Shown: positions 1 through 37,781 of the stretch, piece by piece
How the letters are laid out: each line of letters opens with the position of its first letter
Numbering within the stretch: the first letter of the stretch is position 1
Source of the DNA: Thermoleophilia bacterium
GTDB taxonomy: Bacteria > Actinomycetota > Thermoleophilia > Miltoncostaeales > Miltoncostaeaceae
NCBI GenBank assembly: GCA_016780995.1
Contig: JADHKZ010000004.1
Coordinates: 1-37,781 of the forward strand
Length of the DNA stretch: 37,781 bases
Direction of reading: 5' to 3'
Notes under the pieces: generated by a model
Told to the model about the DNA's origin: nothing
The model's input: the letters and a program-made list of their open reading frames with translations, nothing else
The model's database searches: none
Made by a program: the position numbers and the translations under genes

Positions 1-5
1 ACCCG

Positions 6-1544
6 TTGGCTGCTGACCCGCCCCGCACCCGCCGCCGGCCCCGCCTTGTGCTGGGGGGCCTGGCCGCCTGCGCCGCCGTGGCGGGCGTGGGCGCCGCCGC
101 CGCGGTGGTGACCGCGGCCACGGCCGACCCACCGCCGTGCGAGGCGTGCCAGGGCTTCGCCACGGGTGAGGTGCTGCAGGATCCGCCGGTGATGCAGTCA
201 CGGCGTGGACTGCTGGACGTGGTCATGACCCCGCGCACGCGCACCGTGGACATCGGGGGCCGCGACGTGTCGAGCCAGACGTACGCATCCACCTTCGCCG
301 CGCCCACGTGGGTGGTGGATCCGGGCGACGACCTGAACGTGCTGCTCCGCAACCGCCTTCCCCCGGGTTACCTGCCCGAGACGCAGGACCTCAACAACTT
401 CGTGCAGCCCAAGGGGGCCATCACCAACCTGCACGTGCACGGCCTCCACGTGTCGCCGGACTCGCCGCAGGACAACGTGTTCCTCACCATCCGGCCGGGA
501 CAGAACTACCAGTACCGGTACCAGCTGCCCGCCAATCACCCATCGGGCGTGTTCTGGTACCACCCGCACCACCACAGGTACGTCGACATGCAGACCTTCG
601 CGGGCCAGGCGGGGACCATCATCGTGCGCGGTGGGCTTGACGACCTGCCGGGCGTGGGCGACCTGCGCGACCGGGTGATGGTGTTCCAGAACACCGAGGT
701 GCGCGGGTCGTCCACGGCGGCCAGCCAGGCGCGGCCACCCAAGGACCGGCTCATCCTCATCAACGGTCAGTTGCAGCCGCGCATCGACATCCGCCCGGGT
801 GAATCGCAGCGGTGGCGCCTGGTCAACGCATCCACGGAGAGGTTCCTGAAGTTCCTCCCGGTCGGGGGGGAGTACTTCCTGCTCGCACGCGACGGGGTGA
901 CCCTGCGCACCCCCCAGCGGCTGTCCACCATCTTCCTGGCCCCCGGACAGCGATTCGAGGTGCTGGTGCGCGCGGGCGCGCAGCGGGGTGACTTCAAGCT
1001 GGTGCAGCAGTACTTCCAGCAGCGGCCCACGCCCTTCGGCATACAGCCCGAGGTGCAGGTGGCCACCGTCCGGGTGGACGGCGATGGCCAGCCGCGGCGA
1101 CCCGTGCCCCGGGTCCTCGACCAGGTGGATGACCTGCGCGGCGACGACGTGCCCATCGCGGCGCGCCGCCGCGTGGTGTTCACGCAGAACCCCGCGAAGG
1201 CGGAGTTCTTCGTAAATGGCAAGCGCTTCGCGCACACGCCGGGCGGGAAGCCCCGGCCCATGTTCAGCCCCCGGCTGAACACCGTGGAGGAGTGGTTGCT
1301 GGTCAACGACAGCCCCGAGTGGCACAACTTCCACATCCACATCGACCCGTACCAGGTGGTGGCCCGTAACGGGAAGCCCGTTACGGGCCAGCCGGAGTGG
1401 GCCGACTCGCTGGCCATGCCGCCGAACAGTCGCATCACCATTCGCCAGCGGTTCTCCGACTTCACCGGGCGATTCGTCTTCCACTGCCACGTGCTGGTGC
1501 ACGAGGACAAGGGGATGATGGCCGAGGTGCGGGTAGTGCCCTAG
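6..1544 (+). CDS. Multicopper oxidase, membrane-anchored or exported; 5' end uncertain
   Basis: All four copper-binding motifs of multicopper oxidases (laccase/CotA/CueO type) are visible: HVH at residues 143-145, WYHPHHH at 184-190, HNFHIH at 440-445, and HCHVLVHEDKGM from residue 493. The last carries the type-1 Cys, His and axial Met. The enzyme should oxidise a substrate and reduce oxygen to water outside the cytoplasm. The N-terminus is arginine-rich (RTRRRPR) followed by one hydrophobic segment at about residues 14-38, so it is a Tat-like signal or an anchor; the twin-arginine motif is not canonical. A CEAC pair follows at 45-48. The apparent start is a TTG six bases from the window edge with no visible ribosome site, so the true start may lie upstream. 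The natural substrate cannot be read from sequence. The 3' end shares CTAG with the convergent neighbour. Confidence 0.9.
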   Translation: MAADPPRTRRRPRLVLGGLAACAAVAGVGAAAAVVTAATADPPPCEACQGFATGEVLQDPPVMQSRRGLLDVVMTPRTRTVDIGGRDVSSQTYASTFAAPTWVVDPGDDLNVLLRNRLPPGYLPETQDLNNFVQPKGAITNLHVHGLHVSPDSPQDNVFLTIRPGQNYQYRYQLPANHPSGVFWYHPHHHRYVDMQTFAGQAGTIIVRGGLDDLPGVGDLRDRVMVFQNTEVRGSSTAASQARPPKDRLILINGQLQPRIDIRPGESQRWRLVNASTERFLKFLPVGGEYFLLARDGVTLRTPQRLSTIFLAPGQRFEVLVRAGAQRGDFKLVQQYFQQRPTPFGIQPEVQVATVRVDGDGQPRRPVPRVLDQVDDLRGDDVPIAARRRVVFTQNPAKAEFFVNGKRFAHTPGGKPRPMFSPRLNTVEEWLLVNDSPEWHNFHIHIDPYQVVARNGKPVTGQPEWADSLAMPPNSRITIRQRFSDFTGRFVFHCHVLVHEDKGMMAEVRVVP

Positions 1545-3355
1545 CCCCGTGCGGGCAACGCGGACCTCGTGGGCGATGCGGCCCTCTCGGGCGTGGGGCG
1601 CCGCGACCCCAGCAGGGCAGCCACGACCGCGCCCGCGGTGATGAGCACGAGCCCGGTGATGTCGCCACCGGTGGTGACGGCATCGAGGAACCAGAAGGAC
1701 AGGAGCGTGTTGGTGACCGGGGCCAGCACGCCCTCGGCACCGACCACGTCGGCGCTGATCCGGGACAGGGCCCACGAACGCCCCAGCGTGGGCACGAGTT
1801 GGGCCCCGAGCGCCGCGAGGGCCAGTGCCCCGTACTCCGACGCCGTCAGGTCGAAGGCCTCGGCGCCCTCGAGCACGGCGCCCACGGCCAGCGCCACCAC
1901 CGCGGCCGACGCGGCCGAGGCCAACGCCACGTCGATCACGTTGGCGTGCTGGAGTGCCTGCTTGGTGACGATGACGGAGCCGGCGAAGACGGCTGCGGAC
2001 CCCAGCGCGAGCGCCACGCCCGCAGGGCTGCCCATGGCGTCGGATGCAATGGCGACCGCCCCGCCCACGATGAGCGCCACGCCGGCCACCACGCCCATGG
2101 TGGGGCGCGTGCGGTACGCGAGTACCCCGAGGACCACCACCCACAGCGGGGCGGTCATGGCGAGCCCCGTCGCCGGGCCGGACCCCACCAAGGGTACCGA
2201 CTTCAGGTACAGCGCGAGGTTCACCACGTAAATGCCCCCTGCCATGGATGCCAGCACGATCCCGCGGCGGGTGGACGGCATCGCCGGCGTGCGCGACATC
2301 CTCAGCACCCCCAGCCCGATCGCCGCGCCCAGCGACAGCAGGCCGGAGAGCACGTACGGGGTGGTGCGGTTCATGGCCACCTCGTTGGCGGCCAGCGACG
2401 TGACGCCGGCCACGAGCATGAGGGCGCCGAAGATGACGGCCACAACCACGGGCGACCGCTCGCGGTCCTCGCCCGCCTCCCGGTATCCCGCCAGCAGGAT
2501 GACCGCGGCGGCGAAGAGCGAGAGGGCCAGCATGGCGTTTGCCGCGTGCTCAGCCGGGTCCTGGCCGCCGAACGGCGGCTGCACGCCGCGGTGCGACGCC
2601 TCGATGGTCAGGAGGCCGATGGCCAGGATCGTCGCGGTGCCCCACCGGGCCCCCGCGCGCCCGGCGATGGCGATCGTCCCGGCCATCGCCAAGGGAACCA
2701 GCGGGCCGATCTCGAGCAGCAGTCCTATGCCTGCGATGGCCGTCACGGCGACGAACGACGCCATTGCCACGGGCTGTCGGAAGGCACCGCGCACCGGAAC
2801 GGCGGGGTTCCCCCAGGCCAGCACGAAGCCCCCGCCCACGAGGAAGCCCGCCAGGTACCCCACCACGAGCCAGGCCACGATCTCCTCCACGCCGAATTGC
2901 GGCGGGATGTCATGCATGGCGAACAGCAGCGGGCCGGTGAGCGCACCCCCGGCCAGACTGACCGCCGCGGCGATGGCGGCGAATCGCACTCCCTGGCCGA
3001 GGTCCTGAAGCCAGCACCCGGCGCGCCGCAGCCACGTGGCGCAGGCGAGGATCACCGCGGCGTGGACCACCACCGTGGCCGCCACCAGTACGCCCGAGCG
3101 GTCGTGCATGACCACCTGCCCGACCGCGTCCCCCAGGATCACGGCCGGCCACAGGGAGCGGCCGACGCGCGCGAGGAGCGTCGACCCGACTCCCGGCAGC
3201 AGGAGGATGGGGGAGACCTGCAGCGCCGTCAGGGCGACCGAGTACGACAGCAGGGTCGCGACAAGCGCGACGAGCGCCACCCCCGCGGCGGTGAGCCACC
3301 ATGCGCGGGTTGCAAGGACGGCGCGCGAGGGAACGAGCCCGTTCACGCGCGGCAC
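1541..3355 (-). CDS. MASE1-domain / EamA-domain fusion membrane protein
   Basis: About 604 residues, almost all hydrophobic. Residues roughly 15-290 look like a MASE1 integral-membrane sensory domain: a 'VSPILLLPGVGSTLL...LWPAVILGD' start and a later 'VVGYLAGFLVGGGFVLAW' segment. Residues roughly 310-590 look like two EamA (drug/metabolite transporter) repeats, the first around 'GPATGLAMTAPLWVVVLGV' and the second around 'ADVVGAEGVLAPVTNTLL'. MASE1 is normally joined to histidine kinase or GGDEF output domains, so the pairing with a transporter fold is unusual. No soluble catalytic domain is present. The start is a GTG with a weak ribosome site; another GTG lies three codons in. It is just downstream of the initiator tRNA and its hairpin. 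Function is inferred: a sensor-gated or simply fused small-molecule transporter. Confidence 0.75.
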   Translation of the reverse strand: MPRVNGLVPSRAVLATRAWWLTAAGVALVALVATLLSYSVALTALQVSPILLLPGVGSTLLARVGRSLWPAVILGDAVGQVVMHDRSGVLVAATVVVHAAVILACATWLRRAGCWLQDLGQGVRFAAIAAAVSLAGGALTGPLLFAMHDIPPQFGVEEIVAWLVVGYLAGFLVGGGFVLAWGNPAVPVRGAFRQPVAMASFVAVTAIAGIGLLLEIGPLVPLAMAGTIAIAGRAGARWGTATILAIGLLTIEASHRGVQPPFGGQDPAEHAANAMLALSLFAAAVILLAGYREAGEDRERSPVVVAVIFGALMLVAGVTSLAANEVAMNRTTPYVLSGLLSLGAAIGLGVLRMSRTPAMPSTRRGIVLASMAGGIYVVNLALYLKSVPLVGSGPATGLAMTAPLWVVVLGVLAYRTRPTMGVVAGVALIVGGAVAIASDAMGSPAGVALALGSAAVFAGSVIVTKQALQHANVIDVALASAASAAVVALAVGAVLEGAEAFDLTASEYGALALAALGAQLVPTLGRSWALSRISADVVGAEGVLAPVTNTLLSFWFLDAVTTGGDITGLVLITAGAVVAALLGSRRPTPERAASPTRSALPARG

Positions 3356-3362
3356 CCTACGC

Positions 3363-3395
3363 GAAGGGCCCGCCTCTCCCGAGCGCGGGCCCTTC
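3363..3395 (-). terminator. Hairpin downstream of tRNA-fMet
   Basis: Perfect 11-bp inverted repeat: GAAGGGCCCGC at 3363-3373 and its complement at 3385-3395, with an 11-nt loop. It begins 3 nt past the tRNA 3' end and lies before the MASE1-EamA start. There is no clear U-tract, so it may be a terminator of the GC-rich type or a processing hairpin. Confidence 0.6.
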
Positions 3396-3398
3396 TCA

Positions 3399-3472
<74 letters not shown>

Positions 3473-3506
3473 GCGTCTCGTGAATGTAGCACCCAACCCT
3501 CATCAC

Positions 3507-3534
3507 TGGACAGGGGGCGAGACCGACCTAGGGT
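3507..3534 (+). promoter_or_regulatory. Candidate promoter for mgsA
   Basis: TGGACA at 3507-3512 and TAGGGT at 3529-3534 are separated by 16 bp. They lie about 40 bp before the methylglyoxal synthase start, in the gap after the divergent tRNA. The match to TTGACA/TATAAT is partial. Confidence 0.4.
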
Positions 3535-3575
3535 GACGCCCGATTCCACGCGGACCACCTCGGGAGGTGACGGCC

Positions 3576-4043
3576 ATGATGCACCAGCGGAAGCGGATCG
3601 TGATGATCGCGCACGACAACAGGAAGCTCGACATGCTCGAATGGGCGCGCGACCACTACGACGTGCTGCGTCACCACGAGCTGCACGCCACCGGCACCAC
3701 CGGCGGCATCATCGCCGACGACCTGGCACTCGACGTTCATCGGTTCCTGTCAGGCCCCCTGGGCGGCGACCAGCAGGTGGGCGCGGCCCTGGCCGAGGGG
3801 CGGCTCGACGTGGTGATCTTCTTCTGGGATCCGCTTGAGCCCCAGCCCCACGACGTGGACGTGAAGGCCCTGCTGCGCATCGCGGTGGTGCACAACTGCC
3901 CCATCGCGTGCAACCGGGCCACTGCCGACTTCCTGCTGGCCAGCCCCCTCATCAACGAGGACTACCGGCCGGCGGCGTCGCCGGGCGACCTGGCGCCCGA
4001 GGAGCGGCACATCACCGACATCGGGTTGGCCGTCAGGAGCTGA
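3576..4043 (+). CDS. mgsA: Methylglyoxal synthase
   Basis: Converts dihydroxyacetone phosphate to methylglyoxal and phosphate, a cytosolic bypass of lower glycolysis used when phosphate is short. The 155-residue protein matches the family length and shows AHD at 12-14, ATGTTGG at 38-44, GGDQQ at 63-67, FFWDP at 82-86, PHDVDVKALLRI at 91-102 and NRATAD at 113-118. By analogy with the E. coli enzyme, Asp65, His92 and Asp95 correspond to catalytic and substrate-binding residues. The ATG at 3576 was chosen because GGGAGGTGA lies about 6 nt upstream; a GTG at 3567 overlaps that ribosome site and is less likely. The 3' end overlaps the convergent MOSC gene by 11 bp. Confidence 0.95.
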   Translation: MMHQRKRIVMIAHDNRKLDMLEWARDHYDVLRHHELHATGTTGGIIADDLALDVHRFLSGPLGGDQQVGAALAEGRLDVVIFFWDPLEPQPHDVDVKALLRIAVVHNCPIACNRATADFLLASPLINEDYRPAASPGDLAPEERHITDIGLAVRS

Positions 4044-4740
4044 CCCGCACGGGGTCTCCCACGGCGATCCACCCCGGGCGCACCACCCTGCAGCACGCGC
4101 CCACGTGATTGCGGCGCTCGCGGGCCAGCGCCGCGTGGGCGCGGGTGTCGCGCTCGGCGGTATCGGGGTCGCGGCTCAGCACGCCCGACCGCCGGGTGGG
4201 CGCGGTCACCTCCACCTCGGCCACGTCGCCGATGCGCAGGCGGTGACCGATCCAGTCGTCCTCGGGAAATGGATCGGCCCCGTCGGCCTCCACCACCAGG
4301 TTCGGGCGAAAGCGCCGCCGGTCCACGTCCTCGCCCGCCCACTCCGACACCTGCCGGATGGATGACTCGGCCAGCAGCGCCACCGGCTGCGCGGCGTGGG
4401 CACCCGGGGGGGACCGCACCACCTGCACGGGGGCATCGTCGTCGCGGTCCAGCGCGGCGTCCACGGCATGGGCCAGCGCCGGGTCATCCCAGGGCCACTC
4501 CTGGCCGTCCGGGCCGTCCACCACCACGTCATCACCCTGCGCGGCATCGCGGCACCGTGCGCGGAACGTGAGCAGCGCGGGGTTGCGCAGCGCCATGAGG
4601 GCCGCGCCCTCCACGGGGTCGAACGGCATGAACCTCCGGTCGCCCACCACCCCGAGCGGCCCGATGAAGGCCCGGCGCAGGCGCTCGCCGCCCATCGACG
4701 CCACCGGGTAGCGCCAGAGATCGGACACCAGCCCGACCAC
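4033..4740 (-). CDS. MOSC domain-containing protein lacking the usual cysteine
   Basis: A 235-residue protein with the MOSC N-terminal beta-barrel signature (VVGLVSDLWRYPVASMGGE at the start) and a C-terminal MOSC domain (FRPNLVVE, DDWIGHRLRIGDVAEVEV, then PGWIAVGDPVRV). MOSC proteins of the mARC/YcbX type carry molybdenum cofactor-sulfur and reduce N-hydroxylated substrates. Here the segment that normally reads like 'PCxRCxxTTxDPDT' reads 'APTRRSGVLSRDPDT', so both expected cysteines are absent. Activity with the cofactor is therefore doubtful, or a different ligand is used. The GTG at 4740 is preferred because AGGAG overlapping the upstream gene's stop precedes it; a TTG at 4761 would overlap that gene by 14 nt. 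Confidence 0.75.
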   Translation of the reverse strand: MVGLVSDLWRYPVASMGGERLRRAFIGPLGVVGDRRFMPFDPVEGAALMALRNPALLTFRARCRDAAQGDDVVVDGPDGQEWPWDDPALAHAVDAALDRDDDAPVQVVRSPPGAHAAQPVALLAESSIRQVSEWAGEDVDRRRFRPNLVVEADGADPFPEDDWIGHRLRIGDVAEVEVTAPTRRSGVLSRDPDTAERDTRAHAALARERRNHVGACCRVVRPGWIAVGDPVRVSS

Positions 4741-4747
4741 GGCGCTC

Positions 4748-4930
4748 CTACGTGAGGACAATCGCGAGCACGATGACGATGATGAGCAGGATCGCCAGCG
4801 TGGCGTACACCAGGCGCACCGCCCGGTTTGCTCCCACCGTCACCACGCGTGCGTTCTCGCGCTTCTTCGCGATGACCTCCGGGTCGGTCTCGCGCTCCGG
4901 CCAGTCATCGTCCTCGTCGTCCCAACCCAT
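4748..4930 (-). CDS. Small membrane protein, 60 residues, unknown function
   Basis: The N-terminal 30 residues are strongly acidic and charged (DDEDDDWPERE). A single hydrophobic helix fills residues about 40-59 (LVYATLAILLIIVIVLAIVL), ending at the C-terminus as in a tail-anchored protein. It lies between the sigma factor gene and the MOSC gene, all on the same strand, and its stop codon overlaps the MOSC ribosome site. No family was recognised. The ATG start is preceded by a GA-rich segment (TCTCTCCCCC on the coding strand is not a good ribosome site), so translation initiation is unclear. Confidence 0.55.
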   Translation of the reverse strand: MGWDDEDDDWPERETDPEVIAKKRENARVVTVGANRAVRLVYATLAILLIIVIVLAIVLT

Positions 4931-4948
4931 GGGGGAGAGAGTAGCGAG

Positions 4949-5072
4949 CGCGGGGCGGGTTCAAGGGGTGGCGACTACCGCAGCCGGGGCGATCGCGCCG
5001 CCCCCCAGCGAAGCCGGATGGGAAGCGCGCCGCCGTCGGCGAGTTGTCGCCAGCCCTTGAACCCGCCCCGCG
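4949..5072. repeat. Long imperfect inverted repeat after the sigma factor gene
   Basis: Arms at 4949-4978 and 5043-5072 are reverse complements at 28 of 30 positions, separated by 64 bp. The distal arm starts 9-10 nt after the sigma factor stop codon on the minus strand, so the transcript could fold into a 30-bp stem. No U-tract follows. It could be a terminator or attenuator, an RNase processing site, or a miniature inverted-repeat element. Confidence 0.8.
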
Positions 5073-5080
5073 GGAGCGGG

Positions 5081-6163
5081 CTAGGCGACCTCGGCGAGGC
5101 CGCGGATGTCCATCATGCCGGCGAGCTTCTGCAGCGCCTGGTTCTCGATCTGGCGGATGCGCTCGCGGGTGACGTTGAAGGTGCGCCCCACCTCGTCGAG
5201 GGTGCGGGGCTGCTCGCCGCCCAGGCCGTAGCGCAGCTCCAGCACGCGGCGCTCGCGGTACGACAGGCTGTTGAGCACCTCCTGCAGGGCCTCGTTGCGC
5301 AGGGTCTCGTCGGCGGCGGCCTCCGGGGAGATGGCCTTCTCGTCGGCGATGAACTGACCGAACTCCGACTCCTCCTCGTCACCCACCGGCTTCTCCAGCG
5401 ACACGGGCGTCTGCGCGCTGCGGCGGATGGACTCCACCTCGGCCTCGGTGAGGCCGATGGAGGCGCCGATCTCGGCGTTGCTGGGGTCGCGCCCCAGTTC
5501 GGCCAGCAGCTTGCGCTCGGTGCGGTTGATCTTGTTGAGCTTCTCCACCACGTGCACGGGCATGCGGATGGTGCGGCCCTTGTCGGCGATGGCGCGCGCC
5601 ACGGCCTGGCGGATCCACCACGTGGCGTACGTGGAGAACTTGTAGCCCTTGCGGTAGTCGAACTTCTCGGCCGCGCGCACCAGGCCCAGCGTGCCCTCCT
5701 GGATGAGGTCGAGGAACGCCAGGCCCTGGTTCCGGTAGTTCTTGGCGATCGAGACCACGAGGCGCAGGTTGCTCTCGACCATCTTCTGCTTGGCGGCGAG
5801 GTCGCCCTCCTCGATGAGCTTGGCCAGCTCCACTTCCTGGGCTGCGGTGAGAAGCGGGATGCGGCCGATGTCGCGGAGGAACAGCTGCAGGAGGTCGGTG
5901 GTGCTCTCGGCCTTGGCGGCCACGCGGCGGGGACGCTCGGCCTCCTCGGCCAGCTTGGCGCGGCGCTCCTGGGCCTCGGGCTCCTCGAGCAGCTCGATGC
6001 CCATCTCGTCGATGTGCGTGTAGAGGGCTTCGGCATCGTCCTGGACGATGTCCATGCCCTGCAGCGCCTCGGCGACCTCCTCGATGCCGAGGAACCCCTG
6101 CTCCTGCCCGCGCGTGAGGAGGACCTGCATCTCCTCGTGGCCCACGATCTCCTTGAGCGTCAT
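5081..6163 (-). CDS. RNA polymerase primary-type sigma factor (RpoD/SigA family)
   Basis: A 360-residue sigma-70 protein. Region 1.1-like residues 1-60 contain '[14 protein letters not shown]'. Region 1.2 begins near 88 ([16 protein letters not shown]). Region 2 includes [12 protein letters not shown], then [36 protein letters not shown], which binds the -10 element. Region 3 starts at [13 protein letters not shown]. Region 4 carries [13 protein letters not shown] and the helix-turn-helix [13 protein letters not shown]. The presence of regions 1.1, 1.2, 2, 3 and 4 and the near-consensus motifs make it a housekeeping or closely related group 2 factor. ATG is preceded by GGAGGGGACGG, a strong ribosome site. 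It is separated by a 296-bp leader region from the upstream TPR gene. Confidence 0.93.
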
Positions 6164-6459
6164 CTCGTTCCGTCCCCTCCGGCCCGGCTTGCGCCGGGCG
6201 ACTCGTCACCGGAACCGGGGCGGCGGGTGCCGTCCGGTCCTCCTGCCGGGCTTCCGTGCCCGGGACCTGCCCTTCTCACCCGATGGCCAGGGGCCTCGCC
6301 GGGGATCCAGCGAGCCGGTGCGCACGACCGGCATGATGCTTTCGGCAGTCTCCCCACCGGCCCTTATGGACCGGTTAAGGGGTTCGCGGGTGAGGGTAAA
6401 CATCCTGCCCCCCGGTGTCAGGGGGGATCGGGGGGATCCTTACCGTTTCGTCACCAAGA
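6164..6459 (-). promoter_or_regulatory. Sigma factor upstream region with 5' hairpins
   Basis: No gene was seen in these 296 bp. Just before the sigma factor ribosome site the minus strand has a 7-bp hairpin capped by GCAA, a GNRA tetraloop (6182-6199), and a second 6-bp hairpin lies at 6246-6263. AT-richer patches near 6370-6400 and 6440-6460 are the likely promoter zone, but no good pair of -35 and -10 elements was found. It may be a long structured leader. Confidence 0.35.
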
Positions 6460-7140
6460 TCACCCGTTCGTGCGGGTGCCGCGCTGCGCGCGCGCCTGGT
6501 CCTCGATGCCCTCCAGCAGTGCCGTGGCGGTGCGGCCCAGCGGGGTGTCGGGGTCGATGCGCACGACGCGGCGCCACGACGACAGGACGTCCCCGCCCGC
6601 GCGGCGGTAGGTGGCCAGCCAGCCCCTGTTGAACCACGCCAGCTGGCTCTCGGGGTTGTCGCGCGTGATGCGCGAAAGGGTTGCCGCCGCGCGCCGGAGG
6701 CCGGCATCCCCCGTGGCGGCGTCGGCCATGGCCAGGCCGATGACCGGGTCGATGGCGTCGGGGTCGGCGGCGCGGGCGCGGCGATAGGCATCGGCAGCGG
6801 CATCCTGCGCGCCCGCGCGCTGCTCTGCTGCTCCCAGTCGCATGAGCGACGCCGAGTCGTCGGCTCGGGCCTCGTCGCGGTAGCGCTCCACCTGGTCGGA
6901 GGGGGAGAGGGACGCGATGTCGTCCGGCACCGGGTCACCCAGCACCATCGCAAGCGGGGGAAGGTCGGTGGGGCCGGTGAGCTCCTGGCCGGGCGCGGCC
7001 ACCACGCCCACCACGATGGGCTGGGCCTCGTCGGGCGCGGCGAGCTGCGTGGTGCCGCCCAGCGCGAGGGCGCCCGCGATGACCGCGCCCGCCACCACCA
7101 GGCCCGCTGCAACCACCGCCAAGATGCCCCGGGCGCTCAT
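6460..7140 (-). CDS. Membrane-anchored TPR-like protein
   Basis: A 226-residue protein with one hydrophobic helix at residues 5-28 and an extracytoplasmic-looking remainder. Residues about 95-190 are alanine-rich helices with TPR features: 'ASLMRLGAAEQRAGAQDAAADAYRRARAADPDAIDP' followed by 'PESQLAWFNRGWLATYRRAGG'. TPR proteins act as scaffolds; no partner can be assigned. The reading frame stays open upstream to 7659, but that part overlaps the DUF1116 gene in another frame and codes for nothing recognisable, so the ATG at 7140 is used. An ATG at 7158 is an alternative. It follows the DUF1116 gene by 52 bp on the same strand. Confidence 0.7.
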   Translation of the reverse strand: MSARGILAVVAAGLVVAGAVIAGALALGGTTQLAAPDEAQPIVVGVVAAPGQELTGPTDLPPLAMVLGDPVPDDIASLSPSDQVERYRDEARADDSASLMRLGAAEQRAGAQDAAADAYRRARAADPDAIDPVIGLAMADAATGDAGLRRAAATLSRITRDNPESQLAWFNRGWLATYRRAGGDVLSSWRRVVRIDPDTPLGRTATALLEGIEDQARAQRGTRTNG

Positions 7141-7192
7141 GGCTTGGCAGTGTGCCATCGCGTGCGTCGCGGCACGCGGGACGACCGTCCCC

Positions 7193-8416
7193 TCAGGACG
7201 TTGTCGGCGGCACCAGGGCGTCGAGGGCGTCGCGCACCGCGGCCAGCGGCACGCGCACGGTGCCCGTGCCCACCCAGGCGCCGTCGGTACGACCTGCGAT
7301 GCCCGTGGCGATGGCCGGGCCCTCACCGGCGTCGAGGCACAGGCGCGCGTCGATGGCCACCTCGGCGCAGGAGATGAGCCCCTGGTCGCCCGTCCACGTG
7401 GCCGCGTCGGGGGCGGAGGTGCCGGGGTCGAGGCGGGGATCGTCGGCGATGGGGGCGGGGGCGGTGAACCACGCCCCGGGGAGGCCGGCCAGCATGATCC
7501 CCACGTCGGTGCCGTTCCCCGCCATCGCGGTGACCAGGCTGGACCGCCCCGAGCCGGCGGTGGCCTGCAGCATGGCCCGGGCGGCGGCGGCCATGAGGGG
7601 CATGGCCAGCCGCCCGGTGCCGACCATTGGCGCCAGCGCCGGCACGGCGTCGAGGGCACGCGACGCCAGTCCCGGCATAAGCGCGCTCATGAGCAGGAGC
7701 GACGCCGCGCGCGGCGTGGCCGCGGGCTCGTCGCCCATCGCGGAGGCCGTGCGGAGCATGTCCAGGAGGTCGATGGGGCCTGTGGCGCCCAGGGCCGCGG
7801 CCGCGCCGGGTGCCACGCGGTCGGCGAGCAGCCTCTGGCGCGTGAGCAGCTGCCGGCTGGGTGACCCCGGTGGCAGCCCGTCGCCGGCGCCGTCCGACAT
7901 GGGGGCCCAGGCATCGGCCCCCGTGGCGTCGTCATGCACCGCCCATGCGGCCATGGAGGGGGAGAGGACGCCGCACATGGTGGCGGCCACGCCGTGGCCG
8001 TCGCCGGGCTCCAGGGCGATGGCGCCCTGGGCGATGAGCGCGGCGGCGTCGCCCTGGTCGGGCGCCCAGCCCTCAAGCACCGCCGCGCGCGCCACCTGGG
8101 CACGCATGGCCGGGCCCATGGCGTCCCATTCGCAGGGAGGACCGGCGTGGAGGATGATGCGGCCGTTCATGCCGGGCACCAGGTCGGCGGCGATCCCCGC
8201 GCCCACCAGGTGCGGCCGGGCGGCGTCCAGCCGCTCCAGGGCCTCGCGGTTGCCCTGCTCCACGGCGTCGTCGGCGTATGCCCGGGTGAGCCGCGCCACG
8301 TCGGCGAGGTCGCCGCGTGCCGGGGGAGACCACTCCACCACCAGGGGCTCCACCCCCTGGTCGCGCAGCGACTGCTCCACGCGCGGGGCATCGATGGTGG
8401 CGATGGCCAGTGCCAT
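7193..8416 (-). CDS. DUF1116 family protein (AllG/YlbE-like)
   Basis: A 407-residue protein resembling the DUF1116 family, with the hallmark stretch 'GMNGRIILHAGPPCEWDAM' near residue 82, 'AAVLEGWA' near 111, 'GVLSPSMAAWAVHD' near 148 and 'LLLMSALMPGLASRAL' near 240. In E. coli the DUF1116 protein AllG works with FdrA and AllH in oxamate carbamoyltransferase. Here neither partner is adjacent; an FdrA-like gene lies about 9 kb away. No catalytic residue can be assigned. There is no ribosome site, but TAGCAT lies 6 nt before the ATG, suggesting a leaderless message. The upstream TauE/SafE gene ends 36 bp before it. Confidence 0.7.
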   Translation of the reverse strand: MALAIATIDAPRVEQSLRDQGVEPLVVEWSPPARGDLADVARLTRAYADDAVEQGNREALERLDAARPHLVGAGIAADLVPGMNGRIILHAGPPCEWDAMGPAMRAQVARAAVLEGWAPDQGDAAALIAQGAIALEPGDGHGVAATMCGVLSPSMAAWAVHDDATGADAWAPMSDGAGDGLPPGSPSRQLLTRQRLLADRVAPGAAAALGATGPIDLLDMLRTASAMGDEPAATPRAASLLLMSALMPGLASRALDAVPALAPMVGTGRLAMPLMAAAARAMLQATAGSGRSSLVTAMAGNGTDVGIMLAGLPGAWFTAPAPIADDPRLDPGTSAPDAATWTGDQGLISCAEVAIDARLCLDAGEGPAIATGIAGRTDGAWVGTGTVRVPLAAVRDALDALVPPTTS

Positions 8417-8452
8417 GCGCTGATGCTACGGCGCGCCTCGGAGGCGCCGGGG

Positions 8453-9229
8453 TCAGGTGACCAGGAAGGCCACGCCCACGGCGATGCCGAGCACGATGAC
8501 GCCCACGCGGAACACCGTCTCGTTCAGGTGCTGCACCGTCTTGCCGCCCATCCATCCGCCCGCGTAGGCACCCACGCCCATCAGCACCGCGGCCAGCCAG
8601 TACACCCGTCCGCTGAACGCGAAGAAGAGGGCCGCGGCCCCGTTGGCGCACAGCGACATCAGCAGCTTGAGGGCATTGAGGCGGTTGAGGGTGTCGGTGA
8701 GCATGAGACCGAGGATCGCGATGGTGATGATCCCCAGTCCCGCGCCGAAGTAACCGCCATAGACGGTTGCCACGAACACCGACGCGATGAGCACGGGTCG
8801 GGCCATCTCCCCGGTGTCGCCGCGCGCGCCGAGGGTGGCGCGCCGGAGTGGCCCCTGCACGGCCAGGAGGGCCGTGGCGCCGAAGATGAGCCAGGGCACC
8901 AACTGCTCGAACAACTCCTGGCCGGTGGCCAGCAACAGCGCGGCTCCCGTGACGCCCCCGACGATGGACGTGATGGCCAGCGCGCGCGCGAGGTCGCGGC
9001 GGCCGGCGAAGTCGCGGCGCTGCGCGTAGGCGCCGCCGGCGTAGCCCGGCGACAGTGCCACGGCATTGGTGATGTTGGCGTCGAGGGAGGGGATGCCCAC
9101 GGCGGTGAGCACCGGGAAGCTCACGAGGGTGCCGCCGCCCGCCACCGAGTTGACGAAGCCGCCCGCGACGCCGCCCAGCAGCACGGCGACGAGGGCCCAG
9201 GTTCCGAGGTCCACCACGCGTGCGAGCAT
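8453..9229 (-). CDS. TauE/SafE family sulfite/anion exporter
   Basis: A 258-residue protein with about eight hydrophobic helices and the family's signature 'GFVNSVAGGGTLVSFPVL' near residue 25 and its echo 'YGGYFGAGLGIITIAIL' near 157, one per half of the internal repeat. Members move sulfite, sulfoacetate or other small organic anions across the inner membrane; the substrate here is unknown. The ATG at 9229 is divergent from the MMPL-hydrolase gene, with only 42 bp between the starts. It lies upstream of the DUF1116 gene on the same strand. Confidence 0.88.
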   Translation of the reverse strand: MLARVVDLGTWALVAVLLGGVAGGFVNSVAGGGTLVSFPVLTAVGIPSLDANITNAVALSPGYAGGAYAQRRDFAGRRDLARALAITSIVGGVTGAALLLATGQELFEQLVPWLIFGATALLAVQGPLRRATLGARGDTGEMARPVLIASVFVATVYGGYFGAGLGIITIAILGLMLTDTLNRLNALKLLMSLCANGAAALFFAFSGRVYWLAAVLMGVGAYAGGWMGGKTVQHLNETVFRVGVIVLGIAVGVAFLVT

Positions 9230-9271
9230 GCCACGGCCGGGCGGCCCCGGTCCGCTACGGTGCGCGCCCGG

Positions 9272-12200
9272 ATGGGCGATCCCGCACCCCGCACCACGAT
9301 GCTCGGCGGTCTTGGCCGGTGGTGCGCCCGCCGCCGTTGGTGGGTGCTGGGCGCGTGGGTGGTGGCCCTGGTGGGCCTCACGGTGCTGGGCGGCGCACTG
9401 GGCGGCACGCCGTCGGACGACCTCACCGTGCCGGGTCTCTCCGCCGCCGAGGGCGAGCGGGTGCTGCAGCGGGACTTCCCCGGCCAGGGCCGCGCCGACG
9501 GGCAGGTGGTCATCCGCTCCGAGGGCGCTCCGCTGGCGGTGGCCCCCGCGCGGGCGGCCATCGCCGAGGCCGCCGCCGGCATGCGCCGCATCCCCGGCGT
9601 GGAGTCGGTGGCCGTGCCGGGCGCCCCGGGCACCGTGTCGGCCGATGGCCGTACCGCCCTCATGGGAGTGGAGTGGCGCACGGCCCCCCAGGACCTGGGC
9701 GCGGCCGACCTGGATCGCCTGCGCGATGCCGCCCGCCCCCTGCGTGACGCGGGCCTGGTCGTGGCCTTCGCGGGATCGCCCGCGGTCCAGGCCGAGTCAT
9801 CGGGCACCGACTGGTCGGCCGTCGTGGGCGTGGCGGCGGCAGTGGTGATCCTGCTGCTGGCGTTCGGATCGGTGATCACCATGGCCATCCCGGTGGTGGG
9901 TGCGCTGGTGTCGGTGGGCACCGCGCTGGCCATCCTCACCGTGCTGCAGTCGGTCACCGACGTGAGCGCCGTGGGTCGCACCCTGGCGGTGATGATCGGG
10001 CTCGGTGTGTCGGTGGACTACGCGCTGTTCGTGGTGAGCCGCCACGCGCAGCAGGTGGCCGGCGGCATGGAACTGCGCGAGTCCATCGCGCGGGCCACCG
10101 CCAGCGCCGGGCGCGCGGTGGTGATCGCCGGCACCACGGTGGCCATCGCGGTGCTGGGCCTGGCGGTGGCCGGCATCCCGTTCGTCACGCGCCTGGGCCA
10201 GGCCGCCGCCATCGCCGTGGTGGTGGCCGTGCTGGCCGCCATCACCCTCCTGCCCGCGGCGCTCGCGATCGTGGGCAACGGCCTGGGCCGGTGGCGCCTG
10301 CCGTTCGTGTCGGGTCCACGGCCCGTGGACCTGGATGCCCCGCGCGCTGAGATGCACGGCTTCGCCCGGTGGTCGCTCACGGTCACCCGTCGCCCCTGGC
10401 CCTGGTTGCTGGCGTCGCTCGCGGTGCTGGTGGCGCTGGCTATGCCGGTGTTCTTCATGGAGCTCGGCCAGGTGGATGCGGGTACCGATCCCGAGGGGTC
10501 CACCACGCGCGAGGCCTACCACCTGATCGCCACGGGATTCGGTCCCGGGTTCAATGGCCCCGTGGAGGTGGTCCTGGAGGGGCCGCAGGCCAAGGCGCGC
10601 GCGCAGGACGTGGCCCAGCGGGCACGCGACCTGGCCGGCGTGGTGTACGCGGCCCCGCCGGTGCCGGCCCCCCGCGCCGACGCCGCCCTGGTGACCGTGG
10701 TGACCGCCGCGGCGCCGTCCAGCCCGCGCACCACTGAGGTGGTGGAGAGGCTGGCGCAGCGCCTGCGCCCGGTGGCCGGCCCCGGCACGCGGGTGTACGC
10801 CACCGGCCCCACGGCCGTGGGGGTGGACCTGTCGCAGCGGGTGGCGTCGCGCCTGCCGTGGTTCATCGCAGCGGTCATCCTGATCTCGTTCGTGCTGCTG
10901 ATGATCGAGTTCCGGTCGCTGCTGGTGCCGCTGCAGGCGGCCCTGATGAACCTGCTGTCGGTGGGCGCGGCCTTCGGCGTGGTGGTGGGCATCTTCCAGT
11001 GGGGAATCCTGCGGGAGCAGATCGGCGTGCCGGAGGCCGTGGCCATCGAGGCCTGGGTGCCCATGATGATGTTCGCCATCCTGTTCGGGCTGTCGATGGA
11101 CTACGAGGTGTTCCTGTTGTCGCGCGTGCGGGAGGCATGGCGCGAGACCGGCGACCCGCACCGCTCCGTTGCGCTGGGCCTGGCCTCCACCGCGCGGGTC
11201 ATCACCGCGGCCGCGCTGATCATGGTGAGCGTGTTCCTGGCGTTCGTCATCACCGACGACGTGGTGGTGAAGATGCTGGGAATCGGGCTGGCCACGGCCG
11301 TGCTGGTGGATGCCACGATCATCCGCCTGGTGCTGGCGCCCGCGCTGCTGAGCCTGTTCGGGCGGTGGAACTGGTGGCTGCCGGGGGGGGACAATGCGGC
11401 CATGAGCCCCGCCGAAGAGCCCTCGGGCATCGCCCCCCGCCCCGACCGCGTGTCGGTGCGCACGGGCGCGCGGCCCCACACGGAGTTCGGTCATGACGAC
11501 GTGGACGCGGACGCCGAGCTCGTGGTCATCCGCACCGACGACCACAAGCACTGGGACGGGCTCCTCATGCGCCCGCGCGATGATCGGGGCGGCCGCGCGG
11601 GCACCCTGGTGATCATCGTGCACGGCTCGCTTGGCAACTACATGGGGGGCGTACCGCGCCGGATGGCGTTCGAGCTGGCCCACCACGGCTACGCAGCGCT
11701 GTCCATCAACACGCGCATGGCCAACTTCGGCGTGGTGTACGGCGGCGGGCTGTTCGACGAGACCCCCCGTGACCTCGCCGGCGCCATGGACCTGGCGCGC
11801 GAGCGCGGATTCGAGCGCGTGGTGCTGATGGGCTACAGCCTGGGCGCCAGCATCGTCACGCACTACCAGGCGCTGCGCCACCCGCCCGAGGTGGTGGGCT
11901 TGTGCACTCTGGCGCACCCGTGGAGCCTGCCCGAGTCGATGCGTGCGCGGTGGACCCGCCTGCGCGCGCGGCCCTCGTACACCGAGGTGGCGCGCATGGC
12001 GCTGCGGGCGGGCGTGGACCGCGACGGGTCGGATGACGTGGTGATCGTGCACCGCGGCGCCGGGCCCACCGACTCGCCGTACGACGCCGAGGCGTGGTCG
12101 CTTCGCTGCTGGTGGCAGTGCCGGGGCCCGGAATCGCGCAACCCGGTGTCGGTGGACCGCATCCGTGACGTGGGCGTGCCCGTGGCGCTGATTCAGGCGG

Positions 12201-13288
12201 GAGACGACCCCGTCTTGCCGGGGGACGATGGCGACAACCTGGCCGAGGCCGCGCGGGCAGCTGGCGTGCCCGTGCACCTGGAGCATGTCCCCGGGGCCGA
12301 CCACACGTTCTGGGGGATGGTGCCGCAGGTGGCCGAGCGAGCGGTGGCGTGGTTGGACGCCCTGCCGCAGCAGCGCCCGGCCCCGGTGCCGCCGCGCGGG
12401 GCGGGGTCGGGCACCGTGCGGCTGGTGACCATCCGGGGCGCGGATGGCAGCCTGCACGACGGCATCCTCGAGCGCCATGCCGACGCCACCGAGGCCCGCG
12501 CGGCGGAGACCGGCCGGCGCACGGCGATCGTGCACCTGCACGGCAACCAGGGCAACCTGAGCGTGGGGGCGCTGCGGTTCCTGCGCGCCCCCGTGGCCGG
12601 CTTGGGGCTGCCCATCCTCACCATCGACACGCGCATCGGCAACGTGTCGCAGTTGTTTGGCACGGCCGTGCTGGAGGACGTGCTGGACGACGTGCGCGCG
12701 GCCGCTGCGTGGCTGGCGGGGGAGGGATACGACCACCTGCTGGTGTCGGGCTACTCGCTCGGCGCCACCGCGGCGTTCTACTGCGCCGCCCACGACCTGG
12801 GCCTCCCCCTTGTGGGCGCCGCGGGCCTGGGCACCGCGTGGAGCCTTCCCGAGTCGAGCCGCGCGCGCATGGATCGCTGCGGCGCCGCGCCCTCATATGA
12901 GGAACTGGTGGAGCTGTGCCGTCCGTACGCCGACGTGGAACCCGAGGACGACATGAGCCTGGTGATCCATCGCATGTACCTGCCCGATGACGCCCCGCAC
13001 GCGGCGGGCGTGTACACGGCCCGCACGTGGTGGCACAGCCGGGGGCCCGACTCGGACGCGGCCAAGGCCTACCTGCACATCGGCCGCGTGCCCGCTCCCG
13101 TCCTGCTGGTGCAGGGGACGGACGACGTGATCGTGGCGCCGGACGACGCCGACCGCCTGGCCGACCGTGCCCGCGCCGATGGCCACGCGGACGTCACCCT
13201 GCAGGTGCTCCCCGGCGTGGGCCACGACTTCGGCGACCACGACGCCACCTTCGGCGCCCTTCGCGACTGGCTGCTGCGGGTGGGCTAG
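9272..13288 (+). CDS. MMPL transporter fused to two tandem alpha/beta hydrolases
   Basis: One open frame of 1338 codons. Residues 1 to about 705 are an MMPL/RND transporter with two halves, carrying GVSVDYALFVVSRHAQ and GLSMDYEVFLLSRVRE, and ending in the typical GRWNWWLP. From about 750 to 1035 is an alpha/beta hydrolase with GYSLG (nucleophile Ser856), DD at 978-979 and GADH (His1011). From about 1055 to 1338 is a second hydrolase with GYSLG (Ser1162), DD at 1284-1285 and GVGH (His1318). The two share WSLPESxRAR, PSY and RGP(E/D)S, so they arose by duplication. The fusion point is a G8 tract at 11383-11390. One G fewer would stop the transporter at a TGA overlapping the ATG at 11402, so this may be two genes. 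The transporter may export a lipid-like substrate that the hydrolases process. ATG 9299 is an alternative start. TACGGT lies 10 nt upstream. Confidence 0.8.
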   Translation: MGDPAPRTTMLGGLGRWCARRRWWVLGAWVVALVGLTVLGGALGGTPSDDLTVPGLSAAEGERVLQRDFPGQGRADGQVVIRSEGAPLAVAPARAAIAEAAAGMRRIPGVESVAVPGAPGTVSADGRTALMGVEWRTAPQDLGAADLDRLRDAARPLRDAGLVVAFAGSPAVQAESSGTDWSAVVGVAAAVVILLLAFGSVITMAIPVVGALVSVGTALAILTVLQSVTDVSAVGRTLAVMIGLGVSVDYALFVVSRHAQQVAGGMELRESIARATASAGRAVVIAGTTVAIAVLGLAVAGIPFVTRLGQAAAIAVVVAVLAAITLLPAALAIVGNGLGRWRLPFVSGPRPVDLDAPRAEMHGFARWSLTVTRRPWPWLLASLAVLVALAMPVFFMELGQVDAGTDPEGSTTREAYHLIATGFGPGFNGPVEVVLEGPQAKARAQDVAQRARDLAGVVYAAPPVPAPRADAALVTVVTAAAPSSPRTTEVVERLAQRLRPVAGPGTRVYATGPTAVGVDLSQRVASRLPWFIAAVILISFVLLMIEFRSLLVPLQAALMNLLSVGAAFGVVVGIFQWGILREQIGVPEAVAIEAWVPMMMFAILFGLSMDYEVFLLSRVREAWRETGDPHRSVALGLASTARVITAAALIMVSVFLAFVITDDVVVKMLGIGLATAVLVDATIIRLVLAPALLSLFGRWNWWLPGGDNAAMSPAEEPSGIAPRPDRVSVRTGARPHTEFGHDDVDADAELVVIRTDDHKHWDGLLMRPRDDRGGRAGTLVIIVHGSLGNYMGGVPRRMAFELAHHGYAALSINTRMANFGVVYGGGLFDETPRDLAGAMDLARERGFERVVLMGYSLGASIVTHYQALRHPPEVVGLCTLAHPWSLPESMRARWTRLRARPSYTEVARMALRAGVDRDGSDDVVIVHRGAGPTDSPYDAEAWSLRCWWQCRGPESRNPVSVDRIRDVGVPVALIQAGDDPVLPGDDGDNLAEAARAAGVPVHLEHVPGADHTFWGMVPQVAERAVAWLDALPQQRPAPVPPRGAGSGTVRLVTIRGADGSLHDGILERHADATEARAAETGRRTAIVHLHGNQGNLSVGALRFLRAPVAGLGLPILTIDTRIGNVSQLFGTAVLEDVLDDVRAAAAWLAGEGYDHLLVSGYSLGATAAFYCAAHDLGLPLVGAAGLGTAWSLPESSRARMDRCGAAPSYEELVELCRPYADVEPEDDMSLVIHRMYLPDDAPHAAGVYTARTWWHSRGPDSDAAKAYLHIGRVPAPVLLVQGTDDVIVAPDDADRLADRARADGHADVTLQVLPGVGHDFGDHDATFGALRDWLLRVG
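11383..11390 (+). other. G8 homopolymer at the MMPL-hydrolase junction
   Basis: Eight consecutive G in codons GGG-GGG-GAC follow the natural transporter C-terminus. Removing one G makes the frame end at TGA 11403-11405, overlapping ATG 11402-11404 of the hydrolase part. This is the same ATGA arrangement used between many genes in the window. It may be a sequencing error, a phase-variation tract or a slippage site. Confidence 0.7.
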
Positions 13289-13899
13289 GCGGCGGCGGGC
13301 CGCACGGCGCGCACCAGGGTGTCGATCGCCGTGCGCGGGCCGTCGGGGGTGTCCACCACCCGGTCGATGCGCTGGGCGGCCACCACCTCCAGGTCGTCCT
13401 CCAGGAAGCTCGTGACCTGGTCGGGTGACTGCAGGATGGCCGGGTCGGGCGGTCCGCCGTGCCCGCGCTCCAGGTTGTCCACGTCGTGGCCGATGAGCAG
13501 GAAGGTCCCCCCCGGGGTGAGCGCCCGTGAGGCCCCGGACACCGCGGCACCCAGCACCGGGTCCGGCACCTGCAGGTACAGCACGATGACCAGGTCGAAC
13601 TCCCCGGCCGGGGGCCGGTAGTCGCCCACGTCGGCCTGCACGGCCGTCAGCGCCACGCCCTGCTGCCGCGCCATCTCCTCGGCCCGGTCCAGGCCCGCCC
13701 GGGAGAAGTCGACGATGGTCACGTCCCAGCCGCGGGATGCCAGCCACACGGCGTTGCGCCCCTCCCCGCCACCGAGGTCGAGCGCGCGCCCCGGGGGGAG
13801 CGCCTCGACCTCGGCGACGAGGCGGCGGTTCGGCTCCGAACCCCATACGAGGTCCGGAGCCGAGTACCGCCGGTCCCACACGCCGGCGTCAGTGCCCAA
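13285..13899 (-). CDS. Class I SAM-dependent methyltransferase
   Basis: A 204-residue Rossmann methyltransferase. The N-terminal 'WDRRYSAPDLVWGSEPN' is typical of TehB/thiopurine-methyltransferase-like proteins. Motif I is ALDLGGGEGRNAVWLASRG near residue 39, the acidic ribose-binding residue follows in 'VTIVDFSRAGL', and motif III/IV is 'GEFDLVIVLYLQVP'. The substrate is unknown; related enzymes act on tellurite, thiols or small metabolites. The TTG start at 13899 overlaps the end of the MMPL gene by 11 nt, so it is the last gene of the ArsR operon; a GTG at 13881 is an alternative. Its 3' end shares CTAG with the convergent hydrolase gene. Confidence 0.88.
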   Translation of the reverse strand: MGTDAGVWDRRYSAPDLVWGSEPNRRLVAEVEALPPGRALDLGGGEGRNAVWLASRGWDVTIVDFSRAGLDRAEEMARQQGVALTAVQADVGDYRPPAGEFDLVIVLYLQVPDPVLGAAVSGASRALTPGGTFLLIGHDVDNLERGHGGPPDPAILQSPDQVTSFLEDDLEVVAAQRIDRVVDTPDGPRTAIDTLVRAVRPAAA

Positions 13900-16006
13900 A
13901 GCGCACGTCCGGGAGGATCCGGTCGAGCCACCGGGGCTGCCACCACGCCCACTTGCCCACCAGGCGCAGCGCCACCGGAACGATGAGCAGCCTCACCAGG
14001 AGGGCGTCCAGCAGGACGGCCACCCCGAGGATGATGCCCATCTCCTTGGGCGGCAGCGGCCCGGAGAGGGCGAACGTGAAGAACACGGCCACCATCACCG
14101 CCGCAGCGGCCAGGATGACCCGGCCCGAGTGCGCGAGGCCGCCGACCATGGCGTCCTTGGCATCGTGCGACCGGTCCCAGTGCTCGCGCGCCGAGGACAG
14201 CAGGAACACCGTGTAGTCCATCGAGATCGCGAAGATCATCGCGAAGAAGAAGACGGGTCCCCAGGCGTCGATGAAGCCCTGTGACTCGAAGCCCAGCAGC
14301 CCCGCCCCCCAGCCGTCCTGGAAGATGAGGCGGGCCACGCCGAACGCGGCGCCCACGGCCAGGAGGTTGGTGATCACGCCGATGGCGGCCACCACCGGGG
14401 CCTGGAAGGCCACCAGCAGCAGCAGGAAGCCCAGCACCAGCACGATGCCGATGACGATTGGCGTGTAGGTGCTGAGCGCCGAGGACAGGTCGGCCTGCTC
14501 GGCAGCCGCGCCGCCGATGAGCACACCGGCAGGCAGAGTGGTGCGCAGCCTGTCGATGGTCTCCGCGGTGGCCGTGGTGGACGGTCCCGTGGTGGGCACC
14601 GCCTGCACCATCGCCAGCCCGCCCCCGCCCGGCATGGGCGGCATGGCCGCGGCCACGCCGGCGTCGGAGGCGACCGACTTCTGCACCGCCGCCATCTCGC
14701 CGGCCGGGCCGACGATCTGCAGGGTGCCCGGCGCGCCCTCGCCGAACGCCTCGCTCACCAGTGCGTAGCCCTGTCGCGAGCCGTCGTCCTCGGGCACCAC
14801 CGTGATGGACGGCATGCCCGTCTTCAGGCCGAGGACCGGAATGGCCAGGATGATCAGGGCGATCACGGCGGGCGCCCCGAACAGCAGGGGCTTGCTCCAC
14901 AGCCTCTGGCCCCAGCGCTCGAACCTGGCAGAGCGGTGCTCGCCGGTGTGCGCCCACTTGAGAGCCCCCTTGTCCACCCGCGAGCCCAGCTTCGCCAGCA
15001 CCGCCGGCAGCAGGGTGAGGGTGGCCAGCAGGATGAAGACCACCGAGATCATGATGCCGAGCGCCATCGAGCGGAACGCGGGGCTGGGCACGATGAGCAC
15101 CGCGGACAGCGAGATGAGCACGGTCAGGCCCGAGAACATCACCGCCTTGCCCGCGGTATCCATCGTCTCGGTCGTCGCGTCGAGCGGGCTCCGGCCGGAT
15201 CCGAACAGCGCTCCGCGGAAGCGGTGCACGATGAACAGCGCGTAGTCGATGCCCAGCGCGAGCGCGAACATGAGGGCGAAGTTCATCGCCCAGATCGACA
15301 CGTCGAACGCCAGGGTGGTGAGGTACAGCGCGCCGGCGGTGGCCACCAGGCCCAGGATGGTGAGCAGCAGGGGGAGCCCCGCGGCCACCAGGGCACCGAA
15401 TGCGAGCAGCAGGATGACCATGGTGACCGGCCATGAGAGGAGCTCGCTCTTGACCATGGCCGAGCGATTGGCCTCGTTGAAGTCGGACCACATGCCTGAC
15501 GCGCCGGTGAGGTACACCGACACGCCGTCCGCCCCGTCCTCCGCGAGCGGGGCCTTCAGGCGGTCGGCCGCGCGCACCATCTCGGTGGCGTTCTCGGCGG
15601 CTCCCGCCATCACGATGGCCGTGCGGCCATCCTGCGAGATGGTCTGCCCCGGCATGGGCGGCACCACCTGAGACACGGCGCCGTCGGCCTCGAGCGTCGT
15701 CGTGGCCTTGGTCACCGCCGCCTGGAACGCCGGCGACGACACGGTCTTGTCGTCGGAGTGCACCACCACCATCAGTGCGTTGGAGGAGTTGCCCCCGAAG
15801 TTGTCCTGGATCAGTTGGCGTGCCTGCACCGACTGCGATCCGGTGTCCTCCCAGCCCGCGCCCGACAGCGACGTCTCCACGCGCGGGGCCAGGAAGCCCA
15901 GCCCCAGTGCGATGACCACCCAGGCGGCCACCACCCACCTGAAGTGCGTGGCCGACCAGCGGCCCAGGCGCCCGATGGGCCCCACGCTCGGCATGGGATC
16001 GGTCAT
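13889..16006 (-). CDS. MMPL (RND) family transporter
   Basis: A 705-residue membrane protein with the MMPL layout: one helix near residue 23, an extracytoplasmic loop, a helical block with FALALGIDYALFIVHRFRG, a second loop, and a second block with FAISMDYTVFLLSSARE. It ends with GKWAWWQPRWLDRILP. MMPL proteins export lipids or hydrophobic compounds using the proton gradient. The ATG at 16006 is preferred because AGGGGTG precedes it and it forms an ATGA overlap with the end of the DUF2892 frame. An upstream extension to 16084 would run through that frame. It belongs to the ArsR-controlled operon and is a distinct paralogue of the MMPL module at 9.3-11.4 kb. Confidence 0.92.
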   Translation of the reverse strand: MTDPMPSVGPIGRLGRWSATHFRWVVAAWVVIALGLGFLAPRVETSLSGAGWEDTGSQSVQARQLIQDNFGGNSSNALMVVVHSDDKTVSSPAFQAAVTKATTTLEADGAVSQVVPPMPGQTISQDGRTAIVMAGAAENATEMVRAADRLKAPLAEDGADGVSVYLTGASGMWSDFNEANRSAMVKSELLSWPVTMVILLLAFGALVAAGLPLLLTILGLVATAGALYLTTLAFDVSIWAMNFALMFALALGIDYALFIVHRFRGALFGSGRSPLDATTETMDTAGKAVMFSGLTVLISLSAVLIVPSPAFRSMALGIMISVVFILLATLTLLPAVLAKLGSRVDKGALKWAHTGEHRSARFERWGQRLWSKPLLFGAPAVIALIILAIPVLGLKTGMPSITVVPEDDGSRQGYALVSEAFGEGAPGTLQIVGPAGEMAAVQKSVASDAGVAAAMPPMPGGGGLAMVQAVPTTGPSTTATAETIDRLRTTLPAGVLIGGAAAEQADLSSALSTYTPIVIGIVLVLGFLLLLVAFQAPVVAAIGVITNLLAVGAAFGVARLIFQDGWGAGLLGFESQGFIDAWGPVFFFAMIFAISMDYTVFLLSSAREHWDRSHDAKDAMVGGLAHSGRVILAAAAVMVAVFFTFALSGPLPPKEMGIILGVAVLLDALLVRLLIVPVALRLVGKWAWWQPRWLDRILPDVRFGH

Positions 16007-16221
16007 CGCGCGCACCCCTGGAGGCCGAAGAGCTTCCTCATCACCAGCGACGACGGGCAGTCGCCGAATGCGACGTACATCCACTGGGATGCCCCCACGA
16101 ACAGCGTGAGGATGAGGAACTACGGACTCACGAACGCGGCCAGCAGTGCGCTCGCGATGGTGACGGTGCCCGCCATGAGGAACAGGACCCGCTCAAGCGG
16201 CCAGCGACCTGTGGTGCTCAA
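16003..16221 (-). pseudogene. DUF2892-family small membrane protein interrupted by an amber codon
   Basis: The frame reads TTG, then STTGRWPLERVLFLMAGTVTI, continues to FVSP, and hits TAG at 16120-16122 (codon 34). It then continues as FLILTLFVGASQWMYVAFGDCPSSLVMRKLFGLQGCAR to TGA at 16003. The pattern is that of DUF2892 proteins (rhodanese YgaP membrane domain), where a Trp usually sits in 'SPWFLxLT'; TGG to TAG is one change. Both ends are perfectly coupled: the TTG overlaps the ArsR stop (TTGA) with AGGGGAGG upstream, and the TGA overlaps the MMPL ATG. The rest is intact, so it is a fresh mutation, an error, or a read-through codon. Confidence 0.8.
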
Positions 16222-16562
16222 CGAATGACCTCCCCTGATACGAGGGATTGGAGTTCGGCCAGGTGGCGCTCGATCCCGCCGCACACGTGCTCGCACATCT
16301 CGAACACGCTCTCGTCGGCGATCGAGTGCAGCACGGCGTTGCCGTGCCGCTCCCGGCTCACGATGCCCGCGCCATGCAGCAGCGCGAGGTGCTTCGACAC
16401 GTTCTGCTGCGAGGAGCCCAGGGCCTCGGCCAGCACGCCCACGGCCCGGGGGCCGTCGCGCAGCTGGTCGAGGATCCGGATGCGCATGGGTTCCCCCAGC
16501 ACCTTGAAGCGCTCGGCGATGAGGTCGGCGAGCGGGTCGGGTATCGGGTGGGGAATGGCCAT
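16218..16562 (-). CDS. ArsR-family winged-helix repressor
   Basis: A 114-residue regulator. 'LADLIAERFKVLGEPMRIRILDQLRDGPRAVGVLAEALGSSQQNVSKHLALLHGAGIVSRERHGNAVLHSI' gives the full ArsR fold, with the recognition helix around SSQQNVSKHLALL and the beta-wing around SRERHGNAVLHS. The classic ELCVCDL metal site is absent. A CEHVC pair near the C-terminus (residues about 89-93) could sense thiols, oxidants or metals. The ATG at 16562 was chosen because GAGGAG precedes it. It leads a coupled operon with DUF2892, MMPL and methyltransferase genes. A dyad within its own promoter suggests autoregulation. Confidence 0.9.
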   Translation of the reverse strand: MAIPHPIPDPLADLIAERFKVLGEPMRIRILDQLRDGPRAVGVLAEALGSSQQNVSKHLALLHGAGIVSRERHGNAVLHSIADESVFEMCEHVCGGIERHLAELQSLVSGEVIR

Positions 16563-16593
16563 GCCACGGCTCCTCGGTCGAAGGACGCGGCGG

Positions 16594-16622
16594 AACGTAC
16601 TTATCAACTACATAGTTGTCAA
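16594..16622 (-). promoter_or_regulatory. Promoter of the ArsR operon
   Basis: On the minus strand TTGACA (16617-16622) matches the -35 consensus exactly, with TACGTT (16594-16599) 17 bp further. The ArsR start follows about 31 bp downstream. The stretch is strikingly AT-rich for this window. Confidence 0.6.
16605..16618. promoter_or_regulatory. Candidate ArsR operator
   Basis: A perfect 6-bp dyad with a 2-bp centre, CAACTA-CA-TAGTTG, sits inside the spacer of the ArsR promoter and overlaps its -35 element. ArsR repressors bind such dyads. A TGTAAT hexamer at 16625-16630 reading the other way could place the divergent gene under the same site. Confidence 0.55.
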
Positions 16623-16674
16623 GTTGTAATTTTGGGGGAAGGGAAGGCCACCCCCGGCGGAGAATCCGCAGGCC

Positions 16675-17064
16675 ATGACGTCACCCCGCCTCCTCACGTT
16701 GTCGGATGCCGCCGAGGTATGCGGCACCACCAAGAAGGCGCTCGAGCGCCGTGCCGAGAGGGGCACCCTCGTCGTGGAATGGCGCGGGGGGGTGCGCATG
16801 GTGGAGGTGTCCGAACTGGTGCGCGTGGGCCTGGTGGATTCCGGCGCGCAGGTGGCGGCCCCCGTGCCCGGAAGCAGCATCGAGCGCCCGCTGGCCGTCC
16901 TGGCGCGCCGGGTGGCCGAGGCCGATGCCGACCTGGCCGAGATGCGCGCGGCGCTGGCGGCCACCGAGGCGGCGCTGCGGCGTGCCCGCGAGGAGGCCCG
17001 CATGCTGCGGTCGCACCTCGTCCGCCAGTCGGCGTCCACGGACCTGCTGGCCGAGACCGCCTAG
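16675..17064 (+). CDS. HTH (MerR/excisionase-like) and coiled-coil protein
   Basis: A 129-residue protein. Residues 6-50 resemble a MerR or excisionase-type helix-turn-helix (LTLSDAAEVCGTTKKALERRAERGTL, then a wing VVEWRGGVRMVEVSEL). Residues about 75-115 form a long charged helix of heptad character, a likely coiled coil. It could be a DNA-binding protein of a local nature, but no target is known. It is divergent from the ArsR operon, 112 bp apart, and may share its operator. The start is the ATG at 16675; the ribosome site is weak. Confidence 0.7.
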   Translation: MTSPRLLTLSDAAEVCGTTKKALERRAERGTLVVEWRGGVRMVEVSELVRVGLVDSGAQVAAPVPGSSIERPLAVLARRVAEADADLAEMRAALAATEAALRRAREEARMLRSHLVRQSASTDLLAETA

Positions 17065-17108
17065 GCGCGGGCAGCCCCGCGACCGGCGCTGCCGGTAGCG
17101 TGCGGGGC

Positions 17109-18353
17109 GTGGACGAGCTCCCGCGGGACGACGACGTGGTGGTGGAGCTGCACCCGGGCGCGGGCGCGGACCCCGGTGCGGGGCACGCGCCGGGGGTGGA
17201 AGGGCTCACGGTCATCGGGGTGCCCGGGCCGTTCGCCGCGCTGGAGGCCCACCGCGCCATCTCCGCGGGCTCGGACGTCATGTTGCTCACGGGCGATGTT
17301 CCCCTGGCCGACGAGGTGGACCTGAAGGCCCGCGGGGCGTCGGCCGGCCGCCTGGTGCTGGGACCCGGAAGCACCAGCGCCATCATCGACGGCATCGGCA
17401 TCGGCGTGTCGAATGCGGTGGCCCCCGGGCGCGTGGCGGTGGTGGCCACCTCGGGGTCGGGCGCGCAGGAAGCCACCGTGCTGCTGGACCGCTTCGGCGT
17501 GGGCGTGAGCCGCTGCCTGGTCACCGGCCCGCGCGACCTCACCGACGAGGTGCGGGCCATGTCCACGGCCGCCGTGCTGGCGCGCCTGGCGGACGACCCC
17601 GCCACGGATGGCGTGGTGCTGGTGGCCGAGGGATTCTCGGGCCGCGGGGCCGAGGCGGCGCTGGCCGCCCTGGCCGCGTGCGACCTCGCCGGGTCGGCAT
17701 GCCTCATCGGGGCCGATGGCATTCCCGCGCCCGACGGCGTGGAGGTGCACGGGGTCATCGACCAGGCCGTTGCGGCCGCGGCCCGCCGGGCCGGCGCGCG
17801 CCCGGTCATCCCGGCCGCGGAGCCCACCGGATGGGTGAGCGCCGGTCACGTGCGGGGCATCTTCTCGGGGTCGGCCCTGTGCGCCGAGGCCGCGGCCCTG
17901 CTGGCCGCCCGCCTTGGCCGGGTGGTGTCCAACACGCCGGCGGGTGCGGCTGAGCACCTGGATCCGCAGGACGTCGTGCGCGGGCACGCGTGCCTCGACC
18001 TGCACGCCGAGTCCACGTGGCACGGCACCCCCGATCCCGTGGAGCACCCCGAGCGCCGGGCTGAGCTCATCGCAGAGACCGTGGGCGACCAGACCGTGGC
18101 CGTGCTCCTGCTGGACGTCATCCTGGGGCGCGGCGCGCATCCCGACCCGGCGGGGGTGCTGGCGCCGGCGCTGGCGTCCGCGCTCCAGGCCCGGCCGTCG
18201 CTGCAGGTGGTGACGCACGTGTGCGGCACCGAGGCCGACCCGCAGGTGCTGTCGCGCCAGGAAGAGCAGCTCACGCGCGCAGGCGCACGCGTGGCCCCCA
18301 CCAGCGCGCAGGCCGCGCGGCTGGCGGCATCGCTCGTGCGCCCCGGTCGCTGA
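17109..18353 (+). CDS. FdrA-like protein (acyl-CoA synthetase / SucD-like fold)
   Basis: A 414-residue protein resembling FdrA, a homologue of succinyl-CoA synthetase alpha that acts in oxamate carbamoyltransferase in E. coli. Visible features are 'VATSGSGAQEATVLLDRFGVGVSRCLVTGPRDLTDEV' near residue 113, where the CoA ligase fold has its nucleotide-binding turn, then 'DDPATDGVVLVAEGFSGRGAEAALAAL', and C-terminal 'DQTVAVLLLDVILGRGAHPDPAG'. An N-terminal region of about 60 residues has a Rossmann-like alternation. The companion DUF1116 protein lies 9 kb away. No ribosome site is seen; TAGCGT lies 7 nt before the GTG, which argues for a leaderless message. A GTG at 17100 is possible. The next gene starts 10 bp after its stop. 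Confidence 0.75.
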   Translation: MDELPRDDDVVVELHPGAGADPGAGHAPGVEGLTVIGVPGPFAALEAHRAISAGSDVMLLTGDVPLADEVDLKARGASAGRLVLGPGSTSAIIDGIGIGVSNAVAPGRVAVVATSGSGAQEATVLLDRFGVGVSRCLVTGPRDLTDEVRAMSTAAVLARLADDPATDGVVLVAEGFSGRGAEAALAALAACDLAGSACLIGADGIPAPDGVEVHGVIDQAVAAAARRAGARPVIPAAEPTGWVSAGHVRGIFSGSALCAEAAALLAARLGRVVSNTPAGAAEHLDPQDVVRGHACLDLHAESTWHGTPDPVEHPERRAELIAETVGDQTVAVLLLDVILGRGAHPDPAGVLAPALASALQARPSLQVVTHVCGTEADPQVLSRQEEQLTRAGARVAPTSAQAARLAASLVRPGR

Positions 18354-18363
18354 GGCCACCCCG

Positions 18364-19530
18364 GTGCGGGTGCGCATCGCCACCTATTCGGCCATGCCGC
18401 GCGGCGGCGCGGTGCATGCGCGCCGCCTCGCCGAGGAACTGGCCGCGCGGGGCCATCAGGTGGAGCTGTGGGCGCTCACCATGGAGGGGTCGGGCCTGAT
18501 CGTGGGCCCCGGGGTGGCCGTGCACCAGGTGCCGCTGCCGCCGGTGGCGGGCGAGCCGGTGGCCGACCGCATCGGGCGCGCGTCGCAGGTGCTGGCCGAC
18601 GCCATGCGCGCCGCCCCCGCCGCCGACATCAACCACGCCCAGGACCTGCTCTCGGCCCGCGCGCTGCTCGCGCTGCGCGCCGATGGCGCGGTGGCCCATG
18701 TCGTGCGCACCGTCCACCACGTGGAGGCGTTCACCGACCGCTTCCTGGAGGAGTGCCAGCGCGCATCCATTCAGGACGTGGACCGGTGCATCGCGGTGTC
18801 GGCCTTCTGGGCCCAGCGGCTGGCCGACCAGTTCGGTGTGCAGGCACCGGTGGTGCCAAATGGGGTCGACGCGGAACGCTTCGGGGGGTGCGCTCTGGAC
18901 CGCACCGAGGCCGGGCGCCGCATGGGGTGGGGGGGCCGGTGCGCGGTGCTGGCCGTGGGTGGCGTGCAGCCCCGCAAGGGGAGCCGTGTGCTGCTGGAGG
19001 CCTTCGCACGCGCACGAGGGCGGCTGCCCGATGGCGCCCTGCTGGTGGTGGCCGGCGGGGACGGCGTGTTCACCGACCCGGCGGCCGTGGAGGCCTGGGA
19101 GGACGATGCGGTGCGACTGGGGCTGGTGGTGCACCGCGGTCCCGGCGTGCCCGCCGGCGCCGACGTGGTGCGCCTGGGCGTGGTGGATGATGACGACATG
19201 CCGGCGCTCTACCGCGCGGCGGACGTGCTGGCGTTCCCCTCCACCCGCGAGGGGTTCGGGCTCGCCATCGTGGAGGCCATGGCGTCGGGGCTGCCCGTCG
19301 TCACAAGTGACCTCCCCGTGCTCGCGGAGTTCCTGCGCGACGGGGATGATTGCCTCATGGCACCCGTCGGCGATTCCGGACCCCTGGCCCTTGCGCTGGT
19401 ACGGATCGTCAACGACCACGACCTTCGCGTGCGTCTCACGGGCGCGGCCCGGGAGGTGGCCGCGCGGTATACGTGGGCGGCCACCGCCGAGCGGGCCGAG
19501 CAGGTGTACCGCCAGCTCCTTGAGCCATGA
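18364..19530 (+). CDS. GT4-family glycosyltransferase
   Basis: A 388-residue GT-B glycosyltransferase. The N-terminal acceptor domain begins with 'RIATYSAMPRGGAVHARRLAEELAARGHQVELWAL'. The C-terminal donor domain carries 'VVPNGVDAERF', then 'LAVGGVQPRKG', and the EX7E-type motif in 'STREGFGLAIVEAMASGLPVV'. 'VRTVHHVEAF' and the PRGG start resemble the MSMEG_0565-type subfamily (a weak call from memory). It is probably a cytosolic enzyme using an activated sugar; acceptor and sugar are unknown. It sits 10 bp after the FdrA-like gene and its stop overlaps the next gene's ATG (ATGA), so the three are likely co-expressed. Confidence 0.88.
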   Translation: MRVRIATYSAMPRGGAVHARRLAEELAARGHQVELWALTMEGSGLIVGPGVAVHQVPLPPVAGEPVADRIGRASQVLADAMRAAPAADINHAQDLLSARALLALRADGAVAHVVRTVHHVEAFTDRFLEECQRASIQDVDRCIAVSAFWAQRLADQFGVQAPVVPNGVDAERFGGCALDRTEAGRRMGWGGRCAVLAVGGVQPRKGSRVLLEAFARARGRLPDGALLVVAGGDGVFTDPAAVEAWEDDAVRLGLVVHRGPGVPAGADVVRLGVVDDDDMPALYRAADVLAFPSTREGFGLAIVEAMASGLPVVTSDLPVLAEFLRDGDDCLMAPVGDSGPLALALVRIVNDHDLRVRLTGAAREVAARYTWAATAERAEQVYRQLLEP

Positions 19531-20390
19531 CCCCCCGGGCGGCGGGCACGGAGATCGAGGGCGACCTCCGGGTGATGGCATCCCGCCCGTGGCCGGGCTC
19601 GGCCGTTGCGGTGTCGCCGGACGGCGAATGGGCCGCGGTGGCGCTGCCGGGTCGGGTGCTGGTGGCCCGCCTGCCGGGGCTGGACCACGAGCGTGAGATC
19701 GCCGTATCGGACGTGCGGTCGCTGGTGGCGGTGGACGAGGGGCGGCTGGCGCTCGCGCCGCGCCGCGGCCTGCTGGTGATCGACGACCCGGCGGGGTCAC
19801 CGCGCGTGGGGCTGCGCGCCCGGGGACCCGGCCGCCTGGCGCTTGCCGCCGGACCGGCTGGCCGCCTGGCCGCGGTGGGTGATCGCGCGGCGCTGCCCCG
19901 CGCCACGGTCATCGCCCGGTCCGACGCCGGCCGGCGCCGCGACTGGACTGCCGCGGTGGACGGCGCCACCGCGGCCGCATGGCTTGATGGCGGCGACCTG
20001 GTGGTGGCTGCGGGGGAGGACCTGGTGCTGGTGCGCCACGGGGCCGAGCACGCCCGGGCGCACGCCCCCATCGGCGAGCCCATCACCGGCCTGGCATCCA
20101 TCCCGGGCGGCGTGGTCATCGCGGGGGCGGGTGATCGCGCCGTGTTGCACTCCATCGTGCCCGGGGCGGCGCGCCCGTCCATCACGGTGCCGTCGGGCAC
20201 CGGACGCGTGCTGGCGGTGGCCGGCGGGCTGCTGGTGGCCTGCACCCGTTCGCTGGGCGAAAGGGTGGCCGTGCACGACCTGGCCACGGGGCGGGCCATC
20301 GCCGCGTTGCGCGGGGTGTCGGCCGCGGCGCCCGCTCCTCCGCTGGTGGTGGCCACCGGGCGCGAGGGCACCGTGGTGGCGGGCCCTTGA
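19527..20390 (+). CDS. Predicted beta-propeller protein, unknown function
   Basis: A 287-residue protein rich in repeated short beta units of the form 'VAVSPDGEWAAVAL', 'LVAVDEGRLALAP', 'AAGPAGRLAAVGD' and 'LASIPGGVVIAGAG', spaced about 40 residues apart, as in WD40-like or PQQ-like propellers. No signal peptide is seen, so it is probably cytosolic. No catalytic residue is recognised. Its ATG overlaps the glycosyltransferase stop, so it should be translated together with it. It could be a scaffold or a metabolite-binding partner of the glycosyltransferase and FdrA-like proteins (inference). Confidence 0.6.
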   Translation: MTPRAAGTEIEGDLRVMASRPWPGSAVAVSPDGEWAAVALPGRVLVARLPGLDHEREIAVSDVRSLVAVDEGRLALAPRRGLLVIDDPAGSPRVGLRARGPGRLALAAGPAGRLAAVGDRAALPRATVIARSDAGRRRDWTAAVDGATAAAWLDGGDLVVAAGEDLVLVRHGAEHARAHAPIGEPITGLASIPGGVVIAGAGDRAVLHSIVPGAARPSITVPSGTGRVLAVAGGLLVACTRSLGERVAVHDLATGRAIAALRGVSAAAPAPPLVVATGREGTVVAGP

Positions 20391-20477
20391 CACCGGAACC
20401 CCCGTGGGGGGATTCGGGGGATCCGGGACGAATGCTCCCCGGAAATTCCTGATTCCCCTACCCGGAGGGTCCCTCAT

Positions 20478-20999
20478 ATGAAGCTCCCCACGAAGGTCCG
20501 CCGCCCCAGCGCGTCGATGGTCATCGCCACCACCGCGCTGGTGCTTGCCGCCGGTGGTGCCGGTGCATTCGCCCAGAGCCAGATCAACGGCAAGAACCTG
20601 GTGAACAAGTCGGTCACCAACGCCAAGATGGCCAACAAGGCCGTGAACAACCGCGTCCTCGCGCCCAACAGCGTCCTCGCATCGACGCTCGCGCCGGGCG
20701 CGATCAGCACGGTGCTCCGCTACGAGGTCCTGAACGTCCCCACGGGGACCACGGCCAACGTCTTCGCGCGCTGCAACTCGGGTGAGGACGTCGTGGGCGG
20801 CGGCTTTGGGGGCATCAACCCCACCAGTTGGATCGGCCAGGGCAACCCGCAGGCCCATGTGTCGTTCTCGCGCCCCGCCACCGCGGACGGCCAGGCTCCG
20901 ACCAACGGCCGCGTGCCGGTGGGCTGGAACGTCGGCGTGGTGAACGAGAGCAACCAGGTGGTGCAGGCTTCGTCCTACGTGGTGTGCCTGCGCGCGTAA
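20478..20999 (+). CDS. Secreted protein with NGKxLxNxSVTxxK repeats
   Basis: A 173-residue exported protein. Residues 1-32 form a signal peptide: KLPTKVRRPS, then hydrophobic MVIATTALVLAAGGAGAFA, with cleavage likely after AFA. Residues 35-70 carry short repeats (NGKNLVNKSVTNAKMANKAVNNRVLAPNSV) of the sort common in exported proteins of Thermoleophilia. A compact C-terminal domain holds two cysteines (about residues 98 and 171) that could pair. Function unknown. A GGAGG ribosome site lies 9 nt before the ATG. A perfect TTGACA at 20387-20392 overlaps the upstream stop, but no good -10 follows at 16-18 bp. Confidence 0.7.
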   Translation: MKLPTKVRRPSASMVIATTALVLAAGGAGAFAQSQINGKNLVNKSVTNAKMANKAVNNRVLAPNSVLASTLAPGAISTVLRYEVLNVPTGTTANVFARCNSGEDVVGGGFGGINPTSWIGQGNPQAHVSFSRPATADGQAPTNGRVPVGWNVGVVNESNQVVQASSYVVCLRA

Positions 21000-21010
21000 G
21001 CGCCGCGCGT

Positions 21011-21038
21011 GCGTCCCCGCCCCCCGGGGCGGGGACGC
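21011..21038. terminator. Bidirectional terminator hairpin
   Basis: A perfect 12-bp GC-rich stem (21011-21022 with 21027-21038) lies between the convergent secreted-protein and ArsA-like genes. The loop is four bases. No U-tract follows. Confidence 0.6.
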
Positions 21039-21043
21039 CGCCG

Positions 21044-22186
21044 CTAGCGCCCCTCGAGCTCGCGCGTCACGCGTGCGAGGCCCGTCACCTCGACGGGGTC
21101 ATCATCCAGTGCGGGCACCACCGCCGTTGGCGGATTGCCCAGCGCCTGCGCGAGGGCCGCCATCTCGTGCCGGTCGGCCGCCGCGCGGGCTCGGGCCGCG
21201 GACAGGGCATCGGCGGCGCGCTGCGCGAGGCCCTCGGGGTCGGCGGCGCCGGCCGCGGCCAGCAGGTGCGCCAGCCCATCGGGCGGTGCCCCCCCGCCCG
21301 CGGGCTCGGCGTGCACGCGGTTCACCACCACGGCGCCCAGGGAGTAGCGGTCGTCCCGCAGTCGCCGCCACAGGGCGATTGCCTCGCCGGCGGGCTCGGG
21401 GCGCGGGCCGGTCACCACCACGAAGCGGGTGGAGTCGGAGGCCAGCAGGTTGCGCACGGCCGATGCCCGGTCGCTGAACCCCTGGTACATGCCGTCGAAC
21501 GACTGCAGGAACTCCGACAGGTCGGTGAGTAGTTGGGCCCCCGTGAGGCGCTCCACCACCGACATCACCATGTGCCCGCCGGCCTGGAGGGCGCGCCACC
21601 CCGTGCGACCGGCGCCCGACCGGGGGCCCAGCAGCAGGCGCAGGCCGCGCCCCTCCACGAAGCGCGTCATGCGCTCGGGGGCATCCAGGAAGTCGAGGGC
21701 GTTGCGGGCCGGCGGGGTGTCCAGCACCACCACGTCGTAGTCGTCCGAGTCCACCAGTTCATACAGCCGTTCCACCGCCATGAATTCCTGCGCGCCGGCC
21801 ACTGCCGTGGACAGGTGGCGGTACACCCTGTTGCGCAGGATCTTCTGGCGGGCGGCCTCGTCGGGCGCCTCGCGCGCCACCAGCCGGTCGAACGTGGCCC
21901 GGGGATCCAGCTGCAGGGCGTCGAGCGTGCCCGCCATCGGCATTCCCGCCTGCGTGATGCGCGCGGGGTCCACGCGGTGCGGGACATCCCCCAGGTGCTC
22001 GATGCCCAGTGCGCTGGCCAGGCGGCGCGCCGGGTCGATGGTTACCACGGCCACGCGCGCCCCGCGCGATGCCAGGCCCAGCGCCAGCGCCGCCGACACC
22101 GTGGTCTTGCCCACGCCCCCGGCGCCCGCCACCACCACCACGCGACGGCGCTCCAGAAGGCCCACCAGGTCGAGGTCAGGCGCCAT
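21044..22186 (-). CDS. ArsA/GET3-like ATPase, second of a pair (BagB-like)
   Basis: A 380-residue SIMIBI-class ATPase. The deviant Walker A is GAGGVGKTT at 21-29, in which the signature lysine of the ArsA/Get3 motif (GKGGVGKT) is replaced by Ala. Walker B-like 'DYDVVVLDTPPARNALDFL' and 'VTIDPARRLASALG' are clear. In mycobacteria two such ATPases, Rv3679 and Rv3680 (BagA/BagB), form a complex tied to cell envelope and detoxification; this pair looks homologous. It overlaps the other ATPase by 11 bp, so they are translated together. It lacks the arsenic-binding cysteine motif of true ArsA. Role is inferred. Confidence 0.85.
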   Translation of the reverse strand: MAPDLDLVGLLERRRVVVVAGAGGVGKTTVSAALALGLASRGARVAVVTIDPARRLASALGIEHLGDVPHRVDPARITQAGMPMAGTLDALQLDPRATFDRLVAREAPDEAARQKILRNRVYRHLSTAVAGAQEFMAVERLYELVDSDDYDVVVLDTPPARNALDFLDAPERMTRFVEGRGLRLLLGPRSGAGRTGWRALQAGGHMVMSVVERLTGAQLLTDLSEFLQSFDGMYQGFSDRASAVRNLLASDSTRFVVVTGPRPEPAGEAIALWRRLRDDRYSLGAVVVNRVHAEPAGGGAPPDGLAHLLAAAGAADPEGLAQRAADALSAARARAAADRHEMAALAQALGNPPTAVVPALDDDPVEVTGLARVTRELEGR

Positions 22187-23132
22187 CCGCGCCCCCGATG
22201 GCCGGGTCGTCCATGAGCGCCGCCGACAGCACCTCCAGCCCGCCGGACCCCGGTGAGAGGTCGGGCACCTCGGGCAGCACCGCCACGGGCAGCCCGCCGG
22301 CCTGCGCCAGCCCCTCCACCTCGCGTGCGTCGTGGTCGGCCCCGTTGGCCACGGCCAGTGCGGCGTCGGCGGCCGCGCGCTCGGGAGATCCGGCCGCCGC
22401 CGACCCTGCCGCCGCCACCAGGGCCTCCCGGTCGGCCGCGCCGAAGGGCGAGCGCCGGACCCGGTTGATGATTGCGCAGGTGAGCGGCAGGTCCTTGGCG
22501 CGCAGCGCGGCGATCGCCTCCACGGCCTCGGTCACGGCCAGGTCCTCCGGTGCCGCCACCACCACCACGCCGGTGGCCTGCGGATGGCGGATGACCTTCT
22601 CGATGGCACCCGCCTGGTCGTGGATGGGGCCCGATCCGGCCAGCTCGCGGGCATTCCCGGCGGCCTCCAGCAGCGCGATGCCGTGGCCCGTGGCGGGCGC
22701 ATCCACCACCAGGCGGTCCCACACCGGTGTGCCGTCGCGCACCGTGGTGGCCAGGTCCCAGATCTTGCCCAGGGTCACCAGTTCGGCCAGCCCGGGCGCT
22801 GCCTGGGTGACCTGGTGGAAGGCCCGGCTCCGGGACATCATCTCCACGAGGGGCCTCACCTTCAACTGGATGGTGAGGTACTCCTGGGTGGCGCGCTCGG
22901 CATCCACCGACAGCGCGAACAGGCCGGGGCGCACCTGCACGGGATCGTCCAGGGCGGGGGGCACTCCGAAGAGGGCGCCCGTGCGCTGCTCGGCGGCCAC
23001 CTCCACAAGCAGCGTGCGCTGGCCCTGGTCGGCCATGCCCAGCGCGAGCGCCGCGGCCACGGTGGTCTTTCCCACCCCACCCTTGCCCAGCACGAATGCC
23101 AGCCGGCGGCCGATCAGCGGCGGTTGCTCCAT
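22176..23132 (-). CDS. ArsA/GET3-like ATPase, first of a pair (BagA-like)
   Basis: A 318-residue ATPase with a canonical deviant Walker A, GKGGVGKTT, at 16-24. 'LLVEVAAEQRTGALFG', 'VWDRLVVDAPATGHGIALLEAAG' and 'VVVAAPEDLAVTEAVEAI' complete the nucleotide-binding fold. It keeps the signature lysine that its partner lacks, so the pair is asymmetric and may use a single active site. The ATG at 23132 is used; the open frame extends to 23189 without coding similarity. GGGAG precedes the ATG and TAGGGT lies 7 nt upstream. It is divergent from the next gene with overlapping promoters. Confidence 0.87.
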   Translation of the reverse strand: MEQPPLIGRRLAFVLGKGGVGKTTVAAALALGMADQGQRTLLVEVAAEQRTGALFGVPPALDDPVQVRPGLFALSVDAERATQEYLTIQLKVRPLVEMMSRSRAFHQVTQAAPGLAELVTLGKIWDLATTVRDGTPVWDRLVVDAPATGHGIALLEAAGNARELAGSGPIHDQAGAIEKVIRHPQATGVVVVAAPEDLAVTEAVEAIAALRAKDLPLTCAIINRVRRSPFGAADREALVAAAGSAAAGSPERAAADAALAVANGADHDAREVEGLAQAGGLPVAVLPEVPDLSPGSGGLEVLSAALMDDPAIGGADGA

Positions 23133-23139
23133 CTCCCTC

Positions 23140-23165
23140 ACCCTAGCCCGGCAAGGAGGTAGTGT
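23140..23165. promoter_or_regulatory. Divergent leaderless promoter pair
   Basis: On the minus strand TAGGGT (23140-23145) is 7 nt from the ATPase ATG, with AGGACA 17 bp upstream of it. On the plus strand TAGTGT (23160-23165) is 8 nt from ATG 23174. Both spacings fit transcription starting at or near the start codon. Confidence 0.5.
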
Positions 23166-23173
23166 CCTCAGGC

Positions 23174-23533
23174 ATGGGCTGGACGGCATGGACCATCTCA
23201 GGGGCGGCGATCGCCCTCGGCGTGCTCGTCATCGCCGGCCTGGCCTACGCCATCGTGCGGGGCATCGGGCTCAAGCGCCGCATCGGCGCCAGCGGTCGCG
23301 CCATCAGCCCACTGGCCGACGGCATCAGCCGCTCGCTCTCGCAGATCGAGGCGGGCCTGGCGCGTGCCGAGGGCGGCGCCGCAGAGCTGTCGGGTGAGAT
23401 CGAGCGCCTGCGCGTGCCCGTGGCCGAGCTGCAGGTGATCGGCCGCCACGCCGCGCTGGCATTCGGCGAGATCCGTGGCCCGCTGGGCTGGCTGGCCGGC
23501 ATCCGGGCCCTCATCCGCCACCGCGCCCGCTAG
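23174..23533 (+). CDS. Small membrane protein with coiled coil
   Basis: A 119-residue protein. Residues 5-30 form one membrane helix (ISGAAIALGVLVIAGLAYAIV), then a basic patch RKRR-like 'GLKRRIGASG', and a long amphipathic helix from about 50 to 90 (SLSQIEAGLARAEGGAAELSGEIERLRVPVAEL). No family was recognised; the arrangement resembles DUF948-type membrane coiled-coil proteins. ATG 23174 with TAGTGT 8 nt upstream suggests a leaderless start; a GTG at 23162 is too close to the AAGGAGGT site. It ends 3 bp before the Ppx/GppA gene. Confidence 0.65.
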   Translation: MGWTAWTISGAAIALGVLVIAGLAYAIVRGIGLKRRIGASGRAISPLADGISRSLSQIEAGLARAEGGAAELSGEIERLRVPVAELQVIGRHAALAFGEIRGPLGWLAGIRALIRHRAR

Positions 23534-23536
23534 GCG

Positions 23537-24454
23537 GTGCTGGCCGCCGTCATCGACGTCGGCTCCAACTCTGTGCGGTTGCTGCTGGCGCGGTCGGCGG
23601 ACGCATCGGGCGCCGAGGGCGAGCGCATCGTCACGGTCACGGGCCTTCGCCGCGGCGCGGCCCCCGACGGGGCGGTCACGGATGGCGCGCTCCAGCGCCT
23701 TGATGCATGCCTGGCCGACTACGCGGCGCGCATTCGCGCGGCGGGCTCACCGCCGGTGGTGGCGGTGGGCACCGCAGCGGTGCGCGAGGCACCCAACGTG
23801 GGCCGCATCCAGGCCATCGCCGAGCACCGGCTGGGTGCCCCGCTCATGGTCATCAGTGGCCGGCGCGAGGCCGGCCTGTCGTTCGCCGGCGCCCGGTTGG
23901 TGCTGACCGGCGACGCCGGGCCGTGCCGGGTGATCGACATCGGCGGGGGCAGTACCGAGGTGGTGGAGGGGGATTCGGGCGGCCCGGTGCGCGCGGTGAG
24001 CCTGCCGCTGGGCGTGAACCGCCAGGGCGACATGATCACCACCGACCCCCCCGGTCCTGCTGACGTGGCGGCCGTGCAGGCCGAGGCCCGGGCGCTCGTG
24101 CGCGACGCCACCGCGGACTTCACGGGTGATGGGCCGCTCATCGGGGTGGCGGGGACCGTCACCACGGTGGCCGCCGTCATGGCCGGCCGCTACGACCCGG
24201 ACCGGATCCACGGAATGGTGATCACCCGCAACCATGTAGCCGAGGTGCGCGACCGGCTCGCCGGCCTGGACGCCGCCGCCCGGGCCGCGGTGCCCGGCCT
24301 GCACCCGGACCGCGTGCCCGTGATCGTGCCGGGCCTGGCGATCCTGGCGGGCTGCATGGATGCCCTGGGCGCGGAGGACCTGGTGGTGTCCGAGAGGGAC
24401 ATCCTCGACGGCGTGGCCATGCAGGCCGCCGACGGGAGCCTGCGGGCCGAATAG
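23537..24454 (+). CDS. Ppx/GppA family phosphatase (exopolyphosphatase-like)
   Basis: A 305-residue ASKHA-fold protein. Phosphate-binding loop 1 is DVGSNSVRLLLA near residue 7; loop 2 is DIGGGSTEVVEGD near 134; 'AVGTAAVREAPN' and 'GVAGTVTTVAAV' are also conserved. Members hydrolyse polyphosphate or the stringent alarmone pppGpp. The length is that of the short, catalytic-core-only forms found in actinobacteria, lacking the C-terminal HD-like domain. GTG 23537 starts 3 bp after the upstream stop, so it is probably co-transcribed with the small membrane protein. A TAG at its end is also part of a possible promoter for the next gene. Confidence 0.9.
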   Translation: MLAAVIDVGSNSVRLLLARSADASGAEGERIVTVTGLRRGAAPDGAVTDGALQRLDACLADYAARIRAAGSPPVVAVGTAAVREAPNVGRIQAIAEHRLGAPLMVISGRREAGLSFAGARLVLTGDAGPCRVIDIGGGSTEVVEGDSGGPVRAVSLPLGVNRQGDMITTDPPGPADVAAVQAEARALVRDATADFTGDGPLIGVAGTVTTVAAVMAGRYDPDRIHGMVITRNHVAEVRDRLAGLDAAARAAVPGLHPDRVPVIVPGLAILAGCMDALGAEDLVVSERDILDGVAMQAADGSLRAE

Positions 24455-24464
24455 ACTTGGCGCC

Positions 24465-24725
24465 ATGGGCACGGAGGCCACACCGGAGATCCAGCACGAC
24501 GCCGTCCACGCGGTGGACGGGCTCGCCGAGGCGCTGGCCCGTACCGAGGACCCGGCCGATGACCGCCGGATGATCTTCTCGAAGGGGGAGAACACCCGGC
24601 ACATCCGGCACGAGCAGGTGCTGGAGCGCTGGCCGATCCTGGCCGAGGACTGGTGCCGGCGCATCGAGGACACGCGGCTGTCGTCGGTGGATCGCACCCC
24701 CGGCGCGGCGACGTTCGGGCGCTAG
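24465..24725 (+). CDS. Small conserved-looking protein, unknown function
   Basis: An 86-residue acidic protein with no signal or membrane helix. Regular helices appear in 'AVHAVDGLAEALARTED' and 'HEQVLERWPILAEDWCRRIED'. No domain recognised. ATG 24465 has no ribosome site; TAGACT lies 7 nt upstream and could be a leaderless -10 element, though it contains the stop codon of the preceding gene. It ends 21 bp before the tRNA-Leu gene. Confidence 0.5.
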   Translation: MGTEATPEIQHDAVHAVDGLAEALARTEDPADDRRMIFSKGENTRHIRHEQVLERWPILAEDWCRRIEDTRLSSVDRTPGAATFGR

Positions 24726-24746
24726 GGGTGACCTCGGTGCCCGCCG

Positions 24747-24830
24747 GCCGGAGTGGCGGAACTGGTAGACGCGGGGGACTTAAAATCCCCGGCCCCTCGG
24801 GGCGTGCGGGTTCGAGTCCCGCCTCCGGCT
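24747..24830 (+). tRNA. tRNA-Leu (TAA)
   Basis: A class II tRNA with acceptor stem GCCGGAG/CTCCGGC, anticodon stem GGGGA/TCCCC around CTTAAAA, a long variable arm (GCCCC/GGGGC), and T-arm GCGGG-TTCGAGT-CCCGC. The anticodon is TAA, which reads UUA, a codon expected to be rare in such GC-rich DNA. The base after the acceptor stem is T rather than the A73 usual for leucine tRNAs, and no CCA is encoded (the next bases are CCT). Confidence 0.92.
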
Positions 24831-24840
24831 CCTACGTCGC

Positions 24841-24875
24841 ACGCATGACGGGCCCGAGGGGGGCCCGTCATGCGT
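24841..24875. terminator. Bidirectional terminator between tRNA-Leu and HU
   Basis: A perfect 15-bp stem (24841-24855 with 24861-24875) with a 5-nt loop separates the convergent tRNA-Leu and HU genes. No U-tract follows on either strand. Confidence 0.7.
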
Positions 24876-24888
24876 GGACGGGTGGTCG

Positions 24889-25167
24889 CTATCCGGCGAC
24901 CGAGCGCTTGAGCTGGGCACCCGCCTGGAAGCGGGGCACCTTGCGCGCCGGGATCTGGATCTTCGTGCCCGGGTTGCGCGGGTCCACGCCCTCGCGGGCC
25001 GCTCGGTGCGACACCGAGAACTTGCCGAAGCCGGAGAACTGCACCTCGTCTCCGGCCTTGAGGGCGAGCTCCAGCTCGTCCAGGACGGCCTGCACTGCAC
25101 GGGTGGCCTGGTCGTTGGTGAGGTCGGCTGCACGCGCGACGCGCTTGACGAAGTCGGCCTTGGTCAT
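24889..25167 (-). CDS. DNA-binding protein HU
   Basis: A 92-residue histone-like protein that bends and compacts DNA. The typical 'MTKADFVKRVARAADLTNDQATRAVQAVLDELELAL' N-terminus is followed by the 'VQFSGFGKFSVSHRAAREGVDPRNPGTKIQIPARKVPRFQAGAQLKRSV' signature with the beta-arm (RNP near residue 62). It lacks the long basic C-terminal tail of mycobacterial HupB. ATG 25167 has GAGGAG 5 nt upstream; the longer open frame to 25299 has no coding similarity. It converges on the tRNA-Leu. Confidence 0.95.
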   Translation of the reverse strand: MTKADFVKRVARAADLTNDQATRAVQAVLDELELALKAGDEVQFSGFGKFSVSHRAAREGVDPRNPGTKIQIPARKVPRFQAGAQLKRSVAG

Positions 25168-25299
25168 GGGTCTCCTCGCTTCGGTGACCTCCGGACGGAG
25201 GCTGCAGCATTCGCTGCGAACTGCCGCTGACGCTACCAACGCACCCGGACGCATCCACGCCGCGCGCACCGGAAAATGGCTTTCCGCAGGGGTTTTCAC

Positions 25300-25932
25300 G
25301 TGATCCGCCGCGGCCCGCTAGCGCGCATCGAGGTGCAGTTCCCCCGCCCGGGCACCGCGGGCGTGCGCGCATCGTTCCCGGGCGGGGGAACGGGCCGTCC
25401 GGCCCAGGCCGACGTGCTCGACCTGGTGCTGGGCATGCTGGCCTGGGGGGTGCATGGCACGGATGAGCACGCGGTGCGCCCCACGGCCGATCGTATCCGG
25501 GCGGTGGCCACGGCCATCGCGTCCAGCCCCGATGGGTCGGTGGCGGACGGCACCATCGAGATGCCCACGCGGGCGCACGGCCGCGTGCCGGTCTCGCCCG
25601 GGCAGTGGGACGACTCCTGCCGCGCGGCCCCGGTCACGGTGGAGCTCGTGCACTCCGCCGTGGGCCCCGTCCCGGTGCGCAAGGGGTCGCCGCCGGCCCC
25701 GTCGCTGGTGCTGGGAGGGCTGGTGGCCGCTGCGTGGGATGCCCGTGGCGCGGGCCCGGAGGGGCGCCTGGCCATTGCGCTGGCGCTGGAGGGGCTCATC
25801 GGCTGGTACGCCGAGGCCCACCGGCTCACCCCTGCCCGCGACGCCGTGGCATCGGCGCGCATCCATGCCGCAGACCGGCTGCGGGCTGCGGGGCACGCAC
25901 TGCCCCCCGCGCTGGCGGACGCCCCGGCCTAG
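25300..25932 (+). CDS. Uncharacterised protein, 210 residues
   Basis: An alpha/beta-looking soluble protein with no recognised family. The N-terminal 'RIEVQFPRPGTAGVRASFPGG' alternates as beta strands; the C-terminal half is helical (VLGGLVAAAWDARGAGPEGRLAIALALEGLIGWYAEAHR). No signal or membrane helix. It is divergent from HU by 132 bp. GTG 25300 is chosen because AGGGG lies 7-8 nt upstream; an ATG at 25276 is also possible. It ends on a CTAG shared with acetyl-CoA synthetase. Confidence 0.55.
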   Translation: MIRRGPLARIEVQFPRPGTAGVRASFPGGGTGRPAQADVLDLVLGMLAWGVHGTDEHAVRPTADRIRAVATAIASSPDGSVADGTIEMPTRAHGRVPVSPGQWDDSCRAAPVTVELVHSAVGPVPVRKGSPPAPSLVLGGLVAAAWDARGAGPEGRLAIALALEGLIGWYAEAHRLTPARDAVASARIHAADRLRAAGHALPPALADAPA

Positions 25933-27890
25933 TCGTCCTGGTGCTGGCCGCTCGCCGCCTCGCGGGCGATCTCGGCCACCACCTCCTCGTTGGCCAGCGT
26001 GGTCACGTCGCCCAGCTGCCGGTGCTCCGACACGTCGCGCAGCAGCCGACGCATGATCTTGCCCGACCGTGTCTTGGGAAGGTCGGGCGTGAGCACGATG
26101 GACGCCGGCTTGGCGATGGGCCCGATCTGGGTGGCCACGTGGTCGCGCAGGGTGGCGATGAGGCCCTCGTCGCCATGCACGCCGTCGCGCAGGATCACGA
26201 ACGCCGCGATCGCCTCTCCGGTGATGGGATCCTTCCTGCCCACCACGGCCGCCTCGGCCACCGAGGGGTGGTCCACCAGCGCGCTCTCCACCTCGATGGT
26301 GGACAGCCGGTGTCCCGAAACGTTCATCACGTCGTCGATGCGGCCGAGAAGCCAGAAGTCACCGTCGGCGTCCACGCGACAGCCATCCCCGGCCAGGTAC
26401 ATGCCGGGGAAGCGGCTCCAATAGGTGTCCACGAAGCGCTGGTCATCACCCAGGATGGTGCGCAGCATGGATGGCCACGGCCGGTCCATCACCAGGTAGC
26501 CGCCCTGCCCACGCGGTACCTCCTGGCCGTCTTCGCCGACCACGCGGGCGGATATTCCAGGTAGTGGGCCTGACGCCGACCCCGGCTTCAGCGTGCTGAG
26601 GCCGGGGAGGGGGCTGATCATGATGCTGCCCGTCTCGGTCTGCCACCAGGTGTCGACCACCGGGGCCGTGCCGCCGCCGATGTGCTGCCGGTACCATTCC
26701 CATGCCTCGGGGTTGATGGGTTCTCCCACGCTGCCCAGCACCCGGATGGATGACAGGTCGTGCCGCGCGGGGTACTCATCGCCCCACTTCATGAACATCC
26801 GGATGGCGGTGGGCGCCATGTAGAGGATGCTCACGCGATGCCGGGACGCGATCTCCCACAGCCGGTCCGGTTCGGGGAACCCGGGGGCGCCCTCGTACAT
26901 CACGCTGGTGGCGCCGTTGGCGAGTGGCCCGTAGACGATGTACGAGTGCCCGGTGACCCAGCCGATGTCAGCGGCGCACCAGTAGATGTCGTCGTCGTGC
27001 AGGTCGAACACCATGCGGTGCGTGGCCGCCACCCCGGTGAGGTAGCCGCCGCTGGTGTGCACGATGCCCTTGGGCTTTCCGGTGGTGCCCGAGGTGTAGA
27101 GGGCGTACAGCATCTGCTCGGCGTCCATGGGCTCGGCCGGGCAGTCGGGGTGCGCGGCCTCCTCCACCTCGTGGAACCAGCGGTCCCGGCCCTCGGTCCA
27201 CGCCACGTCGCCCCCGGTACGCCGGCACACCACGGCGTGGTGGACGCCGGGGGCGCCGTCCAGGGCGGCGTCGGCGTTGGCCTTCAGCTGCACCCGCTTG
27301 CCCGCGCGCCAGCCCTCGTCCTGGGTCACCAGGACGGTGGCGCCGAAGTCCACCATGCGGTCACGCAGCGCCTCGGCGGAGAAGCCGCCGAACACCACCG
27401 TGTGTGCGGCGCCGATGCGTGCACAGGCCAGCATGGCGATCGGCAGTTCGGGAACCATGCCCATGTAGATGGCCACGCGGCCACCGCGCTCCACGCCCAT
27501 GTCGCGAAGGGCATTTGCGAACCGGCTCACCCGCGCGTGCAACTGCCCGTAGGTGATGTCCTGCCGGTCACCGGGCTCGCCCTCCCAGTGGAACGCCACG
27601 CGATCCGCCCGCTCCGCCAGGTGGCGGTCCAGGCAGTTGGCGGCCACGTTCAGCTGCCCGCCCGTGAACCAGCGGTAGAAGGGCGGCGTGTCGTCGTCCA
27701 GCGCCCGCGTCCACGGGGCATCCCATTGCAGGTGGCGGGCCTGCTCCTCCCACCAGGCGATGGGATCGGCGGCGGCGCGCTCCCACGTGGCCGGGTCCGA
27801 TACCACGGCCCCTGCGGCCAGGGCCGGGGGAGGCGGGTACTGCACGCCATCCTGCTGCAGCGCCTCGATGGCCGGATCGTCGTGGCCCAT
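25929..27890 (-). CDS. acs: Acetyl-CoA synthetase
   Basis: A 653-residue AMP-forming ligase that makes acetyl-CoA from acetate, ATP and CoA. The P-loop-like TSGTTGKPKG is at 266-275, WWQTETG at 415-421 (the Trp that restricts the pocket to acetate), and DDVMNVSGHRLSTIEVE in the C-terminal hinge. PKTRSGK ends with Lys611, the residue usually controlled by reversible acetylation. The length matches bacterial Acs. ATG 27890 is preceded by GGGAGGG. The reading frame extends upstream to 28214 without Acs similarity. It is divergent from a small unknown gene. Confidence 0.95.
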   Translation of the reverse strand: MGHDDPAIEALQQDGVQYPPPPALAAGAVVSDPATWERAAADPIAWWEEQARHLQWDAPWTRALDDDTPPFYRWFTGGQLNVAANCLDRHLAERADRVAFHWEGEPGDRQDITYGQLHARVSRFANALRDMGVERGGRVAIYMGMVPELPIAMLACARIGAAHTVVFGGFSAEALRDRMVDFGATVLVTQDEGWRAGKRVQLKANADAALDGAPGVHHAVVCRRTGGDVAWTEGRDRWFHEVEEAAHPDCPAEPMDAEQMLYALYTSGTTGKPKGIVHTSGGYLTGVAATHRMVFDLHDDDIYWCAADIGWVTGHSYIVYGPLANGATSVMYEGAPGFPEPDRLWEIASRHRVSILYMAPTAIRMFMKWGDEYPARHDLSSIRVLGSVGEPINPEAWEWYRQHIGGGTAPVVDTWWQTETGSIMISPLPGLSTLKPGSASGPLPGISARVVGEDGQEVPRGQGGYLVMDRPWPSMLRTILGDDQRFVDTYWSRFPGMYLAGDGCRVDADGDFWLLGRIDDVMNVSGHRLSTIEVESALVDHPSVAEAAVVGRKDPITGEAIAAFVILRDGVHGDEGLIATLRDHVATQIGPIAKPASIVLTPDLPKTRSGKIMRRLLRDVSEHRQLGDVTTLANEEVVAEIAREAASGQHQDD

Positions 27891-27925
27891 TGGGACCCTC
27901 CCTCGCGGTGCCGTATCGTTCCCCC

Positions 27926-27961
27926 ATGAGTGTACGCGGGCATCCACGGCGGCCGTACTGA
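27926..27961 (+). CDS. Possible 11-codon leader peptide
   Basis: ATG 27926 opens MSVRGHPRRPY and stops at TGA 27959-27961, which overlaps the next gene's ATG as TGATG. TATCGT lies 6 nt before the ATG, so it could be a leaderless leader reading frame that sets translation of the following gene. It is short enough to be chance. Confidence 0.3.
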   Translation: MSVRGHPRRPY

Positions 27962-28248
27962 TGGCCGAGTACACGCCGGGATCCGCCCGGGCACAGGGCT
28001 CGAGCGCCCGGGATGCCCGCTGGGTGGCGGTGCTTTCGCGCTGGCCGGTGCTGGCCGAGCCGTGGGCGCAGGACCTGGAGCGGCGGCGCACGCAGGACGC
28101 CGACCCCGGCGAGGTCTCGCCCGCCGCGCGCACCGGCGCCAACGCGGCGGAGCAGGGCATCACGCCCCTGCAGGCCATCAATCGCGCGCTGGGCCTGCCC
28201 GACGACCATGGCATCGACGAGGTGGCGCGGCGGCGGGGGGACGCCTAG
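27961..28248 (+). CDS. Small soluble protein, unknown function
   Basis: A 95-residue protein, polar and helical (VAVLSRWPVLAEPWAQDLERRRTQDADPGEVSPAAR). No domain recognised. It ends 6 bp from the VanW-family gene on the other strand. ATG 27961 overlaps the stop of an 11-codon frame (TGATG), so it may be translated by re-initiation. It is divergent from acs and could be co-regulated with it; this is only inferred from position. Confidence 0.45.
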   Translation: MAEYTPGSARAQGSSARDARWVAVLSRWPVLAEPWAQDLERRRTQDADPGEVSPAARTGANAAEQGITPLQAINRALGLPDDHGIDEVARRRGDA

Positions 28249-28254
28249 GCGCGG

Positions 28255-30039
28255 CTACTCGGCGGCGTAGGGCGTCTCGGCGCCCGGGGTGCCCTCGGGC
28301 ACCAGGATGACCTTGGGCGGGGCCAGGTAGGTGGTGGTGATGACGTCCTCCTCCTTCAGGCGCGTGCCCTGGAACACCTTGCGCGTCACGCGCACGCTGA
28401 AGCCCTGTGACCCCTCGGTCTGCAGCACCTCCTGCCCCTCCGGCACCCACTCCGAGATAACGCGGCGCTCGGCGGGCTCGGTGAAGTCGGAGCGCTCGCT
28501 GGTCTCCGTCTCCACCTTGCGGTCGAACGACGTGGAGTAGATGGCCACGGTCACGCCGGACGACCCGTTGAAAACCCGCACCAGCGCGGAGGCCTTCCAG
28601 TTGTTGGTGACCTTCAGGTCGGGCGTGGGCCACGAGATGGTGGCCTCGCGCCCTACGGGGTATCGGTCGAAGTACAGCTGGTGGGCGGTGTGCTCATCCA
28701 GGCGGAAGCCGGCGAAGAACGCCGCGTTGAACAGCGTGGTGGCCAGCTGCGACACCCCGCCGCCCACGGCGTCCACCAGCAGGCCGTCGGCCACCATGGG
28801 CGCACGCACGAACCCGCGGTCGGCGGTGCGCTGCCCCAGCACGGCGTTGAGCGAGAGCGTGCCGCCCGGGGGGATGATGGTGCCGTTGAGGATCTGCGAT
28901 GCGCGCCGGATGTTGGTGACGCGCGGTTGGCCGGCCTCGTACGGGGTGGTGAACGAACCCACCTCCTCCTTGATGCCCAGCTTCGATGCCTTCTCGGTGG
29001 TGAATACCGGCGTGACGGGGATGAACGACGACTCCACCGGCCGGTCCTCGCCCAGCAGTCCCTCGGCCACACGCGTGGCGTCCACCAGCCTCCCGTCCTT
29101 CGAGGGCACCAGGATGGCGCGGGTGCCACGGATGTCGAACCGCGCCGGGCGGGGGATGACCGACCCGGTGGGGTAGGCGGCGATGAGGGGGCGGCGCAGT
29201 TCCGACGCGGCGATGCGCAGGCCATCGGGCGTGAAGCGCATGGCGCCGGCGATGTCGCGGGGCGGGAGGGTGGCCGCGATGCCGTCCACAACCAGGCCCC
29301 CACCGCGCCGGAGCACGTCCACGGCCTGTGCCACCTGCTGCTTGGCGGCGTCGGTGGTGAGCGCCGGCTGCGGCGCGCGCAGGGGGAGGTCGATGGATGC
29401 GGGGATGGCGGCCAGGTCACCGGACATGCGCGCGCGCAGGGCCGCGCGGTCCACCACCCGGCCCGGGGCGGACGGGCGCACGTCGAAGGTGGTGCCCTTC
29501 ACGGTCACGACCGCGTTCTCCTGGGCCCTGTCCACCTTGGCGGCCACCTCCGCCACCCATGCGTCAAGCGCGCCCTTGCGGTAGGCCACCGTGAGCGGCA
29601 CGTCGTTGGGGCCCTGTCCCGTGATGGCCTTGATCCCGCGCACGATGCGGCTGGGTGACGCCTCCTGCGCGGCCCGGATGGCGGCGTCCACATCCACGGA
29701 TCCGCCGATGGACGCGGGGCTCACGCTGGTGAGGGTGCCGCCGCTCACGCGCAGCGCCACGGGGCGCTTCGCCAGCTGGTCGGCCCTGGCCGCCACGGCG
29801 GCCTTGGCCCGGGCCTCGTCCTGCCCCATGTCCACGCCGGCCACGGTGGTGCCCGGTGCCAGGCCGCCGCCCCCGCCCGCGATGAGCAGCACCAGCACGA
29901 CAAGCATCAGCGCGCCCGCGCCCAGCACAAGGGCGCGTGCGCGCCGCCCCGGCGGACCGGACCCGTTGCGCGATCCTGCCCGCGCGGCGCGGTCACGGCG
30001 CGCGGACGGATCCCTCCTCTGCGGGCGCGGGTTGGTCAC
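28255..30039 (-). CDS. VanW-family protein with peptidoglycan-binding-like repeats
   Basis: A 594-residue, membrane-anchored protein. An arginine-rich cytoplasmic start (residues 1-33) is followed by one helix at about 35-55 (LVLGAGALMLVVLVLLIAG). The external part has two PG_binding_4-like segments in residues about 75-330 (PGTTVAGVDMGQDEARAKAAV near the start, then DGIAATLPPRDIAGAMRF). The VanW domain lies at about 370-500, with 'PRVTNIRRASQILNGTIIPPGGTLSLNAVLG' and 'GGGVSQLATTLFNAAFFAG'. A C-terminal strand-rich tail follows. Such proteins are linked to the cell wall; enzymatic activity is unproven. GTG 30039 is used. It lies 49 bp behind the PAP2 gene, so it may be read from the hopanoid operon. 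Confidence 0.85.
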   Translation of the reverse strand: MTNPRPQRRDPSARRDRAARAGSRNGSGPPGRRARALVLGAGALMLVVLVLLIAGGGGGLAPGTTVAGVDMGQDEARAKAAVAARADQLAKRPVALRVSGGTLTSVSPASIGGSVDVDAAIRAAQEASPSRIVRGIKAITGQGPNDVPLTVAYRKGALDAWVAEVAAKVDRAQENAVVTVKGTTFDVRPSAPGRVVDRAALRARMSGDLAAIPASIDLPLRAPQPALTTDAAKQQVAQAVDVLRRGGGLVVDGIAATLPPRDIAGAMRFTPDGLRIAASELRRPLIAAYPTGSVIPRPARFDIRGTRAILVPSKDGRLVDATRVAEGLLGEDRPVESSFIPVTPVFTTEKASKLGIKEEVGSFTTPYEAGQPRVTNIRRASQILNGTIIPPGGTLSLNAVLGQRTADRGFVRAPMVADGLLVDAVGGGVSQLATTLFNAAFFAGFRLDEHTAHQLYFDRYPVGREATISWPTPDLKVTNNWKASALVRVFNGSSGVTVAIYSTSFDRKVETETSERSDFTEPAERRVISEWVPEGQEVLQTEGSQGFSVRVTRKVFQGTRLKEEDVITTTYLAPPKVILVPEGTPGAETPYAAE

Positions 30040-30088
30040 CCGGCGACCAGTAGGTGGCGGTGGGGCAGGCGTGGCGTGTGCGAGCGGA

Positions 30089-30838
30089 TCATGGCTCCCG
30101 GGTCAGGGCCGCCGACGCCGCGGAGCGTCCCGCGCCGGTGATGCGCCGCGCGATGGCCCATGCCGGCAGGACCACCGCGATTCCCCCCGCGATGTCCGCG
30201 ATGAAGTGCTGCCCCGTCGCCACGACGGTCGCGGCGACGGCGGGAGGATAGGCGACGGCCACGGCGCGCAGGGCAGGGTTGGTCGTGCCCGCCCACATGG
30301 TCCATGCGACCACGGGGGACATCCCCACGTGCAGCGATGGCATGGCGGCATACGGGTTGTAGAGGTGCCGCAGGAGCGGGCTGTCCATGGGGATGAACCC
30401 GCGCGACACCGAATCCTCCACGCCCAGCTCCGGCAGCATGCGCGGCGGTGCCACGGGCCGGCGGGCGTACCACGCCACCCCGGCCGCCCACGAGATGAGC
30501 GCCATGGTGCGGAGTGCGGGGTATTCCGGCAACCGGCGGTTGAACGCCGTGCGCAGCGCCCACGGGAGAGCCACCACCTGGGTGGCGATGTAGGCCGCGC
30601 CCAGGACGGACCGCGATACCGGGCCGCGTACGAGCAGGCGCTGCACCCCCGGCTCCACCAGCAGGCCGGCATCGCGCTCGACGCGGGCGATGCGGCGGGC
30701 GTTGGCCACCGCATCGTCGTGGTTCGCCCGGTGGCGGGCCCTCACGAGGTTGTACGCCAGAAGTCCGCCCACCGCGATCCCGGCCTCCACCACGCGCCCG
30801 TGCCGGGCCGACAGGAAGCGCCGGAGCGCGCGGATCAC
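30089..30838 (-). CDS. PAP2-family phosphatase or phosphotransferase in the hopanoid operon
   Basis: A 249-residue membrane protein of the PAP2 (Aur1/Ipt1-like) group. Catalytic motifs are present: PPRM at 131-134, PSLH at 167-170 and GQHFIAD at 209-215 with His211 and Asp215. Four to six hydrophobic helices. Such enzymes release phosphate from lipid phosphates or transfer inositol phosphate. The GTG start overlaps the hpnE stop (GTGA), so it is coupled to hopanoid biosynthesis. It could act on a prenyl or hopanoid phosphate, for example the phosphoribosyl-hopane expected after HpnG, but the substrate is inferred only from position. Confidence 0.85.
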   Translation of the reverse strand: MIRALRRFLSARHGRVVEAGIAVGGLLAYNLVRARHRANHDDAVANARRIARVERDAGLLVEPGVQRLLVRGPVSRSVLGAAYIATQVVALPWALRTAFNRRLPEYPALRTMALISWAAGVAWYARRPVAPPRMLPELGVEDSVSRGFIPMDSPLLRHLYNPYAAMPSLHVGMSPVVAWTMWAGTTNPALRAVAVAYPPAVAATVVATGQHFIADIAGGIAVVLPAWAIARRITGAGRSAASAALTREP

Positions 30839-32157
30839 GCGCGCTCCCCGCCCATCTGGCGCGCGGCCTCGTGCACTGCGGCCAGCCCGCTGCGCACGGC
30901 GCCCTCCATCGTGGCCGGCCAGCCGGTGGCCGTCCACGTGCCCGCCAGCACCAGGCCCTGCACCGGCGTGCGTGCAGCAGGGCGGCGCGCGGCCTGGCCG
31001 GGGGACGGGGCGAAGGTTGCACGGGCGTCCTTGGTGACCGCCCAGGCCTGCAGCACCGCGTTCCGGGCAGGCAGCAACTTGCGCACCTCGCGGTCCATGT
31101 GCTCGGCCAGCTCGGGGCGCGGGACCCCCATCTCCGCGCGTGCCGCCGACAGCGACAGCGCCAGGTGCTGTCCCGGCGCCCCCTCGCCGGTGATGGCCGT
31201 GCGATCGAACATCCACTGCACGGGGCTGTCCACCACCGCCAGCACGGCGCGGTCAAGCACGGGCCGGTCGTACCACAGGTGCACGTTGACGATGGGTGAC
31301 TCGCCGAGCGCCGGGTCCACGGGCAGGGCGCCCGGCGCCACGGCCCGCGCGCGGCCCGGGGGCAGCGCCAGCACCACGGCGTCGGCCTCGAGCCGGGTGC
31401 CGTCATCCAGGTCCACACCGCCTGCATCGGCGGACGTGACTGCATGACCGCTGACCACCCGGCCGCCCTCGCGCTGCAGCAGGCGCCGCGCGGGGGCGTC
31501 CACCAGGTGCGAGAGGCCCGCGAGCGCCCAGCCGATGGACGCCCCGCCCCGGGTGCGCATGAGGCCCTCGGTGATGACGAACATGGCCAGCGCCGCCGAC
31601 ACCCGGTCGGACCGGTCGTTGCACGTGGGCAGGATCACCACATCCCAGAATCGCTCGATGGCGGCATCACGCTGGCCATGCGCCCGCAGCCACTCGCCGA
31701 ACGCCACGTGGTCCAGCGCATCCCGGCCGGCTGGACCCAGGGCGGCGATGGCGGTGAGCGCACGGGCAGCGCGCACCCGCTCGGCGGGCGACAGCAGGCC
31801 GTACCGCGCGAACGAGGGACCCATGTGCAGGGGCGCCGGCAGCCGGCGCGCGATGAGGACCCCGTGGGTGCCGGCGCGGTCGCGCACGTCCACCCGCAGG
31901 GCGGGCTGCATGGCGGTGAGGCCGATGGAGCCAAGGCGGTCCAGCAGCGAGATGTACGCCGTGCAGCACCCCAGGTGCACGTGCTGGCCGTTGTCGATCT
32001 CGGCACCCGTGCGCGGGTCGGTGAACGAGAAGGCCTTCCCGCCGAGGAACGGACGCCGCTCCACCAGGGTCACGCGCGCCCCCAAGCCGGCGGCCTCCAC
32101 CGCGGCCGCGATTCCGGCCAGCCCGCCGCCCGCCACCACGATGCGCGCGCCGCGCAT
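30835..32157 (-). CDS. hpnE: Hydroxysqualene dehydroxylase HpnE
   Basis: A 440-residue FAD-dependent amine-oxidase-fold enzyme that converts hydroxysqualene to squalene, the last step of the HpnCDE route. The FAD motif VVAGGGLAGIAAAVEA is at 7-22, ending in the acidic residue VTLVERR. 'RPFLGGKAFSFTDPRTGAEIDNGQHVHLGCCTAY' and the C-terminal 'GLVLAGTWTATGWPATMEGAVRSGLAA' match the family. ATG 32157 has a strong GAGGAGG site and starts 2 bp after the hpnD stop. The open frame runs to 32892 but overlaps hpnD, so the shorter start is right. It is preceded by hpnD and followed by the PAP2 gene. Confidence 0.93.
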   Translation of the reverse strand: MRGARIVVAGGGLAGIAAAVEAAGLGARVTLVERRPFLGGKAFSFTDPRTGAEIDNGQHVHLGCCTAYISLLDRLGSIGLTAMQPALRVDVRDRAGTHGVLIARRLPAPLHMGPSFARYGLLSPAERVRAARALTAIAALGPAGRDALDHVAFGEWLRAHGQRDAAIERFWDVVILPTCNDRSDRVSAALAMFVITEGLMRTRGGASIGWALAGLSHLVDAPARRLLQREGGRVVSGHAVTSADAGGVDLDDGTRLEADAVVLALPPGRARAVAPGALPVDPALGESPIVNVHLWYDRPVLDRAVLAVVDSPVQWMFDRTAITGEGAPGQHLALSLSAARAEMGVPRPELAEHMDREVRKLLPARNAVLQAWAVTKDARATFAPSPGQAARRPAARTPVQGLVLAGTWTATGWPATMEGAVRSGLAAVHEAARQMGGERA

Positions 32158-32159
32158 GG

Positions 32160-33026
32160 TCAGCGCCTCCTCGTGGTCACGGCCCGCGCGACCGAGCGCG
32201 CCATGAGCGCGGCCTTGCGACGCCCCGGCAGCGACACCCGTCCGCGGGTGTAGTCGTATCCGCGGTCCTCGATGCGGGCCAGGATGTCCTCGTAGAGGGC
32301 CGCCAGCATCTGCACGCACATGCGCGCGCGGAGGTCGAGCAGCGGCAGCAGCATGTGCCCGTCGGCGAAGTACCCCCGCGCGCGTTCCGCCTGCTGCTGC
32401 ATGAGGGCCGCCATTCCCGGCGTCATGCGGTCGTCCAGGACATCGGCCTCGTCCACGCCGTGCGCGGCCATGTCGTCGGCCGGCAGGTAGATGCGCCCCC
32501 GCTGGGCGTCCTCCTGCACGTCGCGCATGATGTTGACCACCTGCATGGCCACGCCCAGGTCCTCGGCGTGGCCCACCGCCGCCGGGTCGCGGAAGCCGAA
32601 CACGTGCAGGGACAGCACCCCCACGGCGCCCGCCACCCGATCGCAGTAGCGCTTCAGCGAGGGCCAGTCGGGGTAGCGGTCGGTGTGCAGGTCCATCTCC
32701 ACGCCGTCCACCAGCGCGTCCATGGGGCCACGCGGGATGCCGAAGCGCCGGATGGCGTCGGCCAGCGCCACCAGCACCGGGTCGTCGGCCGGCACCGCCC
32801 CGGTGTACGCGCGCTCCACGTCGTGCCGCCGCGCGCGCACGGCGGCGGCCTTCTCCTCGGCGCCCTCGGCGCCGTCCACCGAGTCGTCGCACAGGCGACT
32901 GAAGGCGTAGAGGGCGTGGATGCCCCTGCGGCGCTCGCGCGGGAGCAGGATGAACCCGAAGTAGAAGTTGCGCGCCTCAGCGCGCGTGATGGCGGTGCAG
33001 CGGTCGTAGGCCTCGTCCACGGTCAT
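32160..33026 (-). CDS. hpnD: Presqualene diphosphate synthase HpnD
   Basis: A 288-residue trans-isoprenyl diphosphate synthase of the squalene/phytoene synthase group. It joins two farnesyl diphosphates to presqualene diphosphate. Aspartate-rich motifs: DDSVD at 47-51 and DVQED at 169-173, both needed for magnesium and diphosphate. YFGFILLP at 22-29 and RGRIYLP near 176-182 are typical. ATG 33026 overlaps the hpnC stop (ATGA). The neighbour order hpnC-hpnD-hpnE is the usual one. Confidence 0.93.
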   Translation of the reverse strand: MTVDEAYDRCTAITRAEARNFYFGFILLPRERRRGIHALYAFSRLCDDSVDGAEGAEEKAAAVRARRHDVERAYTGAVPADDPVLVALADAIRRFGIPRGPMDALVDGVEMDLHTDRYPDWPSLKRYCDRVAGAVGVLSLHVFGFRDPAAVGHAEDLGVAMQVVNIMRDVQEDAQRGRIYLPADDMAAHGVDEADVLDDRMTPGMAALMQQQAERARGYFADGHMLLPLLDLRARMCVQMLAALYEDILARIEDRGYDYTRGRVSLPGRRKAALMARSVARAVTTRRR

Positions 33027-33889
33027 GCCCGCGCGCCCCCCAGCATTCGCCACGCCATGCCGGCCGCCATGGCCGCGCGACCTCGCGCGCCCGGCGCCGG
33101 GCGCGCGGCGATGGTGTCGTAGCCCTGACGGGCGATGCGATCGCACACCCACAGGCCGCCCGCGGTGAACATGCCGATGTCCAGGCGCACGCTGCGGGGC
33201 ACCATGCCGCGCAGCGGGGCGCCCTCCACCAGCCGCGCGCGGGCCCGCCCCACCTCCATGCGCACCAGCTCGCGTAGCGCGGGCGACGCCGCCTGCGCGC
33301 GCAGGTCGTCCACCTCCACGCCGAACAGCGCCATGTCCTCACGCGGCAGGTACACCCGGTCCCGCTCGTCCAGGTCGCGGCGGATGTCCTGCCAGAAGTT
33401 CACAAGCTGCAGGCCCTCGCACGTGGCATCCGACAGGGCCGCGGACCGGGCGTCGTCGATGCCCAGCACGCCCAGCACCATCCGCCCCACGGGGATTGCC
33501 GAGTGCGCGCAGTAGCGCAGCAGGTCCTCGTGCGACTCCCAGCGGGTGGTGCGCTGGTCCATGCGGTTGGCCTCCACCAGCCGCGCGAACAGGTCCAGCT
33601 GCAGCCCGCGCCTGCGGATGACGTCGGCCACGGCCACCAGCACGGGGTCGCCGCCGCGGCCGTCCAGGGCCTCCGCCAGCCCCGCCTTCCACGCGTCGAG
33701 GGCCTCGAGGCGCTCGGCGGGGGTGGCGATTCCGGCGTCGCCGATGTCGTCGGTCACCCGGCACCAGGCATACACGGCGCGCATGTCGGCGCGCACGTCG
33801 GCCGGCGCCAGCAGGAAGGCCACCGGGAAGTTCTCGTCGTGGTCGCGGGCGATGCGCTCCGCGTGCGCCCGTGCGCCCGCGGTGCTCAC
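33023..33889 (-). CDS. hpnC: Hydroxysqualene synthase HpnC
   Basis: A 288-residue squalene/phytoene synthase-like enzyme that turns presqualene diphosphate into hydroxysqualene. 'ENFPVAFLLAPADVRADMRAVYAWCRVTDDIGD' is the HpnC signature, with DDIGD at 47-51 and the second motif QDIRRD at 167-172. It is a paralogue of HpnD with the same length. The GTG at 33889 overlaps the squalene-hopene cyclase stop (GTGA); the longer frame to 34159 overlaps the cyclase and is not used. Confidence 0.93.
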   Translation of the reverse strand: MSTAGARAHAERIARDHDENFPVAFLLAPADVRADMRAVYAWCRVTDDIGDAGIATPAERLEALDAWKAGLAEALDGRGGDPVLVAVADVIRRRGLQLDLFARLVEANRMDQRTTRWESHEDLLRYCAHSAIPVGRMVLGVLGIDDARSAALSDATCEGLQLVNFWQDIRRDLDERDRVYLPREDMALFGVEVDDLRAQAASPALRELVRMEVGRARARLVEGAPLRGMVPRSVRLDIGMFTAGGLWVCDRIARQGYDTIAARPAPGARGRAAMAAGMAWRMLGGARA

Positions 33890-35766
33890 CGCGCGTACCG
33901 GCCGAGGGCCATCACCGGGAAGTACAGGCGGTAAAAGTGGTACTTGATCATGAAGTCGAGCGGGAACCCGGTACCCGTGAAGGCGTCCTCGTCCCAGCTG
34001 CCGTCGGGCATCTGCCGGTCCACCAGCCACGTGATGCCGTCCGGCACCGCGGGGTGGTCGCGATCCGCGGCCATGAGGCCCATGAGCGCCCACGCGGTCT
34101 GCGATGCGGTGGACGGTCCCACGCCTGCCAGCGATGGATCGCGGTAGCTCTCGATGCACTCGCCCCAGCCGCCGTCATGGTTCTGGCGCGCGGCCAGCCA
34201 GTCGATGGCGCGTCGCACCCACGGCTGGCCCATGTCCACGCCGCACGCGGCCAGCGCGGGCAGCACCGCGGCCGTGCCGTAGATGTGGTTCACGCCCCAG
34301 CGGCCCCACCACGATCCATCCTCGCGCTGCGTGCCCTGCAGGTACGCCAGGCCCCGGCGGATGGCCGGGTGCCCGGGCGGCACGCCGCACGTGACCAGGG
34401 CCTCGATCACATGCGCGGTGACGTCCTCGGTGGGCGGGTCGATGACCTCGCCGAAGTCGCATACCGGGAACTGGCCCACCATGCGGCTGGTGTTGTCCAC
34501 GTCGAAGGCGCCCCAGCCGCCGCCCGCGCTCTGCATGGCCAGGAGCCAGTCCACGGCGCGGCGCACCACGCCGTCGTCGGGCGACATGCCCGCGCGCATG
34601 AGCGCGATGAGCACCTCGGCGGTGTCGTCGGTGTCGGGATACCAGTCGTTGTGGAACTCGAACGCCCACCCGCCGGCCTCGCCGCGCCGCGGGATGCGCC
34701 GCCAGTCGCCCTCGTGGGTGATCTCCTTGCCCGTGAGCCATGCGCGGGCGCGCTCCACGGCGTCGTCGTCACCCGCCGTGCCGGAGTCGTCGATGGCGAT
34801 GGCGGCCAGGCAGGTGTCCCACACGGGGGAGATGCACGACTGGATGCGCAGGCGACCCTCGCGGCGCAGCGCGAACGTGGAGAAGCCGTCCAGCGCGCGC
34901 TCGATGACCGGATGATCCAGCGGCATTCCCAGCGCATGCAGGGCGATGATCGAATAGACCCACGGGGGCTGGATGCCCGCCCACGACCCGTCCACCTCCT
35001 GGCGGTCCAGGATCCAGTCGCGGATGCGGCGCTCGGCGCGCCGTCGCACCGGCGGAAGCGGATACCGGTTGTACAGTCGCGCCACGGGCATGAGGCGCCC
35101 CAGCAGGCCGGTGAGCGGGCCCGGCTGGCGCGGAACGGGTCCCTCCACCGCCCCCGGGGCCTCGGCGAAGATCTCCTCCACGGAGGGTTCCTGCGGGAAG
35201 GTGGGGTTGCGCGACAGCACCACCAGCATCGGCACGAAGGTGCCGCGGGCCCAGGATGCGAAGCGGTACACCGACATGGGCGCGCGCGGCGGCAGCAGCA
35301 TGAGCTCCGACGGCGCGGCGGGCAGGGCCTCCCACGGGTACTTGCCCAGCACGGCCAGCCAGAGCCGGGTGAAGAAGCGTGCCTTGTTGGCACCGCCCAG
35401 CTGCATGATGCGCGCCGTGGCGCGGCGCAGGGGCGGGGCGTCCGCCGGCAGGCCGGCCAGCCGCAGGGCGTACCAGGCCTCCACCGTGACGCTCAGGTCG
35501 CCCGGGCCGCCGTGCCACACCGCCCAGCCGCCGTCGTCGCACTGCGTGGACAGGAGCTCGGCGGCGATCTCGCGGCGGTCGTCATCGGTCGCCCGCCCCA
35601 GTGCCTCGAGCAGGAACAGCTGCTCGGCCGTGATCGACGCGTTGGACTCCAGCTCGCCCCACCAGAACCCCTCCGGGTCCTGCAGGTCACGCAGGTGCTG
35701 GGCGCCGCGATCGGCGGCCAGCAGCGCCGCCGCCCGCAGCTCGCCGCGGGTGAGGCTGCTGGTCAT
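33886..35766 (-). CDS. shc: Squalene-hopene cyclase
   Basis: A 626-residue class II triterpene cyclase that folds squalene into hopene at the membrane. The catalytic DXDD motif is D378-T-D380-D381 in 'WYPDTDDTAEVLIAL', at nearly the same position as in Alicyclobacillus Shc. QW-type repeats are seen, for example 'STQCDDGGWAVWHGG', 'MQSAGGGWGAFD', 'TQREDGSWWGRWG' and 'RQNHDGGWGE'. 'MSVYRFASWAR' and 'WVYSIIALHALGM' are conserved. ATG 35766 overlaps the hpnA stop (ATGA). It lies between hpnA and hpnC in the operon. Confidence 0.96.
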   Translation of the reverse strand: MTSSLTRGELRAAALLAADRGAQHLRDLQDPEGFWWGELESNASITAEQLFLLEALGRATDDDRREIAAELLSTQCDDGGWAVWHGGPGDLSVTVEAWYALRLAGLPADAPPLRRATARIMQLGGANKARFFTRLWLAVLGKYPWEALPAAPSELMLLPPRAPMSVYRFASWARGTFVPMLVVLSRNPTFPQEPSVEEIFAEAPGAVEGPVPRQPGPLTGLLGRLMPVARLYNRYPLPPVRRRAERRIRDWILDRQEVDGSWAGIQPPWVYSIIALHALGMPLDHPVIERALDGFSTFALRREGRLRIQSCISPVWDTCLAAIAIDDSGTAGDDDAVERARAWLTGKEITHEGDWRRIPRRGEAGGWAFEFHNDWYPDTDDTAEVLIALMRAGMSPDDGVVRRAVDWLLAMQSAGGGWGAFDVDNTSRMVGQFPVCDFGEVIDPPTEDVTAHVIEALVTCGVPPGHPAIRRGLAYLQGTQREDGSWWGRWGVNHIYGTAAVLPALAACGVDMGQPWVRRAIDWLAARQNHDGGWGECIESYRDPSLAGVGPSTASQTAWALMGLMAADRDHPAVPDGITWLVDRQMPDGSWDEDAFTGTGFPLDFMIKYHFYRLYFPVMALGRYAR

Positions 35767-36770
35767 GCCGCCACCGCCTCGCGGGTGCCGTGGTCGCGGA
35801 TCCATGCCACGGCGTCGTGCAGGGCCGTGCCCACGTCCGACTGGGGCAGCCCCAGCTCGCGGATGGCGCGCTGGGGCGAGAAGAGCATGCGCTTGCGGGC
35901 CAGCAGCGCGCCATCCAGCGGAGCCCGCGGCTCGCGCCGGAGGATGCGCCCCTCCACCAGCTCGTCGGCGGCGGCTGCCGCGATGGCCACGGCATGGGGG
36001 ATGCGGCGCGCGGGCGGTGGCGGCCCGCCGGCCCGATGCACCATCTCCAGGATCTGCCGCAGCGTCACGTTGCCCCAGGCGTTGCCCAGGATGTATCGCC
36101 GCCCCGGCTCGCCGCGCTCCAGGGCCAGCAGGTGCCCTGCGGCCACGTCGCGCACGTCCACGAGGTTGAGTCCCGTGTCCACGTAGGCGGGCATGCGCCC
36201 CGACAGCGCGTCGGCGATGATGCGCCCCGTTGGTGTGGGGCGGCGGTCGCCCGGCCCGATCGGCGCGCTGGGGTTGACCACGTAGGCCTCCAGCCCCGTG
36301 GCCGCCGCCCGTCGCACCAGGGCCTCGGCCTCCACCTTCGACCGCTTGTACGCGCCGATCACCTGCGCCATTGGCTGGGGTGTCTCCTCGTCGCCGTGCG
36401 TGCCGTCGGCCGGGATGCCGATGGTGGCCACGGAGGACGTGTGCACGAGGCGCGCGCCCTCCCGCCGGGCCACGTCGATGACCACCTGCGTGCCGTCCAC
36501 GTTGACCTGGTGCACCTTCTGGGCCTTCCGGCGGCACAGCGAGTAGATGGCGGCCACGTGGAAGATGGCGTCCACCCCGCGCGCGGCGCGGGACATCGCG
36601 GCCACGTCGCGCACGTCGCCCGGCACCGGGCGCACGTCGTCGGGGAGCACGTCGCCGGTGGTGCCCCCGGGTCGCACCAGCCCGCGCACCTGCCAGCCCG
36701 TGTCGCGCAGGTGCGCGGCCACGTGCCAGCCGATGAACCCCGTGGCCCCGGTGACGAGCGCGGTGGTCAT
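35763..36770 (-). CDS. hpnA: Hopanoid-associated sugar epimerase/dehydratase HpnA
   Basis: A 335-residue extended short-chain dehydrogenase. The NAD-binding TGATGFIG is at 7-14; the catalytic Tyr141 and Lys145 lie in YKRSK, with SSVATIG at 112-118 supplying the Ser/Thr. The C-terminal half is the sugar-nucleotide-binding part. HpnA genes accompany many hopanoid clusters; the reaction is not established. ATG 36770 overlaps the hpnG stop (ATGA). The open frame extends to 37151, overlapping hpnG, so the shorter start is right. Confidence 0.92.
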   Translation of the reverse strand: MTTALVTGATGFIGWHVAAHLRDTGWQVRGLVRPGGTTGDVLPDDVRPVPGDVRDVAAMSRAARGVDAIFHVAAIYSLCRRKAQKVHQVNVDGTQVVIDVARREGARLVHTSSVATIGIPADGTHGDEETPQPMAQVIGAYKRSKVEAEALVRRAAATGLEAYVVNPSAPIGPGDRRPTPTGRIIADALSGRMPAYVDTGLNLVDVRDVAAGHLLALERGEPGRRYILGNAWGNVTLRQILEMVHRAGGPPPPARRIPHAVAIAAAAADELVEGRILRREPRAPLDGALLARKRMLFSPQRAIRELGLPQSDVGTALHDAVAWIRDHGTREAVAA

Positions 36771-37414
36771 GCCGCGTGCCCCAGTGCGGCGGCCACCGCG
36801 GGAACGAGGGTGCGCCGCGCGGCGCGCGCCCCGCGCGCCAGGGCGGCCCAGCGACGGATGTCCGACGGCCTGCGGACCATGCGGCCCAGTGCGCGCAGGG
36901 GGTGCACCGACCCGTCGGGGTCCACCACGCCGCGGATGTCGGGCAGCTCGTCGTCCGCTCGGTCGGTGACGGCGCGTATCGCCGCGAAGGGCACGCCTGC
37001 CCGCGCGCACGCCCGGGCCGTGCCGGCGCTCTCCATGTCCACTGCCAGCCCCCGGATGCGCGCGCGCTCCGATGGCGCGGACACCACCGCGTCGGTGGTC
37101 ACCAGCGTGCCCCGCGGCGCCGCGGCCCCGGTGGCCAGCACGGGGTCGCACGCGAAGGCGTCACCGGTGGACGCGTCGCGCACGTCGGCGGGCACCACCA
37201 GGTCGCCGCGGCGCAGCGCCGGGTCGAGCGCCCCGCAAAAGCCCACCGAGATGGCCGCGGTGGCCCCGCCGGCGATGGCCTCGCGCACGGCCCGTTCGGC
37301 CGGGCCCGCGCCCATCCCCGACACGATCACCCGCACGCGGGGCCCTGCGAACCGACGGAGCATGCGCTCCTCGGCGGGGACGGCGCACACCAGCGCCACC
37401 ACGCCGGCATCCAT
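36767..37414 (-). CDS. hpnG: Hopanoid nucleoside phosphorylase HpnG
   Basis: A 215-residue nucleoside phosphorylase-like enzyme. It removes adenine from adenosylhopane to give ribosyl- or phosphoribosyl-hopane. 'VRVIVSGMGAGPAERAVREAIA' and 'AAISVGFCGALDPALRRGDLVVP' give the phosphate and base pockets, and 'GLAVDMESAGTARACARAGVPFAAIRAVTDRADDELP' holds the ribose-binding Met-Glu pair. ATG 37414 lies 19 bp after the hpnH stop. The open frame extends to 37540 without similarity. Confidence 0.9.
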   Translation of the reverse strand: MDAGVVALVCAVPAEERMLRRFAGPRVRVIVSGMGAGPAERAVREAIAGGATAAISVGFCGALDPALRRGDLVVPADVRDASTGDAFACDPVLATGAAAPRGTLVTTDAVVSAPSERARIRGLAVDMESAGTARACARAGVPFAAIRAVTDRADDELPDIRGVVDPDGSVHPLRALGRMVRRPSDIRRWAALARGARAARRTLVPAVAAALGHAA

Positions 37415-37433
37415 CGGACCGCGCGCCCCCGGC

Positions 37434-37781
37434 TCACCCGCGCGCGAGCGCGAGAAGGTCCTTGGGGCTGGACATGGCATCCAGGATGGTGGACGCCTCG
37501 TACCCGCAATGCATGAGGCAGTTGGCGCACCGGGGGTCACGGTCGGTGCCGTACTTGTCCCAGTCGGTGTCCTCGAACAGCTCCTTCATGCTCTGCACGT
37601 GCTTGTCGGCCAGCAGGTAGCAGGGCGAGCGCCACCCCTCCACGGTGTACGTGGGCATGCTCCAGGCCGAGCACCGGTACTGGCGCTTGCCCTGCAGGAA
37701 CTCGTGGAAGAGCGGGTTGTTGTAGAAGGGGATGTCCAGCCCCTCGCAGCGCTCGTGCACCTCGGTGTAGAGGGCCTGGGC
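37434..37781 (-). CDS. hpnH: Adenosyl-hopene transferase HpnH, C-terminal part
   Basis: 116 codons of a radical SAM enzyme cut by the window edge. HpnH joins a 5'-deoxyadenosyl radical to hopene to make adenosylhopane. The preserved C-terminal region includes 'EVHERCEGLDIPFYNNPLFHEFLQGKRQYRCSAWSMPTYTVEGWRSPCYLL' and 'DPRCANCLMHCGYEAS', with a CxxCxxxC cluster. The radical SAM CxxxCxxC motif would lie off the window. It is the first gene seen in this operon. Confidence 0.92.
   Translation of the reverse strand, partial: AQALYTEVHERCEGLDIPFYNNPLFHEFLQGKRQYRCSAWSMPTYTVEGWRSPCYLLADKHVQSMKELFEDTDWDKYGTDRDPRCANCLMHCGYEASTILDAMSSPKDLLALARG

Follow-up and report, generated by a model that had tools for sequence, protein, structure and literature searches.

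The open reading frame at positions 9272–13288 (+) of the window, the whole 37,781-nucleotide stretch of DNA analyzed here, encodes an MMPL exporter followed by two alpha/beta hydrolases, and very probably represents two genes fused through a 26-base deletion that is either private to the strain or an assembly error. Judged against the related genomes, the exporter-enzyme fusion is private to the window's assembly and not a new protein design. The sequence-only reading had presented the locus as an export pump covalently joined to two hydrolases; its domain content and the gene pair, which is conserved, hold up, but the covalent exporter-hydrolase fusion does not.

Gene structure at the exporter-hydrolase junction

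The frame runs without interruption for 1338 codons, as had been read from the letters. Since long open frames are common at the 73.5% GC content of the window, and the same frame is already open for about 470 codons before the MMPL gene begins, the open frame constitutes weak evidence for a single protein. We compared the locus across 20 genomes of the genus, in which ten relatives carry an orthologous MMPL gene just upstream of an orthologous hydrolase gene. The two genes lie in different frames in all ten, invariably with a four-base stop-start overlap (ATGA or GTGA), and none of these relatives has them fused in one frame. The sequence-only reading had suggested looking for the fused order in related genomes, with two separate genes there counting against it; two separate genes are what was found in 10/10, and the window is short by exactly 26 bases.

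In the window, the corresponding overlap is the ATGA at 11402–11405 (+), in which the hydrolase start overlaps the ancestral MMPL stop (TGA, 11403–11405), now out of the MMPL frame. The distance from codon 705, the last conserved MMPL codon, to the MMPL stop is 45 bases in the relatives (48 as counted in L046, whose alignment stops one codon sooner) and 19 in the window. The junction consists of a run of eight G (11383–11390, +), followed by ACAATGCGGCC and then ATGAGC, and the gap relative to all relatives falls after position 11386. In a multiple DNA alignment it is one clean gap of 26 columns that the window alone shows, and blastn against two relatives returned the same 26-base loss at 11386. 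The loss lies in a G-rich stretch; with it the exporter is deprived of its basic tail (RRGRDGG...), and the MMPL and hydrolase frames become one. Because overlapping genes lack an intervening stop in the downstream frame, a deletion whose length has the right remainder modulo three fuses them.

A one-base error within the eight-G run was ruled out as the cause because the relatives show a 26-base gap. A recurrent fusion was also suspected from long hydrolase frames in G007 and G011 (1347 and 1577 codons), but the MMPL gene is in another frame there (L048 and L047). We found no precedent for an MMPL-hydrolase fusion among the open papers searched.

The exporter and the twin hydrolase

The upstream gene (9272–11386, +; codons 1–705) encodes an MmpL3-like MMPL/RND exporter with two MMPL domain repeats (PF03176, two stretches, E 4e-83) and the normal C-terminus noted earlier, WNWWLPG at codon ~705. 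Its best sequence match among solved structures is MmpL3 (E 3.5e-50), the trehalose monomycolate exporter, with which it shares the Asp-Tyr dyads that are required for proton relay (PMC7458404). These are Asp249-Tyr250 and Asp610-Tyr611 (TM4 and TM10), invariant in eight orthologues. Unlike MmpL3, however, the window exporter has no MmpL3 C-terminal domain, and it scores 193 bits, far under the NCBIfam MmpL3 equivalog cut-off of 1400 bits.

Pfam searches with the 1338-codon frame also returned alpha/beta-hydrolase matches in each half of the sequence beyond the exporter, in line with the domain assignment of the sequence-only reading. Hydrolase domain 1 (11402–12391, +; Pfam Hydrolase_4/DLH) and hydrolase domain 2 (12392–13285, +; Pfam) are each further delimited by alignment and by an AlphaFold (AF2) model, which predicts two complete hydrolase folds (pLDDT 83, pTM 0.85). 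Both contain a GYSLG nucleophile motif together with candidate Asp and His residues, placing the putative triads, by alignment and coordinates, at codon starts 11837 (Ser), 12206 (Asp) and 12302 (His) in domain 1 and 12755 (Ser), 13124 (Asp) and 13223 (His) in domain 2 (all +). The proposal that each hydrolase has its own Ser-Asp-His set is thus borne out, and the sets are nearly invariant, being kept in 12–13 of 13 aligned homologues. The degenerate case is domain 1 of L051:4010-5836, which lacks the Ser and His while domain 2 retains its triad; this protein may resemble an enzyme-pseudoenzyme pair, with domain 1 as the pseudoenzyme.

On alignment and model, both domains are members of the alpha/beta hydrolase superfamily with putative Ser-Asp-His triads. 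By Foldseek, one hydrolase domain has feruloyl/cinnamoyl-type esterases among its nearest structural neighbors (Est1E, LJ0536 and PET46; TM-score by target ~0.7), but these are single-domain enzymes with 14–18% identity, and the likeness is one of fold. In residues 711–1338, hydropathy analysis found no hydrophobic segment of the length that a signal peptide or membrane helix requires, suggesting that the twin hydrolase should act in the cytosol.

The two hydrolases form one open frame in 13/13 aligned homologues, down to 44% identity. Recurrence, which had been put forward as the mark of a real system, is therefore found for the two hydrolases fused together, and the alignments identify the hydrolase-hydrolase fusion as real and conserved at 44–89% identity. 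A profile search (E up to 1e-20) located the twin-hydrolase family in 37 of 399 Thermoleophilia genomes, all within the window's own bacterial family, a restriction that applies among the sampled genomes of this class.

The locus is flanked by a divergent TauE/SafE-family permease gene (8453–9229, −), kept in relatives, and by a convergent SAM-dependent methyltransferase gene (13285–13899, −), kept in L039. A second MMPL exporter gene follows (13889–16084, −), also kept in relatives (87% in L039). An AllG-like gene (oxamate carbamoyltransferase subunit; 7193–8416, −) lies near the permease, and a CoA-ligase-domain frame is present at about 17859–18329 (+).

Deletion or assembly error

We consider a true deletion somewhat better than even against a local assembly error. 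A 93-kb contig of G001 aligns collinearly with the window, and the other lasting frame changes in the aligned window are all intergenic, with none inside a gene (gene map read by eye), indicating an otherwise sound assembly. G-rich direct repeats, a common setting for a slippage deletion, flank the missing stretch, which is itself very GC-rich. If the deletion is real, the fused exporter-esterase could be made and functional, its enzyme part anchored at the exporter's cytoplasmic end, although we regard this as unlikely. The contig reads cleanly through the junction and both halves are intact, and because the MmpL3 C-terminus is located on the cytoplasmic side (PMC7458404), the fused enzyme would keep its compartment. 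On the other hand, of the 11 genomes that carry the gene pair, one has the fusion, in a single MAG-like assembly of 106 contigs, and the hydrolase's own start and the G-rich stretch upstream of it are still present, so that free enzyme may still be made.

Alternatively, an assembly or amplification error at the GC-rich stretch would leave the organism with two genes, as in its relatives, a reading that we hold possible but well short of even. The presence of two genes in all relatives agrees with it, as does the extreme GC content, and the bases that are missing here can form a hairpin in the closest relative. Yet a 26-base loss is atypical of short-read errors, most relatives do not have this hairpin, and the remainder of the window is clean. 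A hairpin excision model was accordingly set aside, as it fits the closest relative but is not general among the others.

Conservation and possible coupling of the two genes

Exporter and twin hydrolase are adjacent in 11/20 genomes of the genus, a count that includes the window genome and G018, in which the hydrolases are broken by frameshifts. Each gene is also found without the other: the twin hydrolase has no exporter nearby in G003, G004 and G017, the exporter occurs without either hydrolase pair in G008 and G014, and in G005 there is no twin gene beside it. Outside the genus, the stretches examined around the twin gene contained no MMPL gene. Together, these distributions indicate that functional coupling is not obligatory, and they define the exporter-twin hydrolase operon as a genus-level arrangement that is likewise not obligatory. 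A gene pair conserved in about half of the genus nevertheless makes a functional link plausible.

Beyond the observed gene structure, 26-base deletion, domain content, putative catalytic residues and conserved adjacency, we tentatively propose functional coupling of exporter and twin hydrolase, at slightly under an even chance. The ancestral locus is very probably a two-gene operon of an MmpL3-like, proton-driven RND exporter and a soluble, cytosolic twin alpha/beta hydrolase overlapping its stop by four bases. The exporter would draw on the proton gradient, and what it carries out is most likely an amphiphilic ester or lipid, a substrate class that we infer, and the twin hydrolase would be co-produced with it through translational coupling at the stop-start overlap. 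At the inner membrane face, the twin hydrolase may then cleave or transfer an acyl group on the exported substrate, with the direction of the reaction likewise presumed.

It is almost as probable as its opposite that the two genes are neighbors by chance or for reasons of expression level, and that the twin hydrolase has a separate intracellular role, like the paralogous hydrolase pair that adjoins a murI-like gene. This pair consists of two adjacent separate genes in the order opposite to the twin, is widespread in the bacterial family, and sits among other housekeeping genes (murI assigned by eye from a sequence motif), and outside the genus no MMPL gene adjoins it; the twin gene itself occurs without MMPL in seven genomes (G003, G004, G017, G023, G024, G072 and G165). 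What speaks against separate roles is the four-base overlap, kept in 10/10 relatives despite divergence to about 77–89% identity from the window's proteins.

A catabolic operon (flavin reductase, Asp/Glu racemase) had been considered for the paralogous pair and was rejected, the racemase motif being MurI-like and the surroundings housekeeping. Both the twin hydrolase and the paralogous split pair are missing in G008 and G014 and broken in G018 (L087, L088, L094, L095), a joint loss that hints at dependence of the two enzyme pairs on each other. Just past the paralogous pair, L083:11767-12480 encodes a bacteriorhodopsin-like protein, and at L083:1228-6229 there is a further MMPL-hydrolase neighborhood, formed by a second MMPL gene of larger size (~1025 aa) and a nearby divergent gene of the secretory-lipase family.

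By arrangement, the best analogue of the proposed operon is MmpL8-Chp1 of Mycobacterium tuberculosis. Chp1 is an alpha/beta-hydrolase-fold acyltransferase with a cytosolic catalytic domain that is potentiated by MmpL8, and MmpL10 is needed for Chp2 activity (PMC4183827, PMC6463170). Both systems pair an MmpL exporter with an alpha/beta-hydrolase-fold enzyme, a pairing that is functional in M. tuberculosis and whose function is conjectural here. The structural features of Chp1 are absent from the window enzyme: Chp1 and Chp2 each combine a single hydrolase domain with a membrane helix at the N-terminus, in contrast to a soluble twin hydrolase without such a helix, and the window hydrolase has no cutinase-like or PE-PPE Pfam match and so falls outside the Chp1/Chp2 acyltransferases. 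We think it quite improbable that the deletion is real and yields a functional single-chain exporter-esterase-esterase in which an enzyme that processes acyl groups is tethered to an MmpL pump, and that the ancestral operon is an acyl-modification system coupled to export, Chp-like but outside mycobacteria.

The locus illustrates that what looks like a new domain architecture can result from a single short deletion where two genes overlap by four bases in a GC-rich assembly. The conserved operon of an exporter and a twin esterase would offer a modest lead toward acyl modification coupled to export in bacteria other than mycobacteria.

Follow-up and report, generated by a model that had tools for sequence, protein, structure and literature searches.

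An in-frame TAG in the YgaP-like membrane protein gene of an ArsR-MMPL operon from a Thermoleophilia bacterium

In this Thermoleophilia genome, the middle gene of a conserved three-gene operon, which encodes a small YgaP-like transmembrane protein (DUF2892), is interrupted by a single in-frame TAG at a position where its homologues have tryptophan. We regard the stop as probably an ordinary nonsense allele of this gene, either recent or confined to the strain. The window referred to below is the whole stretch of DNA analyzed, 37,781 nucleotides in length.

The interrupted gene and its operon

The operon lies on the minus strand, a point absent from the preliminary description of this DNA, whose coordinates and account of the gene are correct. 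Gene order is ArsR, then DUF2892, then MMPL; this order and the profile matches agree with the placement first proposed, and the ArsR and MMPL frames are both open. The features of the locus are as follows.

16562-16218, minus strand: ArsR/SmtB-type regulator, 114 aa, intact (open frame and profile matches)
16229..16235, minus strand: Shine-Dalgarno-like stretch GGGGAGG before the TTG start of the DUF2892 gene (sequence)
16221-16003, minus strand: YgaP-like transmembrane (DUF2892) gene, 72 codons plus TGA, with a single in-frame TAG
16122-16120, minus strand: in-frame TAG, codon 34 of 72 of the DUF2892 gene (sequence and homologues)
16030..16119, minus strand: the 90 nt immediately after the TAG, with a more stable fold than shuffled sequences
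16015..16019, minus strand: Shine-Dalgarno-like stretch AGGGG, 8 nt before the MMPL ATG (sequence)
16006-13889, minus strand: MMPL-family exporter, 705 aa, intact (Pfam MMPL, 246.4 bits)

The regulator matches Pfam HTH_20 and HTH_5 and scores 79.4 bits against NCBIfam HTH_metalloreg (cut-off, 55). Its stop codon and the DUF2892 start TTG (16221-16219) overlap in a TTGA tetranucleotide, while the terminal TGA of that gene (16005-16003) overlaps the MMPL ATG (16006-16004) in an ATGA; these are the perfect start/stop overlaps reported earlier for both ends. The GGGGAGG at the TTG start recurs in six of seven same-genus relatives, the remaining one having GAGGAGG.

Two other MMPL-related frames came to our attention. 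On the plus strand of the window, 7934-13288 is a single open frame of 1,784 aa in which an MMPL domain precedes one of the alpha/beta-hydrolase type (Hydrolase_4); the matching stretch has stops in the sister genome G001, so the frame may represent a fused gene or a run-on. Separately, an internal TGA appeared in an MMPL paralogue of four relatives. The two cases that were opened proved ordinary, one TGA lying just upstream of the true start and the other case having no stop inside the local alignment.

The small protein is probably a member of the YgaP-like family. The family profile matches the transmembrane domain of Escherichia coli YgaP (2mpn) at an E value of 0.00057, and 12 of 18 aligned family members match PF11127 (YgaP-like TM) at 0.01 or better. 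Individual scores vary around the PF11127 cut-off of 25.3 bits: the window copy reaches 18.1 bits, below it, and the orthologue in G001 (72% identity) 27.7 bits, above it, while the orthologue in G012 (79% identity) has no match at an E value of 0.001. The gene is single copy in this genome (one match in the profile search). Among the matches listed for literature on ArsR and MMPL, titles and abstract openings make no mention of DUF2892.

To compare the TAG with its homologues, the small gene was searched by HMM in 399 genomes of the class Thermoleophilia, giving 106 matches in 98 genomes, 105 of them without an internal stop; the sole internal stop is the TAG of the copy described here. An in-frame stop found once among otherwise intact orthologues, the mark of a nonsense pseudogene, is thus what we observe (1 of 106 matches). 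Residues were read in the best-scoring 30 of the 106 matches (this genome and 29 others), and the TAG column is Trp in all 29 of the others. This agrees with a DNA search covering 61 genomes, in which 17 of 17 alignable non-self homologues have Trp there. The claim that TAG replaces the family's usual Trp therefore holds, and homologues do not end at the site but run past it. We did not count the Trp at 81 of 81 loci found with a peptide pattern, as that pattern itself contains Trp and is not independent. Before and after the TAG, the reading frame can be aligned over its full length with 72-codon genes from the same genus (72 to 79% identity), and such homology on both sides excludes a chance open frame.

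The surroundings of the gene are conserved as well. Among the 30 best-scoring loci of the HMM search, this locus included, MMPL lies downstream in all 30 and ArsR upstream in 27; here the two genes immediately flank the small gene, ArsR upstream and MMPL downstream, and all three share a strand. The pattern search (81 matches, 80 of them further loci) found both neighbors at 27, MMPL alone at 13, and neither at 41. Within the genus, the small gene occurs in 8 of 20 genomes and is intact in 7 of these 8. An orthologous MMPL (83 to 88% identity to the window MMPL) is present in the same eight genomes (G000, which is this one, G001, G003, G006, G007, G011, G012, and G015), implying joint gain or loss of the two genes. 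Of the eight, only this genome retains the exporter while its partner is interrupted. The small gene is an ordinary component of a conserved operon of three genes, encoding ArsR, a YgaP-like two-helix membrane protein, and MMPL.

The break falls between the two halves of the domain, and in-frame GTG (codon 42) and ATG (codon 48) codons lie 3' of the TAG. These features would suit a split gene, in which the first half ends at TAG and a downstream restart gives a second one-helix peptide, with pairing of the two peptides and coupling to MMPL both kept. Against it, inspection by eye found neither codon to be preceded at the usual spacing by a good Shine-Dalgarno-like stretch, none of the 106 matches is a split relative, and a split would sacrifice residues near the break that the family conserves. 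We consider such a split very doubtful.

Decoding of TAG in the genome

Genome-wide recoding of TAG was considered and rejected. RF1 is present and intact (449.8 bits; cut-off, 423.25), and TAG is a frequent terminator, closing 57 of 135 homology-supported open reading frames (ORFs) in the sampled stretches, against 74 for TGA and 4 for TAA. The best PylS match reaches only 22 bits against a cut-off of 178.15, and weak matches of this kind are also found in most control genomes. A search for a suppressor tRNA, as suggested by the preliminary description, returned none: the whole assembly (96.29% complete) has 46 Rfam tRNA matches, of which 45 were called with an anticodon, and no CUA anticodon is among them. 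The 46th match was examined as a candidate suppressor and dismissed, being a partial 3'-half copy of tRNA-Thr(CGU). General amber suppression is very unlikely; it would lengthen a large fraction of the proteins encoded here.

This partial tRNA copy lies on contig C86 at 133-192, about 3.9 kb before the intact gene (4013-4084), an arrangement that resembles the ends of an integrated element. Inspection by eye of the intervening sequence showed ORFs resembling multicopper oxidase and pentapeptide-repeat proteins, and no integrase.

Interruptions elsewhere were surveyed by comparing ORFs of the sister genome G001 with stretches of this genome, and the reverse. Because antisense ORFs gave false TAG "interruptions" at Tyr codons in the unfiltered comparison, we kept only stretches whose GC content by codon position followed the pattern of real genes, which left 140 of 167 in this genome and 137 of 169 in the sister. 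The survey covers about 30% of the genome and undersamples short genes; the target gene itself was missed because the sister's ORF call had merged it with an upstream out-of-frame stretch. Within the 140 matched stretches (42,047 codons), there is no other TAG with conserved sequence on both sides. The in-frame stops left over number 8 in this genome (3 TAG and 5 TGA) and 11 in the sister. Two of the leftover TAG codons are at match ends and one is upstream of the ArsR start, while all five TGA codons fall within the first 35 columns; we judged these stops by eye to be match edges. Frameshift counts, at 15 candidate sites when this genome was the subject and 7 when the sister was, were set aside because we judged them to be dominated by the same spurious ORFs.

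Sequence and RNA folding beyond the stop

Coding constraint was compared before and after the TAG. Relative to six same-genus copies, codons 35 to 72 have a pN of 0.10 to 0.21 and a pS of 0.38 to 0.50, and codons 2 to 33 a pN of 0.17 to 0.20 and a pS of 0.40 to 0.63, values which resemble those of pairs of intact relatives at like distance. No second stop or frameshift is found in the gene against the same six copies. As the part after the TAG has not decayed, the break is recent, or is an error, or is tolerated through readthrough, three situations for which 38 codons are too few to separate.

The second of these supposes that the genome is a metagenome-assembled genome (MAG) whose consensus contains a wrong base or a minority allele, the organism's own gene being intact. 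In the assembly, it would look identical to a nonsense allele. One substitution would be enough, and apart from the TAG the gene is whole and under constraint and retains both overlaps. The genome is in 106 contigs at 96.29% completeness. Among assemblies of the genus, several are MAGs, with contig coverage near 2 to 4 in some cases, and the contigs together with these MAGs suggest the same status for this genome. In contrast, the lack of another convincing internal stop in the 140 surveyed stretches, from about 30% of the genome and without the target gene, indicates that stop-making errors are infrequent. We rate an error as unlikely, though clearly the first of the alternatives to be weighed.

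Programmed or tolerated amber readthrough would have an amino acid inserted at the TAG often enough for full-length protein and for coupling to MMPL. The persistence of constraint after the TAG is consistent with this, as is the folding of the adjacent RNA. For the 90 nt that immediately follow the TAG, the predicted folding energy is -40.2 kcal/mol (z, -2.88), a value matched by 1 of 200 shuffled sequences; a separate set of shuffles gives these 90 nt a z of -3.1, and in an operon-wide scan 1 of 87 windows is as low as -2.88. However, the fold is weaker or lacking in the matching stretch of four relatives, none of which has the stop (z of -1.60, 0.01, -0.48, and 0.23), and no stop occupies the TAG column in any of the 29 other copies read. 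A fold beginning right at a stop would also be covered by the ribosome, which we count against readthrough, along with the absence of a CUA tRNA, the subthreshold PylS match, the presence of RF1, and the common use of TAG as a terminator. We hold readthrough to be highly unlikely, placing it behind an assembly error and ahead of a split gene. As the fold was looked for once the stop was known, and is present in one sequence only, it is a weak lead and not evidence of readthrough.

A related idea is a leaky stop specific to this genome, in which RNA structure directly 3' of the TAG would let some ribosomes pass without a suppressor tRNA, so that the membrane partner and, via the ATGA overlap, MMPL would be made at a reduced, tunable level. 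We consider it the least likely of the readings. If true, this would be an uncommon instance of readthrough within a translationally coupled operon. The original proposal that the break is recent or the codon read through is thus favored in its first part, by the undecayed 3' portion and the unique stop, and not in its second, beyond the weak RNA-folding signal.

Consequences for the exporter and relation to known systems

A nonsense allele remains our preferred explanation, with three points against it. Constraint after the TAG is equally expected under readthrough, the fold 3' of the TAG is unusually good in this genome, and the linkage to MMPL at 30 of 30 loci suggests that loss should be costly. 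As assembled, the single nonsense codon would leave a 33-residue fragment, ending before the second half of the protein. This fragment is presumably inactive and the membrane partner would be lost, with ArsR and MMPL remaining open. MMPL would probably still be translated through a Shine-Dalgarno-like site of its own, though perhaps in smaller amounts. With the AGGGG ahead of its ATG, MMPL does not have to rely entirely on ribosomes that come from the small gene, and most same-genus relatives likewise have GGAGGG or AGGG-like stretches ahead of the MMPL ATG. Translational coupling of MMPL to the small gene is inferred from the ATGA overlap, and it is plausible that the TAG lowers MMPL translation by this route.

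An ordinary nonsense allele would in itself be of little consequence. The analysis nevertheless identifies the small YgaP-like protein as one that often accompanies an MMPL exporter in Thermoleophilia, and this genome would offer a natural test of the exporter working without it.

The locus can be set beside three known systems. With amber suppression and TAG recoding, which involve a CUA tRNA or the pyrrolysine system, it shares an in-frame TAG with conserved flanks; unlike them, it is found in a genome with RF1 and frequent TAG terminators, with no CUA tRNA and no PylS over the cut-off. With bacterial pseudogenes made by a single nonsense codon, it shares one in-frame stop in a conserved gene and no second lesion, whereas here loss of function is predicted and the stop is that of the assembled sequence. 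Finally, the likeness to YgaP lies in the transmembrane domain (PF11127; solved domain 2MPN), while the protein described here is a stand-alone protein of 72 aa without YgaP's rhodanese domain, and the window copy in addition carries the TAG.
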